A stretch of 64,000 nucleotides of DNA, taken from assembly GCF_003096555.1 (NCBI RefSeq), contig NZ_QEKM01000001.1:62001-126000 (forward strand). Reading direction: 5' to 3'. The DNA is from Simplicispira sp. 125. Its GTDB lineage: Bacteria > Pseudomonadota > Gammaproteobacteria > Burkholderiales > Burkholderiaceae_C. The notes beneath the pieces are model-generated. The model saw only the letters and a list, made by a program, of their open reading frames with translations, did not search any database and was not told the origin of the DNA. Positions 1-64,000 of the stretch are shown here, piece by piece. Both the position numbers and the translations under genes were made by a program. The first letter of the stretch is position 1. Each line of letters starts with the position of its first letter.

Positions 1-411
1 CAGACCTCGCGGCGCTTCAATGTAGAGATTCAGCCGCAGCTCGTGCTGCTGCAAAAAACATTGCTCAACATTGAGGGGCTGGGCCGCCAGCTCGATCCGA
101 ATTTGGACCTGTGGAGCACAGCCAAGCCTTTTCTGGAAAAGTGGATGCTCGACCAGCTTGGCCCCCAGCGCTTCAAGCGGGAACTGCGCGCCCAGGCGCC
201 GCACTACGCCAAAATTTTGCCCGCGCTGCCACGGCTTCTGCATGATCACTTGCAGCGCCAGCCTGCGCTGGAGCAAAACCGTGAGCTGCTCGAGCTGCTC
301 AAGGAGCAGCGGCATACCAACCGCCTGTTGCAAGGTCTGGTGTATGTCTGTATCGGCTTTGTGCTGGGCCTGATTGTCATGCAGGCCATCGTGCGGGTCA
401 GCCTTTTCTAG
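1..411 (+). CDS. ubiB: UbiB, ubiquinone biosynthesis kinase-like protein (C-terminal part)
   Basis: The 5' end lies outside the window; 136 C-terminal residues are visible in frame from base 1. The stretch [17 protein letters not shown], then EGLGRQLDP and LDLW, is the conserved C-terminal core of UbiB, an ABC1/ADCK-family atypical kinase needed for aerobic ubiquinone synthesis at the inner membrane. The last 30 residues form a hydrophobic hairpin ([19 protein letters not shown]), the usual C-terminal membrane anchor. The kinase motifs themselves are upstream and cannot be checked. In Burkholderiales ubiB commonly sits upstream of the fmdB-DUF502-aspS run, as here, which supports the call. 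Confidence 0.93.
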
Positions 412-517
412 GGGTTTGCGCCCAATGTCCCGCCTGTGCCACACGGACAGGCGTGGGTTGCGCAGATAATGCGCGTCGTTTTCTTTTAACCCACATCACC
501 TCACAGCGGAGCGGCGC

Positions 518-1972
518 ATGCTGGTCACTTTCATCGTTCTGTATTTGCTGGCATCGATCGGCATCGGGCTGTATGCGGCGACCCGTGTGCACAACACGGC
601 CGACTACGCCGTCGCGGGGCGCAGCCTGCCCCTGGCGGTGGTGATTGCCACCACCTTTGCCACCTGGTTTGGATCGGAGACGGTGCTGGGGGTGTCTGCC
701 CGGTTTGTCGAAGGCGGGCTGGGGGAAGTGGTGGAAGACCCGTTTGGCGCCTCGATGTGCTTGATCCTGGTGGGCCTGTTCTTTGCTTACCGCCTGTACC
801 AGAAAAACCTGATCACCCTGGGCGATTACTACCGCCTGCGCTTTGGCCGCACCATCGAGGTGGTGTGCTCGGGCATCATCATTTTCAGTTATCTGGGCTG
901 GGTGGCCGCGCAGATCACGGCGCTGGGTCTGGTGTTCAACCTGCTGACCCAAGGGACGATCTCGGTCACGGCCGGCATGGTGCTGGGCACGGCCATTGTG
1001 CTGGTCTACACCTTGTATGGTGGGATGTGGTCTGTGGCGCTGACCGATTTTGTGCAGATGATCGTGATTGCGCTGGGCCTTATTGCCATCGCCTGGTTTG
1101 CCGCCGATCTGGCGGGTGGCGCAGGCAAGGTGGTCGACTTTGCGGCGCGTGAAGGCAAGTTTCATTTCTTTCCGCAAAATGGCGGGCTCAAGGAATGGAC
1201 CTTTTTCTTTGCCGCCGCCATCACCATGATGCTGGGCTCGATTCCGCAGCAGGATGTGTTCCAGCGCGTCATGTCGTCCAATAGTGCCCGCACGGCACGC
1301 ATTGGCCCGGTCATCGGTGGCGCGCTTTACCTGTTGTTCGCCTTTATCCCGATGTTCGTTGTGACGGCCGCTGTGCTGATCATGCCCGAAACAGCGCAGG
1401 CGCTGCTCAGAGACGACCCCCAAAAGGTGCTGCCCACGCTGGTGATGGAGCGCATGCCTTTGGCTCTGCAGATTGCTTTTTTTGGGGCGCTGCTGTCGGC
1501 CATCATGTCCACGGCATCGGCCACCTTGCTGGCCCCTTCCACCACTTTTGTCGAGAACATCCTGCGCAACCTGCGTCCGGGCATGAGCGATGCCGTCACG
1601 CTCAAAGCCATGCGTATTTCGGTGCTGGTGTTCACGGCCTGCGTGCTGACTTATGCGATCACCATGCAGGGCACATCGATCTATGAAATGGTGTCAGGCG
1701 CCTACCAGGTGCCTTTGGTCGGTGCGTTCGTACCGCTGGTTTTTGGCCTGTACTGGAAACGCGCTACCTCCCAGGGGGCGTTGGCGGCAGTGAGCCTGGG
1801 GCTGGGCGTGTGGCTGCTGTTCGTGGCCAGCCCCATGCTCTCAGAGGCGTTTCCGCAGCAACTGGCGGGCGTGCTGGCTGCCGTGGTGGGCATGGTGGCG
1901 GGGTCGTTGGCGCCCCAGTTCATCCCCAACCACAAGGGCCAGGTACACCACTACGAGGGCAGCGCCGCCTGA
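518..1972 (+). CDS. Sodium:solute symporter family (SSS) transporter
   Basis: A 484-residue polytopic membrane protein with about 13 hydrophobic segments. The N-terminal part (DYAVAGRSLPLAVV, then GSETVLGVSARF) and YTLYGGMWSVALTDFVQ near residue 170 are typical of the SSS/PutP superfamily, which couples uptake of sugars, amino acids, carboxylates or nucleobases to sodium. The substrate cannot be read from the sequence. The start is the ATG after a purine-rich GGAGCGG. It follows ubiB by about 100 bases and precedes an FmdB-family gene with its own likely promoter, so it may be a single transcription unit. Confidence 0.85.
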   Translation: MLVTFIVLYLLASIGIGLYAATRVHNTADYAVAGRSLPLAVVIATTFATWFGSETVLGVSARFVEGGLGEVVEDPFGASMCLILVGLFFAYRLYQKNLITLGDYYRLRFGRTIEVVCSGIIIFSYLGWVAAQITALGLVFNLLTQGTISVTAGMVLGTAIVLVYTLYGGMWSVALTDFVQMIVIALGLIAIAWFAADLAGGAGKVVDFAAREGKFHFFPQNGGLKEWTFFFAAAITMMLGSIPQQDVFQRVMSSNSARTARIGPVIGGALYLLFAFIPMFVVTAAVLIMPETAQALLRDDPQKVLPTLVMERMPLALQIAFFGALLSAIMSTASATLLAPSTTFVENILRNLRPGMSDAVTLKAMRISVLVFTACVLTYAITMQGTSIYEMVSGAYQVPLVGAFVPLVFGLYWKRATSQGALAAVSLGLGVWLLFVASPMLSEAFPQQLAGVLAAVVGMVAGSLAPQFIPNHKGQVHHYEGSAA

Positions 1973-1991
1973 ATGCAGTGCAGGCACGCCC

Positions 1992-2018
1992 TTGATTTTG
2001 GGGGCTGCCGCCTATAAT
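1992..2018 (+). promoter_or_regulatory. Candidate sigma-70 promoter upstream of the FmdB gene
   Basis: A perfect -10 hexamer TATAAT (2013-2018) lies 15 bases after TTGATT (1992-1997), a four-of-six match to the -35 consensus. The spacer is short, so the -35 assignment is weak. The site lies 34 bases before the FmdB start codon. Confidence 0.45.
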
Positions 2019-2052
2019 TGAAGGCTTTGCACTTTCAATCCAGGCTTACGAC

Positions 2053-2370
2053 ATGCCAATTTACGCCTACAAATGCGGCTCCTGTGGCCATGCCAAGGAT
2101 GTGCTGCAAAAAATCTCGGATCCGTTACTGACGGTGTGCCCGGCCTGCGGTGCCGAGGCATTTTCCAAGCAAGTGACGGCTGCGGGCTTTCAGCTCAAAG
2201 GTTCGGGCTGGTACGCCACCGACTTTCGCGGGGGTTCGCCCACAGCGGCCCCGAGCACCGATGCCGGTAGTGGCGGCGCTACCGAAGCTGCTCCGGTAGC
2301 CAAAGAATCCAGCGCAAGTTCCACTGTCGCTCCTGTCGCACCCGCTGCAGGCACCACTCCCACGCCCTGA
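2053..2370 (+). CDS. FmdB-family zinc ribbon protein
   Basis: A 105-residue protein whose first 60 residues are an FmdB/putative regulatory zinc ribbon: MPIYAYKC at the start, Cys8-x2-Cys11 and Cys29-x2-Cys32 as the metal ligands, then FQLKGSGWYATDF, the conserved end of the domain. Residues 65-105 are a low-complexity Ala/Thr/Pro/Ser tail, probably disordered. The family is small, cytosolic and of unproven role; the FmdB name comes from a regulator of formamidase genes and should not be read as a function here. It is followed after 8 bases by the DUF502 gene and then aspS, a common Burkholderiales order, so the three are probably co-transcribed. Confidence 0.9.
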   Translation: MPIYAYKCGSCGHAKDVLQKISDPLLTVCPACGAEAFSKQVTAAGFQLKGSGWYATDFRGGSPTAAPSTDAGSGGATEAAPVAKESSASSTVAPVAPAAGTTPTP

Positions 2371-2378
2371 AAGCCCAG

Positions 2379-2999
2379 ATGGCCCCGCTGCGCAAATGGC
2401 TCTTTACCGGTTTGCTGGTGATCGTTCCCGGAGCGATCACCATCGCGGTGCTCAACTGGATCGTCGGGCTGCTGGACCAGACCTTGCTGATCCTGCCCGT
2501 GGCGTGGCATCCCGACCGCTTGCTGGGCTTTCACATCCCGGGCTTCGGTGTCCTGCTGACCTTGTTGATCCTGTTGGTGGTGGGCGCCACCACCAGCAAT
2601 ATTGCCGGGCGCAAGCTGTTGCAATGGGGCGACGCGCTGGTCAGCCGCATTCCGGTGGTGCGCTCCATCTATTCCAGCGTCAAGCAGGTGTCGGACACTT
2701 TGTTTTCCGAGGGCGGCAATGCTTTTCGCACCGCCGTGCTGGTGCAGTGGCCGCGTGAGGGTGTATGGACGGTGGCTTTCATCACTGGTGCGCCCAGCGG
2801 CGAGGTGGCGGCCTACCTGCGCGACGAATTCGTCAGCGTATACGTGCCCACCACCCCCAATCCCACGGGTGGCTATTTCGTGATGGTGCGCAAGAGCGAC
2901 TGCATCGAGCTCGAAATGGGCGTGGATGCTGCTCTGCGCTACATCGTCTCCATGGGCGTGGTTGCTCCCAGCGACCCGGTTCTTGAGACATCTTCGTAA
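2379..2999 (+). CDS. DUF502 family inner-membrane protein
   Basis: 206 residues with two strong N-terminal hydrophobic segments (roughly residues 7-30 and 52-72) and a soluble C-terminal part. The pattern RKWLFTGLLVIVPGAIT, then IPVVRSIYSSVKQ and PNPTGGYFVMV, is the DUF502 signature. The biochemical function of the family is unknown. The gene starts 8 bases after the FmdB gene and ends 38 bases before aspS, so it is probably in the same operon. A membrane role linked to translation or cell-envelope maintenance is only a guess from position. Confidence 0.9.
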   Translation: MAPLRKWLFTGLLVIVPGAITIAVLNWIVGLLDQTLLILPVAWHPDRLLGFHIPGFGVLLTLLILLVVGATTSNIAGRKLLQWGDALVSRIPVVRSIYSSVKQVSDTLFSEGGNAFRTAVLVQWPREGVWTVAFITGAPSGEVAAYLRDEFVSVYVPTTPNPTGGYFVMVRKSDCIELEMGVDAALRYIVSMGVVAPSDPVLETSS

Positions 3000-3037
3000 T
3001 TTTTTAATGCGCCCCTCTGGGTGCCGGAAGTTCTGCC

Positions 3038-4852
3038 ATGGCCATGCGCTCTCACTATTGCGGTCTTGTGACCGAAGCCCTGCTGGGCCAAACCGTCACC
3101 CTCTCTGGCTGGGTGAACCGCCGCCGCGACCATGGCGGTGTGATTTTTATTGACCTGCGCGACCGCGAAGGCTCGGTGCAGGTGGTATGTGACCCTGACC
3201 GTGCCGAGATGTTTGCCACCGCCGAAGAAGTGCGCAACGAGTTCTGCGTGCAGGTCAAGGGCCTGGTGCGTGCGCGCCCGGCCGGCACCACCAACGACAA
3301 TTTGAAGAGCGGCAAGATCGAGGTGTTGTGCCACGAGTTGAATGTGCTCAACCCCTCTGTAACGCCCCCGTTCCAGATCGACGAAGAAAACCTGTCGGAA
3401 ACCACGCGCCTCACGCACCGCGTGCTCGACCTGCGCCGCCCGTACATGCAAAACAACCTCATGCTGCGCTACCGCGTCAGCATGGAAGTGCGCAAGTTCC
3501 TCGACACGCATGGGTTCGTGGACATCGAAACCCCCATGCTCACCAAGAGCACACCCGAAGGCGCGCGCGACTACCTCGTGCCCAGCCGCGTGCACGATGG
3601 CCAGTTTTTCGCGCTGCCCCAATCGCCCCAGCTGTTCAAGCAGCTCTTGATGGTGGCGGGCTTTGACCGCTACTACCAGATCACCAAGTGCTTCCGCGAC
3701 GAAGACCTGCGCGCCGACCGCCAGCCCGAATTCACCCAGATCGATATCGAAACCTCGTTCATGGAAGAGCAGGACATTCGCGATCTGACGCAGGAAATGA
3801 TCAAGACCGTGTTCCAGAACACGCTGGGCGTGGACCTGGGCGAGTTCCCGGTCATGACCTACCAGGACGCCGCCTACCGCTTTGGATCGGACAAGCCCGA
3901 CCTGCGCGTGAAGCTTGAATTTACCGAACTCACCGACGTGATGAGGGACGTGGACTTCAAGGTGTTCTCGGGCGCCGCCAACATGAAGAAGGGCCGCGTG
4001 GTGGCGCTGCGTGTGCCTGGTGGCGCGCGTGAGACGGGCGGCCTCTCGCGCGGCGAGATCGACGGCTACACCGAATTCGTCAAGATCTACGGCGCCAAGG
4101 GTCTGGCCTACATCAAGGTCAACGAATTGGCGAAGGGCCGTGATGGCCTGCAAAGCCCCATCGTCAAAAACATCCACGACGCCGCGATCGCCGAGATCTT
4201 GAAGCGCACGGGCGCACAAGACGGCGACCTGCTGTTCTTTGGTGCCGACAAGGAAAAGGTCGTCAACGACGCCATTGGCGCGCTGCGCATCAAGATCGGT
4301 CACAGCGAGTTCGGCAAGAAAAACGACCTGTTCGAAGACCGCTGGGCACCGCTGTGGGTGGTCGATTTCCCGATGTTCGAGCACGATGAGGAAAACGACC
4401 GCTGGGTGGCGGTGCACCATCCGTTCACGGCGCCCAAGGACGGCCATGAGGACTACATGGTCACCGCGCCTGAGAAGTGCATCTCCAAGGGCTATGACAT
4501 GGTGCTGAACGGTTGGGAGATGGGCGGTGGCTCGGTGCGTATCCACCGCGCCGACGTGCAGCAAAAAGTGTTTGACGCCCTCAAGATCACGCCCGAAGAA
4601 GCGCAGCAGAAATTCGGTTTCCTGCTCGACGCACTGCAGTACGGCGCGCCCCCGCACGGTGGCTTGGCCTTTGGCCTGGACCGCATCGTCACCATGATGA
4701 CCGGCGCCGAGTCGATCCGCGATGTGATCGCCTTCCCCAAGACCCAGCGCGCCCAGTGCCTGCTGACCCAGGCTCCGTCGCCTGTGGATGAAAAGCAGTT
4801 GCGCGAGCTGCATATTCGTCTGCGCAACGTCGACGCCGCCAAGGCGGGCTGA
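3038..4852 (+). CDS. aspS: Aspartate--tRNA(Asp/Asn) ligase
   Basis: A full-length bacterial-type class IIb synthetase (604 residues) that charges tRNA with aspartate. In order: an N-terminal OB-fold anticodon-binding domain (1-110), motif 2 ([16 protein letters not shown]), a GAD insertion domain (about 290-420), and motif 3 ([15 protein letters not shown]). His32 in RRRDHGG and Gly83 in RPAGT match the anticodon-domain pattern reported for non-discriminating AspRS, which also makes Asp-tRNA(Asn) for amidation by GatCAB; that is an inference. The start at 3038 follows GGAAG; an in-frame ATG two codons later is an alternative. A strong terminator follows. Confidence 0.97.
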
Positions 4853-4882
4853 TCGTTTGCAAGCCTTCGGGCAGAATCGATA

Positions 4883-4907
4883 GGGCGCCTTTGTGGCGCC
4901 CTTTTTT
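4883..4907 (+). terminator. Rho-independent terminator after aspS
   Basis: A perfect 7-bp stem GGGCGCC/GGCGCCC with a TTTGT loop is followed by TTTTTT. It lies 30 bases after the aspS stop codon and ends the upstream operon before the lipoprotein gene. Confidence 0.9.
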
Positions 4908-4937
4908 GTCCCCGCTCGACATCCTGATTTTTCTCAA

Positions 4938-5762
4938 ATGATGAACGTCAATCGTCTTGTCAACGCACGCATTGGCATTGCGTTGGCTGCGCTGCTGGCG
5001 CTGGCCGCCTGCGGCGAAAAGAAAACCGAACTGGGCCAGGGCGGATCGGTGGTCACGGGCTCAGCAGGCCCGCAGGGCGCGCAGAACGCGGCGCGTGAGC
5101 TGGTGCGTTGCGACGCGCCCGTGGCCACCCTGGCGCTGGCCGAAAACCCGAGCGGTTATGTGATGGGGGCAGGCTACCAGCTGCCCGCCTCACCCGTCCC
5201 ACTCGTCAAGCTGCTGGCGCAGCAGAGCGGCTGCTTTCGCGTGGTGGACCGCAACGCGGGTTTGCGCGGCACGATCCAGGAGCAGGACCTGAAGGAGTCG
5301 GGCGTGCTGCGGCAGAACTCCACCGTGGCCAAAGGCAAGGGTTATGAGGCCCAGTACACGCTGACGCCCAGCCTCACGTTCAGCGAGCAAGATGCAGGGC
5401 GCGGGCTGGCGGGTGTGGTGGCCATGATTCCGGTGCTGCGCGACATTGCAGGGCTGGCCGGGTTGGTGGAGCAAGTCAAGTTCAAAGAGGCGCAAACGGC
5501 GCTGCTGTTGTCGGACAACGAAACCACCGAGCAGGTGGCCGCTGCCACGGGTTCGGCGCGCACCACCGACCTGGGCGTGGGAGGACTGGTGTTTGGCAAG
5601 CTCGGCGGCGCTGCGGGCGCGGGCTGGAGCAATACCAACGAGGGCAAGGTCATCGCCGCAGCGTTTCTGGACGCCCACAACCAGCTGGTGCTGCAAGTGC
5701 GCGCCCTGCAGGCGAAGACGCTTCCGCCGCCGGTTCCCACCGTGCGCTCCACCGGGAACTGA
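4938..5762 (+). CDS. CsgG/curli-assembly-like lipoprotein
   Basis: 274 residues from the ATG at 4938; a longer frame from 4893 would overlap the aspS terminator and bury the signal peptide. Residues 10-25 form a lipoprotein signal ending in the lipobox LAAC (Cys25). The body resembles the CsgG/HfaB family: VPLVKLLAQQSGCFRVVDR, then GTIQEQDLKESGVLR, TLTPSLTFSEQD, and a glycine-rich end (GVGGLVFGKLGGAAGAG). CsgG proteins are outer-membrane lipoproteins that form secretion channels or act in envelope assembly. No curli subunit gene is nearby, so secretion is not implied. nudB follows after 4 bases. Confidence 0.75.
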   Translation: MMNVNRLVNARIGIALAALLALAACGEKKTELGQGGSVVTGSAGPQGAQNAARELVRCDAPVATLALAENPSGYVMGAGYQLPASPVPLVKLLAQQSGCFRVVDRNAGLRGTIQEQDLKESGVLRQNSTVAKGKGYEAQYTLTPSLTFSEQDAGRGLAGVVAMIPVLRDIAGLAGLVEQVKFKEAQTALLLSDNETTEQVAAATGSARTTDLGVGGLVFGKLGGAAGAGWSNTNEGKVIAAAFLDAHNQLVLQVRALQAKTLPPPVPTVRSTGN

Positions 5763-5766
5763 CGGC

Positions 5767-6261
5767 GTGGTCGCCAGTGTGCAGCAGGCCTGCAAGATCC
5801 CGGAGTCGGTGCTGGTGGTGATTCATACGCCGGCGCTTGATGTGCTGCTGATCCGCCGGGTGGGCGATGCGCCGGAGGGTGGGCCTTTCTGGCAGTCCGT
5901 CACGGGCAGTAAGGATACGCTGCAAGAGGATTTCCGGACAACGGCGGTGCGCGAGGTGTGGGAAGAAACGGGTATTGCCGCCGATGCACCGGGCTGTGTG
6001 CTGCGTGACTGGTGTCTGGAAAACGTCTACAGCATCTACCCCCAGTGGCTGCACCGTTATGCGCCGGGTGTGCGCGAGAACACGGAGCACATCTTTAGCC
6101 TGGAAGTGCCGGAAGGCACCGCCGTGCAACTGAGCCCGCGTGAACATGTGGCCTGGCAATGGCTTGGCTGGCGGGACGCTGCCCTGGCCTGCTATTCACC
6201 GTCCAACGCTGAAGCCTGCCTGTTGTTGCCGCGTTTTGCGGGGACCGAGCCCATTGTGTAA
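5767..6261 (+). CDS. nudB: Dihydroneopterin triphosphate diphosphatase (Nudix)
   Basis: 164 residues from a GTG at 5767, just after the preceding stop. It carries a Nudix box: VTGSKD, then after a short spacer REVWEETGI. The spacing from the first Gly to the first Glu is one residue longer than the textbook pattern, which is usual for betaproteobacterial NudB. The LENVYSIYPQWLHRYAPG segment and HVAWQWLGW near the C-terminus fit NudB, which removes pyrophosphate from dihydroneopterin triphosphate in folate synthesis. The folE gene of the same pathway lies 2.2 kb downstream. An in-frame GTG at 5779 is an alternative start. Confidence 0.85.
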   Translation: MVASVQQACKIPESVLVVIHTPALDVLLIRRVGDAPEGGPFWQSVTGSKDTLQEDFRTTAVREVWEETGIAADAPGCVLRDWCLENVYSIYPQWLHRYAPGVRENTEHIFSLEVPEGTAVQLSPREHVAWQWLGWRDAALACYSPSNAEACLLLPRFAGTEPIV

Positions 6262-6421
6262 ACAGGCCTGCGTGATGGTGTGGCAAATCGCCGCCTGATG
6301 GGCAGCGGGCGGCCCACAGGGTGTAGGAGGATGTCTTGAGTGTGTGTCGGGCCTCTCGTTGTGGGCCCCGCAAACATCCTTAGCCGTAGCGCATCGTGCC
6401 CAGGTGGTAGAAAATGATCCG

Positions 6422-7159
6422 ATGGAAAACGACGACATCTTGCGGGTTGCCACGTACAACATCCACAAAGGAGTGCAGGGCCTTGGCCCGGCGCGTCGGC
6501 TGGAGATCCACAACCTGGGCCTGGCGGTCGAGCAGCTCGACGCCGACATCGTCTGCCTGCAGGAAGTGCGCAAACTGCACCGGCGCGAGGCGGCCTATTT
6601 TCAGCGTTGGCCCGATGTGCCCCAGGCCGAGTATCTTGCCCCCGAGGGTTATGAGGCGGTGTACCGCACCAATGCGTTCACCAAACATGGCGAGCACGGC
6701 AACGCGCTGCTGACGCGCTGGCCGGTCATCGGGCACCAGCACGAAGATATCTCCGACCACCGGTTCGAGCAGCGCGGTCTGCTGCACGTGGAAGTGGGGG
6801 TGCATGGCCGCCAGGTGCACGTCATCGTGGTGCACCTGGGGCTTATCCCGGGCAGCCGCATACGGCAGATCGGGCAGCTGCAGCGCTTTATCGAGCGTGA
6901 GGTGCCCAAGGGCGCTCCGCTGGTCGTCGCCGGAGACTTCAACGATTGGGGCCTGCAGATCAAGCGCATGCTCGCCGGTTTTGGTCTGTATGAGTTTGAC
7001 GATGCCCGCGCCTTTACCTACCCGGCGCGGCTACCGCTGGCGCAGTTGGACCATGTTTATGTGCGCGGCCTGACGCCGCTGGGCCTGCATGTGCCGCGTG
7101 GGCGCATCTGGTGGCGCATGTCTGACCATTTGCCGCTGATTGCCGAATTCAGGCTCTGA
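6422..7159 (+). CDS. ybhP: Endonuclease/exonuclease/phosphatase family protein (YbhP-like)
   Basis: 245 residues from the ATG at 6422; a longer frame begins at 6344 but its extra residues are not family-like. Conserved EEP-fold motifs: VATYNIHKG, LQEVR (metal-binding Glu), HGNALLTRWPV, VVHLGL, VAGDFNDW and the C-terminal SDHLPLIAEF (catalytic His). These mark the DNase I/exonuclease III/inositol phosphatase superfamily. The stop overlaps the clsB start by one base. The same pair (ybhP and clsB/ybhO) is adjacent in E. coli, so a membrane-phospholipid-related phosphodiesterase is more likely than a DNase, but this is inference. Confidence 0.85.
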   Translation: MENDDILRVATYNIHKGVQGLGPARRLEIHNLGLAVEQLDADIVCLQEVRKLHRREAAYFQRWPDVPQAEYLAPEGYEAVYRTNAFTKHGEHGNALLTRWPVIGHQHEDISDHRFEQRGLLHVEVGVHGRQVHVIVVHLGLIPGSRIRQIGQLQRFIEREVPKGAPLVVAGDFNDWGLQIKRMLAGFGLYEFDDARAFTYPARLPLAQLDHVYVRGLTPLGLHVPRGRIWWRMSDHLPLIAEFRL

Positions 7160-8376
7160 TGGCAAAGGTGCCCGATTTTTATGCGGATCACCAGGTTCGG
7201 CTGCTCCAGGGGGCGCAGGAGTATTTTCCCGCCCTGATCGAGGCCATGGATGCCGCCCTGGCCGATATCCAGTTCGAGACCTATATTTTCGATTTCACAG
7301 AGTCTGGCGCCAGTGTGGCCGAGGCCCTGATGCGGGCCGCCTTGCGGGGTGTGCATGTGCACCTCGTGGTCGATGGTGTGGGCACGGGCCGCTTGCCGCA
7401 GGCGTGGGCCGATCGCATGCGCAGTGCGGGCGTGCAGGTGCAGGTGTATTCGCCGCTCGGTCCCTTGGGGCTGTTGTTGCCACAGCGCTGGCGTCGCCTG
7501 CACCGCAAGATGTGCGTGGTTGATGGGCACTTGCTGTTCTGTGGCGGCATCAATGTGCTGGACGACTTCCATGACCCCAACCATGGTGTTCTGACAGCGC
7601 CGCGGCTCGACTTTGCCGTGGCGGTGACAGGCAGCCTGGTGGTGCCCGCCAGCGATGCCATGGAGCAGCTGTGGTGGCGCATGCAAGCCGTGCGCGATGT
7701 GCGCCAGCGCCGCCTGCCTGAGGCCTTGCGCGCCTTGCGAGCGGCCAGCGCAGCACGGCATGAAGACACGTCGCCCGACAGCCACAGCGACATGCGTGCC
7801 GCCCTGCTGCTGCGCGACAACGTGCGCCACCGTACCCGTATCGAAAAGGCCTACCGCCGAGCGATTGGCACGGCACGCGAGGAAATCATCATCGCCAACG
7901 CCTACTTCTTGCCCGGCGGCAAGCTGCGCCGTGCGCTGGTCATGGCGGCCCGCAGGGGCGTGCGGGTGCGCCTGTTGCTGCAGGGGCGTTACGAGTATTT
8001 CATGCAGTACCACGCGGCGCGGCCCGTGTATGGCGCGCTGCTCAAGGCCGGGATCGAGATCCATGAATACGAGCCCAGTTTTCTGCATGCCAAGGTGGCG
8101 GTGATCGATGCCCTGGGCGCCAGGCCCTGGGCCACGGTCGGTTCCTCCAACCTCGATCCGCTGAGTCTGCTGCTCGCCCGTGAAGCCAATGTGGTGGTCG
8201 AAGACGCTGCCTTTGCCGCCGAGTTGCGCGCGCGCCTGGAGCATGCCATGCAGCACGAGGGCCGGGGCCTGGACCCCGCGCGTTATGCCGACCGCACCTG
8301 GCGCGAGCGGGTGCTGGACCGCGTGGCCTTTGTGCTGGTGCGGCTGGCGCTGTGGCTCACGGGCAGCCGCTATTGA
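7159..8376 (+). CDS. clsB: Cardiolipin synthase B (phospholipase D family)
   Basis: 405 residues with both phospholipase-D HKD motifs: His115-x-Lys117-x4-Asp122 in LHRKMCVVD and His310-x-Lys312-x4-Asp317 in LHAKVAVID, each followed by the usual Gly/Ser-rich strand (FCGGINV; VGSSNLDPLSL). ClsB condenses phosphatidyl donors at the inner membrane to make cardiolipin. Length and the lack of an N-terminal two-helix anchor fit ClsB rather than ClsA. A short hydrophobic C-terminal stretch (VAFVLVRLALWLTG) could give membrane attachment. It is translationally coupled to the upstream ybhP-like gene. Confidence 0.92.
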   Translation: MAKVPDFYADHQVRLLQGAQEYFPALIEAMDAALADIQFETYIFDFTESGASVAEALMRAALRGVHVHLVVDGVGTGRLPQAWADRMRSAGVQVQVYSPLGPLGLLLPQRWRRLHRKMCVVDGHLLFCGGINVLDDFHDPNHGVLTAPRLDFAVAVTGSLVVPASDAMEQLWWRMQAVRDVRQRRLPEALRALRAASAARHEDTSPDSHSDMRAALLLRDNVRHRTRIEKAYRRAIGTAREEIIIANAYFLPGGKLRRALVMAARRGVRVRLLLQGRYEYFMQYHAARPVYGALLKAGIEIHEYEPSFLHAKVAVIDALGARPWATVGSSNLDPLSLLLAREANVVVEDAAFAAELRARLEHAMQHEGRGLDPARYADRTWRERVLDRVAFVLVRLALWLTGSRY

Positions 8377-8395
8377 TGTGCAGGCGATAGATCGC

Positions 8396-8447
8396 TATCT
8401 AATTGATAGCTTATTGCGCTTGATGGGTAAGCGCTAGAGGGCTAAAA
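8396..8447. repeat. Stem-loop repeat family, copy 1 (clsB-folE intergenic)
   Basis: An AT-flanked stem-loop: AATTGATAGCT, then stem GCGCTT (8416-8421), loop GATGGGT, stem AAGCGC (8429-8434), then TAGAGGGC. The same layout occurs at 13561, 17125, 44231, 57461 and 59265. It lies between clsB and folE. Confidence 0.8.
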
Positions 8448-8490
8448 ACCCTGAAAAACGATGGCGTTTGATCGCTGGTACGATGCGATC

Positions 8491-9216
8491 ATGTCCAGAC
8501 CAACTGCAGCCGACATGGCGCCCGATCCCCGGGATGAAGGGGTTCCTGTTTCCGTCAAGATCCGTGAGCGACTCGTCGCAGCGCGCAAGCGCTTCAACGC
8601 CAACGACAACATTGCCGAGTTCATCCAGCCTGAAGAACTAGAGGCTTTGCTGGACGAGGTTGAGGTCAAGATGCAGGGCGTGCTCGACAGCCTGGTCATC
8701 AATACCGACACCGACCACAACACCCAGAACACCGCGCGCCGCGTGGCCAAGATGTACCTCAATGAGGTGTTCAAGGGCCGCTACGTGCCCCAGCCACCGA
8801 TCACCGAATTTCCGAACGCCGAGCACCTGAACGAGCTGATGATCGTGGGCCCGCTCACGGTGCGCAGCGCCTGCAGCCACCATTTTTGCCCGGTGATCGG
8901 CAAGATCTGGATCGGTGTCATGCCCAATGAGCACACCAACGTGATCGGCCTATCCAAGTACGCGCGTCTGGTGGACTGGATCATGGGCCGCCCACAGATC
9001 CAGGAGGAAGCCGTGGTGCAACTGGCCGATCTGATCATGGAAAAAACCCAACCCGACGGTTTGGCCATCGTCATGGAAGCCAGCCATTTCTGCATGTCCT
9101 GGCGCGGTGTGCGCGAGATGGACAGCAAGATGATCAACTCCGTGATGCGCGGCGTGTTCCTCAAAGACCCATCGCTGCGCCGCGAATTTTTGTCCCTCAT
9201 CCCCGGAAAGAACTGA
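8491..9216 (+). CDS. folE: GTP cyclohydrolase I
   Basis: 241 residues from the ATG at 8491; a longer in-frame start at 8461 lies inside the repeat-flanked leader. The enzyme converts GTP to dihydroneopterin triphosphate, the first step of tetrahydrofolate synthesis. Zinc ligands are visible as Cys128 and His131 in SACSHHFCPVIG and Cys201 in EASHFCMSWRG. NTDTDHNTQNTARRVAKM and MPNEHTNVIGLSKYARLVDW are the conserved GTPCH-I blocks. The stop is followed after 2 bases by a BLUF photoreceptor gene, so the two are almost certainly co-transcribed. nudB, the next enzyme of the pathway, is upstream. Confidence 0.96.
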   Translation: MSRPTAADMAPDPRDEGVPVSVKIRERLVAARKRFNANDNIAEFIQPEELEALLDEVEVKMQGVLDSLVINTDTDHNTQNTARRVAKMYLNEVFKGRYVPQPPITEFPNAEHLNELMIVGPLTVRSACSHHFCPVIGKIWIGVMPNEHTNVIGLSKYARLVDWIMGRPQIQEEAVVQLADLIMEKTQPDGLAIVMEASHFCMSWRGVREMDSKMINSVMRGVFLKDPSLRREFLSLIPGKN

Positions 9217-9218
9217 CC

Positions 9219-9641
9219 ATGTTGGTACGCCTGCTTTACGCCAGCCGCGCGGTGGATACCTCTCCCGCAGCCATCGAAGCCATCCTGACGCAGTCGCGCC
9301 AGCACAACCCCGGTTGTGGCATCACCGGAGTGCTGTGCTACGGCGGGGGCATCTTTTTGCAAGCCATCGAAGGCGGCCGTGCGGCCGTGAGCGACCTGTA
9401 TGGCCACATCCAGCGCGATCCGCGCCACAAAGACGTCGAACTGCTGCACTACGAAGAAATTGCCGAAAGGCGCTTTGGTGGCTGGACGATGGGGCAGGTG
9501 AACCTCTCCAAGATCAACCACTCCATCTTGCTCAAGTATTCCGAGAAGCCCGAGCTCGACCCGTATGCGGTGTCGGGCAAGGTGTCGTTTGCGCTGCTCG
9601 AAGAACTCATGGCCACAGCCTCCATCATCGGCAGGGCATAG
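9219..9641 (+). CDS. Short BLUF-domain blue-light photoreceptor
   Basis: A 140-residue stand-alone BLUF protein (sensor of blue light using FAD). The flavin-network residues are present: Tyr7 in LLYASR, Asn30 in HNPGCGITG, Gln48 in FLQAIEG, and Trp89/Met91 in GWTMGQV, the switch region on strand 5. DPRHKDVELL and AERRFGGW are also conserved. After residue 100 there is only a short helical cap, with no GGDEF, EAL or HTH output domain, so it must signal by protein contact. It begins 2 bases after folE. The partner is unknown. Confidence 0.92.
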   Translation: MLVRLLYASRAVDTSPAAIEAILTQSRQHNPGCGITGVLCYGGGIFLQAIEGGRAAVSDLYGHIQRDPRHKDVELLHYEEIAERRFGGWTMGQVNLSKINHSILLKYSEKPELDPYAVSGKVSFALLEELMATASIIGRA

Positions 9642-9649
9642 AGTGCACA

Positions 9650-9778
9650 CCCCTCTGAGGTGCTGCGCGCCTTCCCCCCGCTCTCGCACCGCTGCGCGGT
9701 GCCGGCAGGGGGACGCCACCGGTGCTGCGGGACGGCCCTTGCACGGTGGCCGCTGGCTCAGGCCGTGCCAGTTTCATG
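9650..9778. repeat. GC-rich intergenic repeat of Comamonadaceae type
   Basis: A 130-base noncoding block after the BLUF gene beginning CACCCCTCTGAGGTGCTGCG, with a hairpin ACCGCTGCGCGGT in the middle and ending near GGCCGTGCC. From memory, blocks of this composition and order (CCCCTGAG..GCTGCGCGC..GGGGGACG..GGCCGTGCC) are scattered between genes in Acidovorax-like genomes. Only one copy is present here, so the repeat status cannot be shown from the window. Confidence 0.4.
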
Positions 9779-9831
9779 CGCTGCGGGCGTCGCATAGCAC
9801 TCTCGATCACTGAATCTTCGCGCCGCACACG

Positions 9832-9862
9832 GCCGCAGGCCCAACGGGCGCTGCGGCTTTTT
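9832..9862 (+). terminator. Rho-independent terminator after folE-BLUF
   Basis: Stem GCCGCAG-GCCC, loop AAC, GGGC-(G)-CTGCGGC with one bulged base, then TTTTT. It lies 27 bases before the EamA transporter start. Confidence 0.75.
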
Positions 9863-9888
9863 GCATTCAAGCCTTTCTTTTTCCTCTC

Positions 9889-10770
9889 GTGACCCCCACC
9901 GCCTTCGCTCTCATCATCCTGGCCGGTCTGATCCATGCAGGCTGGAACGTCGTCGCCAAGAAGGCCGGTGGCGACGCGCGCTTTGCGTTTTTCACGGCGG
10001 TGCTGATGATGCTTTTCTGGGCGCCGCTGGGCTGGTGGGTGGGGCGCAGCGTTGTGCCGCTGTGGGGCGTGCGTGAATGGGTCTTCATTGGCGTCAGCGG
10101 CGTGCTGCATGTGCTGTATTACGTCATCCTGCTGCGCGGCTACCGCAAGGCCGACCTCACGGTGGTGTACCCGCTGGCGCGGGGCTCAGGGCCGCTGTTG
10201 TCGTCGCTGGTGGCCATTGCGCTGCTGGGCGAGCAGATCACGGCGCTGGGGCTGTTGGGCATTGCGGGCGTGGTGGGCGGCGTTTTCCTGATCGCCGGCG
10301 GGCCGGGGTTGCTGCGCGCCGCACACGACCCGCAGGCGCGTGCCCGCGTGCACAAAGGCATCGCCTACGGCTTGCTCACCGGCCTGTTCATTGCCAGCTA
10401 CACAGTGGTCGATGGCTATGCCGTCAAGGTGCTGCTGATGTCGCCCATCCTGATCGATTACATGGGCAACTTCGTGCGTGTGGCCGTGCTGGCCCCGGCC
10501 GTGCTGCGCGACCTGCCAACCGCCGCCGTGCTGTGGCGCGTGCAGTGGCGCTATGCGTTGCTGGTGGGTGCCGTCAGCCCGGTGGCTTATGTGCTGGTGC
10601 TGTATGCCATGCAACAGGCACCGCTGTCGCATGTGGCGCCTGCGCGCGAAGTGTCCATGCTGTTTGCCGCGCTGATCGGTGGCCATCTGCTGGGCGAGGG
10701 CGATCGCTTTGCGCGTATTTGCGGCGCTGCGTGCATTGCCTTGGGTGTGACTGCCCTGGCATTGGGATGA
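9889..10770 (+). CDS. EamA/DMT-family transporter
   Basis: 293 residues from a GTG, with about ten hydrophobic segments in two EamA repeats (roughly 1-140 and 155-293). GLIHAGWNVVAKKAG near the start, YRKADLTVVYPLARG, and the second-repeat block SHVAPAREVSMLFAALIG are typical of drug/metabolite exporters with an internal duplication. The substrate is not readable. The stop overlaps the start of the DUF429 gene (ATGA), showing an operon. The start lies 26 bases after a terminator, so this is the first gene of its unit. Confidence 0.88.
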   Translation: MTPTAFALIILAGLIHAGWNVVAKKAGGDARFAFFTAVLMMLFWAPLGWWVGRSVVPLWGVREWVFIGVSGVLHVLYYVILLRGYRKADLTVVYPLARGSGPLLSSLVAIALLGEQITALGLLGIAGVVGGVFLIAGGPGLLRAAHDPQARARVHKGIAYGLLTGLFIASYTVVDGYAVKVLLMSPILIDYMGNFVRVAVLAPAVLRDLPTAAVLWRVQWRYALLVGAVSPVAYVLVLYAMQQAPLSHVAPAREVSMLFAALIGGHLLGEGDRFARICGAACIALGVTALALG

Positions 10771-11606
10771 GCGGCATGCAGGGCAGACCGCTGCTGTTGG
10801 GCGTGGATTTTTCCAGCAGCCCCAGCCTGCGCAAACCCATTGTGATGGCACTGGGTGAGCGTGCGGGCCAGCGCGTGCGCCTGCAGTCGCTACAGGTTTT
10901 TGAAACCCTGGAGGCGCTGGGCTGCTGGCTGGCGGCTCCGGGGCAATGGGTGGGTGGCTTTGACCTGCCCTTTGGCCTGCCCCGCGAACTGGTGCAGCAG
11001 CTCGGCTGGCCGCAGGAGTGGAATGCCTGCATGCGGCACTACGGCCAGCTCTCGCGCGCCGAGATTCGCGATATCTTTGCCGCGTTCTGCGCCGCACGCC
11101 CGGCCGGGGCCAAGTTTGCCCACCGCGCCACCGACCGACCCGCAGGGTCCAGCCCGAGCATGAAGTGGGTCAACCCGCCGGTGGCTTACATGTTGCACGC
11201 TGGCGTGCCGCTCTTGCTTACGGCAGGCGCGCACCTGCCGGGCCTGCACGCAGGCGACCCGGCGCGCGCGGCGCTGGAGGCCTACCCCGGCTTGCTGGCG
11301 CGCGAAGTGCTGCAGCGGCGCAGCTACAAAAGCGACGACCGTGCGAAGCAGACGCCCGACCGCCTGATCGCCCGCAAGGACTTGATTACGGCGCTGGAAA
11401 ACGGGCAAACCCGACTGGGATTGCAGCTCAAGCTCAGCCACGCGCAGCGCGATGTCCTGGTGGACGATGCCCGGGGCGACCACCTGGACGCCGTGCTGTG
11501 CCTGCTGCAGGCCGCCTGGGCCGACGCACGCCATGCCGATGGCGATGCGCTCTATGGCCTGCCGCCATCCCTGGACCCGCTGGAAGGCTGGATCGTTACC
11601 GCTTGA
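10767..11606 (+). CDS. DUF429 family protein
   Basis: 279 residues starting with the ATG that overlaps the upstream stop codon. The fold opens with LLLGVDFSSSPS, an RNase H-like first strand with an Asp, followed by GGFDLPFGLP (second acidic strand), AYPGLLAREV and DDARGDHLDAVLCLLQAAW with a terminal acidic pair. This is the DUF429 pattern, thought to belong to the RNase H-like/predicted nuclease group. No activity is established. Coupling to the EamA exporter is by position only. Confidence 0.8.
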   Translation: MSGMQGRPLLLGVDFSSSPSLRKPIVMALGERAGQRVRLQSLQVFETLEALGCWLAAPGQWVGGFDLPFGLPRELVQQLGWPQEWNACMRHYGQLSRAEIRDIFAAFCAARPAGAKFAHRATDRPAGSSPSMKWVNPPVAYMLHAGVPLLLTAGAHLPGLHAGDPARAALEAYPGLLAREVLQRRSYKSDDRAKQTPDRLIARKDLITALENGQTRLGLQLKLSHAQRDVLVDDARGDHLDAVLCLLQAAWADARHADGDALYGLPPSLDPLEGWIVTA

Positions 11607-11671
11607 AACCTGTATGCCGCAGGGTCTTCATACAGGCGCTGGACAATGCGGGAAAAACCACGGGAGAACCC

Positions 11672-12637
11672 ATGATTGACGGCCCTCTGTCTTTTGCATT
11701 GCGCACCGCAACACGGGCCGTGGTGCTGGGACTGTGCCTTGCAGCAACGTGGTCAGCCGCCGCCGACCCGTTGCGTGACCGACTCGGGACACGGGCAGAC
11801 GACGGTGACGTCGAGCTATCGGAGGGCCGCAGTACAGACACAGCGCAGCCACAACTTCTTCCCCCGGGCCTGCGGCTGCTGCGCGACGTAGCCTATGGCC
11901 CGGAGCCACAGCAACGCATGGACATTTATCTGCCGGAGCGCGTGCAGAGCGCGCCCGTGCTGTTTCTGGTGCATGGCGGCGGTTGGCGCTACGGTGACAA
12001 GGCCCACAACCGCCTCGTGCACAACAAGCTGGCGTACTGGGCGGCCCAGGGCGTGGTGTTGGTGTCGGTCAACTACCGCATGCTGCCGCAGGCCCGGCCC
12101 GATGTGCAGGCCAGCGATGTGGCCAGAGCGCTGGTGCAAGCACAGCAGCAGGCGCACACCTGGGGTGGCGATGCGCGGCGCTTTGTGCTCATGGGGCATT
12201 CGGCGGGTGCGCACCTGGTGTCGCTGCTGGCGGTGGCGCCCGAGCGCTTGCGCGCTGCCGGTGCGCAGCCGGTACTGGGCACCGTAGCGCTCGACAGTGG
12301 CGCCATGGATGTCGAGCAAACCCTGCAAGAGCGCCACGCGGCCTTGTTCGACAAAGCCTTTGGTAGCGACTCGGCCTACTGGCGCAGCGTGTCTCCGCTG
12401 CACCAGTGGCAGCCGGGCGCCGCCCCCATGCTGGTAGTGTGCTCCAGCCTGCGCCGCGCACCGTGCCCGCAGGCCCGGGCGTTTGCGGCTCGGGGACAAG
12501 CGCTGGGCGGGCACGTTGCCGTGTTGCCGCAGTCGCTCTCGCATGGTGACGTCAATGAAACGCTGGGACTGCCGGGAGCCTATACCGCTGCGGTGGATGC
12601 GTTTTTACGCTCGCTCCCGGGGTGGTTGCAGCCATGA
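11672..12637 (+). CDS. Secreted alpha/beta hydrolase (BD-FAE/esterase-like)
   Basis: 321 residues from ATG 11672, preceded by GGGAGA. A signal peptide is likely (hydrophobic 13-29, AAA/DP cleavage near 31). The alpha/beta-hydrolase features are the oxyanion motif HGGGW (101-105), the nucleophile elbow GHSAG with Ser177, and a C-terminal His in QSLSHGDVNETLG. The order matches the BD-FAE and carboxylesterase/kynurenine-formamidase-like group, which hydrolyses esters or amides. It probably acts in the periplasm. The stop overlaps the next small gene (ATGA). Confidence 0.82.
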   Translation: MIDGPLSFALRTATRAVVLGLCLAATWSAAADPLRDRLGTRADDGDVELSEGRSTDTAQPQLLPPGLRLLRDVAYGPEPQQRMDIYLPERVQSAPVLFLVHGGGWRYGDKAHNRLVHNKLAYWAAQGVVLVSVNYRMLPQARPDVQASDVARALVQAQQQAHTWGGDARRFVLMGHSAGAHLVSLLAVAPERLRAAGAQPVLGTVALDSGAMDVEQTLQERHAALFDKAFGSDSAYWRSVSPLHQWQPGAAPMLVVCSSLRRAPCPQARAFAARGQALGGHVAVLPQSLSHGDVNETLGLPGAYTAAVDAFLRSLPGWLQP

Positions 12638-12846
12638 CGGTGCGGTGGCTGCTGGTTGGGATGGCCCTGTGCAGTGGTTTGGCGCTGGCCGCGCCCGCGC
12701 CCTGGTATTACTGGCGCAGCAAGGTGGACGGCCACCGTGTATGTGCACAGGTATCGCCCGGCCTAGGCTGGGAGCGTGATGGCGGGCCGTATGAAGGCCC
12801 GATGTGCCAACCCCGGCGCCGCGTATTTGTCATTCCCATGCGGTAG
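12634..12846 (+). CDS. Small secreted protein, function unknown
   Basis: A 70-residue protein whose ATG overlaps the stop of the hydrolase gene, which strongly favours it being real. Residues 1-19 look like a signal peptide (WLLVGMALCSGLALAAPA). The mature part of about 50 residues is basic at the end and has two cysteines (RVCAQ and PMCQP) that could form one disulfide. PWYYWRSKVDGHRVCAQ is a recognisable block in other short betaproteobacterial proteins, from memory. I do not know its function. Confidence 0.6.
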   Translation: MTVRWLLVGMALCSGLALAAPAPWYYWRSKVDGHRVCAQVSPGLGWERDGGPYEGPMCQPRRRVFVIPMR

Positions 12847-12914
12847 CACTGCAGGCACAATGCATTTCCCTGGCTACGCTGTCGCGCCAGTGTTTACTTA
12901 CTGCCGGAAGCTCC

Positions 12915-13556
12915 ATGCCCACACTTCAAACCCTGATCGCATTCTTTGGCGTTGCCGTGGTTCTGGCCCTGACCCCCGGGCCGGACAACATCTTTGTGCT
13001 GCTGCAGTCGGCCCAGCGGGGCTGGCGCGCGGGCATGGCCGTAGTGGTGGGCCTGTGCGCGGGGCTGGTGGTGCACACGGCGGCCGTGGCTTTGGGGCTG
13101 GCGGCGGTGTTTGCGGCCTCGGCGGTGGCGTTTACGGTGCTCAAGTTCTGCGGCGCGGCCTATCTGGCCCATCTGGCCTGGCAGGCGCTGCGTGCACCGC
13201 CGGCCGTGTCCTCTGAAGTGCCGGTCGACGCGCCGGTGGCCCAAGGCCCCAGCCTGGGGCGCATGGTGGGGCGCGGCATGGTGATGAACTTGACCAATCC
13301 CAAGGTGTTGGTGTTTTTTCTGGCCTTTTTGCCGCAGTTTGCCGACCCTGCACGAGGGGGTGTGGCGTTGCAGTTGATGCTGCTGGGCGTGGTGTTCATG
13401 GTGGCCACCCTGCTGGTGTTTGGGGCGATCGCCTGTTTTTCGGGGGTCTTTGGCACGTTGCTGCAGCGCTCGGCGCGGGCACAGACGGTGCTTAACCGCG
13501 TTGCGGGGCTGGTGTTTCTGGGCTTGGCTGTGCGCCTGGCGACCGTCGATCGTTGA
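12915..13556 (+). CDS. LysE/RhtB-family exporter
   Basis: 213 residues from ATG 12915. Six hydrophobic segments and LALTPGPDNIFVLLQSAQRGWRAG (split over residues 18-41) are the hallmark of the LysE/RhtB amino-acid exporter family; NLTNPKVLVFFLAFLPQF is the second conserved block. It exports amino acids or related metabolites across the inner membrane. A longer upstream frame (12804) is not family-like. The gene is followed within 5 bases by a stem-loop repeat that may also help end transcription. Confidence 0.88.
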   Translation: MPTLQTLIAFFGVAVVLALTPGPDNIFVLLQSAQRGWRAGMAVVVGLCAGLVVHTAAVALGLAAVFAASAVAFTVLKFCGAAYLAHLAWQALRAPPAVSSEVPVDAPVAQGPSLGRMVGRGMVMNLTNPKVLVFFLAFLPQFADPARGGVALQLMLLGVVFMVATLLVFGAIACFSGVFGTLLQRSARAQTVLNRVAGLVFLGLAVRLATVDR

Positions 13557-13560
13557 TGAA

Positions 13561-13615
13561 TTTTCAAAAACAGTAGCTGCTTACGCTTGATGGGTAAGCG
13601 TTAGAAGCCATTTCA
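13561..13615. repeat. Stem-loop repeat family, copy 2 (after lysE-like gene)
   Basis: CAGTAGCTGCTT, then stem ACGCTT (13583-13588), loop GATGGGT, stem AAGCGT (13596-13601), then TAGAAGCCATTT. Compared with the copy at 8416, both stem ends changed together (G to A on one side, C to T on the other), which keeps the pairing. Confidence 0.8.
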
Positions 13616-13785
13616 GCCACTATTTCCTCGGGGCGTATTGCGCACCGCCCTGGGAAGTGCAGGCCCGCCCTGCGGGTGTGTTCTGGGACACTCACATCTG
13701 CTTGCAATTGGCTTGTGCTGTGGGTGTCTGAGCAGCCGATGGCGCTGGTATTCTCGCCCGCTTCCACCGCAACGGTGGATGTCAC

Positions 13786-15264
13786 ATGGAACCCAAAAAA
13801 CCTATGAGCAAGAAGAATATCGTTGGCGCAGCCGTGGTCGTGGCCCTGGCAGCCTATGGGGGAGCAACCTGGTACATGGGCGAATCTGCCCGCAAGCAGT
13901 ATGAGGAGGCGCTGGAAGAAGCCAAGGGTTTCCTCGGCCCGCAGGCGGTGGTGTCGCACCAGTACGAACGCGGTTTCTGGGCTTCGCACGCCAAGCTGGT
14001 GCTGCAGTGGAGCCCGCCCGCAGCGTTGGACGCCGACGATGCCCCGGCGCCCCCGCCGATCCGCATCGCGGTGGACAGCACCTTGCGCCACGGCCCACTG
14101 GCGGGTGCACGCCTGGCGGCGGCGGTGGTCGAGTCGCACTTTACCGTGGAAGGACTCGATGAGAACGCGCGCCAGGTGCTGGCCAAGGTGAGCCCACCCA
14201 CGCTGACGACGGTGCACCGCCTGATGGGTGGACATGACATCCGCTTTGCTTTGCCCTCTGGTGAATTGGGCGAGGGCGATCAGCGGGTGTATTGGCAGGC
14301 GCTTGACTACCAGATGAGCATTGATGCGGCGCGCCACAAGGTGAGCGGCAGCTTCCAGTGGCCCGAGATGGCCCTGAGCGGGGTGCAGACTCCCCACGCG
14401 GACGATAAAGAAGATGAAGGCGACGACAGCCCGGCCAGCATGCCATCAGGCCCGGTTGAACGCTTCACCATGGCCTTGCAGGGCATGGGTGGCGATTTCG
14501 ACATGCAGTTCGAGGAGGGCCTGTGGCTGCTGGCCCCAGGTTCTGGCAAGGGCCGGTTCGACAAAATCGTGCTGACCCGCACGCAAGGCGAGGCCCCTGC
14601 GCAAACGCTGCTGGCCTTGCAAGACCTGCGCTATTCCGCCGTCATCGAGCGCACGGGCAATACCCTGGGCTGGACGACCAAGGCGCAGACCCAGGGATCC
14701 GCTGGCCCTCTGGTGTTTGAGGCGGTCGGTTTGGAGGAAACCGTCAGCCGTATCGACGTCGAAGCGGTCAAGCTCTTCCAGAAGGCCTTGCTGGCGGCGT
14801 ACCGCACCGACCCCGCACAGGCGATGCTGCTGGAAGGCCCCGAAGTCGAAACCCTGTGGAAGGACGCAGCGCCTTTGCTGGTGGCTGCGCTGCCGGCTTA
14901 CGCTGTCAAGCTCGCGGCCACGCTGGAGGGCCAGCAGGCGACGCTGGAATACGGCGTACAAATCCAGACTGCACCCACCGCCGAAGAGGTCCAGGAACGG
15001 GGCTGGGGCCCGGCGCTGCTCAAGGCCAGCGTGCTGCACGCTGGGATGCGCCTGCCCAAGGCCTGGCTGCCCCGCATCGTGCAGGCCATGGGGCAAAAGG
15101 ACATGCCGACCGACCAGATCGATGCCATGGTGGGCATGGCGCAGGCGCAGGGCTTTGTCCAGCAGGAAGCCGACCATCTGATCACTGCTGTGCGCATGGA
15201 GAGCGGCAAACTGCAGCTCAATGGCAAGGCACTCGATTTGCCGATGCTGAGCATCGCTGACTAA
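13786..15264 (+). CDS. DUF945 (YdgA-like) family protein
   Basis: 492 residues with an N-terminal signal anchor (IVGAAVVVALAAYGGATWYMG) followed by a large periplasmic part. The ESARKQYEEALEEA opening, SHQYERGFWASHAKLVL, and repeated short beta blocks throughout match the DUF945/YdgA family, which forms envelope-associated proteins of unknown role. Residues 208-222 are an acidic, flexible stretch (DDKEDEGDD). ATG 13804 is an alternative start with less sequence before the membrane segment. The gene stands alone, convergent with the amidase. Confidence 0.82.
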   Translation: MEPKKPMSKKNIVGAAVVVALAAYGGATWYMGESARKQYEEALEEAKGFLGPQAVVSHQYERGFWASHAKLVLQWSPPAALDADDAPAPPPIRIAVDSTLRHGPLAGARLAAAVVESHFTVEGLDENARQVLAKVSPPTLTTVHRLMGGHDIRFALPSGELGEGDQRVYWQALDYQMSIDAARHKVSGSFQWPEMALSGVQTPHADDKEDEGDDSPASMPSGPVERFTMALQGMGGDFDMQFEEGLWLLAPGSGKGRFDKIVLTRTQGEAPAQTLLALQDLRYSAVIERTGNTLGWTTKAQTQGSAGPLVFEAVGLEETVSRIDVEAVKLFQKALLAAYRTDPAQAMLLEGPEVETLWKDAAPLLVAALPAYAVKLAATLEGQQATLEYGVQIQTAPTAEEVQERGWGPALLKASVLHAGMRLPKAWLPRIVQAMGQKDMPTDQIDAMVGMAQAQGFVQQEADHLITAVRMESGKLQLNGKALDLPMLSIAD

Positions 15265-15292
15265 GCAGGGGGGCTGGGATGATTCTCCGCGG

Positions 15293-16705
15293 TTAGCCCG
15301 CCGGGGGATCGGGCCAGGGCCGCTGGGCGCTGCGCAGGTGCTCGAAGGCCCGGGCCAGGCGCAGCACGCCCAGGTCGTCAAAACGCTGTCCGGCGATTTG
15401 CAGGCCTATGGGCAGACCGCTGGCGGTGTAGCCGCAGTTCACCGAGGCAGCGGGCTGCTCGGACATGTTGTACGGCACCGTAAAACCAATGTGCTCCAGC
15501 GGGCGCAGCGGGTCGTTGGTGGGCGAGGGCAGCTCGGCGGCAAAGGCGGGCATGGGTGCCACGGGGGAAATCACATAGTCGAACGCAGCGCAGGCGCGCA
15601 CCGTGGCCACGCGCGTGGCGTGGAACTGCTGGTTGGCGTGGAACACGGCGGTGCCCGGCATATCGGCAACGCTGTCGGCCCAGGCGCGGATGAAGGGCAG
15701 CACCTGGGCTTTGCGTTCGGCAGGCAGGCTGGCCATGTCCAGGTGTGACCGCATGCGCCAGAAGTGGTCCATGCCGTCGAGCATGGTTTGTGTCATGAAA
15801 GGCGGCATGGGAGCCACCTGGGCGCCCGCGTCTTCGAGAAGGGCGGCGGCATGTTCCACGGCGGCGCGCACTTCGGGCTCCACGGCCAGGCCGCATCCGG
15901 CATCGAGCAATAGGCCAATGCGCAAGCCGCGCACATGCTCGGGCCCCCGCTCGAAATCCTGCCAGTCCAATGCCTGCGGCGGCAGCGCCATGCAGTCGCG
16001 CGCATCGGGCTGGCTGAGCACCTGCATCATGAGTGCGGCATCGTGCACGCTGCGCGTCATGGGGCCGGCCGCCCGCCCGGTGTAGGGCGGGTCGATGGGA
16101 ATGCGGCCCAGGCTGGGTTTGAGCGTGAAGATGCCGCACCAGGCCGCGGGCAGGCGCAGCGATCCGCCAATGTCGGTACCCACATGCAGCGGGCCATAGC
16201 CCGCGGCTGCGGCTGCGCCAGCCCCGGCGCTCGATCCGCCTGGCCCCTTGTCCAGGTTCCAGGGGTTGCGCGCCAGCGCATGAAAACTCGACAGGCCCGA
16301 CGACAGCATGCCGTAGTCCGGCATGGTGGTTTTGGCCACCAGCACCGCCCCGGCCTCGCGCAGGCGGGCTGCAGGGGGGGCATCGGCGGGGGCGGGTACC
16401 AGATCGACGGCGGCCGTGCCCAAGGGAGTGGGGTCGCCGCAGGTGGCAATGTTGTCCTTGAGCGTACAGGGCACGCCATCGAGCAGGCCTTGGGGCGCAC
16501 CGCGCAGCCAGCGGGCTTCGGAGGCACGTGCCTGGGCCAGTGCGGCTTCGGGGCGCAGCAGCCAGGTGGCGTGCAGGTGCGGTTCCCAGCGATCGATGCG
16601 ATCGAGCACGGCCTGCACCACTTCGACGGGCGAGAGCGTACGCTGGCGATAGGCCTGGAGCAGGGCGTGGGCGGGCAGTTCGTGCAGGGCAGTGGGAGCT
16701 TGCAT
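15293..16705 (-). CDS. Amidase-signature family amidase
   Basis: 470 residues from the ATG at 16705; a longer frame runs to 16930 but crosses the ferredoxin start. The amidase-signature triad is visible: Lys83 in CTLKDNIAT, Ser158 in GPGGSSAG and Ser182 in TDIGGSLRLPA, with the usual 24-residue spacing between the serines. The family hydrolyses amides and includes GatA and catabolic amidases. The missing GatB/GatC neighbours and the divergent C-terminal half argue against GatA. Substrate unknown. It is transcribed divergently from the ferredoxin gene. Confidence 0.88.
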   Translation of the reverse strand: MQAPTALHELPAHALLQAYRQRTLSPVEVVQAVLDRIDRWEPHLHATWLLRPEAALAQARASEARWLRGAPQGLLDGVPCTLKDNIATCGDPTPLGTAAVDLVPAPADAPPAARLREAGAVLVAKTTMPDYGMLSSGLSSFHALARNPWNLDKGPGGSSAGAGAAAAAGYGPLHVGTDIGGSLRLPAAWCGIFTLKPSLGRIPIDPPYTGRAAGPMTRSVHDAALMMQVLSQPDARDCMALPPQALDWQDFERGPEHVRGLRIGLLLDAGCGLAVEPEVRAAVEHAAALLEDAGAQVAPMPPFMTQTMLDGMDHFWRMRSHLDMASLPAERKAQVLPFIRAWADSVADMPGTAVFHANQQFHATRVATVRACAAFDYVISPVAPMPAFAAELPSPTNDPLRPLEHIGFTVPYNMSEQPAASVNCGYTASGLPIGLQIAGQRFDDLGVLRLARAFEHLRSAQRPWPDPPAG

Positions 16706-16790
16706 CGGTGGCTTTCTGCGGTGTAGAGCCGCTGCAGCATAGCGGCAAACCACCCTACTGGTGCTGGTGGCTCCAGCGCACGCAGGATAA

Positions 16791-17117
<327 letters not shown>

Positions 17118-17119
17118 TT

Positions 17120-17182
17120 TTTGATTAAATCGGGCTCTAACGCCCTATTCTCGGGCGCTATCAGCTATTGAATAGATAGTAA
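17120..17182. repeat. Stem-loop repeat family, copy 3 (ferredoxin-pth)
   Basis: TTGATTAAATCGGGCTCTAA, then a CGCCC/GGGCG stem around TATTCTC, then CTATCAGCTATTGAATAG. It fills the gap between the convergent ferredoxin and pth genes and could act as a bidirectional terminator. The stem differs in sequence from the other copies but keeps its pairing. Confidence 0.7.
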
Positions 17183-17794
17183 TCAGACAATATGCTCCGG
17201 CCGTGGCGGCTTGGGGCGCGGTGGCTTGGTGGTGTGCACCAGCAGCGTGGCCTTGTCCATGTCACCCGCCAGCAGGGCGGGCCAGGCCTTGAGGCTGTGC
17301 GCAATGCTGTCTTCGATCAGTGTGCGTTGGTCGGGCGCGGGCTTTTTCAGTACCCAGTTCGCCACCTCGGCCTTGTCGCCGGGATGGCCAATGCCAATAC
17401 GCAGCCGCCAGTAATCCGCTGATCCCAGCTGTGCATGGATGTCGCGCAGCCCGTTGTGCCCGGCATGGCTGCCACCGCGTTTGAGCTTGGCCTGGCCGGG
17501 CGCGATGTCCAGTTCGTCGTGCACCACCAAAATCTCTTCGGGGGCAATCTTGAAGAACCGCGCCAGCGAGGCGACGGATTTGCCCGAGAGGTTCATGAAG
17601 GTCTGGGGTTCGAGCAGCCACACGGTGTGTCCCTGCACTACAGTGCGTGCGGCCAGGCCCCAGTAGCTGCGCTCGGGCTGCAGGTGCACCTTGAGTTCGC
17701 GCGCCAGCGCGTCGATCCACCAGAAACCGGCGTTGTGGCGGGTGGCTTCATACTCGGGCCCAGGGTTGCCCAAGCCTACAAACAGTTTGATCAT
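17183..17794 (-). CDS. pth: Peptidyl-tRNA hydrolase
   Basis: 203 residues. Pth releases tRNA from prematurely dropped peptidyl-tRNA in the cytosol. Active-site residues are present at their standard positions: Asn10 (GLGNPG), His20 (TRHNAGF), Asn68 (FMNLSG) and Asp93 (VVHDELD). The C-terminal end has a proline-rich tail ([11 protein letters not shown]) beyond the usual fold. The start at 17794 gives [12 protein letters not shown]. It lies downstream of rplY in the usual prs-rplY-pth order, but a hairpin separates it from rplY. Confidence 0.96.
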
Positions 17795-17821
17795 GCGGGC
17801 GATTATCCGGGGACAAAATGC

Positions 17822-17848
17822 CAACGGCCCACGCGGGGTGGGCCGTTG
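17822..17848 (-). terminator. Hairpin terminator between rplY and pth
   Basis: An 11-bp perfect stem CAACGGCCCAC/GTGGGCCGTTG with a 5-base loop. On the minus strand it is followed by GCATTTTG, a weak T run. It probably attenuates rather than fully stops read-through from rplY to pth. Confidence 0.6.
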
Positions 17849-17955
17849 AAAAGGGCATGCAATCCAGACTTCACAGCAATACCGCGCTGTGTCTGGATCG
17901 TCCGCCCTTGCGGGAGCAAGGCAGCAGTCGTGACCGGCTGCCTGACCAGGGCAGA

Positions 17956-18588
17956 TTACTTCTTGCCCTTGCCCTTGCCCTTGGCGGGAGCCGCAGCAGC
18001 GTCGGCGGCGGGAGCCGCAACTTCGACCACTGGGGGCACCACGGACACCAGGGCCGGATTGTTCTGCGAACCGCGGGTCACGGCAGTCACGCCCTTGGGC
18101 AGCTTGACGTCCTTGAGGTGCAGCGAGAAACCCTTCTTCAGGCCGCTCAGGTCCACCGCGATGAACTCGGGCAGGTCGGAAGGCATGCACGCCACGTCCA
18201 ACTCGGTGACAAGCGGGTTGACCATGCACTTGTCGATCTTGACGGCTGCAGACTCTTCCGCGCCGCTGTAGTGCAAAGGCACCTTCATGTGCAGCTTGGT
18301 CTTGGCATCCACGCGCTGGAAATCGATGTGCAGCACCAGTTGCTTGTAGGGGTGGTATTGCACGTCGCGCAGCAGCACTTTGCTGGCTTGGCCGTTCAGC
18401 TCCATGTCCAGAACGCTGGAATGGAAAGATTCCTTCTTCAGGGCGTGCCACAGTGCGTTGTGGTCCACTTCGATGGCCAGGGGTTCAGCAGAACCACCAT
18501 AGACGATACCGGGCGTGCGACCCGAATTGCGCAGACGGCGGCTCGCACCCGTACCTTGCTTGGCGCGCTCAAAAGCGACGAAGTTCAT
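17956..18588 (-). CDS. rplY: 50S ribosomal protein L25 (CTC-type)
   Basis: 210 residues, the long TL5/CTC form: an N-terminal 5S rRNA-binding L25 domain ([23 protein letters not shown]) and a C-terminal beta domain, with a lysine/glycine tail (KGKGKGKK). It binds 5S rRNA on the large subunit. A good Shine-Dalgarno (TGGAG) precedes the start. It follows prs on the same strand, with a terminator-like hairpin in between. Confidence 0.95.
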
Positions 18589-18638
18589 AAAATTCTCCAG
18601 AAAAAGTGCACCGCGACCAGTGTCACTTTCGTTAAGGT

Positions 18639-18660
18639 AAAAAGCGCCCGCAAAGGGCGC
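18639..18660 (-). terminator. Terminator-like hairpin between prs and rplY
   Basis: Stem GCGCCC/GGGCGC around a 5-base loop, followed on the minus strand by TTTTT. It lies 18 bases after the prs stop, so rplY probably also has its own promoter or relies on partial read-through. Confidence 0.75.
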
Positions 18661-18678
18661 TCGACGCTTTGTCCAGAC

Positions 18679-19653
18679 TCAGAACAAGTTGTCCTGGTCT
18701 GCAAACAAACTCATCACCGAGTCACCGCGGGCAATCCGCTGGATCGTTTCTGCGATCAGCGGGGCCACGGAGAGCTGGCGAATCTTGGCGCAGCCGCGTG
18801 CGGCCGTGCTCAAGGGAATGGTATTGGTCACCACGACTTCGTCGAGGGCCGAGCCTTGGGTGATGCGCTCAATGGCAGGGCCCGAGAAAATCGGGTGCGT
18901 GCAGTAGGCGTAAACCTTTTTGGCGCCACGTGCCTTGAGCACTTCCGCCGCCTTGACCAGGGTGCCGGCGGTATCGATCATGTCGTCCATGATGACGCAG
19001 TTGCGTCCATCGATTTCACCGATCACGTGCATCACTTCGCTGACATTGGCCTTGGGACGGCGCTTGTCGATGATGGCCAGGTCGCAATTGAGTTGCTTGG
19101 CCAGCGCACGGGCACGAACCACGCCACCGACGTCGGGCGAAACCACAATCAGGTCTTCATAGTTCTTTTGGCGCAGATCGCCCAGCAGCACCGGCGAAGC
19201 GTAGATGTTGTCTACCGGAATGTCGAAGAAGCCCTGGATCTGGTCGGCGTGCAGGTCCATGGTCAGTACGCGGCTGACACCGGCCGCTTGCAGCATGTTG
19301 GCCACCACCTTGGCGGTGATGGGCACACGGGTGGAGCGGGGGCGGCGGTCTTGCCGTGCGTAACCAAAATAGGGAATCACAGCGCTGATGCGTTCAGCCG
19401 AGGCGCGCTTGAGCGCGTCGACCATGATCAGCAGTTCCATCAGGTTTTCGTTGGTGGGTGCGCAGGTGGACTGCACCACGAACACGTCGCGTGCGCGGAC
19501 GTTCTGGTTGATCTCGACGGTAACTTCGCCGTCCGAGAAGCGCCCCACATGTGCGGCGCCCAGCGTGATACCCAGGTATTGGGCAATTTCAGCTGCCATG
19601 CCAGGATTGGCATTGCCGGTGAAAACCATGAAGTCGGGGTGGTTGGCTTGCAT
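18679..19653 (-). CDS. prs: Ribose-phosphate pyrophosphokinase
   Basis: 324 residues, standard class I length. The enzyme makes PRPP from ribose 5-phosphate and ATP for nucleotide, histidine and tryptophan synthesis. Visible motifs: [20 protein letters not shown] near the N-terminus, [11 protein letters not shown] (ATP loop), [12 protein letters not shown], and the PRPP-binding loop [12 protein letters not shown]. It is co-oriented with ispE and tRNA-Gln upstream and rplY downstream, the common betaproteobacterial order. Confidence 0.97.
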
Positions 19654-19699
19654 GAGCGTTCCAGCGGTCTGAAATTAATGCCTGTACGCGACAAAGATT

Positions 19700-19776
19700 T
19701 GGCAGGGGAGAAAGGATTCGAACCTTTGCATGCTGGAATCAAAATCCAGTGCCTTAACCAGCTTGGCGACTCCCCT
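19700..19776 (-). tRNA. tRNA-Gln (anticodon TTG)
   Basis: Read on the minus strand: acceptor stem AGGGGAG pairs with CTCCCCT, discriminator G and an encoded CCA. The anticodon stem CTGGA/TCCAG encloses TTTTGAT, giving anticodon TTG (Gln). The T arm has GGTTCGAATCC. The gene sits between ispE and prs, its normal place in this order. Confidence 0.97.
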
Positions 19777-19793
19777 ACACAGGCCTGCTGCGT

Positions 19794-20666
19794 TTATAAC
19801 AACAAGCCGAAACTTTCATCTTTTGCCCACCCTGCCAGAGGATGAAGCAGCAGATTTTCACATACCCTGATCTGCCATGCGCTTGGAGCGCCATCAAGAT
19901 CTGCCGCATGTGGCATTTGTGCAAACACCGCACTTCCCGAGCCCGTCATTCTGCCATGTAATCCGCGAGTTTCAAGCCATTTGATGGCTTTTTCTACTTC
20001 CGGGCACAGTGCCTGAGCAACGTTCTGCAAGTCGTTTCGACCGAAGTCAAAGTGTTCTGCAGCAAAGCCTGAGATTATAGCACTATCAGAATCGCGTTTC
20101 AGGCCTGGAGATGAAAAAATTTCCCGGGTATCCAATCCTGCCCCAGGTTTGACGACTGCAAACCGGGCCGAAGGCAGCGCATTGGTGCCTGTCAGAGGCC
20201 GTATTTTTTCACCAATTCCTTCCACCCAGGCGTTGTGCCCGCACAAAAAAAATGGCACATCTGCGCCCAGCTGCACGGCGATGGCTTGGAGCGCCTGCAC
20301 GCTCAGGTGCAGGTTCCATAGCCGGTTGAGTGACAGAAGCACCGTGGCGGCATCGGATGATCCGCCGCCCATGCCGGCCTGGGACGGAATGCGTTTGAAT
20401 ATGCCCATGTGTACACCGTGGGTGCAGCCTGTAGCGCTTTGCAGCGCCCGCGCTGCACGCACCGCCAGGTCTTGCGCTGGCAGGGCGGGGCCCAGGTCTT
20501 CGCGGCTGATCTGTCCGTCGGTGCGCAGTGAAAAATGCAGCGTGTCACACCAGTCAATCAGCATGAAGACCGATTGCAGCAGGTGGTAGCCATCGGGCCT
20601 GCGGCCGGTGATGTGCAGAAAAAGATTCAGCTTGGCAGGTGCCGGGACGTCGTAGAGTGCTTGCAT
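19794..20666 (-). CDS. ispE: 4-diphosphocytidyl-2-C-methyl-D-erythritol kinase
   Basis: 290 residues from ATG 20666; a longer frame to 20786 runs into lolB. IspE phosphorylates CDP-methylerythritol in the non-mevalonate isoprenoid pathway. GHMP-kinase motifs are clear: PAPAKLNLFLHITGRRPDGYH at the N-terminus (in two parts), the glycine-rich PSQAGMGGGSSDAATVL phosphate loop, and GRMTGSGSAVFA near the C-terminus. It lies 10 bases downstream of lolB, co-transcribed with it and the TPR gene. Confidence 0.95.
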   Translation of the reverse strand: MQALYDVPAPAKLNLFLHITGRRPDGYHLLQSVFMLIDWCDTLHFSLRTDGQISREDLGPALPAQDLAVRAARALQSATGCTHGVHMGIFKRIPSQAGMGGGSSDAATVLLSLNRLWNLHLSVQALQAIAVQLGADVPFFLCGHNAWVEGIGEKIRPLTGTNALPSARFAVVKPGAGLDTREIFSSPGLKRDSDSAIISGFAAEHFDFGRNDLQNVAQALCPEVEKAIKWLETRGLHGRMTGSGSAVFAQMPHAADLDGAPSAWQIRVCENLLLHPLAGWAKDESFGLLL

Positions 20667-20676
20667 GGTTTCCGGC

Positions 20677-21213
20677 TCAGTGGTCCAGTACGATGCGCAG
20701 CGTAGTGCGTGGGGTGGGATCGTTGCGCTGTGCCACAAGGCGTCCTTGATCCAGCGCGCCCAAGTCTGCCTGCCAGCCGTCAGCACGGGTCTGGGTGCCA
20801 GAGAGCCAGTCGAACAGGGCCGCGACCGGAATGGGCGTGCCCGTGGCTTGCAGAAGAAGATCCTCCAGGGAGCTTGACGCCTGGGTTTCCCCGCGTGCGC
20901 TCAGCCGGGCTTGGCCCGGCTCCCATTGCAGTCGAGCGATCAAGGTGCCAAGGGGGCTGAGCAGCGCCAGTTCGCCCTGGGCCGGAGAGCCCTGCAATTC
21001 AAAGCTGGCGGAAAAGGATTGCGTCTGCTGGCCTTCGACCTGCAGGGCCAGTCGGCCACTCCAATGGGGTTGCGTGGGCGCTGCTGTGGTGGGGATTTGT
21101 GCGCACCCGGCCAACCCCAGGAACATGCATGCCAATAACCACGCCAGTAAAGCCTGCCAGGCAGGGCGGGCGGCGCAGGGCAGCGTTTTCAAGTGCGCGA
21201 GTGTCTGGCCCAT
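20677..21213 (-). CDS. lolB: Outer-membrane lipoprotein LolB
   Basis: 178 residues. The signal ends in LAGC with lipobox Cys37 after a long N-region; the mature part has HWSGRLALQVEG, FELQGSPAQGELALLSPLGT and PVAALFDWLSG, the LolB pattern. LolB accepts lipoproteins from LolA and inserts them in the outer membrane. Its start overlaps the stop of the TPR gene by one base, and ispE follows 10 bases on, the conserved TPR-lolB-ispE order. Confidence 0.9.
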   Translation of the reverse strand: MGQTLAHLKTLPCAARPAWQALLAWLLACMFLGLAGCAQIPTTAAPTQPHWSGRLALQVEGQQTQSFSASFELQGSPAQGELALLSPLGTLIARLQWEPGQARLSARGETQASSSLEDLLLQATGTPIPVAALFDWLSGTQTRADGWQADLGALDQGRLVAQRNDPTPRTTLRIVLDH

Positions 21214-22988
21214 CAGAGCTTGATGTGCAGACGTTTGAGGGTCTCGCGCAGGGTTTCGTTGTCTGGATTAAGCCGCTGACTTTCTTTCCAGATCGTTTTG
21301 GCGCGTTCCTGGTGGCCTAGCGCCCAGAGAACTTCACCCAGGTGGGCTGCAAGGTCTGCATCGGGACGGATGGCAAAGGCGGTCTCCAGCAGACGCAATG
21401 CCTCAGCAGGGTTGCCCATGCGAAATTCCACCCAAGCCAGGCTGTCGGTAATGAAAGGATCCTTGGGTGCATAAGTGAGCGCCTTCAACACCAGTTCTTT
21501 GGCTTCCGTGAGCCGTATGCCGCGATCTGCCAAGGAGTAGCCCAGGGCGTTGTAGGCATGGTGGTAGTCGGGTTTGCGCGCGATGATCTGGCGCAGCAGG
21601 CGCTCCATCGCGGCATGGTCCCCATTTTTGTCCGCAAGCATGGCCAGTTCGTAGGTCAGGTCGTCGTCTTCCGGGGACTGCTCCACCAGCTTTTTCTGCA
21701 AGGCATAGGCTTCGCGGTATTTATGCACATCCCGCAGCAATTGCACTTCGGCCATCAGGTTCATGCGCCGGGCTTCGTCGGTGTCGGCCGGGATGCTGCG
21801 GATCAGGGCGCGGGCCTCAGCCAATTTGCCTTGGCGGGCCAGCAGGGACGCACGGCGGGTCTGTGCGCTGAAGAGATCTTGTGCATTTTCAATGCGGCTT
21901 AGCCATTGCTCAGCGGCGGCATAGTCCCCCCGCTTCTCTGCAATCTGGGCGCGTAGCAGATAGGCAGAGGTCATGTTGGTGCGGTTGATCGTGGCGCTGT
22001 TGCCAGGCTCCACAAGCGTGGAATACTTTTGTAACGAGGTCTCTGCGTTGTCCAGGTCACTATCCTGGAATTGCAGCGCGGCCAGTGCCATCCACGCCTG
22101 GGGAAGATCGGGCTTCTCGGTGGTGACAAGATCGAGCTGCTGCCGCGCTTCGGTGTAGCGCTGCCATTCCAGCAGCTGGCGGGCGTAGACCATGCGGATT
22201 TCTGGAGAGGGTTTGCCTTCCAGGTAGCGTCGCAGCAATGGTTCAGCCTCGGTCGTGCCTGCTTCCAGGAGTTCCAGTGCCAGCGCCGCAGGCTTGTCGT
22301 CCAGAGGCGCAAGATCCTGGGCCTTGCGGGCGGCCTCCAGGGCGCCTTGCTTGTCGTTTGCCATCAATCGCATGCGCCCGAGCACCGTCCAGGCCGTGGT
22401 ACTGACAACAGGGTCTGCAAGGCTGCTCTGCAGTGCTTTTTCCGCCACCGATGCGGCCAGGGCCTTGTCAGAAACCCTGGCATACAAGGTTGGCAGTGCC
22501 GGCAAAAAGGTGGCTCTGTCCTCTGGTTTTTGGAGGTCCAGTATTTGCTGAAGTGGGCCGGCGGAATCGTCGACGCGGTTGAGCGCTACCAGAATCTGCA
22601 GCGCATACCGATGGGCGTCGATGGACCGGGGCTTGGCGGCTGCCCAAGCCTGGGCCGCCGCCAGAGCAGGTTCGCCGGAGCGCGATTGCAGGGCGATATC
22701 GACGGCACGCTTGTAAAGGCCCTCGTCATTGCTGCTGCGTGCGGCCTCCAGCATGAGCGAGTAGCCCGTGGCGGGGTCTCCCCCTCGGGTCACAATTTCA
22801 CCGAGCAGTATTTCGTAGAACAGTGCTGCATCCAACAAAGCGTCCGATGCAGCGGTACCGTTTTGGGAAGTATTTTCTGGCACAACAGAAAACTGGGCCC
22901 ATGAAGGTTTGGCGCCGACCGTGAGGACAATAACCAGCGAGGCTGCCAGGAAGCGAAAAAATGGGACCATCGGGCCATAATAATCCAT
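21213..22988 (-). CDS. Secreted tetratricopeptide-repeat protein
   Basis: 591 residues with an N-terminal signal peptide ([19 protein letters not shown]) and TPR-type helical repeats over the rest: clear units include [35 protein letters not shown] and [20 protein letters not shown] second in-frame ATG at 22970 is a possible start. The product is probably a periplasmic or membrane-anchored scaffold. It begins the lolB-ispE unit and is divergent from mutM, with 30 bases between the two starts. The link to lipoprotein or envelope traffic is from context only. Confidence 0.85.
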
Positions 22989-23018
22989 GCCCGTAAAACG
23001 GCACGAAGGTGTTGCAGC

Positions 23019-23834
23019 ATGCCCGAGTTACCAGAGGTTGAGGTCACGCGCCGAAGCTTCGCGCAAGCCATCGAAGGCGCCCGCGTTTTGCGTGTTTTTC
23101 TGGGAAAGCCCCTGCGCTGGCCGTTAGGGTGTGAATTGGATACGCTGGTCGGCCGGGTGGTGGTCAGTGTTCGGCGGCGCGGGAAGTACCTGCTGCTGGA
23201 TCTGGATCAGGGGCTTGTACTGCTGCATTTGGGCATGTCAGGCAGTCTGCGATTCATGCCTGCGGAATTGCCCCCGGGCCCCCACGACCACTTTGACTTG
23301 GTCACCACGGCGGGCGTTTTGCGCCTGAATGACCCACGGCGTTTCGGCGCCGTGGTGTATGCCGCTAGCGAGCAAGCGCCGGCAGCTTGCAAGTTGCTGG
23401 GGCGGTTGGGTATGGAGCCGCTTTCCGATGATTTTTGCTGGAGTGATTTCCAGGCCGGGTTGCGTGGAAGCAGGGCGTCCGTCAAGCAGGTTCTCATGGC
23501 GGGGCGTCTGGTGGTGGGGGTGGGAAACATTTATGCCTCGGAGGCTTTGTTTCTGGCGGGTATTCGCCCGACGACATCGGCGGCGCGCATTGGCGCTGTG
23601 CGGGCGCGCCGCTTGTATGAGGCGATCCGGCAGGTCATGGCGCGCGCCGTAGAGCGGGGTGGCAGCACTTTACGCAATTTTTCCAGCGCCGATGGCAGTG
23701 TGGGCCACTTCCAGAGCGAGGCGCATGTTTATGGTCGGGAGGGTGTGCCCTGTCATACTTGTGGCACCCTCGTGCGCATGGTGCGCCAGGGGCAGCGCAG
23801 CAGCTATTTTTGCCCCCGCTGCCAACGCACTTGA
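23019..23834 (+). CDS. mutM: Formamidopyrimidine-DNA glycosylase
   Basis: 271 residues. MutM removes 8-oxoguanine and ring-opened purines from DNA. Catalytic Pro2 and Glu3 (MPELPEVE) and the conserved Lys56 (RRRGKYLL) are present, as is the H2TH region ([14 protein letters not shown]). The C-terminal zinc finger is CHTC...CPRC at the extreme end. The dynamin-like gene and mutY follow on the same strand, so two of the three GO-system enzymes are together. Confidence 0.97.
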
Positions 23835-23939
23835 GGTTTTGGCACCACGAAACCGCGTGAACACGGCGTTTATGGGCCGTGCGATGCTATATTTTGTGCC
23901 TATCTGTGGGCAGGCTGTCCATTGAACTCCGGGAGCAAA

Positions 23940-25904
23940 GTGGGACCTTCATTCAACGAACAGTTTGAGCAGCACGGGACGTGGCGGCGTGAGTTCGCCC
24001 AACAACTGAAACAGTTGGGTGAATGGATGGGGGGTCATGAGCTCATGGATTCCGCTGTCCAGGAACGCTTGCAGCGTCTGGAAGACCAGGTGCGGACCGA
24101 TAAGGTCATGGTGGCTTTTGTCGCCGAGTTTTCCCGTGGCAAGTCCGAACTGATCAACGCCATCTTCTTTGCCGGCTATGGCCGTCGCATCATGCCGGCC
24201 AGCGCAGGGCGAACGACGATGTGCCCGACCGAGTTAGGGTACGACGCAGCGCTGGCGCCCTGCCTGCGCTTGCTCCCCATTGAAACCCGGCTGCAGTTGT
24301 CGAGCTTGGCCGAATGGCGTTTGAAGCCCGACCGTTGGGTGAATGTGGCTCTGGATATCAACGACGCAGAACAAATTGCCCAGTCGCTGGAAAAAGTGAC
24401 ACAGGTGCGCCGGGTCAGTGTGGATGATGCCCGTACGATGGGCTTCTGGCACGATGAACTGCCCGATGAAAACCCGTCCAAGGATGCGGAAGGCTTGGTG
24501 GAGGTGCCCATGTGGCGCCATGCCATCATCAATATGCCGCATCCCTTGCTCAAGCAGGGGCTGGTCATTCTGGATACCCCTGGCCTGAATGCGGTGGGCG
24601 CCGAACCAGAACTGACGGTGAACCTGATACCGCAGGCGCATGCGGTTGTGTTCATTCTGGGGGCGGATACCGGAGTGACCCGTTCTGACCTCGCCATCTG
24701 GCGCGAGCATCTGGCGACCACGCCGGAGAGCATCGAGGCGCGGCTGGTTGTCCTCAACAAGATAGACACCCTCTGGGATACGCTCAATTCGCCCCAGCAG
24801 ATTGATGAGCAATTGGAGCGCCAGCGCCAGACCTCTGCAGAAATGCTGGGTGTGCGTCTGGACCAGGTGATTCCCGTGTCGGCCCAAAAGGGGCTGGTTG
24901 CAAAAATTTCCTGCGACGACGTGATGCTGGAGACAAGCGGCTTGCCTCTGCTGGAGGATGCGCTGGCCCGAGGGGTCATGGGTCAGCGGCAGGCCATTTT
25001 GCGTTCTGCCGTAGGAACAGGGATTTCCGGTTTGCGGGCGGAAACCTCGCGGGTGCTCAATATTCGGCGGCGCGATCTGGATGATCAGATGGCGGAATTG
25101 CGCAGCCTGCGCGGCAAGAATGCTGCAGTGATCGGATCGATGCGCAACCGCATTGAGCAGGAGCAGCATGAGTTTGATCTGAGTGCGACCAAAATCCATG
25201 CCGTGCGGTCCGTGCACCTGAAACTGTTGCGTGAGGTGTTCCATAAGCTCGGCACCAAGGCGCTGAAGGAGCAGTTGGCCGATCTGATGGGTGTCTTGCA
25301 GCAAAAAGGACTCAAGCTCGGGGTGCGCAAGCAGTACGCTGAAACCTTTGTGCGCCTGAAGGGCACACTCGACACGGCCCAGGCATCAGCGACAGAAATC
25401 CATGCCATGCTGGAAGGTACTTTCCGGCAATTGAATGCCGAATTTGGATTCTCATTGCAGGTGCCTGCCGTTCCATCGCTGGAGACGTTTGCACTGGAAC
25501 TCGATGGCATCGAGCAAAACCATATGCAGTATCTCAGCGTGGGCAATGCTCTTAAGCTGGTACAGCCAGAATTTGCCGAGCGGCTGGGACGTGCGCTTTC
25601 GATGCGTCTGAGAACCGTATTTGAATCGGCCGCCAATGATCTGGAGCTTTGGAGTAAATCGGCGACGGCACAGCTCGATGCCCAGTTGCGGGAGCGCAGG
25701 CGCAGTTTTGCCCGCCGTATCGAGGCTGTCGATCGCATTCAGCAAGCCGCAACGGGGCTGGAAGAGCGGATCGGTGAGATCGAGGATGGCGAGGCCGCGC
25801 TGGATCGCCTGGACAAACATCTGCACCAACTCACTGAAGAATTGATGCATCTTGCGGACGAACCGCAAGAGACTGAGCACCACGATATTTTTTCGCCGGC
25901 ATGA
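23940..25904 (+). CDS. Bacterial dynamin-like GTPase
   Basis: 654 residues from GTG 23940, chosen because GGGAG lies 5 bases before it; an upstream TTG at 23922 is possible but has no ribosome site. The G domain shows a P-loop AEFSRGKSELINAI (first Gly replaced by Ala, normal for this subfamily), switch residues RTTMCPTE, G3 LDTPGL and G4 NKID. Residues from about 360 on are long helices with coiled-coil character. There is no clear hydrophobic paddle. Dynamin-like proteins remodel or guard membranes. It sits between mutM and mutY, and its stop overlaps the mutY start. Confidence 0.85.
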   Translation: MGPSFNEQFEQHGTWRREFAQQLKQLGEWMGGHELMDSAVQERLQRLEDQVRTDKVMVAFVAEFSRGKSELINAIFFAGYGRRIMPASAGRTTMCPTELGYDAALAPCLRLLPIETRLQLSSLAEWRLKPDRWVNVALDINDAEQIAQSLEKVTQVRRVSVDDARTMGFWHDELPDENPSKDAEGLVEVPMWRHAIINMPHPLLKQGLVILDTPGLNAVGAEPELTVNLIPQAHAVVFILGADTGVTRSDLAIWREHLATTPESIEARLVVLNKIDTLWDTLNSPQQIDEQLERQRQTSAEMLGVRLDQVIPVSAQKGLVAKISCDDVMLETSGLPLLEDALARGVMGQRQAILRSAVGTGISGLRAETSRVLNIRRRDLDDQMAELRSLRGKNAAVIGSMRNRIEQEQHEFDLSATKIHAVRSVHLKLLREVFHKLGTKALKEQLADLMGVLQQKGLKLGVRKQYAETFVRLKGTLDTAQASATEIHAMLEGTFRQLNAEFGFSLQVPAVPSLETFALELDGIEQNHMQYLSVGNALKLVQPEFAERLGRALSMRLRTVFESAANDLELWSKSATAQLDAQLRERRRSFARRIEAVDRIQQAATGLEERIGEIEDGEAALDRLDKHLHQLTEELMHLADEPQETEHHDIFSPA

Positions 25905-26950
25905 GTATGGACGATGGGCGGGTCGCCACGCTGGTGATGCAGTGGCAGCGAGCGCATGGACGCAGTCATTTGCCATGGCAGCAATCGCGTGATCCGTACC
26001 GCGTATGGCTTTCGGAGATCATGCTCCAGCAGACGCAGGTGCGCACGGTGCTGGATTACTTTCCCCGTTTTCTGGAGCGCTTTGCCAATGTCCGCGCGCT
26101 CGCAGAGGCTTCGCAGGATGAGGTTCTGTCGATGTGGAGCGGGCTGGGCTACTACAGTCGAGCCCGCAATCTGCATCGATGCGCACAGCAGGTGGTTGCC
26201 GTGCATGGCGGCGCTTTCCCTGCTTCGGTCCTGGAATTGGCTGCCTTGCCGGGCATTGGACGCTCCACGGCGGGAGCAATTGCAGCGTTCTGCTTTGGTG
26301 AAAGGGCGCCAATCCTGGACGCCAATGTGCGCCGCGTCCTGACCCGGTTGCTGGGTTTTGGTGAAGACCTGGCTGTTGCATCCAACGAGCGCAGGCTCTG
26401 GCAAGAGGCCACGGATTTGCTTCCGCACAACCAGCTGGCAGAGGCCATGCCCCGCTATACGCAAGGCATGATGGATCTCGGCGCCATGGTCTGTGTGCCT
26501 CGCAAGCCGCTGTGCGATCAATGTCCACTGCAGCGGGAATGCCGTGCACTGGCGCAAGGGGCGCAGGAAATGTACCCAGTGAGAACGCGCAAACTGGTGC
26601 GCAGATCCGAAGCGTGGTGGTTATTGCTGCTGCGCGATGGGCAGGGGCGTGTGTGGTTGCAACGCCGGGAGTCCCGTGGCATATGGGCGGGGCTGTATTG
26701 TGTTCCCGTGTTTCACCGGTACCAGGATCTGGTTGAACATGCCTTGTGGGGCATTGCACTGAACCGGGTCGAGCAACCTGCTTTCTTGCATGTGCTCACC
26801 CATCGGGATCTGCACTTGCATCCGGTGTTGGCGCATGCCGCGGAGTCTGCGGCCGTGTCTGGTGACGAAGGGGAGTGGTTCAGTGCGCCGGAGTGGCGCC
26901 AGTTGGGACTGCCAGCGCCTGTGCGCAAGCTGCTCGATGAAATAGCCTGA
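25901..26950 (+). CDS. mutY: Adenine DNA glycosylase
   Basis: 349 residues. MutY removes adenine mispaired with 8-oxoguanine. The catalytic Glu39 (WLSEIMLQQTQV), the helix-hairpin-helix LPGIGRSTAGAI with LDANVRRV (catalytic Asp), and the [4Fe-4S] loop Cys-x6-Cys-x2-Cys-x5-Cys (CVPRKPLCDQCPLQREC) are all present. The C-terminal Nudix-like 8-oxoG recognition domain (residues 235-349) is complete. The ATG overlaps the dynamin stop codon (ATGA); an in-frame ATG 6 bases on is an alternative. Confidence 0.96.
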   Translation: MSMDDGRVATLVMQWQRAHGRSHLPWQQSRDPYRVWLSEIMLQQTQVRTVLDYFPRFLERFANVRALAEASQDEVLSMWSGLGYYSRARNLHRCAQQVVAVHGGAFPASVLELAALPGIGRSTAGAIAAFCFGERAPILDANVRRVLTRLLGFGEDLAVASNERRLWQEATDLLPHNQLAEAMPRYTQGMMDLGAMVCVPRKPLCDQCPLQRECRALAQGAQEMYPVRTRKLVRRSEAWWLLLLRDGQGRVWLQRRESRGIWAGLYCVPVFHRYQDLVEHALWGIALNRVEQPAFLHVLTHRDLHLHPVLAHAAESAAVSGDEGEWFSAPEWRQLGLPAPVRKLLDEIA

Positions 26951-26974
26951 CTTGGCGGTCTTGCAGCAGCAGGA

Positions 26975-27838
26975 TCAGCGCCCGTCGAGCTCGCGGTGGC
27001 GGCGTTGTGTGGGCCATTGGCCACTAAAAGCTTGTGCCAGGCGTTCCACCAGGTATACAGATCGGTGCTGTCCTCCGGTGCAGCCAATCGCAACGGTGAC
27101 ATAGCTGCGGTGGTTTTGTGCCATGGCTTCAAGCCAATGGGACAGAAAGGTCTCTATATGTTGGCGCATGAGCGCAACATCCGCTTGCTGGTCCAGAAAG
27201 TCCATTACTGGTTTGTCTTGCCCCGTGAGGTGGCGCAGATCTGCCTCGTAATGGGGATTGGGCAGCATGCGCACGTCAAAAACGTAATCCGCGTCCATGG
27301 GGATGCCGCGTTTGAACGCAAAAGATTGGAACACCAGTGACAGCTGGTCGGGCAGCGAGGAAATGAGGCCCTTGACGTATCCCTGCAACTGTGATGCGCG
27401 GATGTTGCTGGTATCGATCACGTGGGCTGTTTCGCGCAGGTCGGCCAGCAGTTCCCGCTCCAGTTCAATGACCTGCACCAGCGCTCGCTGTCGTTCCGTC
27501 AATTCTCCGTGGAACAGCGGATGGCGGCGGCGGGTTTCAGAGAAGCGTCGTACCAGTGTGTCGGTGGTGGCATCGATGAAGAGGGAATGCACAGTGCAAC
27601 CCTGGGCCCGCAATTCCTGCAGCTTTTGCGGGACCTGGGGCAACGAGGTGGCGCTACGCACATCCATGGCGATGGCTAGCCGATTTCCATGGTGCTTGTG
27701 CTCCAGAGCCACGAAAGGCAGCAGCAGTTCGGGTGGGAGGTTGTCAACGCAGTAAAACCCCGCATCTTCCAGCGCGCGCAACGCCACTGACTTGCCCGAG
27801 CCGGACATTCCCGTAATGAGCGCAATCTCAAGCTGCAT
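26975..27838 (-). CDS. rapZ: RNase adapter protein RapZ
   Basis: 287 residues. The N-terminal P-loop GMSGSGKS (10-17) and [12 protein letters not shown] are followed by the C-terminal RNA-binding domain with [18 protein letters not shown] and [15 protein letters not shown]. RapZ binds small RNAs and guides RNase E in enterics; in other bacteria it is known only as a nucleotide-binding YvcJ-type protein. It lies 3 bases downstream of recN and converges on mutY. Confidence 0.95.
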
Positions 27839-27841
27839 GGT

Positions 27842-29509
27842 TCAGTGAGCTCCTGTCGGAATGGTGTGGTGCATGCCCAGCATCTCGCGTGCATGGGCTC
27901 GTGTGCTGGGCAGTATGCGCTCGCCCCCCAGCATGCGTGCCAACTCTTCAATACGAGTATCGCCCTGAACAGGCATGACCGTGCTGGTGGTGATGTCGCC
28001 GCTTTGTTTGGAAACCACGAGGTGGCAGTGTGCGCAGGCAGCCACCTGGGGTAGATGGGTGACGGCCAGTACCTGGCGGTCTTGTCCCAGTTGTTGCATC
28101 AATCGACCGACCGTGGCTGCTACAGCGCCACCAACGCCAGCATCGACCTCATCGAAAATCAGCGTGCCCGCTTTGCCCAAGGCACTGGTGGCCACGGCAA
28201 TGGCCAGAGAGATCCGTGAAAGCTCCCCGCCGGAAGCCACCTTTCCGATCGGGCGCGGCGTCATGCCAGGGTGTGTTGCCACCAGGAAGGATATGTCGTC
28301 CACGCCATGCGCCGCCGACTCGGCGGCTCTCTCGATATGGACGGCAAACATACCACCCATCATGCCCAATTCCTGCATGGCCGCGGTGATCGCACGGGAT
28401 AGCCGTGGAGCGGCTTTGGCGCGGGTCTGTGAAAGGGATCGCGCGGCATCCTGGTAGGCCTTGGCATATTTGCGCTCTGTTTCCTGCAAGACGGCCAGAT
28501 CGGCTGCGCTGTCGAGTTGGTGTAGATCTTCCTTCCAGGAGTGCAGGAGCGAGGGTAATTCTTCTGGGGCTCTCTTGTAGCGCCTGGCCAGTGACATCCA
28601 CAGGGCCACCCGAGTGTCGGCTTCTTCCAGAGAGCGAGGGTCCAGATCGGCATGGCGCAGATAGGCGTGCAGGCTGCGTACGGTTTCATCGGCTTGCGCC
28701 AGGCTTGCGGCAAGTGTTTCTGAGAGCTCGACAAAAGCGGGCTCCAGGTGTTCGCGGGCTTTGAGCAGATCGAGCGCGCGTGCCAGGCCCGTGCGGGCGC
28801 TTGCGTCTTCGGCATCCAGAATGCCAAGGGCTTTCTGGGCTGTTTCCAGTAATTCCTGGGCATGCAGCAGGCGCGTGTGCTGGGCGTTGAGGGTTTCCCA
28901 CTCATCGGCTGCTGGCGCAAGTTTGTCCACTTCTGCAATCTGCCATTGCAGTCGTTCGCGTTCGCGTTGGAGTGTCTCTTGGGCTGCATGCGCATGCGTA
29001 ACCTGGGCCTGCGCAGAGCGCCAAGCGGCCCAGCATGTTTGAACATTCATGGACGAAGTGCCGGCATAGGCGTCCAGCAAGGCGCGGATGGAGTCTGTGC
29101 GCACCAGGCTTTGCCAGGCATGTTGCCCATGGATGTCCAGCAGTTGCTCGCCGAGCGCACGCAACTGCGTCGCGGTTGCGGGGAAGCCATTCACCCAAGC
29201 CCGGCTTTTGCCTTGCATGTCAATGGTGCGTCGCAACAGGAGCGCTTCTTCCTGCTCAAACCCCCACTCTTCCAGCCAGGGGAGGAGGGACGTTGGGCAG
29301 TCAAACTCTGCGCTGATGTCCGCGCGCTGGGCGCCTTCGCGAACAAAGCCTGCATCGGCCCGTGCGCCCAAGGCCAGCTGCAATGCTTCGATGAGGATCG
29401 ATTTTCCGGCGCCGGTTTCGCCCGTCAGGGCTGTAAAGCCCGCGCTGAAGTCCAGTTCGAGTGCTTGCACAATGACAAAGTCACGCAGTGCAATGCGTCG
29501 GAGCGCCAT
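27842..29509 (-). CDS. recN: DNA repair protein RecN
   Basis: 555 residues. RecN is an SMC-like ATPase acting in double-strand break repair. Walker A is TGETGAGKS (29-37); the middle (about 160-370) is coiled coil; the signature-like ASGGELSRISLAIA and the Walker B LIFDEVDAGVGG complete the head domain. It starts 2 bases after the nadK stop, so nadK-recN-rapZ form one unit. No LexA box is obvious directly upstream of recN. Confidence 0.96.
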   Translation of the reverse strand: MALRRIALRDFVIVQALELDFSAGFTALTGETGAGKSILIEALQLALGARADAGFVREGAQRADISAEFDCPTSLLPWLEEWGFEQEEALLLRRTIDMQGKSRAWVNGFPATATQLRALGEQLLDIHGQHAWQSLVRTDSIRALLDAYAGTSSMNVQTCWAAWRSAQAQVTHAHAAQETLQRERERLQWQIAEVDKLAPAADEWETLNAQHTRLLHAQELLETAQKALGILDAEDASARTGLARALDLLKAREHLEPAFVELSETLAASLAQADETVRSLHAYLRHADLDPRSLEEADTRVALWMSLARRYKRAPEELPSLLHSWKEDLHQLDSAADLAVLQETERKYAKAYQDAARSLSQTRAKAAPRLSRAITAAMQELGMMGGMFAVHIERAAESAAHGVDDISFLVATHPGMTPRPIGKVASGGELSRISLAIAVATSALGKAGTLIFDEVDAGVGGAVAATVGRLMQQLGQDRQVLAVTHLPQVAACAHCHLVVSKQSGDITTSTVMPVQGDTRIEELARMLGGERILPSTRAHAREMLGMHHTIPTGAH

Positions 29510-29511
29510 TG

Positions 29512-30408
29512 TCAGGAGCCTCCTTCGTTCCAGCGCAGTTTTTTGCGCAGCGTGTCAAAGTAATTCCAGCCCCTGGGATGCAGAAAACGGACGCTGTACT
29601 CGGACCGGCGCACCAGTATGCGGTCGCCATGCAGTAGGGACGCGAGCGATTGCATGTCGAAATTGGCACTGGCATCGCGGCCACTCACCAGTTCAATGGC
29701 AATTTCCGTGATGTCGGCAAGAACGATGGGGCGGTTCGACAAGGTGTGGGGTGCAATGGGCACCAATACCCAGCCTGGGATCGATGGATGGAGCATGGGC
29801 CCGCCAGCGGAAAGCGCATAGGCCGTAGATCCGGTGGGCGAGGCAATGATGAGGCCGTCCGCGCGCTGGTTGGCCACAAAATGGCCATCGACCTCCACCC
29901 GCAACTCCACCATGCCTGACGTCGCACCTCGATTGACCACGACATCGTTCATGGCGAAGGCGTCAAAAACAATCCGGCCTTCTCTTTCTACCCGGGCATG
30001 CATCAGGGGCCGGTGGTCTTCCTCGTATTCGCCATGCAGCATGGGTGTGAGGGTCGTCTGGTAGTTCTCTAGCGGAATGTCGGTGACAAATCCGAGGCGC
30101 CCTTGATTGATGCCGATCAGAGGCGTGCCGTGTCGTGCCAACTGGCGGCCAATACTCAGCATGGTGCCGTCGCCTCCGACCACAAGACCCAGGTCGCATT
30201 GCTCGCCAATCGCGTCAGCATCCAGCGTGGGATGCTGGTCCATGCCGGTCGCTGCGGCGGTGCGCGTTTCCATGGCCACTTTGCAGCCCTGGCTCAGCAA
30301 AAAATCGGCAATGTCTTCCATCAATTGCCGAGACCCTGCTGCAGCCGTGCCAGCAACCTGGGACTGGTACTTGCCGATCAGTGCGACATGGCGGAAGTAA
30401 GGTGTCAT
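29512..30408 (-). CDS. nadK: NAD kinase
   Basis: 298 residues. NadK phosphorylates NAD to NADP. The catalytic GGDGT (78-82, in [12 protein letters not shown]), the NAD-binding [19 protein letters not shown] and the glycine-rich [15 protein letters not shown] are all present. It is the first gene of the nadK-recN-rapZ unit and is divergent from hrcA with 28 bases between the two starts, the usual Burkholderiales arrangement. Confidence 0.97.
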
Positions 30409-30436
30409 ATTGAAATTACATCACTAAAATCAACAC

Positions 30437-31441
30437 ATGCTGGATGACCGTGCCAAGTTGTTGCTCAAAGCGTTGGTAGAGCGCTATATCGAAGATGGAC
30501 AACCCGTCGGTTCGCGTACGCTTTCGCGTGCTTCGGGGCTTGAACTCTCTCCGGCGACTATCCGCAATGTCATGGCTGACCTGGAAGAGTTAGGGCTGAT
30601 TGCAAGTCCGCATACCTCTGCAGGACGCATACCGACTGCCAGAGGGTATCGACTGTTCGTGGACACTATGCTCACGGTGCAACGCGAACAAATCACCTCA
30701 CATGCATTGGCGCCTGAGCAGCCGCAGAAGGTGATCGCGAATGCAGCGCACATGCTCTCCAATTTGTCGCAGTTTGTGGGTGTGGTCATGGCGCCCCGCC
30801 GGTCTTCCGTGTTCCGGCATATCGAGTTCCTGCGCCTGTCCGAACGGCGGTTTCTGGTCATCATTGTCTCGCCCGATGGAGACGTGCAGAACCGGGTGAT
30901 CTTTTCCGAGACTGACTTTACGCAGACGCAATTGCTGGAAACCGCCAATTTTCTGAACGCTCACTATGCCGGGATGGCAATGGAGAAGGTTCGGGAGAGA
31001 ATAAAAACCGAAGTGGAGTCGCTGCAGGGCGAAATTGCAGCGCTGATGAAGGCCGCTGTCAACGTCAGTTCTGAGGCGCTCACGCAAGCCCAGGAAGAGG
31101 TGGTCATCTCCGGTGAGCGCAACCTGCTGGCTGTCAGTGATTTTTCGAAAGACATGGGTAATTTGCGTCGGGCTTTCGATCTGTTCGAACAAAAAACGCA
31201 GATCTTGCGCTTGCTTGATGTCTCCAGCCAGGCAGAAGGGGTGCGCATTTTCATCGGCGGCGAAAGCCAAGTGGTTCCTTTTGAGGAGCTCTCCGTGGTC
31301 AGTGCCCCTTACGAGGTGGATGGGCAGATCGTAGGCACCTTGGGTGTCATTGGTCCCATGCGCATGCCTTATGAAAAAATGATCCAGATCGTGGACATCA
31401 CGTCCAGGCTGGTCTCGAACGCGCTAAGTCACCACAAGTGA
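30437..31441 (+). CDS. hrcA: Heat-inducible transcription repressor HrcA
   Basis: 334 residues. HrcA represses class I heat-shock genes through CIRCE operators. The winged-helix N-terminus ([17 protein letters not shown], then [20 protein letters not shown] and [18 protein letters not shown]) and the C-terminal [26 protein letters not shown] are diagnostic. No CIRCE element is visible in the 28-base gap before it, so autoregulation is not shown here. The gene is followed by the intron-containing tRNA. Confidence 0.96.
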
Positions 31442-31463
31442 ATCTACAATAGACAGCTTGAAT

Positions 31464-31789
31464 GGGCCGTTAGCTCAGTTGGTTAGAGCAGAGGACTCAT
31501 CGAAATGGTGACCACGGAAAGTAATTTCCGTCGGAAAACCGGGTGAACTCAAGGAAACCTAAAGCGCAAGCCAAGGCAATCTTGAGCCAAGCCCGCCGAA
31601 GGCAGGTCGAAAGACCGGTAGGCGGGAAGGTGCAGAGACTAGGACGTGAGGAGCCCATCCGATAAGCGTCCCCCGAGCGCCCGGCACCCCAACAGTTCGG
31701 CTGTGGGTGATGACATAGTCCAAGGAGTGGGGAAACCCACGCAAACTTGAATCCTTTGGTCGTTGGTTCAAGTCCAACACGGCCTACCA
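31464..31789 (+). tRNA. tRNA-Ile (anticodon CAT), split by a group I intron
   Basis: The exons are 31464-31500 and 31750-31789. Acceptor GGGCCGT (31464-31470) pairs with ACGGCCT (31779-31785, one G-T wobble), then A and CCA. Joined, the anticodon stem GAGGA/TCCTT encloses CTCATAA, anticodon CAT. The T arm is GTTGG-TTCAAGT-CCAAC. The body matches the isoleucine-2 tRNA that is modified to lysidine at C34 to read AUA, rather than elongator or initiator methionine tRNA. A -10-like TACAAT (31445-31450) lies upstream. The tRNA is functional only after splicing. Confidence 0.9.
31501..31749 (+). ncRNA. Group I self-splicing intron in the anticodon loop
   Basis: 249 nt, directly after the CAT anticodon. 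The 5' exon CAU can pair with GUG (31508-31510), putting a U-G wobble at the splice site, and the intron ends in G (31749). Helices: P2 ACGGAAA/TTTCCGT (31514-31531), P3 GGGTG (31541-31545) with CACCC (31685-31689), P4 CTCAAG/CTTGAG (31548-31553, 31581-31586), P6 CCCGCC/GGCGGG with a GGTC-GAAA-GACC tip, P7 GACTA/TAGTC (31637-31641, 31716-31720), P9 GTGGG-GAAA-CCCAC. An extra arm GGACG/CGTCC lies between P7 and P3. No endonuclease gene is inside. The Azoarcus tRNA-Ile(CAU) intron is the known parallel. Confidence 0.9.
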
Positions 31790-31808
31790 TTCAAAATTTT
31801 CGGTGCAC

Positions 31809-31828
31809 CGGGCGCGGGTGCCCGTTTT
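31809..31828 (+). terminator. Probable terminator after tRNA-Ile
   Basis: A 5-bp GC stem CGGGC/GCCCG with a 6-base loop followed by TTTT, 20 bases after the tRNA CCA end. The stem is short, so the call is moderate. Confidence 0.55.
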
Positions 31829-32092
31829 CAGTGGCTTATGCCTTCGTTGCTTCAGGCGCATCCATGGGCAATGTTTCTCGCTGCGTGCCGTGACCAGGCC
31901 AATACTGATCCCTGTGGCGGCTGGGTAGCGCACGGAACGTGCTGTAGACGCGCCTGTGCGGTCGTGCAAATCCCACGCTGTGAAATGGGTTGAGATTCGA
32001 TGGTTTTTCGGCTGTGGCGTTTGTGGAATAAGCGTCAATAGCTATTAAAATTATAGCTATAAAGCGTGGTGCGCGTTTCGTTTCGGCAAAGG

Positions 32093-32125
32093 AAAAAGCC
32101 CTGACATCTTGCGATATCAGGGCTT
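32093..32125 (-). terminator. Rho-independent terminator of tRNA-Arg
   Basis: A perfect 9-bp stem AAGCCCTGA/TCAGGGCTT. On the minus strand it is followed by a run of five T. It lies 7 bases beyond the tRNA-Arg 3' end. Confidence 0.85.
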
Positions 32126-32131
32126 ACCTGT

Positions 32132-32208
32132 TGGTGCGGCTGGCAGGAATTGAACCCACGACCCCTTGGTTCGTAGCCAAGTACTCTATCCAACTGAGCT
32201 ACAGCCGC
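32132..32208 (-). tRNA. tRNA-Arg (anticodon ACG)
   Basis: Read on the minus strand: acceptor GCGGCTG pairs with CAGCCGC, discriminator A, CCA encoded. The anticodon stem CTTGG/CCAAG encloses CTACGAA, anticodon ACG (Arg; A34 becomes inosine). The T arm has GGTTCAATTCC. Confidence 0.97.
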
Positions 32209-32341
32209 TAAGCCTCAAATTATAGCAGGAAATCAGCTTTTTGAAGAATTCCTGCGAAAGATTGTTTTGTAAGCATTGCTGCATGCAAAACACATCAGAA
32301 GCAGGTGTGGATTGTAATTCAAGAAACTCCGTCTTTTACGG

Positions 32342-34648
32342 CTAGCGACTGCGTGATGCGGCGCTGGCGACGGCCAGTGCCGTCATGTTGAGCACGCGGC
32401 GCACGGTGGCGGCAGGTGTCAGGATGTAGGCGGTGGCGGCGACGCCCATCAGGATGGGGCCCACGGTCACACCGCCGCTGGTGGTGGTTTTGAGCACGTT
32501 GTAGAGGATGTTGGCAGCGTCGATGTTCGGGCAGATCAGCAGATTGGCTGAGCCTGTGAGGGTGGAATCCTCCATGTAGGCCCTGCGAATATTGGGCTCC
32601 AGCGCCGCGTCGCCATGCAGCTCGCCGTCGCATTCGATCTCGGGGTGGGCTGCGACAAACAGGTCGCGTGCCAGGCGCATTTTGCGGGCCGAGGCGCGTT
32701 TCGATGATCCGTAGCTCGAATGCGACAGGAAGGCCACCTTGGGTGGGTGACCGAAGCGCTGTACTTCCTGGACCGACATCCAGGCAATGTCGGCCAACAA
32801 CTCGGCGCTGGGGTCTTCGTTGACGTAGGTGTCGGCAATGAACAGCGGGCCGCGGTCGCTCATCAGGGCGTTGAGGGCTGCATAGTGGGTCATGCCGGCC
32901 TGTCGGCCCAGGATGCTGTGGATGCGTTCCAAGTGTGTCTCGTAGGTGCCCACCAGGCCGCAGATCATGGCGTCTGCGTCGCCCAGCGCCACCATGAGCG
33001 CGGCGATGATGGTGTTGGATCGGCGCACGGCAGCCTTGGCCATCTCGGTTGTGGCACCGTCGCGCTTCAGCAGTTGATGGTAGTGCTCCCAATACTGGCG
33101 AAAACGTGGATCATCTTCCGGGTTGCAGATCTCTACGTCCTTGCCGGGCTGCATGCGCAGGCCGGCCTTCTGGATGCGTGCCTGGATCACGGCGGGGCGG
33201 CCGATGAGGATGGGGCAGGCGATATGGTCGTCGATGGCCATCTGGGCGGCGCGCAGGGCGCGTTCGTCTTCGCCATCGGCATAGGCGACGCGCTTGTGGG
33301 CATCAGGCAGGCTCTTGGCGGCGTTGACCACTGGGCGCATGAGGATGCCGGTCTGGTACACAAAGCGCGCAAGGTTTTCCTTGTAAGCCTCCATGTCGGC
33401 AATGGGCCGCGTGGCTACGCCTGATTCGAAGGCGGCCTGGGCCACGGCGGGCGCGATCTTGAGGATGAGGCGCGAGTCAAACGGCTTGGGGATCAGGTAT
33501 TCGGGGCCAAAGGTCAGCTCCTGCCCGGCGTAGGCCGTCGCTACTTCGTCGCTGGTCTCGCTCTTGGCCAGATTGGCAATCTCGCGTACGCAGGCCAGCT
33601 TCATCGCCTCGGTGATCTTGGTGGCGCCACAGTCCAGCGCGCCCCGGAAGATGTAGGGGAAGCACAAGACGTTGTTGACCTGGTTGGGATAGTCCGAGCG
33701 GCCCGTGGCCATGATGCAGTCGGGACGTACGGCCTTGGCCAGTTCGGGGCGGATCTCGGGCTCGGGGTTGGCCAGTGCCAGGATGATGGGCCTGCTGGCC
33801 ATGGTCTTGACCATTTCCGCCGTGAGCACACCGGGTGCGGAGCAACCCAGGAACACGTCCGCACCATCCACCACGTCGGCCAGGGTCCGGGCCTCGGTTT
33901 TTTGCGCATAGCGGGCCTTGGACTCGTCGAAGCCACCAGGGCGACCTTCGTAGACTACGCCTTTGGAGTCCACCATGAAGACGTTGCTGCGCTGCACGCC
34001 CAGGCCGACCATCACGTCCACGCAGGCAAGGGCGGCGGCGCCAGCGCCGGAGACGGCTATCTTCACCAAACCAATGTCCTTGCCCACCAGTTCCAGGCCA
34101 TTGAGCAGCGCGGCGCTGGAAATGATGGCCGTGCCGTGCTGGTCGTCATGGAACACGGGAATGTTCATGCGCTTGGACAGCTCGCGCTCGATGTAGAAGC
34201 ACTCGGGCGCTTTGATGTCTTCGAGGTTGATGCCGCCGAGCGTTGGCTCCAGCGCTGCAATGATCTCGATCAGCTTGTCCGGGTCGCGTTCATCCAGTTC
34301 GATGTCGAACACGTCCACGCCGGCAAACTTCTTGAACAGGCAGCCCTTGCCTTCCATCACCGGCTTGCTGGCCAGCGGGCCAATGTCGCCCAGCCCGAGA
34401 ACGGCCGTGCCGTTGGTGATCACGCCCACAAGGTTGCCGCGTGCGGTGTAGTCAAAGGCCTTGGACGGATCTGCCTCAATATCCAGGCAGGGGTAGGCTA
34501 CACCGGGCGAATAGGCCAGGGACAGGTCGCGCTGGTTGGAGAGAGGCTTGGTGGGCGAGAGTGAAATCTTGCCCCGCGTGGGGTTGCGGTGGTACTCGCG
34601 TGCGGCATCGCGCAGGGCTTGCTCGGCAGCGGAAAGGGGCGTCGTCAT
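32342..34648 (-). CDS. maeB: NADP-dependent malic enzyme with phosphotransacetylase-like domain
   Basis: 768 residues, the long MaeB form. The N-terminal malic enzyme part (1 to about 430) has [37 protein letters not shown] and the nucleotide fold [14 protein letters not shown]. The C-terminal part (about 440-768) is phosphate-acetyltransferase-like ([27 protein letters not shown]) and is thought to regulate by binding acetyl-CoA rather than catalyse. It oxidises malate to pyruvate, making NADPH. A strong hairpin separates it from the upstream NCS2 permease gene. Confidence 0.96.
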
Positions 34649-34716
34649 ACGGAAATCCTGTGAGTTTCAGCAAAATGCAATCGGACCGCCGGGGTGGACT
34701 GTGGTCTGAGCCAACA

Positions 34717-34743
34717 ATAAAGCCCCTGGCTAAGGGGCTTTAT
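34717..34743 (-). terminator. Strong terminator between the NCS2 permease and maeB
   Basis: An 11-bp perfect stem ATAAAGCCCCT/AGGGGCTTTAT with loop GGCTA. Read on the minus strand it ends the permease transcript before maeB. Confidence 0.85.
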
Positions 34744-34794
34744 ACGCCACGTCAGAAGGCATGGCGGGATCTACGGCAGTGCTCGGGCAAGACG

Positions 34795-36282
34795 CTAGTG
34801 GGCGTCGGCCTGGCGCGCGGCGTCTACGGCAGCGGAGGTGTCGCTGCTGGCGCCATTGAAAAAGACGTTCAAGGCTACGGCGGTGATCGAGGCCAGAAGG
34901 ATACCGGATTCAATCAGGGGGTGGATGGCGTGCGGCATCCACTGGCGAAAGCTCGGAGCAATCAGCGGGATCATGCCTACGCCGATCGACACCGCCACGA
35001 TCATGGCGTTGAAACGGTTGGTCTTGAAATCCACGCCGCCCAGGATACGGATGCCCGTGGCAGCCACCATGCCGAACATGACCAGGCCAGCGCCGCCGAG
35101 TACCACGGTCGGGAGCGACTCCACCAGCGCTGCCATCTTGGGCAGCACGCCCAGCACGATCAGGATGACCCCGCCCGCCACGCAGACAAACCGGCTCTTT
35201 ACACCCGTGACCGCCACCAGCCCTACGTTTTGCGAGAAGCTGGTGTAGGGAAAGGTGTTGAAGATACCGCCCAGGAGCGTACCCAGGCCATCGGTCCGCA
35301 GGCCGCGGGTCAGGGCGGCCTGGTCGATCTTGCGGTCGGTCATCTCGCCCAGGGCCAGGAACATGCCGGTGGACTCGATCATCACCACGATCATCACCAG
35401 AGTCATGGTCAGGATGAGCATGGGATTGAAGATGGGGGCGGCAATTTCGAAGGGCAGCACCAGGTCGAACCACTGGGCCTTGGCCACTTTTTCAAACGAC
35501 ATCATCCCCATGCCCACGGCCACCATGGCGCCGATGATGATGCCCAGCAGCACCGAGATATTGGCAATGAAACCCTTGCCAAACTTGGCGATCAGCAGGA
35601 TGGACAGCAGCACCAGGCCCGAGATGCCCACGCCCGTGAGGTCGGCATAGCGGGGATTGGGAATGGTGGGCACCACGGCAAAGCCCTTGGGTACCGGAGG
35701 CAACGACGAGCCGGGAGCGCCCGCGGCCGACTGCGCTTCGGTCAGCCACTTGATGTGTTCGGGGTTGACCACACTGGGGGCGGTGGGTCCGACCGGGTTG
35801 CCAAAAATCCAGTTGATACCCACGCGCATCAGGCTGATGCCGATGATGGCAATGATGGTGCCCGTGACTACAGGCGGAAAGAAGCGCAGCATGCGGCTGA
35901 CCATCGGCGCGATCACGATGGAAATAACCCCCGCACCGATGACGGATCCAAAGATAAGCCCCGCGCCTGCAGTTCCGCTGGTGGTTTGCGCCATGGAGAT
36001 CATGGGAGCCACTGCGGCAAAGGTCACGCCCATCATCACGGGCAGCTTGATGCCAAACCAGCGCGTGGCGCCCAGCGCCTGGATCAGTGTGACCAGCCCG
36101 CATACGAACAGGTCCGCCGAGATCAGCTTGGCCACCTGGTCCGGCGTGAGGTTGAGGGCGCGCCCCACGATCAGCGGCACAGCCACAGCACCGGCATACA
36201 TGACCAGGACGTGTTGCAGGCCCAGGGCGGTGAGCCTGCCCAGGGGCAGTCGCTCGTCCACAGGATGAACAGTGGGTTCCAT
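34795..36282 (-). CDS. NCS2-family xanthine/urate permease
   Basis: 495 residues with about 12-14 membrane segments. LGLQHVLVMYAGAVAVPLIVG at the N-terminus, the VVMIESTGMFLALGEMTDR segment and GLGTLLGGIFNTFPYTSFSQNVGLV are the NCS2 (nucleobase-cation symporter 2) signatures. The TFPYTSFSQNVG motif is the form found in xanthine and uric acid transporters (UacT/XanQ type) rather than uracil carriers. It moves purines into the cell with protons. Its neighbours degrade urate, which supports the substrate. A GntR-type operator half lies upstream. Confidence 0.9.
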   Translation of the reverse strand: MEPTVHPVDERLPLGRLTALGLQHVLVMYAGAVAVPLIVGRALNLTPDQVAKLISADLFVCGLVTLIQALGATRWFGIKLPVMMGVTFAAVAPMISMAQTTSGTAGAGLIFGSVIGAGVISIVIAPMVSRMLRFFPPVVTGTIIAIIGISLMRVGINWIFGNPVGPTAPSVVNPEHIKWLTEAQSAAGAPGSSLPPVPKGFAVVPTIPNPRYADLTGVGISGLVLLSILLIAKFGKGFIANISVLLGIIIGAMVAVGMGMMSFEKVAKAQWFDLVLPFEIAAPIFNPMLILTMTLVMIVVMIESTGMFLALGEMTDRKIDQAALTRGLRTDGLGTLLGGIFNTFPYTSFSQNVGLVAVTGVKSRFVCVAGGVILIVLGVLPKMAALVESLPTVVLGGAGLVMFGMVAATGIRILGGVDFKTNRFNAMIVAVSIGVGMIPLIAPSFRQWMPHAIHPLIESGILLASITAVALNVFFNGASSDTSAAVDAARQADAH

Positions 36283-36342
36283 TCGGAGGCTCCTTTGGTG
36301 GGGCGGCGCCAGCCAATTCGGCGGTGCTCGTTAATCCATACA

Positions 36343-36360
36343 AAAAGTGTATACAAAAAT
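36343..36360. promoter_or_regulatory. Candidate GntR operator in the permease promoter
   Basis: AAAAGTGTATACA (36343-36355) is an exact 13-base match to the left part of the perfect palindrome at 41160-41185. The right half is degenerate (AAAAAT). It lies about 60 bases upstream of the permease start. Confidence 0.6.
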
Positions 36361-36486
36361 AGCCGACGGATTTCTAGCGACAAACCCCTATGCAGTGCCC
36401 CGCTGCGCAACCCTTCGGGAGCGCGTGCCGTGCCGTGGTCTCACGGCATCCGTCAGCGCGCCTGCGGACGTTCTGCGGGCCTGCGG

Positions 36487-37722
36487 TCAGGCCAGCAGGT
36501 CGTGCAAAGTGCGCGCGATCACCTTGGTGGCACAGCGCAGGTCTTCCAAGTCCAGGCGTTCGTCGGCACGCTTGGCGTGGGATTCGAGCACCGTGCGCGG
36601 GCCCGCGCCGTAGATTACGCCGGGGATACCGCGCTCGACATACAGGCGCACGTCGGTGTAGAGCGGTGTGCCCAGGGCGGGCACGGGCTCACCCAGCAGA
36701 GCCTGCGCATGTTTCTGGATGGAATCCACCAAGGGCTGGTTGCCGGGCAGGGGCGTCATGGCGCGGGCCAGCAGCAGGCGCTTGATCTCTGTCGTGATGC
36801 CGGGGCGCTCGCCCGCTGCCTGTTCGATGGTGCGGCGGATGCTCGTTTCCACGTCAACGGGGTTTTCCTCGGGGATCATGCGGCGGTCGAGCTTGAACAC
36901 TACCTTGCCAGGTACCACGTTGGTGTTGGTGCCGCCCTCGATGCGGCCCACGTTCAGGTAAGGGTGGGTAATGCCCGCCACGCTGGATGTGATTTGCTGG
37001 TATTGCTGGTTGAGGGCGTACAGCGCGTTGAGGATGTGCACCGCGCCCTGCAATGCATCCACGCCGGTGTGCGGCACGGCGGCATGGGCCATTTTGCCGT
37101 GCACCGTCACTTCCATTTGCAGGCAGCCGTTGTGGGCCGTGACGACCTCGTGGCTGAAGCCTGCGGCAATCAGCAGGTCGGGTTTCGTCAGCCCGTTCTT
37201 AAGCAGCCAGCCGGGGCCGAGTTCTCCGCCAAATTCTTCGTCGTAGGTGAAGTGCAGTTCCACTGCGCCCTGCGTGGGCCGGGCCACGGCTTCGAGCGCC
37301 CGCACCGCGAAGGTGAAGCTGGCAAAGTCGCTCTTGCTCACGGCGGTGGCGCGGCCGTACATGGTGCCATCGACAATCTCGGCGCCGTAGGGGTCGTGCG
37401 TCCAGCCTTCGCCCGGGGGCACCACGTCGCCGTGGGCATTGAGGGCGATGGTGCGGCCCGAGCCGGGGGCGCCATAGGGGCGGCGCACGATCAGGTTGGT
37501 GATGGACTCCATGCCGTAGGCCTGCACATCGGCGGCGGGTACGGGGTGTTGCTCGGCCTCAAAGCCCAAGTCTTTCAGCAGCTCTGCGGTGCGCTGGGCA
37601 TGCGGTGCGTTGTTGCCGGGCGGGGTATCGGTGGGCACGCGGACCAGGGCCTGCAGAAAGCGCACCTCCTCGTCAAAATGTTGGTCGATCCAGTGGTCCA
37701 GGGCGGTGTAATCGGGGGTCAT
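36487..37722 (-). CDS. M20-family deacylase (ArgE/DapE-like)
   Basis: 411 residues from ATG 37722, whose ATGA overlaps the stop of the UraD-AllC gene. Metal-binding pattern of M20 peptidases: ALNAHGDVVPPG (first His and Asp), HFTYDEEFGGELGPGW (catalytic Glu pair), VHGKMAHAAVPHTGVDA (dimerisation domain) and ESHAKRADERLDL (last His). It hydrolyses an amide or N-acyl bond. The tight coupling with the allantoate-type enzyme points to a late ureide or purine-degradation step, but the substrate is not known; acetylornithine deacetylase is a default name only. Confidence 0.85.
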   Translation of the reverse strand: MTPDYTALDHWIDQHFDEEVRFLQALVRVPTDTPPGNNAPHAQRTAELLKDLGFEAEQHPVPAADVQAYGMESITNLIVRRPYGAPGSGRTIALNAHGDVVPPGEGWTHDPYGAEIVDGTMYGRATAVSKSDFASFTFAVRALEAVARPTQGAVELHFTYDEEFGGELGPGWLLKNGLTKPDLLIAAGFSHEVVTAHNGCLQMEVTVHGKMAHAAVPHTGVDALQGAVHILNALYALNQQYQQITSSVAGITHPYLNVGRIEGGTNTNVVPGKVVFKLDRRMIPEENPVDVETSIRRTIEQAAGERPGITTEIKRLLLARAMTPLPGNQPLVDSIQKHAQALLGEPVPALGTPLYTDVRLYVERGIPGVIYGAGPRTVLESHAKRADERLDLEDLRCATKVIARTLHDLLA

Positions 37723-39494
37723 GCGGGTTCCTTGGCGAGCTGGTGCAGGACATGGCTGAAGGCCTCCACGGCCAGCTGCATGTCGTTGTGGGTGGTGGAT
37801 TCGAGCGGGTTGTGGCTGATGCCGGCGTTTTCGCCACGCACAAACAGCATGGCCTGGGGCATCACCTCGTGCAGTTTCATGGCGTCGTGGCCGGCGCCGC
37901 TGGGCAGGCGCAGCAGTGGCACGCCCAGGGCGTTGACGGCGTTTTCCCAGCGCTGCTGCCAGGCCGGTGCGCTGGGTGCGGCGGCGGCGCGCATGGTTTC
38001 TTCCAGCGTGAGCCGCAGGCCGCGTCGTGCAGTGATCTGGCGCAGTTGTGCCAGTACATCGCGGTCCAGCGCGTCGCGCTGGGCGTCGGTGGGTGCGCGC
38101 AGATCCAGCGAGAATTGGCACCGCCCGGGTACTACGTTGATGGAGCCGCCCGGCACATTCCACTGGCCGATGGTGCCGACCGAGTCGCCGTCCTGTGCGG
38201 CGCGCTGTTCCAGGTACAGCGCCAGTTCGGCCACGGCCATGGCGGCATCGCGGCGGTTGTCCATGGGGGTGGTGCCGGCGTGGCTGGCCATGCCGGTCAC
38301 CTCGCCTACATAGCGCACGCTGCCGTTGATGGAGGTGACTACGCCCAAGGGCAGGTCCAGTCCGTTGAGTACCGGGCCCTGTTCGATGTGCACTTCAATG
38401 AAGCCCAGATAGTGCGCGGGGTCGCGTTGCAGCCGGGGAATGTCGTCAATGCACAGGCCAGCGTGCTGCATGGCGGCGCGCAGGGTGATGCCGTCGGCAT
38501 CCTTCTGGTCGAGCCAGGCGGGGTTGAAGTCGCCGATCAGTGCCCCCGAGCCCAGAAAGGTGGCCTTGTAGCGTTGGCCCTCTTCCTCGGCGAAGGCCAC
38601 CACTTCAATGCCGAACGGCAGGCGTTGGCCGGCGCGGTGCAGTTCGCGCACGCAGGCCATGGGCACGAAGATGCCGAGGCGCCCGTCGTACTTGCCGCCG
38701 TTGCGCACGGTGTCGTAGTGCGAGCCGGTCAAAAGGTATTTGGCGGTGGGTTGTGCCCCGTGGTAACGGCCCACCACATTGCCCACGGCGTCGATCTCGA
38801 CCTCGTCAAAACCGCAGTCGCGCATCCAGTGGCTGAGCGCTTGAGCGCAGGCGCGGTGTGCGTCGGTGAGATAGGTGACGGTGAGCTGGCCTTTTTCGGC
38901 ATAGCCGGGGTCGGAATGTTCGGCCAGCTTTTCATGCCAGTCCCACACATCGCTGCCCAGCAGCGGTTCGGCGCCGAACTTGTCGTTCAGGCGGATTTCC
39001 GCGATGCGGTGGATGTTGCGCAGCGCTTCGGCCTGCTCAAAGTCGGGGTGGTTGTCCAGGCGGCGTGCAAAGGTGTCGATGATCTGCTGCTTGCTCAGCC
39101 CCGTGCCCCGTGGGCCCCGCACCGCCAGGATGAACGGGAACCCAAAACGGGCGTTGTAGTCGGCATTGAGTTGCTGCAGCTGCGCAAATTCTGCCGGGGT
39201 GCATTGCGTCAGGCCCGCCTTGTTTTGCTCGTGGGTGGATTCGGCGGTGAGGCTTTGGTCCACCATGGCCTTGCCTGCCAGTTCGGGGTGGGCGCGGATG
39301 AGGGCGCGCTGTGCCTCGCTGCTGGCGGTGCGCACGGTATGCGCCAGGGTGTGCTTGAGGTGCGCCAGCGAACGAAACGGCCGCTCGCGCAGTGCAGTTT
39401 CGGCAATCCAGGGTGAATGCTCGTAGATGCCGTCGAGCCATTGCAGGGCCTGGCTGGCGCTGGCAGCGTTGAGTTGGTCGAGGGTGAGTGCCAT
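37719..39494 (-). CDS. uraD: Fused OHCU decarboxylase (UraD) and allantoate amidohydrolase (AllC-like)
   Basis: 591 residues holding two enzymes. Residues 1-170 are UraD, which decarboxylates OHCU to S-allantoin: His69 in AHPELAGK, SLTAESTHEQNKAGL and FGFPFILAVRG. Residues 180-591 are an M20 amidohydrolase of the allantoate/N-carbamoyl amino-acid group: TGSHYDTVRNGGKYDG (His259, Asp261, Asp270), AFAEEEGQR, EVHIEQGP, MASHAGTTPMDNRRDAA and GAGHDAMKL. The linker has no break or frame change. It lies between puuE and the M20 gene, with which it overlaps by 4 bases. Confidence 0.92.
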   Translation of the reverse strand: MALTLDQLNAASASQALQWLDGIYEHSPWIAETALRERPFRSLAHLKHTLAHTVRTASSEAQRALIRAHPELAGKAMVDQSLTAESTHEQNKAGLTQCTPAEFAQLQQLNADYNARFGFPFILAVRGPRGTGLSKQQIIDTFARRLDNHPDFEQAEALRNIHRIAEIRLNDKFGAEPLLGSDVWDWHEKLAEHSDPGYAEKGQLTVTYLTDAHRACAQALSHWMRDCGFDEVEIDAVGNVVGRYHGAQPTAKYLLTGSHYDTVRNGGKYDGRLGIFVPMACVRELHRAGQRLPFGIEVVAFAEEEGQRYKATFLGSGALIGDFNPAWLDQKDADGITLRAAMQHAGLCIDDIPRLQRDPAHYLGFIEVHIEQGPVLNGLDLPLGVVTSINGSVRYVGEVTGMASHAGTTPMDNRRDAAMAVAELALYLEQRAAQDGDSVGTIGQWNVPGGSINVVPGRCQFSLDLRAPTDAQRDALDRDVLAQLRQITARRGLRLTLEETMRAAAAPSAPAWQQRWENAVNALGVPLLRLPSGAGHDAMKLHEVMPQAMLFVRGENAGISHNPLESTTHNDMQLAVEAFSHVLHQLAKEPA

Positions 39495-39497
39495 GGG

Positions 39498-40454
39498 TCA
39501 GGCCTTATCGGTGGGGTAGGGGTGGGTTGCCTTCCAGTGGCGCGCAATGTCGATGCGCCGCGCCACCCAGACGTGGTCGTGTTGTTCGATGTGGTCCAGA
39601 AAACGCTGCAGCGCCGTGATGCGGCCAGGCTTGCCCAGCAGGCGGCAGTGCATGCCGATGCTCATCATCTTGGGGGCGTCGTCACCGGCCGGGTCGCCTT
39701 CGGCGTAGAGAACGTCGAACGTGTCCTTGAGGTACTGGAAGAACGGGTCGGCGTAGGAATAGCCCTGGGGCAGTGCAAACCGCATGTCGTTGCAGTCCAG
39801 CGTATAGGGCACGATCAGTTGGGGCACGGCGGTGCCGTCGGTCTTTTGCACCTTCATCCAGAAGGGCAGGTCGTCGCCGTAATAGTCGCTGTCGTATTCA
39901 AAGCCGCCAAAGTCAGCCACCAGGCGGTGGGTGTTGGGGCTGTCGCGGCCGGTGTACCAGCCCAGGGCGCGTTCGCCGGTCAGGCGCTCGATGATGGCCA
40001 TGGCCTCTTGCATGTGGGCGCGCTCGACGTCCTCGGGGATGTGCTGGTAGTGGATCCACTTGAGGCCATGGCAGGCGATCTCGTGGCCCAGTGCCACAAA
40101 GGCCTGCGTCAGATCGGGGTGGCGCTGCAGGGCGGTGGATACACCAAACACCGTGAGCGGCAGCCCGCGCTTTTCAAACTCGCGCAGGATGCGCCACACC
40201 CCGGCGCGCGCGCCGTATTCGTAAATGCCCTCCATGCTCATGTGCCGCGCGGGGTAGCTGGCGGGGTTGAACATTTCCGACAGAAATTGCTCCGAGCCCG
40301 CGTCGCCATGCAGCACGGCGTTTTCGCCGCCTTCCTCGTAGTTCAGCACGAACTGCACGGCAATGCGGGCCTGGCCAGGCCATTGGGGATGGGGCGGTGT
40401 GCGGCCATAGCCCACCAGGTCGCGGGGATAGGGCAGGGTGCTGTCGTAGGTCAT
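39498..40454 (-). CDS. puuE: Allantoinase, polysaccharide-deacetylase type (PuuE)
   Basis: 318 residues from ATG 40454. PuuE is the cofactor-independent allantoinase with a polysaccharide-deacetylase fold that opens allantoin to allantoate. Diagnostic parts: YPRDLVGYGRTPPHPQWPG, VQFVLNYEEGGENAVLHGD, VFGVSTALQRHPD, EIACHGLKWIHY and GWYTGRDSPNTHRLV. The fused gene for the steps before and after follows within 3 bases. The GntR gene is 4 bases upstream on the same strand. Confidence 0.95.
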   Translation of the reverse strand: MTYDSTLPYPRDLVGYGRTPPHPQWPGQARIAVQFVLNYEEGGENAVLHGDAGSEQFLSEMFNPASYPARHMSMEGIYEYGARAGVWRILREFEKRGLPLTVFGVSTALQRHPDLTQAFVALGHEIACHGLKWIHYQHIPEDVERAHMQEAMAIIERLTGERALGWYTGRDSPNTHRLVADFGGFEYDSDYYGDDLPFWMKVQKTDGTAVPQLIVPYTLDCNDMRFALPQGYSYADPFFQYLKDTFDVLYAEGDPAGDDAPKMMSIGMHCRLLGKPGRITALQRFLDHIEQHDHVWVARRIDIARHWKATHPYPTDKA

Positions 40455-40458
40455 GGTG

Positions 40459-41139
40459 TCAGGCTGCGGCGGTAGGCAAAAGGGCCATGGAGAGATCGTT
40501 GACCGGCTGCTTGCGGTCGAAGGTGAGGCCCGCCTCCACATGCTCCAGGTGGGCCTGCATCAGTGCCACGGCGCCTTCTTCGTCGCGCGCGGCCAGGGCT
40601 GCCACGATGGCGGCGTGCTCTTCGTGCGAATGCGCGGCGGCGCTGTCGGACTGGTACATGAGCGTGATGAGCGCGCTGCGCGAGATCAGGTCGCCCAGCA
40701 TCTGCGCCAGCACCTCGTTGCCCATGAGCTCGGCCATGTGCACATGGAAGTCGCCCAGCAACTGGGTGCGGCTGTGGATGTCGGAGCCGTCCACGGCCGC
40801 CTGCTCGCTGGCCACATGGGCGCGCAACGATTTGATGCGGGCCGGTGTGGCGCTGCGCACAAAGGCGCGGGTCATTTCGGTCTCCAGCATGCGGCGCACG
40901 GCAAAAACCTGGCGCGCTTCCGTGACCGAGGGCGTGGAGACAAATGCGCCGCGTGCTGGCGACAGCGTGACCAGGCGGTTTTGCGCCAGTTGGAACAGGC
41001 CCTGGCGCACCAGGGTGCGCGAGACGCCAAAGTGGTCGGCCAGTTTTTGCTCGGCCAGCTTGGTGCCGGGAAGCAGGCGGTGTTCGACGATGGCGCGTGT
41101 CAGCGTTTCGACAATGGTGCTGGTGGAGGAAGGTTCCAT
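40459..41139 (-). CDS. GntR-family regulator (FCD domain) of the purine locus
   Basis: 226 residues: N-terminal winged helix (LPGTKLAEQKLADHFGVSRT, FVS at the wing) and an all-helical FCD ligand domain (residues 85-210). FCD regulators bind a carboxylate-like ligand and usually repress. It is the first gene of the puuE-uraD/allC-M20 unit and diverges from the 5-hydroxyisourate hydrolase gene. A perfect 26-bp palindrome lies between the two. The likely ligand is a purine-degradation intermediate such as urate or allantoate; that is inference. Confidence 0.88.
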   Translation of the reverse strand: MEPSSTSTIVETLTRAIVEHRLLPGTKLAEQKLADHFGVSRTLVRQGLFQLAQNRLVTLSPARGAFVSTPSVTEARQVFAVRRMLETEMTRAFVRSATPARIKSLRAHVASEQAAVDGSDIHSRTQLLGDFHVHMAELMGNEVLAQMLGDLISRSALITLMYQSDSAAAHSHEEHAAIVAALAARDEEGAVALMQAHLEHVEAGLTFDRKQPVNDLSMALLPTAAA

Positions 41140-41159
41140 GGCGGCATGATAGGCGGAAT

Positions 41160-41185
41160 GACCAAAAGTGTATACACTTTTGGTC
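41160..41185. promoter_or_regulatory. Perfect 26-bp palindrome, GntR operator
   Basis: GACCAAAAGTGTA and TACACTTTTGGTC form a perfect 13+13 inverted repeat with no spacer, centred in the 90-base gap between the GntR gene and hiuH. The core TGTATACA is of the FCD/GntR operator type. It could repress both promoters. Confidence 0.85.
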
Positions 41186-41229
41186 TACAAGAGGGCCGAT
41201 TCGGGCCCTCAACCTTCAGGAGAATCCCT

Positions 41230-41580
41230 ATGGGCTTGAGCACCCACGTTCTGGACACCATGCATGGCTGCCCCGCAAGCGGCATGGAGGTGTGCCTGTA
41301 TGCCACCGAGGGCGATAGCGCCACCTTGCTGCAGCGCCTGGTGCTGAACGATGATGGCCGCACCGACGCGCCGCTGTTCGACAACGCCAGCCTGCGCACC
41401 GGCACCTATCGGCTGACTTTTGATGTGGCGGGGTACTTCAAGGCCCGGGGCGTGCAGTTGCCCGAGCCGAATTTTCTGAACCGCGTGAGCCTGGACTTTG
41501 GTGTGGCCCATGCCGACCAGCATTACCACGTGCCGCTGCTGGTCAGCCCCTGGAGCTATTCCACCTACCGGGGTTCTTGA
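41230..41580 (+). CDS. hiuH: 5-hydroxyisourate hydrolase
   Basis: 116 residues, a transthyretin-like protein. LSTHVLDTMHGCPASGM at the N-terminus carries the active-site His, and the C-terminal YRGS is the diagnostic end of the family. It hydrolyses 5-hydroxyisourate, the product of urate oxidation, to OHCU, the substrate of UraD. The start follows AGGAGA. The gene is divergent from the GntR-puuE unit. Confidence 0.96.
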   Translation: MGLSTHVLDTMHGCPASGMEVCLYATEGDSATLLQRLVLNDDGRTDAPLFDNASLRTGTYRLTFDVAGYFKARGVQLPEPNFLNRVSLDFGVAHADQHYHVPLLVSPWSYSTYRGS

Positions 41581-41595
41581 GTGCGCTCTTAATTC

Positions 41596-41691
41596 AATAG
41601 CTTGTAGCGTTTGTTGTTGTTATGTTTCAGGTATAAAAAAGCTTGTAAATCAATATTTACAAGCGCAACCAGCTATTGTTTTTGATAGCTA
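41596..41691. repeat. AT-rich inverted repeats between hiuH and the TonB-like gene
   Basis: AATAGCTTGTAGCG (41596-41609), a perfect 10-bp hairpin GCTTGTAAAT/ATTTACAAGC with loop CAAT (41641-41664), then AGCTATTG and TTTGATAGCTATC running into the stop codon of the TonB-like gene. The arms resemble the stem-loop repeat family, but the centre differs. It probably terminates both convergent transcripts. Confidence 0.55.
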
Positions 41692-42225
41692 TCAGAGCTG
41701 GCCTTCGGTCAAGGTGTCGAGCTGGAACTGGCCGCTCTTGTCCCACAGCCAGGTGTCGGTATAGGTGACCTTGCTCATGCGCGAGGGCTGCGGGAACGGC
41801 GCGGCGGCGCGCACCGTGCGCTCGATCTCTGCGGTCACTTCGGGGGCATGGCGGGGGGCGCGCAACCAGTGCAGTCCGGTGACGCGGCCTGCACGGTCGA
41901 TGTTGACCTCCAGCACGCCGATGGCATAGAGCTGCGGCGGCAGTTTGCCCTTGAAGATGCGCTGCGTATTCAGCCCATAGAGGTGCTGCGCCGCATCCTT
42001 GCGATAGTCTTTGGGATTGCGTGCCCCCGACGGTGGCGAGACGGGGGGCGTGCGGGTGGCTGGGCCCATGGTCGAATCACTGGGTGTTCGGCTGTCGGGT
42101 GGAATGGTGCTGACGGGCGTGGACCTGCAGGCCGCCACCAACGCCGTGACGGCCGCCATCAGGCTTGCCAGCAACCAAGGGCTGCGCTGGGCAGTTTTTT
42201 GTGGAGGAGGCGGGTTTTGGTGCAT
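41692..42225 (-). CDS. Lipoprotein with TonB-like C-terminal domain
   Basis: 177 residues from ATG 42225; a start at 42276 would put 17 extra residues before the signal. Lipobox AAC with Cys33 after ALV. Residues 34-75 are proline-rich and flexible. Residues 80-177 look like a TonB_C energy-transducer-like fold (IGVLEVNIDRAGRVTGLHWLRAPRHAPE, AAPFPQPS). No transport receptor is near. It is probably an envelope protein of unknown role. It is divergent from xdhC and sits inside the purine locus without an obvious link. Confidence 0.7.
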   Translation of the reverse strand: MHQNPPPPQKTAQRSPWLLASLMAAVTALVAACRSTPVSTIPPDSRTPSDSTMGPATRTPPVSPPSGARNPKDYRKDAAQHLYGLNTQRIFKGKLPPQLYAIGVLEVNIDRAGRVTGLHWLRAPRHAPEVTAEIERTVRAAAPFPQPSRMSKVTYTDTWLWDKSGQFQLDTLTEGQL

Positions 42226-42261
42226 GTGGAAGCCGCTGCAATCTGTCGGAACGCTGGGAAT

Positions 42262-43077
42262 ATGGCATTTTTGCATCTTTTACTGGAAAAACTGGGTTTT
42301 GGCCCTGCCTGCCTTGTGTCCGTAGATCGCACCGAGGGCTCTGCCCCGCGCGAACGCGGCGCCTGGATGGCCGTGTTTGCCGACCAACTGGTAGGCACCA
42401 TCGGCGGCGGACATGTGGAATTCCAGGCCATTGCCGAGGCACGCCGCCGCCTGGCCGGCGCCACCGGGCCAGCGTTGCTGCGCTATGCGCTGGGGCCCAG
42501 CCTGGGCCAGTGCTGTGGCGGCATCATGTACCTGCAGTTCGAGCCGATCAGCAGTGCCGATGGCCCGCGCCTGCAGCAGCGCCTGGCGCCCCGCCTCACG
42601 CCCGTGGCGCTGTTTGGCGGCGGCCATGTGGGCCATGCACTGGCGCAGGCGCTGGCGCCGCTGCCGCTGGCGCTGACCTGGATCGACAGCCGCGACGGCA
42701 TTTTCCCAGCGGGTGTGCCGCAAGGCGTGGCGTGCGAACATTCCGAGCCCGTGCAGGATGCGGTGCCCGGTCTGGCAACGGGTTCGCGCGTGCTCATCAT
42801 GAGCTTCAGCCACGCCGAAGACCTGGACGTGGTGGCCGCCTGCCTGCGGCGCCAACGTGCGCAGGGCGATTTGCCGTTCATCGGCCTGATCGGCAGCCAC
42901 ACCAAGTGGGCGACCTTTCGCCACCGCCTGCAGGAGCGGGGTTTTACCGCCCAGGAACTGGCGCAGGTGACCTGCCCGATCGGTGTGCCTGGCATTGCCG
43001 GCAAGGCGCCCGAGGTGATTGCCGTGGCCGTGGCAGCGCAGTTGTTGCAGACGCTGGACGCTGACCACGCAGGGTAA
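42262..43077 (+). CDS. xdhC: Xanthine dehydrogenase accessory protein XdhC
   Basis: 271 residues from ATG 42262. ACLVSVDRTEGSAPRERGAWMAV is the N-terminal CoxI/XdhC block, QLVGTIGGGHVEFQA and SLGQCCGG follow, and the C-terminal Rossmann half carries ALFGGGHVGHALAQALAPL and FIGLIGSHTKWATFRHRL. XdhC binds molybdenum cofactor, aids its sulfuration and inserts it into xanthine dehydrogenase. Its partner genes xdhAB are 12 kb away at 54275-58074, an unusual separation. Confidence 0.94.
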   Translation: MAFLHLLLEKLGFGPACLVSVDRTEGSAPRERGAWMAVFADQLVGTIGGGHVEFQAIAEARRRLAGATGPALLRYALGPSLGQCCGGIMYLQFEPISSADGPRLQQRLAPRLTPVALFGGGHVGHALAQALAPLPLALTWIDSRDGIFPAGVPQGVACEHSEPVQDAVPGLATGSRVLIMSFSHAEDLDVVAACLRRQRAQGDLPFIGLIGSHTKWATFRHRLQERGFTAQELAQVTCPIGVPGIAGKAPEVIAVAVAAQLLQTLDADHAG

Positions 43078-43118
43078 TCCCGGGGCGTTTGGATTGCAGC
43101 GGGGCTCAATTGCGCACA

Positions 43119-43136
43119 AAATTTGCATACACTTTG
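43119..43136. promoter_or_regulatory. Candidate GntR operator upstream of puuD
   Basis: AAATTTGCATACACTTTG matches 14 of 18 positions of the core of the palindrome at 41160-41185, with the right arm ATACACTTT exact. It lies 160 bases before puuD. Confidence 0.5.
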
Positions 43137-43199
43137 CGCTTTGGTCGCAGCGGTGCCCTGGCAACGGTTTGTCCTGGTGCGCGGCCTCGTGGTTTCTCT

Positions 43200-43288
43200 G
43201 CCCGATGGATCGGGCACGGAAATGAGCTGCTCAGAGCGCCCGCAGTGGTGAGCAGGTTGCCAATGGCGCCCTGGTGGCGCCACCAGGG
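43200..43288 (+). promoter_or_regulatory. Two palindromes in the puuD leader
   Basis: GCCCGAT-GG-ATCGGGC (43200-43215) and the perfect 20-base palindrome CCCTGGTGGC/GCCACCAGGG (43269-43288), the latter ending 9 bases before the puuD start codon. In RNA the second could fold over the ribosome site. No clear Shine-Dalgarno is free. Confidence 0.5.
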
Positions 43289-43297
43289 TGAAAAATC

Positions 43298-44524
43298 ATG
43301 GAAAGCTACCTTCTCGACTGGGCCAATCTGCTGCTGCGCTGGGTGCATGTCATCACCGCGATTGCGTGGATTGGCTCGTCCTTCTATTTCGTTTTTCTCG
43401 ACAGCAGCCTTACGCCGCCCGAAGACGACGACCTGAAAAAGCAGGGCGTCAGTGGCGAGCTGTGGGCTGTGCACGGCGGGGGGTTTTACCACCCGGTCAA
43501 GTTCAACGTCTCGCCCCCCAAGCTCCCCGGGCACCTGCACTGGTTCTATTGGGAGAGCTACAGCACCTGGCTGAGCGGCTTCTCGCTGTTTACCGTGTCC
43601 TACCTCTGGAGCGCTGGTACCTACCTGGTGGACAAGTCGCGCATGGACTGGGCGCCCGCCACGGCGGTGGTGGCTGCGCTCGCCTTTCTGGTGGTGTTCT
43701 GGCTGTTGTACGACGCCATTTGCCGCGTGTTTGGCCAGCGCAAGAAGGGCGATGCCATCGTCGGAGCGCTGGTGCTGGTGCTGGTCTGCATTGCCTCGTG
43801 GCTGGCCTGCCACTGGTTTGCCGGGCGTGCAGCCTTTTTGCTCGTCGGCGCGATGATGGCCACGGCCATGAGCGCCAACGTGTTTTTCTGGATCATCCCC
43901 GGCCAGCGCACCGTGGTGGCCGACCTCAAGGCCGGTCGGCCAGTCGACCCCATCCACGGCAAACGGGGCAAGCAGCGCAGCGTGCACAACACCTACTTCA
44001 CGTTGCCGGTGCTGTTTGCCATGCTCAGCGGGCACTACAGCTTCACCTGGAGCCACCCGCAAAACTGGCTGGTGTTGATCCTCATGATGTTCGCGGGTGC
44101 GGCCATCCGGCAGTTTTTCGTCCTGCGCCATGGCTTCAAGCTGGGTCGCAACGCCCACCCCTGGCCGTATGCGCTGGTCGGCGTGGCGGTGATTGTCGGC
44201 GCGGTGGTGTGGCTGCGGCCTGCGCCTGTGGTTGCTATCACTTCAGAAGCTGGTAGCGCTGCATTTACAAGCGCTGCAGGCCATTTTGACTATGCAAAGG
44301 TGCAGGCGGTGTTGCAGGAGCGCTGTGTGCAATGCCATGGGCCCGACGTGCAGATGAAGGGCGTGCGTCTTGACAGTGCCCAGCAGGTGGCGCCGCGCGC
44401 CCTGCTCATCTACCAGCAAGTGGTGCTGCAAAAGCTCATGCCCATGAACAATGCCACGCAAATGACCGACGCCGAACGCGACCTGATTGCCCGCTGGCAC
44501 GACGCAGGCGCTCCGGTTCAATAA
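43298..44524 (+). CDS. puuD: Urate hydroxylase PuuD, with C-terminal cytochrome c domain
   Basis: 408 residues. The N-terminal 300 residues are the membrane domain with about eight segments (LLLRWVHVITAIAWIGSSFYF, PGHLHWFYWESYSTW, SVHNTYFTLPVLFAMLSGHY). The C-terminal domain has the haem c motif CVQCHG near residue 340. PuuD oxidises urate to 5-hydroxyisourate and passes electrons to the respiratory chain. The linker (about 311-331) is encoded by a repeat copy. The stop is directly adjacent to the convergent tetR stop, with no gap. Confidence 0.95.
   Translation: MESYLLDWANLLLRWVHVITAIAWIGSSFYFVFLDSSLTPPEDDDLKKQGVSGELWAVHGGGFYHPVKFNVSPPKLPGHLHWFYWESYSTWLSGFSLFTVSYLWSAGTYLVDKSRMDWAPATAVVAALAFLVVFWLLYDAICRVFGQRKKGDAIVGALVLVLVCIASWLACHWFAGRAAFLLVGAMMATAMSANVFFWIIPGQRTVVADLKAGRPVDPIHGKRGKQRSVHNTYFTLPVLFAMLSGHYSFTWSHPQNWLVLILMMFAGAAIRQFFVLRHGFKLGRNAHPWPYALVGVAVIVGAVVWLRPAPVVAITSEAGSAAFTSAAGHFDYAKVQAVLQERCVQCHGPDVQMKGVRLDSAQQVAPRALLIYQQVVLQKLMPMNNATQMTDAERDLIARWHDAGAPVQ
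44231..44290. repeat. Stem-loop repeat family, copy 4 (inside puuD)
   Basis: TTGCTATCACTTCAGAAGCT, then AGCGCT (44255-44260), a 9-base spacer, AGCGCT (44270-44275), then GCAGGCCATTTTGAC. It is in frame and encodes ITSEAGSAAFTSAAGHFD, the linker between the membrane and cytochrome domains. Confidence 0.7.
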
Positions 44525-45166
44525 TTACACCTTGTTGTTGCTGGGCCAGACCTCCAGGCCCAGCCCGCGCAGGTAAGTGCCCACGCTGATGCGGGCGGCC
44601 TGCACCAGGTCGTACGCTTGCGGGTCCAGCAGCCAGCTTTGGAGCAGGCCTTCGATCAGCACCTGCAGGCCCAGGGCAGCCATGTCGGGCGGCACGGCGG
44701 TGGGCCAGGGGCGTTCGGCAAAGGCGCGTTCCAGTGCAATGCGGTTGCGCGCCAGCCATTGCCGGTGCATCTGCAGGTGGCGGGCCTGCACGGCTCCCAG
44801 TTCTTCCACATATTCCACGCGGTGGATGGCAATTTGCATCACGCGGCGCAATTGCGCGTCGCTGGCAATACGGCGCAAGCCCTCCAGCATGGCGTCGCAC
44901 ACCACTTGCATGCTGGCGGGGGGCGCATCGGGCCCGGTGCCGGTGAGCAGTTGCTCCATGGGCAGGGTGGCACGTTCCATCATGGCGTTGAACAGGTCCG
45001 CCTTGTCCTTGAAGTGCCAGTAGATGGCGCCGCGCGTGGCACCGGCGGCCACCGCGATGTCATTGAGCGAGGTGCGTGAAACCCCTTTTCCCTCGAACAG
45101 GCGCTCTGCAGCGTCGAGCAGCGCGTTGCGCGTTGCCTGGGCATCGGCTTTGGTGCGGCGGGCCAT
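44525..45166 (-). CDS. TetR/AcrR-family repressor of the RND pump
   Basis: 213 residues from ATG 45166, the best-placed start after AGGAG; an ATG two codons upstream is possible. The N-terminal HTH is ARRTKADAQATRNALLDAAE, then SLNDIAVAAGATRGAIYWHFKDKADLF, the AcrR/TtgR type with HFKDK. The C-terminal domain is the drug-binding helical bundle. It is divergent from the RND operon and has a clear palindromic operator in the gap. Confidence 0.93.
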   Translation of the reverse strand: MARRTKADAQATRNALLDAAERLFEGKGVSRTSLNDIAVAAGATRGAIYWHFKDKADLFNAMMERATLPMEQLLTGTGPDAPPASMQVVCDAMLEGLRRIASDAQLRRVMQIAIHRVEYVEELGAVQARHLQMHRQWLARNRIALERAFAERPWPTAVPPDMAALGLQVLIEGLLQSWLLDPQAYDLVQAARISVGTYLRGLGLEVWPSNNKV

Positions 45167-45196
45167 GGACATTTCTCCTGGAGGCAAGCCCTTTAC

Positions 45197-45224
45197 TATA
45201 CATACATTCAAGGATGTATGTATA
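45197..45224. promoter_or_regulatory. AcrR/TtgR-type operator
   Basis: An 11-bp inverted repeat TATACATACAT and ATGTATGTATA with a 6-base spacer (TCAAGG). The TACATACAT-N-ATGTATGTA pattern is the known AcrR operator form. It lies between the repressor and the pump genes. Confidence 0.85.
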
Positions 45225-45332
45225 CTCCACAACCCAGCATCCGTCGATGACGGGTGTACACACGTTTCACAGAAAAAAATTAGACTGCCTGCTTTCGTGC
45301 ACTCCACGGACGGACTTTTCCGAAGGAATCCC

Positions 45333-46616
45333 ATGCTCTTGCGCCAAGCCCCGATTGTTTCTGCCCTGTCCCCCGCATCCCACCGGTCGCGCCAGCGGCA
45401 GGCCCTCGCCGCCGGCTGCCTGGGCGCGGCGCTGCTGCTCTCGGCCTGCGGCAAGGGTGATGCGCCCGCCGCGCCACCCGGGGGCGGCATGCCGCCGCCC
45501 GAAGTGGGCGTGGTGGTGGCCAAGCCGGGCGATGTCGGCCTGATCACCGAGCTGCCCGGCCGCCTGGAGGCCTCGCGCGTGGCGCAGGTGCGGGCGCGTG
45601 CGGCCGGCATCCTGCAAAAGCGGCTGTTCCGCGAAGGCAGTGATGTGAAGGCGGGCCAGCCGCTGTTTGCCATCGACGCCGCGCCCTATGCAGCCGCCTT
45701 GCAGAGTGCCGAGGCCACGCTGGCGCGGGCCCAGGCCAACCTGACCCAGGCGACCGCGCTGGCCGAGCGCTACAAGCCCCTGGTGGCCGCCAATGCCGTC
45801 AGCCAGCAGGAATATGCCAACGCCGTGGCGGCGCAAAAGCAGGCCGAGGCCGATGTCGCCGCAGGCAAGGCGGCGGTGCAGACGGGCCGCATCAACCTGA
45901 ATTACGCCAGCGTCACGGCGCCGATTTCGGGCCGCATCGGTCGCGCCCTGGTCACCGAAGGGGCCCTGGTGGGGCAGGGCGAAGCCACGCAACTGGCCGT
46001 CATCCAGCAGATCGACCCGGTGTATGTCAACTTCACCCAGTCGGCTGGCGAGGTGATGAAGCTGCGCCGCGCCTTGGCCGAGGGCCAGCTGCAGCGCGCC
46101 GGGGGCAGTGAAGCCGCCAGCGTGCGCCTGGTGCTCGAAGATGGCAGCGAATACGCCCGCCCCGGCAAGCTGCTGTTTTCCGACCTGACGGTGGACGCCA
46201 GCACGGGCCAGATCACGCTGCGTGCCGAGGTGCCCAACCCCAAGGGCGATTTGCTGCCGGGCCTGTATGTGCGCGTGCGGCTGGAGCAGGCCCAGGTGGC
46301 CAACGCCATCACGCTGCCCCAGCAGGCGGTCACACGCACCCAGCAGGGCGACCGGATCATGGTGGTGGGCGCCGACGGCAAGCCCAGCCCGCGCATGGTG
46401 AAGGTGGGTGCGGCCCGCAACAACCAGTGGATCGTGCTGGAGGGCCTGAAGGAAGGCGAGCAGGTCATGGTCGATGGCTTCCAGAAGCTGCAGATGATGC
46501 CGCCCGGCACGCCGGTGAAGGCCGTGCCCTGGCAGGCCCCCGGCAGCGCCGCCGCACCAGCGGCTGCGCCTGCCGCCAGCGCCCCTGCTGCGGCCGCCAG
46601 CGCCGGCCAGCAATAA
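45333..46616 (+). CDS. RND efflux periplasmic adaptor (AcrA/MexA type)
   Basis: 427 residues from ATG 45333 after GAAGGA. Lipobox LLSAC with Cys39, then a glycine/proline linker. GRLEASRVAQVRARAAGIL, the helical hairpin (about 110-170), SVTAPISGRIGR and LFSDLTVDASTGQI are the HlyD/AcrA blocks. It links the inner-membrane pump to the outer-membrane channel. It ends in an Ala/Pro-rich tail. The pump gene follows after 12 bases. Confidence 0.95.
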   Translation: MLLRQAPIVSALSPASHRSRQRQALAAGCLGAALLLSACGKGDAPAAPPGGGMPPPEVGVVVAKPGDVGLITELPGRLEASRVAQVRARAAGILQKRLFREGSDVKAGQPLFAIDAAPYAAALQSAEATLARAQANLTQATALAERYKPLVAANAVSQQEYANAVAAQKQAEADVAAGKAAVQTGRINLNYASVTAPISGRIGRALVTEGALVGQGEATQLAVIQQIDPVYVNFTQSAGEVMKLRRALAEGQLQRAGGSEAASVRLVLEDGSEYARPGKLLFSDLTVDASTGQITLRAEVPNPKGDLLPGLYVRVRLEQAQVANAITLPQQAVTRTQQGDRIMVVGADGKPSPRMVKVGAARNNQWIVLEGLKEGEQVMVDGFQKLQMMPPGTPVKAVPWQAPGSAAAPAAAPAASAPAAAASAGQQ

Positions 46617-46628
46617 GGAGCCAGCCCC

Positions 46629-49600
46629 ATGGCCAAGTTCTTTATTGACCGCCCCATCTTCGCGTGGGTGATCGCCTTGTTCATCATGGTGCTGGGCGCC
46701 GTGTCGATCACCAAGCTGCCGGTGTCGCAATACCCCTCGGTGGCGCCTCCGACCATCGTCGTCAGCGCTGCCTATCCCGGTGCTTCGGCACAAACGCTGG
46801 AAGACAGCGTGCTGGCCGTGATCGAGCGCGAAATGAACGGCGCGCCCGGTCTGGCCTACATGGAGGCCGTGAGCCAGGCGAACGGCACCGGCACCCTCAC
46901 ACTGAGCTTCGAGCCGGGCACCAATGCCGATCTGGCGCAGGTCGAGGTGCAGAACCGCCTGTCGCGCGCCACGCCGCGACTGCCTTCGGTGGTGAACCAG
47001 CAGGGTGTGCGTGTGGACAAGTCGCGCAGCAACTTCCTGCTGTTCACCATGCTGTCGTCGGCCGACCCTAAGTTCGACGTCAACGCGCTGAGCGACTACG
47101 CCGCGCGCAACGTAGTGCCCGAACTGCAGCGCCTGCCCGGCATCGGCCAGGTGCAGTTGTTCGGTGCCGAGCGCGCCATGCGCGTCTGGGTTGATCCGGC
47201 CAAGCTGCAGGGCTTTAACCTGTCTGCGGCCGATGTGGCCAGCGCCATCCAGGCGCAGAACGCGCAGGTGTCGGCCGGCAGCCTGGGCGAATTGCCCAAC
47301 CTGAGCGGTCAGACGATCTCGGCCACCGTGGTGGTGCCGGGGCAGATCAGTTCGACCAAGGAGTTTGGCGACATCGTGCTGCGCGCCAATGCCGACGGCT
47401 CCACGGTGCGCCTCAAGGATGTGGCACGCATCGAACTGGGCGCCCAGTCGTATGCGACCACCGCGCGCCTCAATGGCAAGCCGGCCACCGGCATGGGGGT
47501 CCAGCTGTCGCCCTCGGGCAATGCGCTGGCGGCGGCCACGGCGGTCAAGACCCGCATGGCCGAGCTGGAAAGATACTTTCCGTCCGGCGTGAGCTGGACC
47601 ATTCCCTACGACAGCTCCGACTTCGTCAAGATTTCCATCAAGCAGGTCGCCATGACCCTGCTTGAAGCCATCGCGCTGGTGTTTCTGGTGATGTTCCTGT
47701 TCCTGCAGAACTTCCGCTACACCATCATCCCGACCATCGTGGTGCCGGTGGCGCTGTTGGGCACCTTTGGGGCGCTGTTGGCAATGGGCTTTTCGATCAA
47801 CGTGCTGACCATGTTCGGCATGGTGCTGGTGATCGGCATCGTGGTGGACGACGCCATTGTGGTGGTGGAAAACGTCGAGCGCATCATGAACGAGGAGGGC
47901 CTGCCGCCGCTGGAGGCCACGCGCAAGGCCATGGGCCAGATTTCGGGCGCCATCATCGGCATCACCGTGGTGCTGATTTCGGTGTTTTTGCCATTGGCCT
48001 TTTTTGCCGGCTCGGTGGGCAACATCTACCGCCAGTTCTCGGCGGTGATGGGGGTGTCCATCGCCTTTTCCGCCTTCATGGCGCTGTCGCTCACGCCCGC
48101 GCTGTGCGCCACCCTGCTCAAGCCGGTCGAGGCCGGGCATGGGCACGCCAAGAAGGGGTTTTTTGGCGGTTTCAACCGGGGCTTTGCCCGCACCGCCAAA
48201 GGCTATGAAGGCTGGGTGGCCAAGCTGCTGCGCCGCGGTGGCCGGATGATGGTCATCTATGTCGCGCTGATCGCCGCCGTGGGCGTGCTGTACATGCGCC
48301 TGCCGACCTCGTTCCTGCCGAACGAAGACCAGGGCAACCTGCTGGTCAACATCCAGCTGCCGCCTGGCGCCACGCTGGAACGCACCCAGGCCGTGGTCGA
48401 AAAGGTCGAGGACTTCATGCTCAAGCAACCCGAAGTCAAGAACATGGTGGCCGTGCTGGGCTTCAGCTTCTCGGGCCAGGGGCAGAATGCCGGCCTGTCG
48501 TTCGTCACACTCAAGGACTGGTCCGAGCGTGCGGGTGCCGGGCACACGGCCGAAGCCATCGCGGGCCGGGCCATGGGCGCGCTGTCGGGTGTGCGCGATG
48601 CGTTCATTTTTGCGCTGAGCCCCCCCGCCATTCCCGAGCTGGGGGTGAGCTCGGGTTTCACCTTCCGGCTGCAGGACCGCGGCGGCAACGGCCATGATGC
48701 GCTGGTGGCGGCGCGCAACCAGATGCTGGGCATGGCGTCCAAAAGCAAAATCCTGGCCGGCGTGCGACCCGATGGCCTGGAAGACGCGCCGCAATTGCAG
48801 GTTGATATCGACCGCGACAAGGCCAGCGCGCAGGGCGTGAGTTTTGCCGCCATCAACAACGCCATCTCCACGGCGCTGGGCTCGGCCTATATCAACGATT
48901 TCCCGAACGCCGGGCGCCTGCAGCGTGTCGTGGTGCAGGCCGAGGCCGAGGCCCGCATGCAGCCCGATGACATCCTGAAGCTGACCGCACTCAACAGCCA
49001 GGGCAAGGCCGTGCCGCTGTCGTCGTTTGCCACCACGCGCTGGATCAGTGGTGCCATGCAGACCGTGCGCTACAACGGCTATCCGGCGATGCGCATCGCC
49101 GGGGGTGCGGCGCCCGGCTACAGCACCGGCGATGCCATGGCCGAGATGGAACGCATGGCCGCGCAGCTGCCGGTGGGGTTCGGCTTTGAATGGACGGGTC
49201 AGTCGCGCGAAGAAAAAATGGCCGGCTCGCAGGCCATGGTGCTGTACGGCTTTGCCATCCTGGCCGTGTTTTTGTGCCTGGCGGCCCTGTATGAAAGCTG
49301 GTCGATTCCGCTGTCGGTCATCCTGGTGGTGCCGCTGGGGGTGCTGGGCGTGCTGCTGGGCGTGAGCCTGCGCGGCATGTCCAACGATGTGTACTTCCAG
49401 GTGGGGCTGATCACCATCATCGGCCTGTCGGCGAAGAACGCCATCCTGATCATCGAGTTTGCGAAAGACCTGCAGGCGCAAGGCAAGAGTGTCGTCGAAT
49501 CGGCGCTGGCCGCTGCGCATCTGCGGTTCCGTCCGATCGTCATGACCTCGCTGGCTTTCATCCTCGGTGTTCTGCCCCTGGCCATTGCCTCGGGCGCCAG

Positions 49601-49787
49601 TTCGGCGAGCCAGCGGGCCATTGGCACCGGCGTGATCGCGGGCATGGTGGTGGGAACCACGCTGGCCGTGTTTTTCGTACCGATCTTCTTCGTCGTGGTG
49701 CGCGGCCTGTTCAAGGGCAGCGCGCGGCAGCAGCAATTCGATGCAGAACATGCACACCAGACCGGGGCGGGAGACCACCATGCGTAA
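46629..49787 (+). CDS. RND multidrug efflux pump (AcrB/MexB type)
   Basis: 1052 residues, full HAE1-family length. MAKFFIDRPIFAWVIALFIM is the standard N-terminus. The proton relay is intact: Asp407 and Asp408 in GIVVDDAIVVVEN (same numbering as E. coli AcrB) and the TM10 Lys in GLSAKNAILIIEFAKDL. Other marks are RVWVDPAKLQGFNLS and the switch-loop region. It exports drugs, detergents and solvents with proton import. It is in one operon with the adaptor and channel genes. Confidence 0.97.
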   Translation: MAKFFIDRPIFAWVIALFIMVLGAVSITKLPVSQYPSVAPPTIVVSAAYPGASAQTLEDSVLAVIEREMNGAPGLAYMEAVSQANGTGTLTLSFEPGTNADLAQVEVQNRLSRATPRLPSVVNQQGVRVDKSRSNFLLFTMLSSADPKFDVNALSDYAARNVVPELQRLPGIGQVQLFGAERAMRVWVDPAKLQGFNLSAADVASAIQAQNAQVSAGSLGELPNLSGQTISATVVVPGQISSTKEFGDIVLRANADGSTVRLKDVARIELGAQSYATTARLNGKPATGMGVQLSPSGNALAAATAVKTRMAELERYFPSGVSWTIPYDSSDFVKISIKQVAMTLLEAIALVFLVMFLFLQNFRYTIIPTIVVPVALLGTFGALLAMGFSINVLTMFGMVLVIGIVVDDAIVVVENVERIMNEEGLPPLEATRKAMGQISGAIIGITVVLISVFLPLAFFAGSVGNIYRQFSAVMGVSIAFSAFMALSLTPALCATLLKPVEAGHGHAKKGFFGGFNRGFARTAKGYEGWVAKLLRRGGRMMVIYVALIAAVGVLYMRLPTSFLPNEDQGNLLVNIQLPPGATLERTQAVVEKVEDFMLKQPEVKNMVAVLGFSFSGQGQNAGLSFVTLKDWSERAGAGHTAEAIAGRAMGALSGVRDAFIFALSPPAIPELGVSSGFTFRLQDRGGNGHDALVAARNQMLGMASKSKILAGVRPDGLEDAPQLQVDIDRDKASAQGVSFAAINNAISTALGSAYINDFPNAGRLQRVVVQAEAEARMQPDDILKLTALNSQGKAVPLSSFATTRWISGAMQTVRYNGYPAMRIAGGAAPGYSTGDAMAEMERMAAQLPVGFGFEWTGQSREEKMAGSQAMVLYGFAILAVFLCLAALYESWSIPLSVILVVPLGVLGVLLGVSLRGMSNDVYFQVGLITIIGLSAKNAILIIEFAKDLQAQGKSVVESALAAAHLRFRPIVMTSLAFILGVLPLAIASGASSASQRAIGTGVIAGMVVGTTLAVFFVPIFFVVVRGLFKGSARQQQFDAEHAHQTGAGDHHA

Positions 49788-51216
49788 GACACAAGCCATC
49801 CCATTTTCCCTGCGCAGCAGCTCGATCTGCAGCGCGCTGGCCGCCTTGGCGCTGGCCGGGTGCACGTCGATGGCCCCGGTGTACGAGCGCCCTGCCGCGC
49901 CCGTGGCGACGCAATGGCCGACTTTCGGCGTCCAGAGCCAGGAGGCATCTGCCACACCGGCGGGTGATTTGCTCTGGCAGGACTTTGTGACCGATGCCCG
50001 ATTGCGCACCTTGATCGACAAAGCCCTGGCCGATAACCGCGATCTGCGTGTGGCAGCACTGTCCATTGAGCAGGCCCGTGCGCAGTACCAGATTCGCAGC
50101 GCCGACCAGACGCCCACCATCAACCTGGCCGCCACCGGCAACCGCCAGCCCGCATCGGGCGGGGGTATCAGCAGCACCTATACGGCGGGACTGGCGCTGG
50201 CCTCCTGGGAAATCGACTTCTTTGGCCGCATCGCCAGCCTCAAGAATGCCGCGCTGGCGCAGTATCTCTCCACCGAAGAGGCCCGCCGTGCTGTGCAGAC
50301 GAGCCTGGTTGCCTCTGTAGCCAATACCTGGCTGAGCCTGCAGACCAACGATGCATTGCTGGTGCTGACAGAACGTACTCTGGCTACCCGTGAGGATTCG
50401 CTGCGCTTGATCCGTCTGCGTTTTGACGAGGGTGTGACCTCTGCGCTGGACCTGCGCCAGGCGGAGTCGCTGGTCGCCGCTGCGCGCGTTGCACTGGCAC
50501 AGCAGCAGCGCCTGCGGGCGCTGGATGTGAACACGCTGACCCTGCTGGTCGGGCAGCCTTTGTCGCCAGATCTGCTCGACACGCGGGATACGGGCGGCAC
50601 GCCGTTCGCCAGTGTTCCGGCCGGGCTGCCGTCAGACCTGCTGGCACGCCGCGCTGATGTGCGCCAGGCCGAGCAGTTGCTGCTGGCGGCCAACGCCAAT
50701 ATCGGTGCCGCAAAGGCCGCCTTTTTCCCGCGCATTGCACTGACTGCCAGTGCAGGATCGGCCAGCAATGCACTGTCGGGCCTGTTCAAGGACGGTTCTT
50801 GGGGCTGGACCCTGGCGCCGCAGATGTTGCTCCCTATTTTTGATGCGGGGCGCAACCAGGCAGGGCTCGATTCGGCCTTGGCAGGGCGCGATATTGCCGT
50901 GGCGCAATATGAGAAAGCCATTCAGAGTGCTTTCCGCGAAGTGGCCGATGCTTTGGCCGGGCGCGCGACGCTGGGCGAGCAGTGGCGTGCACAGCAGCAG
51001 CAGGCCGAGGCCGAGGCCGATCGTTTCCGCCTCGCTGATCTGCGCTATCGCAACGGCGTTGCAAGCTACCTCGATGTACTGGACGCGCAGCGCGCACTGT
51101 TCGCCAGCCAGCAGGCTCTGGCCCAAATACGGCTGGCCTTGCAGCAGAACCAGGTGGCCGTGTACAAAGCCCTGGGAGGCGGTTGGGTTCTGACAGACAC
51201 CGCGCCACAGGGGTGA
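49780..51216 (+). CDS. Outer-membrane efflux channel (OprM/NodT type)
   Basis: 478 residues from ATG 49780, which overlaps the pump stop and follows GGGAG. Lipobox LAGC with Cys28. LWQDFVTDARLRTLIDKAL, AGLALASWEIDFFGRI and RRADVRQAEQLLLAANANIGAAKAAFFPRI are typical of the TolC/OprM family of RND systems. It forms the trimeric exit duct. Third gene of the operon. Confidence 0.94.
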   Translation: MRKTQAIPFSLRSSSICSALAALALAGCTSMAPVYERPAAPVATQWPTFGVQSQEASATPAGDLLWQDFVTDARLRTLIDKALADNRDLRVAALSIEQARAQYQIRSADQTPTINLAATGNRQPASGGGISSTYTAGLALASWEIDFFGRIASLKNAALAQYLSTEEARRAVQTSLVASVANTWLSLQTNDALLVLTERTLATREDSLRLIRLRFDEGVTSALDLRQAESLVAAARVALAQQQRLRALDVNTLTLLVGQPLSPDLLDTRDTGGTPFASVPAGLPSDLLARRADVRQAEQLLLAANANIGAAKAAFFPRIALTASAGSASNALSGLFKDGSWGWTLAPQMLLPIFDAGRNQAGLDSALAGRDIAVAQYEKAIQSAFREVADALAGRATLGEQWRAQQQQAEAEADRFRLADLRYRNGVASYLDVLDAQRALFASQQALAQIRLALQQNQVAVYKALGGGWVLTDTAPQG

Positions 51217-51316
51217 TAGCATCGGGTTTTCCCTGTGTTGCCCCATGCGGACAGCCACGGAAAACTCTTGATGCAAGGCAAATTGGCGCCGACTCCCCCG
51301 GTTGTGCGTCCTCAAC

Positions 51317-51330
51317 TTGATTTGTCTCAA
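51317..51330 (+). promoter_or_regulatory. FNR/Crp-type box upstream of the Crp-family gene
   Basis: TTGAT-TTGT-CTCAA differs at one position from the FNR/ANR consensus TTGAT-N4-ATCAA. It lies 37 bases before the start of a Crp/Fnr-family gene, where it could serve autoregulation. Confidence 0.45.
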
Positions 51331-51367
51331 ACATCGGCACGGGTTCGCATTGCAAAGTGCACGCCAT

Positions 51368-51994
51368 ATGTTGCCGAACTACTCCCCAGAATTGCCCGTG
51401 GAATGCGAGGTCGTGGCGCCTGGCGAAGTGCTGCGCGTGCGCAATGAAAATCTCAATACGGTCTTGCACCTGGTGAGTGGTCGGGTGCAGCTGGGCATCC
51501 GTGAAGACGGACAGATGCGCCACCAGCTGGGCGTGGTCGAGGGCCCGTTCTGGCTCGACGGCGCTGCCGCCATGCTGGGCGTGCCCTGCGCCGTAGACAT
51601 GGTGACCGAAACCCGTGTTCAGCTGCGCCGCCAACCCATCGAAGACTTCATACGCAGCGTGGAGGCCTTGCCCAAGGCCGCGCAGTTGCTGCTGCACGAT
51701 ATGGCCGTAGGCTACCGGCAGCAAACCGAACTGGCCGTGAGCCGTCTGGCCCAGGATGCCGAGGCCCGGTGTGCCCAGTGGTTGCTGCGCCATGCGCAGC
51801 ACGACAGCAATGGCGCCATGAGCGTCACGCTGAACCAGCGCAAGCGTTTGATTGCTGCGCAGCTCGGCATTGCACCCGAGACTTTTTCCCGGGTGCTGCG
51901 CAGTCTGCGCGAACATGGCCTGATCATGGGGTCGGGCAACGTGCTCAAGCTCCCACAGCCCGGGGCGCTTGAAATGCTGGCCAGCGGCGGCTGA
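51368..51994 (+). CDS. Crp/Fnr-family transcription regulator
   Basis: 208 residues from ATG 51368; an upstream in-frame ATG at 51302 would include unrelated residues. The N-terminal beta-roll is compact (APGEVLRVRNENLNTVLHLVSGRVQLGI) and lacks the conserved cAMP-binding Arg/Ser pair and the Fnr cysteines. The long dimer helix is followed by a C-terminal HTH: TLNQRKRLIAAQLGIAPETF then SRVLRSLREHGLI. The signal is unknown. It stands between the RND operon and the GGDEF gene. Confidence 0.87.
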   Translation: MLPNYSPELPVECEVVAPGEVLRVRNENLNTVLHLVSGRVQLGIREDGQMRHQLGVVEGPFWLDGAAAMLGVPCAVDMVTETRVQLRRQPIEDFIRSVEALPKAAQLLLHDMAVGYRQQTELAVSRLAQDAEARCAQWLLRHAQHDSNGAMSVTLNQRKRLIAAQLGIAPETFSRVLRSLREHGLIMGSGNVLKLPQPGALEMLASGG

Positions 51995-52111
51995 TTCGGG
52001 TGCTGTCGCTGCAGATGATTGCAGCGTCCTTTCTGTAGCGCTCAGGGTTTGTCCCCGTGAATCGCTGAGGGTTCCACCCAAGCCGGAGTACAAAAGGGGT
52101 GCGTATATTCA

Positions 52112-54289
52112 ATGCACTCTTATGTCGACGCCATCAATCCCACTCCTTTTTTTCTGGCTCCGCCTGCATGCGCAGGGTTGGGGGTGCGCATGACACCCCC
52201 AACGGACGCAGCACTGGCGGTGGCAGAAACCACGGCGCCCCATTGGGCGCTGCCGGGAGCGCTGGCGCTGCGGCTGGTGGTGCTGGCGGCCCTGGCCATT
52301 GCGCTGTCGGGCGCTGTTTCGGGCTGGTTGGTGGCGCGGGCGTCGGGGCAGGAAGCCGTGCAGCGCATGGAGGACCAGCAGACCGATGAGGTGGAAGTGT
52401 TTGCACGGCTCTTGGCCAGCAAGATCGAGCAGAGCCAGAAAGTGCTGCGCAACGTCGCTGAAGGTATTACGCCCGAGATGCTGGAGCTTCCGGCCAGCCT
52501 GGAGTGGCTGCTGCAACAGAGTCTTCCCGCTGTGCAGTTTTTTGATTCCATGCTGGTGGCGCGGCAGGATGGTGAATTGCGTGTCAACCTGCAAAACGGC
52601 CGTTTCGAAAAAACCGCAAACCTGGAGCCCCCGGCACGTGATGCCTTGCGGCGGACACTGGTCGATGGCAAGCCCATGGTGGCCGAGCTGATGGCCAGCC
52701 GCTCCAGCGAGGCGCGCATCATGTTCACCATGCCGCTGCACCGGGATGATGGCACGGTACTGGGTGTGGTGGCGGGCATGTTGCGGCTGCAGTCCCAGGG
52801 TTTGCTGCCCATTTCCATGGCCGTGCCGCAACGGGCGGATACCCGGCTGGTGGTGTTCACCCGCGAGGGCACGATTCTGTCGCATTCCGACCCTGCGCGT
52901 GTCATGGGGCAGGTACGCGATGAACCGGGTCTGGCGCCGGTTTTTGCACGTTGGCTGGAGCACGATAGTCCGGTGATGGGCGCTGCCAGCACCGAGATGG
53001 TGCCGGGACATATTGTCAGCATGGCGGGCATGCCGCTGCCGCAATGGATGGTGGCACGGGTCAGCGATACGCAGGCGCTATTGGCCCCACTGCAAGGTGC
53101 GCAGCGCAAGGCGTGGTGGCTCGCGGCGGCCGCTATAGCCTTGACCGTAGCCTTGTTTGCCTTGTTGGCGTTCTGGATGTTCCAGCCGCTCGCGCAACTG
53201 CGTGATCGTGCCGGGCAATTGCTGGATGGTTCCGCCGACGTCCCTGGCGCCATGCCTTGGCCTCGTGCTGGTGGTGAGGTGGGCGCCCTGGTCGAGGTGT
53301 TTGAAGGCGTACAGAACCAGCAGGACGATGCGCAGCAGCGCCATCGCATACTGGAGCGCCAATACCAGGCGATCCTGGATGTTAGCTCGGTGGGCATTGC
53401 CATCACCCGTGGTGATCGCCTGGTCTCCATGAGCCGCCAGGCCTGCCAGATGCTGGGCTTTGTCCCCGTCGAGTTGCAGGGCCAGCCGCTGGCCTGCATC
53501 TACCCGGCAGAGCGGGATTCCTTTGGCCTGGATCGGCGCATCGAGGATTCGTTTGCCGTGCATGGCGGCTTTGGCGGCGACGTGTGCCTGCGCCGCAAGG
53601 ATGGCAGCCCGGTGTGGGCGCGGGTGCAGGGGCGTGCGGTTGATCTTCAGGCGCCGGATGGTGACCGCGTGTGGATGGTGGAAGAAATGACGGCTGCGCA
53701 CGAAGAGCGCCGCCAGGATAGCTGGGTCACCACGCACGACCCGCTGACCCAACTGGAGAACCGCCAGGGCTTCGAGCAGCGCTTGCGACTTCTGCTGGCC
53801 GCGGACCAGCCTCCCACCGACAGTCGGCCAACACCGCTGAACGGTGTCGAGGGGCTTTCCGTTTCGGGCGTGGTGCTGTTCCTCGACCTGGACCATTTCA
53901 CCGTGGTCAACGATGTGGCGGGCCACGATGCTGGGGACGACGTGCTGCGCCATGTCGCCCGCTTGCTAGAGGTGCAGGTGCGCCAGTCGGGCTGGGCTGC
54001 GCGGCTGGGCGGAGACGAATTTGCGGTGGTGCTGCCGGGCTGCTCCAGCGCGCATGGCCTGGCCGTGGCCGAGCAGCTGCGCGCCGCAGTACAAAGCTGG
54101 GAGCCTGTCTACCAGGGGCGCAGCTTCACCCTGGGGGTGAGCATTGGCATGGTGCCGCTGGAGCCTGGCCTACAGGATGTAGCCGCCGTGCTGCATGCGG
54201 CTGATATGGCCTGCTACGACGCCAAGCGCGCCGGGCGCAACCAGGTGGTGCAGCGCATGGTGCAGGGGAGCATGCTAGCGGCTGGTTGA
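52112..54289 (+). CDS. Membrane diguanylate cyclase (periplasmic sensor, PAS, GGDEF)
   Basis: 725 residues. One membrane segment near 50-70 and another near 335-357 bracket a periplasmic double-Cache-like sensor. A HAMP-like stretch, a PAS domain (about 415-530) and a C-terminal GGDEF domain (550-720) follow. The active-site motif is intact (RLGGDEFAVVLPG), with LFLDLDHFTVVNDVAGHDAGDD upstream. The inhibitory RxxD site is not kept (RQSG in its place), so product inhibition is probably absent. The start at 52112 is used; ATG 52190 (MTPPTDAAL) is equally possible. It makes c-di-GMP. The last 15 bases overlap xdhB. Confidence 0.88.
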   Translation: MHSYVDAINPTPFFLAPPACAGLGVRMTPPTDAALAVAETTAPHWALPGALALRLVVLAALAIALSGAVSGWLVARASGQEAVQRMEDQQTDEVEVFARLLASKIEQSQKVLRNVAEGITPEMLELPASLEWLLQQSLPAVQFFDSMLVARQDGELRVNLQNGRFEKTANLEPPARDALRRTLVDGKPMVAELMASRSSEARIMFTMPLHRDDGTVLGVVAGMLRLQSQGLLPISMAVPQRADTRLVVFTREGTILSHSDPARVMGQVRDEPGLAPVFARWLEHDSPVMGAASTEMVPGHIVSMAGMPLPQWMVARVSDTQALLAPLQGAQRKAWWLAAAAIALTVALFALLAFWMFQPLAQLRDRAGQLLDGSADVPGAMPWPRAGGEVGALVEVFEGVQNQQDDAQQRHRILERQYQAILDVSSVGIAITRGDRLVSMSRQACQMLGFVPVELQGQPLACIYPAERDSFGLDRRIEDSFAVHGGFGGDVCLRRKDGSPVWARVQGRAVDLQAPDGDRVWMVEEMTAAHEERRQDSWVTTHDPLTQLENRQGFEQRLRLLLAADQPPTDSRPTPLNGVEGLSVSGVVLFLDLDHFTVVNDVAGHDAGDDVLRHVARLLEVQVRQSGWAARLGGDEFAVVLPGCSSAHGLAVAEQLRAAVQSWEPVYQGRSFTLGVSIGMVPLEPGLQDVAAVLHAADMACYDAKRAGRNQVVQRMVQGSMLAAG

Positions 54290-56583
54290 CCCGGTCGAAT
54301 CCATTGCGCCGAGCGCGTGCAGCATGTTTTCTGCGGTGGCCGGTGCGGTCAGTTGCACCGGTCCAGCGCTGGCGCCGCGTGCAGCGGCCACGGCGTTGCG
54401 CAGTGCTTCATAGACGCTAATGGCCAGCATGAAGGGCGGCTCACCCACGGCTTTGCTGCCACCCACGTTGTCCTCGCGGTTGGCTTCGGGCCACAGATCG
54501 ACCTTGAAGTGAGCGGGGATGTCGCCCGTCGCTGGAATCTTGTAAGTGCTGGGTGCGTGCGTGGCGAGCTGGCCCTGGTCGTTCCAGACCAGTTGTTCGG
54601 TGGTGAGCCAGCCCATGCCTTGCACAAAACCGCCCTCGATCTGCCCGAGGTCTATGGCCGGGTTGATGCTGTGGCCCACGTCGTGCAGGATGTCCACACG
54701 CAGCACGCGGTTCTCGCCGGTGAGCGTATCCACCGCTACTTCGGTGCAGGCCGCGCCATAGGCGAAGTAGTAGAAGGGCCGACCCGTGAGTGTGGTCTTG
54801 TCGTAGTGGATTTTGGGCGTGCGGTAAAAACCGTCGCTCCAGAGCTGGATGCGGTTGGCATAGGCCGCACTCACCACCTCCTCGAAGCTGCGCTCGGTCT
54901 TGGGCGAGATCACACGCCCACCCTCGAAACGGATGGCGCCCGCGCCGCAGCCGTCCAGCCCGCAGACGAACGAGGCCAGGTTGTCGCGCACGTTGCGCGC
55001 GGCAAACTGCGCCGCGCGGCCATTGAGGTCGGTGCCGCTGCTGGCCGCCGTGGCGCTGGCGTTGGGCACCTTGCTGGTGTCGCTGGCCGTCACGCGCACG
55101 CGGTGCAAGGGCACGCCCAATTCGTCGGCCACGATCTGCGCCACCTTGGTGTGCAGGCCCTGGCCCATCTCGGTGCCGCCGTGGTTTACCTGCACGCTGC
55201 CGTCGGTGTACACATGCACCAGGGCGCCTGCCTGGTTGAACAGCGTGGCGGTGAAGCTGATACCGAATTTCACCGGCGTGATGGCCAGACCGCGCTTGAG
55301 CACCGGGTTGGCAGCGTTCCAAGCGGCAATGGCTTCTTGGCGCTGCCGGTATTGCGTGGTTTGCTCCAATTTTGGAAGCAAATCGTGCAGGATGTTGTCC
55401 TCCACCGGCATCTGGTAGTGGGTGACGTTGCGTTCGACGGTGCCGTACAGGTTGGCCAGGCGCACGTCCAGCGCGTCACGCCCCAGCGCGCGGGCAATGT
55501 CGCCGATGATGGTTTCGATGGCAATCACACCCTGTGGTCCGCCAAAGCCGCGAAAAGCCGTGTGGCTTTGCAGGTTGGTGCGGCAGCGGTGCGAGGTGAT
55601 CTCCACGTTCTCCAGGTAATAGGCGTTGTCGGCATGGAAGACGGCGCGGTCGCACACGGGGCCTGACAGGTCGGCCGAGAAGCCGCAGTTGGCTGCCATC
55701 TGCAGTTTGAGCGCGGTGATGCGCCCGGTATCGTCAAAGCCCACATCCCACTCGTAGGCGAACGGATGGCGTTTGCCGGTGACCACGAAGTCGTCGTCGC
55801 GGTCGAGGCGCAGTTTGATGGCGTGCCCTGTTTTTTGCGCGGCCAATGCGGCCCACACCGCCAAGTGGCCGGCCTGGGTTTCCTTGCCGCCAAATCCGCC
55901 GCCCATGCGGCGGCATTCCACACGCACCGCGTGATTGGCAATGCCCAGGGCATGCGCTACCCAGTGCTGCACCTCGCCCGGGTGCTGCGTGCTGGAGTGG
56001 ATCCACCACTGCCCCTGCTCCAGCGGCAGGGCGTAGGCGATCTGGCCTTCCAGATAGAAGTGCTCTTGCCCGCCCACTTCCAGCTGGCCGCTCAGGCGGT
56101 GGGGTGCCCCCTGCAGTGCGGCCTCGGGTGTGCCCCGGCGCACCACCACGGGCGGCAGCACCTGGCTTTGGGCTTGCAATGCGGCGGCGATGGTGAGGAT
56201 GGCGGGCAAGGGGGTGATGTCGGGCCGCACGGCGCGGGCAGCGCGGCGGGCCTGTATGACCGATTCGGCTACGACCAGGCCGATGACCTGGCCCACATGC
56301 TGCACGGTGTCCTGGGCAAAAATGGGCTCGTCGTGGGCAAAGGCGGCCAGCACCGGGTCGCCAGGGATGTCGTGTGCCAGTACCACAGCGCGCACGCCGG
56401 GCATGGCCAGGGCGGGTGCGGTGTCGATGCTGTTGATGCGACCGTGCGCCACGGGCGAGAGGATGGGAGCCGCATACAGCGTGCCTTTGACTTCGGGCAG
56501 ATCGTCGATGTAGTGCGCTGCGCCCGCTACCTGCGCGTACGCGCTTTCGTGCGGGTGCGACTGGCCCATGGTGCGGTGGGCGC

Positions 56584-56587
<4 letters not shown>
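54275..56587 (-). CDS. xdhB: Xanthine dehydrogenase, molybdopterin-binding subunit
   Basis: 770 residues from ATG 56587, whose ATGA overlaps the xdhA stop. The molybdenum-binding subunit oxidises hypoxanthine and xanthine to urate. Conserved parts: GAAHYIDDLPEVKGTLYAAP, FGGKETQAGHLAVWAAL, TAFRGFGGPQGV, GGTEMGQGLHTKVAQI and the catalytic Glu in VGEPPFMLAISVYEAL. It overlaps the GGDEF gene tail to tail by 15 bases. XdhC is encoded 12 kb away. Confidence 0.96.
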
Positions 56588-58074
<1,487 letters not shown>

Positions 58075-58109
58075 GGTCGAGAGGTTACAGCGGATGGACT
58101 GCGGACGTT

Positions 58110-58278
58110 CTAGGAGTCTGTCGGACTTGGGGCGTCGAAAGCGAGAATCGACCCCAGCGAGACCAGTTTTTGCCGGATTTGCAGCCCCATAGCCCGGCTA
58201 TGGGGCAAAAAGACGGTGGAAAATGGGCTGCTGCGGTCGATTTGCAGCCGACGTTTACCAAGCCCGACAGGCTCCTAG
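58110..58278. mobile_element. 169-bp MITE-like element
   Basis: The termini CTAGGAGTCTGTCGGACTTG and CAAGCCCGACAGGCTCCTAG form imperfect terminal inverted repeats (19 of 21 paired over 58110-58130 and 58258-58278). CTAG at both ends may be a 4-bp target duplication. The middle has a strong hairpin GCCCCATAGCC/GGCTATGGGGC (58184-58206). No open frame. It occupies the xdhA/LysR divergent promoter region. Confidence 0.75.
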
Positions 58279-58340
58279 GGTAGAGCGTGCTGCGCCTCGC
58301 GACATAAGCCTCGCCGTATGACGGGAATGCCTGCACAGCT

Positions 58341-59273
58341 ATGAGAGACCAAGCCCTTTTCGACAAGATAGACCTCCATCTCATAAGGGTCTTGCATACC
58401 GTGTTGACTGAACGCAGCGTATCGAGGGCGGCCGTGCGGCTGGGCATGCACCAGCCGGCGGTATCCAGCGCGCTCAAACGCCTGCGCACCCTGGCGGGCG
58501 ACCCCTTGCTGGTGCGCTCGGGCAGCGCCATGGTGCCCACCGATGCGGCGCTGTGCATGGTGGAGCCAGCCGGCGCCATCCTGCGCGCGGCCGAGGCACT
58601 GTTTTCCGATGCGCGCGGCTTCGACCCGCGCAGCGCCACACGCACCTTCCGCGTGGCAGCAAGCGACTACCTTGACCCGTTTTTTCTGCCGCGTCTGGTG
58701 GCGCGCATCAAGCACGAGGCGCCGCTGTGCCCTATCGAAATCTTGCCGCTCTCGCCCGATGCCCACTACCACGCGCTGCTGGCGCAGGGCGAGGCCGATG
58801 TGGTCATTGGCAACTGGCCGCAGCCCCCGGACGACCTGCACCTAGGTCGCCTGCTGTCCGACGAAGTGGTGTGCCTGGTCAGCCAGGAACACCCCGCCAT
58901 GCGCCGGGGCTGGGACATTGATGAGTGGCTGGAGGCTGAGCACATTGCGCCCACGCCCACGCACCCGGGTGCGCGCGGCGTGATTGATGGCTATCTCGAC
59001 ACCCAGGGTTTGGCCCGCAACATCACCGCGCGCTGTGCGCATTTCAGCCTGATTCCGGACATCGTGGCCTCCAGCTTGCTGGTGCTGACCACGGGGCGCC
59101 AGTACTGCGAGCGCTTTACGGACCGCCTGCCCGTGGCCATCCTGCCGTGCCCGGTGCATTTTCCGCCACTCATGTATTACCAGCTCTGGCATGCGCGCAG
59201 CCACCACTCAGCGGCGGCGATGTGGTTGCGTGAATGCATCCGGGGGGTTGCGCTTTCACTGCGAAAACAATAG
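58341..59273 (+). CDS. LysR-family regulator, probable xdh regulator
   Basis: 310 residues: winged HTH at residues 12-60 (HLIRVLHTVLTERSVSRAAV, then HQPAVSSALKRLRTLAGDPL) and a C-terminal periplasmic-binding-like effector domain (FRVAASDYLDPFFLPRLV onward). It is divergent from xdhAB and upstream of the purine ABC importer, so control of either by a purine ligand is likely but not shown. The stop codon TAG is made by the 5' arm of a repeat copy that follows. No clear T-N11-A site was identified in the gap because a MITE fills it. Confidence 0.86.
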   Translation: MRDQALFDKIDLHLIRVLHTVLTERSVSRAAVRLGMHQPAVSSALKRLRTLAGDPLLVRSGSAMVPTDAALCMVEPAGAILRAAEALFSDARGFDPRSATRTFRVAASDYLDPFFLPRLVARIKHEAPLCPIEILPLSPDAHYHALLAQGEADVVIGNWPQPPDDLHLGRLLSDEVVCLVSQEHPAMRRGWDIDEWLEAEHIAPTPTHPGARGVIDGYLDTQGLARNITARCAHFSLIPDIVASSLLVLTTGRQYCERFTDRLPVAILPCPVHFPPLMYYQLWHARSHHSAAAMWLRECIRGVALSLRKQ

Positions 59274-59311
59274 CTATCAGCGCTTACCCTATCAGCGTAA
59301 GACGCCAATTT
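59265..59311. repeat. Stem-loop repeat family, copy 6 (end of LysR gene)
   Basis: AACAATAGCTATC, then AGCGCT, TACCCTATC, AGCGTAAGACGCCAATTT. The stop codon of the LysR gene (TAG, 59271-59273) is part of the repeat. It lies between LysR and the ABC importer genes. Confidence 0.75.
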
Positions 59312-59349
59312 CTTCAATAAAAGTAACAAACTGAGAGACAATCGCCCGC

Positions 59350-60960
59350 ATGAGTTCCACCGCACCCCTTTCCGCGACTGGTACGGCAACGCCGCCCCGG
59401 TTGCAGCTCACGGGCATCACCAAGCGCTACCCCGCCGTGGTGGCCAACAGCGGCGTGTCGCTGGTCGTGCAGCCCGGTGAAATCCACGCCGTGCTGGGCG
59501 AAAACGGCGCTGGCAAGTCCACGCTGATGAAGATCATCTACGGCGCCACCCGCCCCGACGAGGGCAGTGTGTCTTTCGATGGCCGCACCGTGCAGGTCCG
59601 CAACCCGCAGGAGGCGCGGCACCTGGGCATTGCCATGGTGTTCCAGCATTTCAGCCTGTTCGACACGCTGACCGTGGCCGAGAACGTTTGGCTGGGGCTG
59701 GACAAAAGCCATTCCCTGGCCGACGTCACCCGCCGCATCACCGCCAAGGCGCAGGAGTACGGCCTGGACATCGATCCGCTGCGCCCGGTGCACACCCTGA
59801 GCGTGGGCGAGATGCAGCGCGTGGAGATCATCCGCGCCCTGCTGACCGAGCCGCGTTTGCTCATCCTTGATGAACCCACCTCGGTGCTCACGCCCCAGGC
59901 GGTCGAAAAGCTCTTCGTGGTGCTGCGCAAGCTGGCGCAGGAGGGCTGCAGCATCCTCTACATCAGCCACAAGCTGCACGAGATCCGCGCTCTGTGCACG
60001 GCCTGCACGGTGCTGCGCGGTGGCAAGGTGACAGGCGTGTGCGACCCGCGTGAAGAATCCAACGCCTCGCTCTCGCGCCTGATGATCGGTGCCGAGCCGC
60101 CGGCGCTGGAGCACCGCGCCGCCCAGACCGGCGACACCGTGCTGCGCGTGGCGGGCCTGAGCCTGCCACGCACCGACCCATTTGGCGTGGACCTGGTGGA
60201 CCTGCAGCTCGATGTGCGTGCCGGCGAGGTGGTGGGCATTGCCGGAGTCTCGGGCAACGGGCAAAGAGAGCTGTTGTATGCGCTGTCGGGTGAGGACCAG
60301 CGCGCCCGGCCCGACACGGTGCAGGTGGCAGGCCAGAACGCCGGGCACCTGGGCCCACGCCAGCGCCGCGCGCTGGGCCTGCACTTTGTGCCCGAAGAAC
60401 GCCTGGGGCGGGGTGCCGTGCCCAGCATGGGCCTGGCGCACAACCTGCTGCTCACCCGCAACGATGCCGTGGGCTGGGGAGGCTGGATTCGCATGTCTGT
60501 GTTGCAGGCGCAGGCGCAGGCCATCATCGAGCGCTTTGGCGTTCGGGCCGGTGGGCCGCACGCGGCGGCCCAGTCGCTCTCAGGTGGCAACCTGCAGAAA
60601 TTCATCGTCGGGCGGGAAGTTTCGGCCAACCCGACCCTGCTTATCGTTTCACAGCCCACCTGGGGCGTCGATGTGGGCGCTGCGCAGCAGATCCGCAGCG
60701 AAATCCTGCGCTTGCGCGATGCCGGTTGTGCCGTGTTGGTGCTCAGCGAAGAACTGGAGGAGCTGTTTGACATCAGCGACCGCATGTACGTGATGGCCAA
60801 GGGCCGTCTGTCGCCTTCGGTCGATCGGGCCCAGGCCACGGCCCCGCGCATTGGCGAATGGATGAGCGGCCTGTGGCATGCCGATGTGCAGGCCCACCTG
60901 GCGCGCAACCGCGCGCAATTGGCAGAACTGCAAAGCGGGGTTTCCCATGTTGAAGCTTGA
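59350..60960 (+). CDS. ABC importer ATPase of the purine nucleoside/base type (NupA-like)
   Basis: 536 residues with two ABC domains. The first has Walker A GENGAGKS (50-57), LSVGEMQRVEI and Walker B LLILDEPTSVL. The second (from about 255) has GVSGNGQRELL in place of Walker A and PTWGVDVGA in place of Walker B, so it lacks the catalytic Lys and Glu; LSGGNLQKFIVGRE is its signature. This asymmetry is normal for the BmpA/NupABC-Rbs-type ATPases. It powers uptake of purine nucleosides or bases. The stop overlaps the first permease gene by 14 bases. Confidence 0.92.
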   Translation: MSSTAPLSATGTATPPRLQLTGITKRYPAVVANSGVSLVVQPGEIHAVLGENGAGKSTLMKIIYGATRPDEGSVSFDGRTVQVRNPQEARHLGIAMVFQHFSLFDTLTVAENVWLGLDKSHSLADVTRRITAKAQEYGLDIDPLRPVHTLSVGEMQRVEIIRALLTEPRLLILDEPTSVLTPQAVEKLFVVLRKLAQEGCSILYISHKLHEIRALCTACTVLRGGKVTGVCDPREESNASLSRLMIGAEPPALEHRAAQTGDTVLRVAGLSLPRTDPFGVDLVDLQLDVRAGEVVGIAGVSGNGQRELLYALSGEDQRARPDTVQVAGQNAGHLGPRQRRALGLHFVPEERLGRGAVPSMGLAHNLLLTRNDAVGWGGWIRMSVLQAQAQAIIERFGVRAGGPHAAAQSLSGGNLQKFIVGREVSANPTLLIVSQPTWGVDVGAAQQIRSEILRLRDAGCAVLVLSEELEELFDISDRMYVMAKGRLSPSVDRAQATAPRIGEWMSGLWHADVQAHLARNRAQLAELQSGVSHVEA

Positions 60961-62026
60961 ACCCCGGCCCCAGGCCTCGCGCCTGTGGACTTATGGCTCG
61001 CCCGTGCTGGCACTGTGCGTCACGGTGCTGATTGGCGTGGCGCTTTTCTCTCTGCTGGGCAAGGACCCGCTGCGCGGTCTACAGATTTTTTTCTGGGAGC
61101 CGGTGCGCTCGCAGTACGCACTGGGCGAACTCATGGTCAAGGCCACGCCGCTGTTGCTGATTGCCCTGGGCCTGGCGGTGTGCTTTCGCTCCAACGTCTG
61201 GAACATCGGTGCCGAGGGTCAGTTTGTGATGGGTGCCATTGCCGCAGGCGGTGTGGCACTGCTGGCCAGCAAGGACACGGGCGCCTGGATCGTGCCTGCG
61301 CTGCTGCTGGCCGGTGTGCTGGGGGGCATGGTCTGGGCGGGGCTCACGGCGCTGCTGCGCGACCGTTTCAATGCCAATGAAATCCTGGTCAGCCTGATGC
61401 TGGTCTACGTGGCCACATTGCTGCTGAGTTTTCTGGTGTTTGGCCCCTGGAAGGACCCGATGGGCTATAACTTTCCGCAGACGCGCACTTTTGAGAAAGT
61501 GACGCAGATCCCGCGCCTGATGGCGGGTTCGCGTATGCATATCGGCCTGTACATTGCGCTCGCCAGCGCCGCAGCGTTGTGGGTGTTCCTGTTTCGTTCG
61601 CGCGCTGGGTTTGCACAGCAGGTGGGCGGTCTGGCGCCTGCTGCAGCCCGTTATGCCGGGTTTTCGTCGCGCCGTGCGCTCTGGACGGCGCTGCTCATCT
61701 CGGGCGGCTCGGCTGGGTTGGCGGGGGCGCTGGAGGTGGCAGGGCCGATCGGTCAGCTCACACCCTATGTGCCTGCGGGCTACGGCTTTGCGGCCATCAT
61801 CGTGGCCTTTGTGGGGCGCCTGCATCCGGTAGGCATGGTGTTTTCGGCCATTCTCATGAGCATGTTCTACATTGGCGGCGAACTGGCGCAGTCGCGCCTG
61901 GGCCTGCCCAAATCGCTCACTGGCGTGTTCCAGGGTTTGCTGCTGTTCTCGCTGCTGGCCTGCGATACCCTGATTGCCTACCGCGTGCGTTGGGTGCGCC
62001 CCTCTGGTGTGAAGGCAGGAGCCTGA
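60947..62026 (+). CDS. ABC importer permease 1 (NupB-like)
   Basis: 359 residues from ATG 60947 inside the end of the ATPase gene. Eight to ten membrane segments; SNVWNIGAEGQFVMGAIAAGG and LRDRFNANEILVSLMLVYVA are the BPD-transp-2 signatures of this importer type. RSRAGFAQQVGG, PAAARYAGFS and GGSAGLAGALEVAG are the coupling region. It forms the membrane channel with the next gene product. Confidence 0.92.
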   Translation: MLKLEPRPQASRLWTYGSPVLALCVTVLIGVALFSLLGKDPLRGLQIFFWEPVRSQYALGELMVKATPLLLIALGLAVCFRSNVWNIGAEGQFVMGAIAAGGVALLASKDTGAWIVPALLLAGVLGGMVWAGLTALLRDRFNANEILVSLMLVYVATLLLSFLVFGPWKDPMGYNFPQTRTFEKVTQIPRLMAGSRMHIGLYIALASAAALWVFLFRSRAGFAQQVGGLAPAAARYAGFSSRRALWTALLISGGSAGLAGALEVAGPIGQLTPYVPAGYGFAAIIVAFVGRLHPVGMVFSAILMSMFYIGGELAQSRLGLPKSLTGVFQGLLLFSLLACDTLIAYRVRWVRPSGVKAGA

Positions 62027-62027
62027 T

Positions 62028-62948
62028 ATGGAATCCTACGCACTCCTTATCGGTGCCACGCTCAGTGCGGGCACGGTTCTGGCCATTGCGGCCCTGGGCC
62101 TGCTCATCAACGAAAAGGCCGGCATCGTCAATCTCGGGGCCGAGGGCATGATGCTGTGCGCCGCCATAGCGGGCTTTGCCGCCGTGGTGTACACGGGCAA
62201 CACCTGGCTGGGATTTGCCGCTGGCATGGCGGCGGGCGCGGTGCTTGCGGCCATCTTTGGCTGGCTGGTCATCTGGCTGGGGACCAACCAGTACGCCACG
62301 GGATTGGCTTTGAGCCTGTTTGGCACGGGGTTTTCAGCGTTTGCCGGGATCAGCTATGTGCAGGCCAAGCTGCCCGAACTGCCCAAATACGAGCTGCCCT
62401 GGCTCAGCGACCTGCCCCTGCTGGGGCCGGCCCTGTTCCGCCAGCACCCCATGGTCTATCTCTCCATGGTCTTTGCTGGCGCGCTGGTGTGGTTTTTGTA
62501 CCGCACACGCGCCGGGCTGGTGCTGCGTTCGGTGGGCGAGTCGCCGCAGTCGGCGCACGCACTGGGCTACCCGGTGCGGCGCATTCGTCTGGCGGCCGTT
62601 GTGGTCGGCGGGGCGCTGTGCGGTTTGTCCGGGGCCTACATTTCGACCGTGTACACGCCGCTGTGGGTCGAAGGCATGGTGGCCGGGCGTGGCTGGATCG
62701 CGCTGGCGCTGACCACTTTTGCCACCTGGCGCCCAGCGCGCGTGCTGCTCGGTGCCTACCTGTTTGGCGGTGTGACCATGTTGCAGTTTCACCTGCAGGC
62801 CACCGGCGTGCAGGTGGCCAGCCAGTGGCTGAGCATGCTGCCCTATGTCTCCACCATCGTGGTGCTGGCGCTGATCTCGCGCAATCCGCAGTGGATCCGC
62901 GTGAACATGCCTGCATCGCTGGGCAAACCTTTCCATCCCGGCTCATAA
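62028..62948 (+). CDS. ABC importer permease 2 (NupC-like)
   Basis: 306 residues, one base after the previous stop. NEKAGIVNLGAEGMMLCAAIAGF is the paralogue of the first permease motif; RTRAGLVLRSVGESPQSAHALGYPV is the coupling helix; GGALCGLSGAYISTVY follows. With permease 1 it makes the heterodimeric channel. Confidence 0.92.
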   Translation: MESYALLIGATLSAGTVLAIAALGLLINEKAGIVNLGAEGMMLCAAIAGFAAVVYTGNTWLGFAAGMAAGAVLAAIFGWLVIWLGTNQYATGLALSLFGTGFSAFAGISYVQAKLPELPKYELPWLSDLPLLGPALFRQHPMVYLSMVFAGALVWFLYRTRAGLVLRSVGESPQSAHALGYPVRRIRLAAVVVGGALCGLSGAYISTVYTPLWVEGMVAGRGWIALALTTFATWRPARVLLGAYLFGGVTMLQFHLQATGVQVASQWLSMLPYVSTIVVLALISRNPQWIRVNMPASLGKPFHPGS

Positions 62949-62992
62949 TGGCCGTTTTTCCTGTCCCCAACTCTCCCCCAGAAGGAACCGAC

Positions 62993-64000
62993 ATGACCGA
63001 TTTGCACAAACGCACTCTGCTGAAAGTGGCCGCGATGTCCGCCGTAGCCGCCGCCGCACTCGTGGGCTGTGGCAAGAAGGAAGAGCCCGCTCCGGCCCCT
63101 GCACCCGCGCCTGCGCCGGTCACCGAAGCCCCGGCGCCCAAGCCCGAGCCGCTCAAGATTGCGTTTGCCTATGTCGGCCCGGTGGGCGACGGTGGCTGGT
63201 CGTATGCCCATGACAACGGACGCAAGGCGCTGGAAAAGGAATTTGGCGACAAGATCGTTACCAGTTTCGTGGAAAGCGTGCCCGAATCGGCCGACGCCGA
63301 GCGCGTGCTGCGCGACATGGCGGGCCAGGGCAACAAGCTGATTTTTGGCACCACGTTCGGCTACATGGAATCCATGCTCAAGGTGGCTGCGGACAACCCC
63401 GGCATCAAGTTCGAGCACGCGACCGGCTACAAGACCGCCGAGAACATGCGCACCTATGACAGCCGCACCTATGAAGGCGCGTACATGGCGGGTGTGATTG
63501 CCGGTGCCATGACCAAGACCAACACGTTGGGCGTGGTCGGCTCGGTGCCCATCCCCGAAGTGCTGCGCAACATCAACAGCTTCACGCTGGGCGCGCAAAG
63601 CGTGAACCCCAAGATCAAGACCAAGGTGGTCTGGGTGAACGAATGGTTCAGTCCTCCCAAGGAAACCGAAGCGGCCACGTCGTTGATCAACGGCGGCGCC
63701 GACGTGCTGTTCCAGAACACCGATTCGCCTGCTGTGCTGAAAACCGCACAGGAAAAAGGCAAGCGCGCCTTTGGCTGGGATTCGGACATGACCGCTTATG
63801 GTCCCAAGGCACACTTGGCGTCGGCCGTGATCAACTGGGGTCCTTACTACATCAAAGCTACCAAGGATGCGCTCGATGGCACCTGGGCCACGGGCCAAGC
63901 CTGGTGGGGTGTGAAGGAAGGTGCGATTGACCTCGTGTCCATTGCCGAAGATGTGCCAGCCGAGACCAAAGCCAAGGTTGAGGAAGTCAAGAAGGGCCTG
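62993..64000 (+). CDS. BmpA-family substrate-binding lipoprotein of the purine importer (3' end cut)
   Basis: 336 residues are visible and the frame is open to the window edge. The start follows GAAGGA. RRxFLK-like TLLKVAAMSAVAAAALVGC gives a lipobox Cys near 26, then a Pro/Ala linker. The BMP domain shows IAFAYVGPVGDGGWSYAHDNG, GNKLIFGTTFGYMESMLK, YEGAYMAGVIAGAMTKTNTLGVVG and NGGADVLFQNTDSPAVL. BmpA-type proteins bind purine nucleosides or bases; location next to xdhAB suggests a purine. It completes the importer operon. Confidence 0.93.
   Translation, partial: MTDLHKRTLLKVAAMSAVAAAALVGCGKKEEPAPAPAPAPAPVTEAPAPKPEPLKIAFAYVGPVGDGGWSYAHDNGRKALEKEFGDKIVTSFVESVPESADAERVLRDMAGQGNKLIFGTTFGYMESMLKVAADNPGIKFEHATGYKTAENMRTYDSRTYEGAYMAGVIAGAMTKTNTLGVVGSVPIPEVLRNINSFTLGAQSVNPKIKTKVVWVNEWFSPPKETEAATSLINGGADVLFQNTDSPAVLKTAQEKGKRAFGWDSDMTAYGPKAHLASAVINWGPYYIKATKDALDGTWATGQAWWGVKEGAIDLVSIAEDVPAETKAKVEEVKKGL

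Follow-up and report, generated by a model that had tools for sequence, protein, structure and literature searches.

The occurrence of group I introns in the tRNA-Ile2 genes of bacteria such as the one studied here is already known. In the excerpts of the tRNAscan-SE 2.0 paper (PMC8450103), group I introns are reported from this tRNA gene in the related hosts Acidovorax and Burkholderia, in one sentence that gives no subgroup, exact site or lineage; all three are assigned below for an intron of Simplicispira sp. 125, whose very lineage that report is expected to include. The intron of the Azoarcus BH72 pre-tRNA-Ile belongs to subgroup IC3 (PMC3984707, PMC4498298, both in excerpt), and the td intron (IA2) is described as resembling the Azoarcus and Synechococcus ribozymes, except that in td a P7.1/7.2 extension separates P7 from P3 (PMC4498298). 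The Twort orf142 intron is assigned to IA2, and tRNA-Arg(UCU) and tRNA-Leu(UAA) of Thiomargarita and Beggiatoa are cut by putative group I introns, according to the excerpted text of PMC4853749. Subgroup IA2 itself is called heterogeneous (PMC11878797), more than 50% of viral group I introns have been classed as IA2, and transfer of introns between phages and hosts has been suggested (PMC11835236; both sources in excerpt). In the literature searched, which comprised excerpts and had most subscription journals outside it, we saw neither a description of a phage tRNA-Ile split by an intron nor any mention that the tRNA-Ile(CAU) site hosts two lineages.

A split tRNA-Ile2 gene behind hrcA

The window analyzed here is a stretch of 64,000 nucleotides from Simplicispira sp. 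125, and its features are given in Table 1. A first-pass annotation had proposed a group I intron in the anticodon loop of a tRNA-Ile(CAT), with tRNA halves 249 nt apart and an insert that starts after CAT, carries a GUG guide and ends in G. These boundaries were exact to the base, and both the U-G wobble at the 5' splice site and the terminal G were present in 25/25 introns at this site, that of the window included. The Rfam check suggested at the same time gave a match of RF00028 to positions 31475-31742 (82.2 bits with the cut-off at 50; E 2.3e-19), which was the single match at E <= 0.001 in the whole one-contig, 3.97-Mb genome. Together with a P3-P9 core that includes the P3/P7 pseudoknot, these properties place the intron in group I. 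When ARAGORN was run without introns, no tRNA was found at 31464-31789. When introns were allowed, the gene was called tRNA-Gln, a misnaming in which the splice boundary had slid; the other split-tRNA names given by this mode are therefore provisional. The intron lacks a homing nuclease: no endonuclease ORF lies inside its 249 nt, and stops occur in each of the three sense frames. An antisense ORF over the tRNA and intron (31497-31790) was taken as spurious. A scan around the TACAAT upstream of the gene yielded no full sigma-70 promoter match.

Table 1. Coordinates of the split tRNA gene, its intron, its flanks and the phage counterpart
Feature	Position	Strand	Basis or remark
hrcA, conserved upstream neighbour, reference for locus comparison	30437-31441	+	TIGR00331 312.4 bits
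TACAAT, possible -10 element, 14 nt 5' of tRNA	31445-31450	+	Suggested by sequence reading
Leader TTGAAT, complementary to ATTCAA 31789-31794 across tRNA ends	31458-31463	+	Edge common to related genomes
Whole split tRNA-Ile2(CAU) gene	31464-31789	+	Exact to base
tRNA-Ile2 5' exon, last bases anticodon C34 A35 U36	31464-31500	+	Matches uncut L049 gene
Group I intron, 249 nt, IA-type by anatomy	31501-31749	+	RF00028 82.2 bits; own model R1 213.1 bits
Internal guide GUGA, pairs exon UCAU 31497-31500 (P1), U36-G wobble at splice site	31508-31511	+	Paired 25/25, invariant
P2 hairpin, GUAA loop	31512-31534	+	Double-sided changes in 7/9 pairs
P3 5' strand, partner 31678-31684	31539-31545	+	99.4% of cells paired
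P4-P5 domain; P4 = 31548-31553/31581-31586	31548-31586	+	P4 100%, P5 90.7%, inner P5 70.0% paired
P6, P6a, P6b	31587-31630	+	P6a: double-sided changes in 5/6 pairs
P7 5' strand GACUA, partner UAGUC 31716-31720, guanosine-binding site	31637-31641	+	Invariant 25/25; RF00028 alignment
P7.1/P7.1a hairpin, 30 nt, between P7 and P3	31642-31671	+	92.7% (P7.1), 85.3% (P7.1a) paired
P3 3' strand	31678-31684	+	Covariation count
P8	31685-31709	+	Double-sided changes in 3/5 pairs
P7 3' strand	31716-31720	+	Covariation count
P9.0 (31722-31724/31746-31748), enclosing P9 hairpin 31727-31740, GAAA loop	31722-31748	+	Double-sided changes in P9 5/5, P9.0 3/3
Omega-G, final intron base	31749	+	G in 25/25
tRNA-Ile2 3' exon, A37 to encoded CCA	31750-31789	+	Sequence comparison
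A76 and trailer TTCAA, complementary to leader	31789-31794	+	Sequence reading
Phage split tRNA-Ile(CAU)	L157 1457-1767		Same gene in L158, L496, L497

Uncut forms of the gene were sought at the hrcA loci of relatives, of which the best 80 were kept (mostly Comamonadaceae and other Burkholderiales by name, with Acidovorax, Simplicispira and Giesbergeria as the nearest named loci); from these neighbours the genome appears to be one of the Comamonadaceae. The tRNA gene after hrcA was uncut, with a gap of 0, in 58/80 loci and carried an intron in four (L051, L055, L059 and L076); the 5' half was not found in 17, and one locus (L041) had a tRNA without its 3' half. In L049, both halves were letter for letter those of the window with nothing between them, and this uncut gene scored 72 bits with the tRNA model RF00005. 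Because the joined exons of the window occur uncut in relatives, the cut point is exact and lies after U36. Within the genus of the window, the gene was found in 16 of 26 genomes; it was uncut in 14 of those 16 and bore an intron in two (G000 and G015). At L041 (3054-3284), the 5' half stops directly after CAT and is followed by unrelated sequence and then by a complete CAT tRNA; an element perhaps cut the tRNA-Ile2 here and supplied a replacement.

Pairing was then counted over 25 distinct same-site introns (alignment A1, 25 of 27 introns after two exact copies were dropped, with the window's intron and two phage rows included) for P1-P9, the P3/P7 pseudoknot and the P7.1 hairpin. The helices read earlier from the window were borne out: 96.6% of 1698 cells were paired, and double-sided changes were found in 39/69 pairs, among them 4/5 pairs of P7.1. 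On each of five measures, the value for the alignment was equalled in none of 500 shuffles. When partners were slid by one column, pairing fell to 42-44%, a comparison biased towards the proposed structure, for which the window sequence itself had served as template. Both P1 and P7 are invariant and supply no covariation, and P5 (90.7%), the inner P5 stem (70.0%) and P7.1a (85.3%) were the weaker helices. P1 has four pairs, and P10 is weak, with just A38-U and U39-A possible by eye. As judged from this alignment, the intron structure is under selection.

The complementarity between leader and trailer across the tRNA ends was also compared. At least 6 consecutive pairs were found in 10/18 distinct IA rows (a count in which the tRNA ends were misplaced for L123 and the phage rows) versus 1/66 uncut genes, and by eye some partners change together, as might be expected if these ends generally served to keep the two halves of the tRNA in contact while splicing takes place. 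Such a general role is nevertheless unlikely, given that pairs numbered at most 3 in 23 tRNA-Ile genes with introns from the rest of the class and at most 4 in 11 further such genes of the order, and that one related flank is common to many of the 18 rows. The complementarity is more likely the edge of this family's cassette. At L123 (about 1790), the intron-bearing tRNA-Ile gene seemingly lacks an encoded CCA.

Two kinds of intron at one base

Introns at this site were of two kinds, a long kind of 231-279 nt (those of A1) with a hairpin between P7 and P3, and a short kind of 202-222 nt (11 introns) without it. The short kind includes L315, which we take to be the Azoarcus ribozyme. The insertion point after U36 is common to the window intron and the Azoarcus-type introns, and the P7.1 hairpin was absent from all 11 of the latter that were aligned. 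Two core models of our own were built, R1 from 17 long-kind cores (193 positions, 37 pairs) and R2 from 11 short-kind cores (142 positions, 20 pairs). The window intron (L001), itself used in building R1, scored 213.1 bits with R1 and 28.4 with R2; L315, itself used in building R2, scored 46.3 and 153.6 bits, respectively. For introns in neither model, the R1 and R2 scores were 97.9 and 29.2 bits for the psbA intron of phage S-PM2, and 68.7/35.7, 54.7/22.1 and 24.1/19.8 bits for those of Twort, where the differences mean less because R1 is the larger model. The Twort matches to R1, at 16651-17485, are presumably the orf142 introns. Some other tRNA-hosted introns scored nearly alike with both models (for example L326, 53.7/52.4; L341, 50.2/50.9; L342, 57.4/48.9 bits), so the two classes do not cover everything; these are perhaps a third kind of tRNA intron.

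The first-pass annotation had likened the intron to that of Azoarcus, and the parallel holds for the gene and the point after U36. Kinship is another matter, as indicated by P7.1, by the model scores, by trees and by approximately unbiased (AU) tests. In a tree built without the P7.1 columns from 66 of the 70 rows of alignment A5 (four copies were left out), the branch between the two kinds was supported at 100/99, with one IC3 row (L313) placed among the IA rows on a long branch. For the AU tests, 59 rows were used (L313, L161, L234, one of L225 and three of L499 were also left out as long or short). One clade of bacterial tRNA-Ile introns of both kinds was rejected at p 9.3e-5 with the P7.1 columns kept and, less strongly, at p 0.010 without them. 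It might be argued from this weaker rejection, from the shared gene and insertion point, and from the short, IC3-type introns that sit at the same site beside hrcA in L033 and L055, that the window intron is an Azoarcus-like IC3 intron which descends from one common tRNA-Ile(CAU) ancestor and gained its P7-P3 hairpin later. Against the window intron's scores of 213.1 bits with R1 and 28.4 with R2, the branch that persists without the hairpin columns, both AU results, and trees on which the nearest other hosts are tRNA-Thr and tRNA-Asn-like genes, such descent is very improbable. The lineage of the window intron is probably separate from that of the Azoarcus intron, despite the shared gene and site.

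With its 30-nt hairpin at 31642-31671, an R2 score of 28.4 bits and the AU rejection, the window intron falls outside IC3, and the position of P7.1 between P7 and P3 is that of subgroup IA. The T4 td intron, the record of which carries the note 'group 1A', matched neither R1 nor R2. Since td matched neither model and IA2 is heterogeneous (PMC11878797, in excerpt), 'IA-type' here rests on anatomy and on relative scores with our own models, and the label is kept at that level and nothing finer. A single clade for the bacterial IA tRNA-Ile introns, a group that was named after the first tree had been seen, gave AU p values of 0.024 with the P7.1 columns and 0.147 without them; in view of the latter value, IA introns may have arrived in tRNA-Ile only once.

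AUA decoding and a probable dependence on splicing

A search with the tRNA covariance model found 53 intact tRNA genes in the genome. As read by ARAGORN, two of these have a CAT anticodon, and none among the 53 is an Ile(TAT) tRNA. We take the two CAT genes to be the initiator and elongator tRNA-Met; ARAGORN labels even an uncut Ile2 gene tRNA-Met, and the Ile2 identity of the split gene was assigned from homology and by elimination. On this reading, the three CAT tRNAs normally expected are all present only if the split gene is counted. The suggestion that this is the sole AUA-reading tRNA stood up: no other was found among the intact tRNA genes of this one-contig, 100%-complete genome, and the recommended search for a second intact tRNA-Ile(CAT) returned none. 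A second split tRNA would evade such a search, yet there is only one group I match in the genome. TilS, which had been invoked as the modifying enzyme, is encoded, with a score over the cut-off, and ATA accounts for 9/172 Ile codons in seven neighbouring genes. A CAU anticodon in an Ile2-type body, an encoded TilS and no other AUA tRNA found are what a lysidine-bearing tRNA would show.

These combined data strongly suggest that the gene is the AUA decoder tRNA-Ile2(CAU), and very probably its transcript carries a phage-like IA-type group I ribozyme; it would be expected to be spliced and then modified by TilS. The anatomy, the covariation, the lack of another AUA tRNA in the search, the uncut alleles and the separate lineage (by scores and trees) are direct results of the comparison; in-cell splicing, its timing with respect to TilS and the way in which the intron is transferred are inferred. 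The guide GUGA would pair with UCAU across the anticodon to form P1, and guanosine bound at P7 would attack after U36. The freed U36 would in turn attack after the last intron G, the exons would join to give a normal tRNA, and TilS would then modify C34. In the precursor, the guide would occupy C34, and A37 belongs to the other exon; it is therefore a fair expectation that TilS must wait and would act only after splicing. That the intron is dead, the gene a pseudogene and AUA read otherwise, for example by misreading tRNA-Ile(GAU) or a missed tRNA, might be argued from the short P1 and weak P10, but is very unlikely, with both exons identical to an uncut gene, most varying helices kept by double-sided changes, and ATA codons persisting in a complete genome that has no other AUA candidate.

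Given that no other AUA tRNA was found and that TilS is present, dependence of the cell on splicing of tRNA-Ile2(CAU) is likely, and on genomic grounds the cell probably does so depend. AUA decoding thus seems to run through one self-splicing RNA, which would make splicing a testable essential function. Ordinary tRNA finding misses the split gene, both in the window and in four annotated phage records described below.

Spread among bacteria and phages

The distribution of the intron was assessed by DNA-similarity scans of the family, viruses and plasmids (with a query shifted by one base) and by model searches. In the family, 22 of 399 genomes had DNA similar to the intron, and in 19 of those, the window's genome included, this was a long-kind intron in tRNA-Ile(CAU); hrcA was present in 12/18 fetched long-kind loci other than the window's. 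In the order, 40/399 genomes matched the Rfam group I model, whatever the kind of intron, and ARAGORN in intron mode reported split tRNAs in 38/41 stretches given to it. In the class (Gammaproteobacteria in GTDB), R1 matched in 52/369 genomes, with 29 matches of at least 108 bits including the window's own. The 28 others comprised 23 tRNA-Ile(CAU) genes cut after U36 (the 3' boundary of L368 was misread in this set), 2 tRNA-Thr(UGU) genes and 3 unparsed (L345, L347 and L350), of which L345 and L347 are tRNA-Thr-like by eye. These four tRNA-Thr introns scored 165-174 bits with R1, and the tRNA-Ile introns 108-134 bits. Long-kind introns were also seen in tRNA-Leu(UAA), apparently after GGGAU at the stem-loop border (L137, L138 and L140, by eye), and in a gene read as tRNA-Asn(GUU) but called tRNA-Asp by ARAGORN (L304). 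In L337, L338 and L340, tRNA-Ile2-like genes have an intron seemingly, by eye, between U33 and C34.

To account for where the long kind is present, 12 changes were needed on an hrcA tree built quickly from 94 loci (with some genomes represented twice), and starred branches force at least 5 of these. Between L127 and L133, 70 noncoding upstream bases were 100% alike, the intron 93% and hrcA 80%. In L146 and L154, close uncut sisters of the window locus, the exons differ from those of the window and the leader is longer, which suggests that intron and tRNA gene were exchanged together. In this family, strains apparently pass the intron to one another along with the tRNA gene and a little flanking sequence. 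In plasmids, no place covered 80% of the query; the matches listed (20 of 88 records) were short and lay at the tRNA ends.

In four Klebsiella jumbo phage records (Alcyoneusvirus), a tRNA-Ile(CAU), identified as Ile2 by resemblance, is interrupted, at the base where the window gene is cut, by a related intron of 231 nt, which had 73.5% DNA identity over 37% of the query and in L157, itself used in building R1, scored 129.8 bits with that model. The split tRNA sits in a tRNA cluster with an HNH gene near; all four records annotate the flanking tRNAs, and the split tRNA and intron are absent from the annotation. In a fifth Klebsiella phage record, itself unannotated, an intron of 91% similarity follows CAT in a tRNA whose body is quite different (L510 271-575); closely related phages thus seem to harbour the intron in two different CAT tRNAs. 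Introns with DNA similarity were also present in Vibrio and Synechococcus phages, in terminase genes and in psbA. A scan of viral contigs gave at least 120 stretches, in 80 of which there were 95 R1 matches, some in protein genes, and ARAGORN names candidate split tRNAs among these stretches as well. A further scan of viral sequences, this time with the tRNA-Ile junction as target, yielded 120 stretches, and none of the 80 on which R1 was run matched. The wider lineage of the intron appears to be common to other anticodon loops and to phages.

Individual viral stretches showed further arrangements. In L199 (3685-5820), six R1 matches and a seventh similar core by eye lie within about 2.1 kb, all in apparently one protein gene. 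L205, a stretch of a 436-kb viral contig with 35 plain tRNA genes, has a tRNA-Thr-like gene split by an R1-type intron (1994-2158, 135.2 bits). In Vibrio phage R16F (L495 219-2126), four CDS are each named terminase large subunit, with R1 matches around them.

We tentatively propose, as a possibility that we rate somewhat below an even one, that the site after U36 of tRNA-Ile(CAU) has been invaded on two or more occasions, by group I lineages not related to one another. The window's lineage would be phage-type IA, mobile among anticodon loops (Ile, Thr, Asn-like and Leu) with its guide re-fitted each time, and travelling between bacteria as a split-tRNA cassette, with large phages that have intron-split tRNAs of their own as one vehicle. 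Two apparently unrelated ribozyme families at one tRNA base would offer a natural experiment from which the preference for that base might be explained.

Among the described systems, the Azoarcus intron shares with the window's the tRNA-Ile(CAU) gene, the cut after U36, the GUG guide and the group I core, but it has no P7-P3 hairpin and stands apart by model scores and trees. The T4 td intron has its P7.1/7.2 extension at the same place as the window's P7.1, yet matched neither model. The Twort and S-PM2 psbA introns resemble the window's in scoring higher with R1 than with R2, whereas these phage introns, like td, lie in protein genes, often with homing endonucleases. In Thiomargarita and Beggiatoa, bacterial tRNA genes are cut as in the window, but these are other tRNAs, and no type is assigned to the introns in the excerpted text (PMC4853749). 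The split tRNA of the Klebsiella jumbo phages shares both the tRNA and the site with the window, and differs in its 231-nt intron and in its setting, a cluster of phage tRNA genes that has an HNH gene close by.
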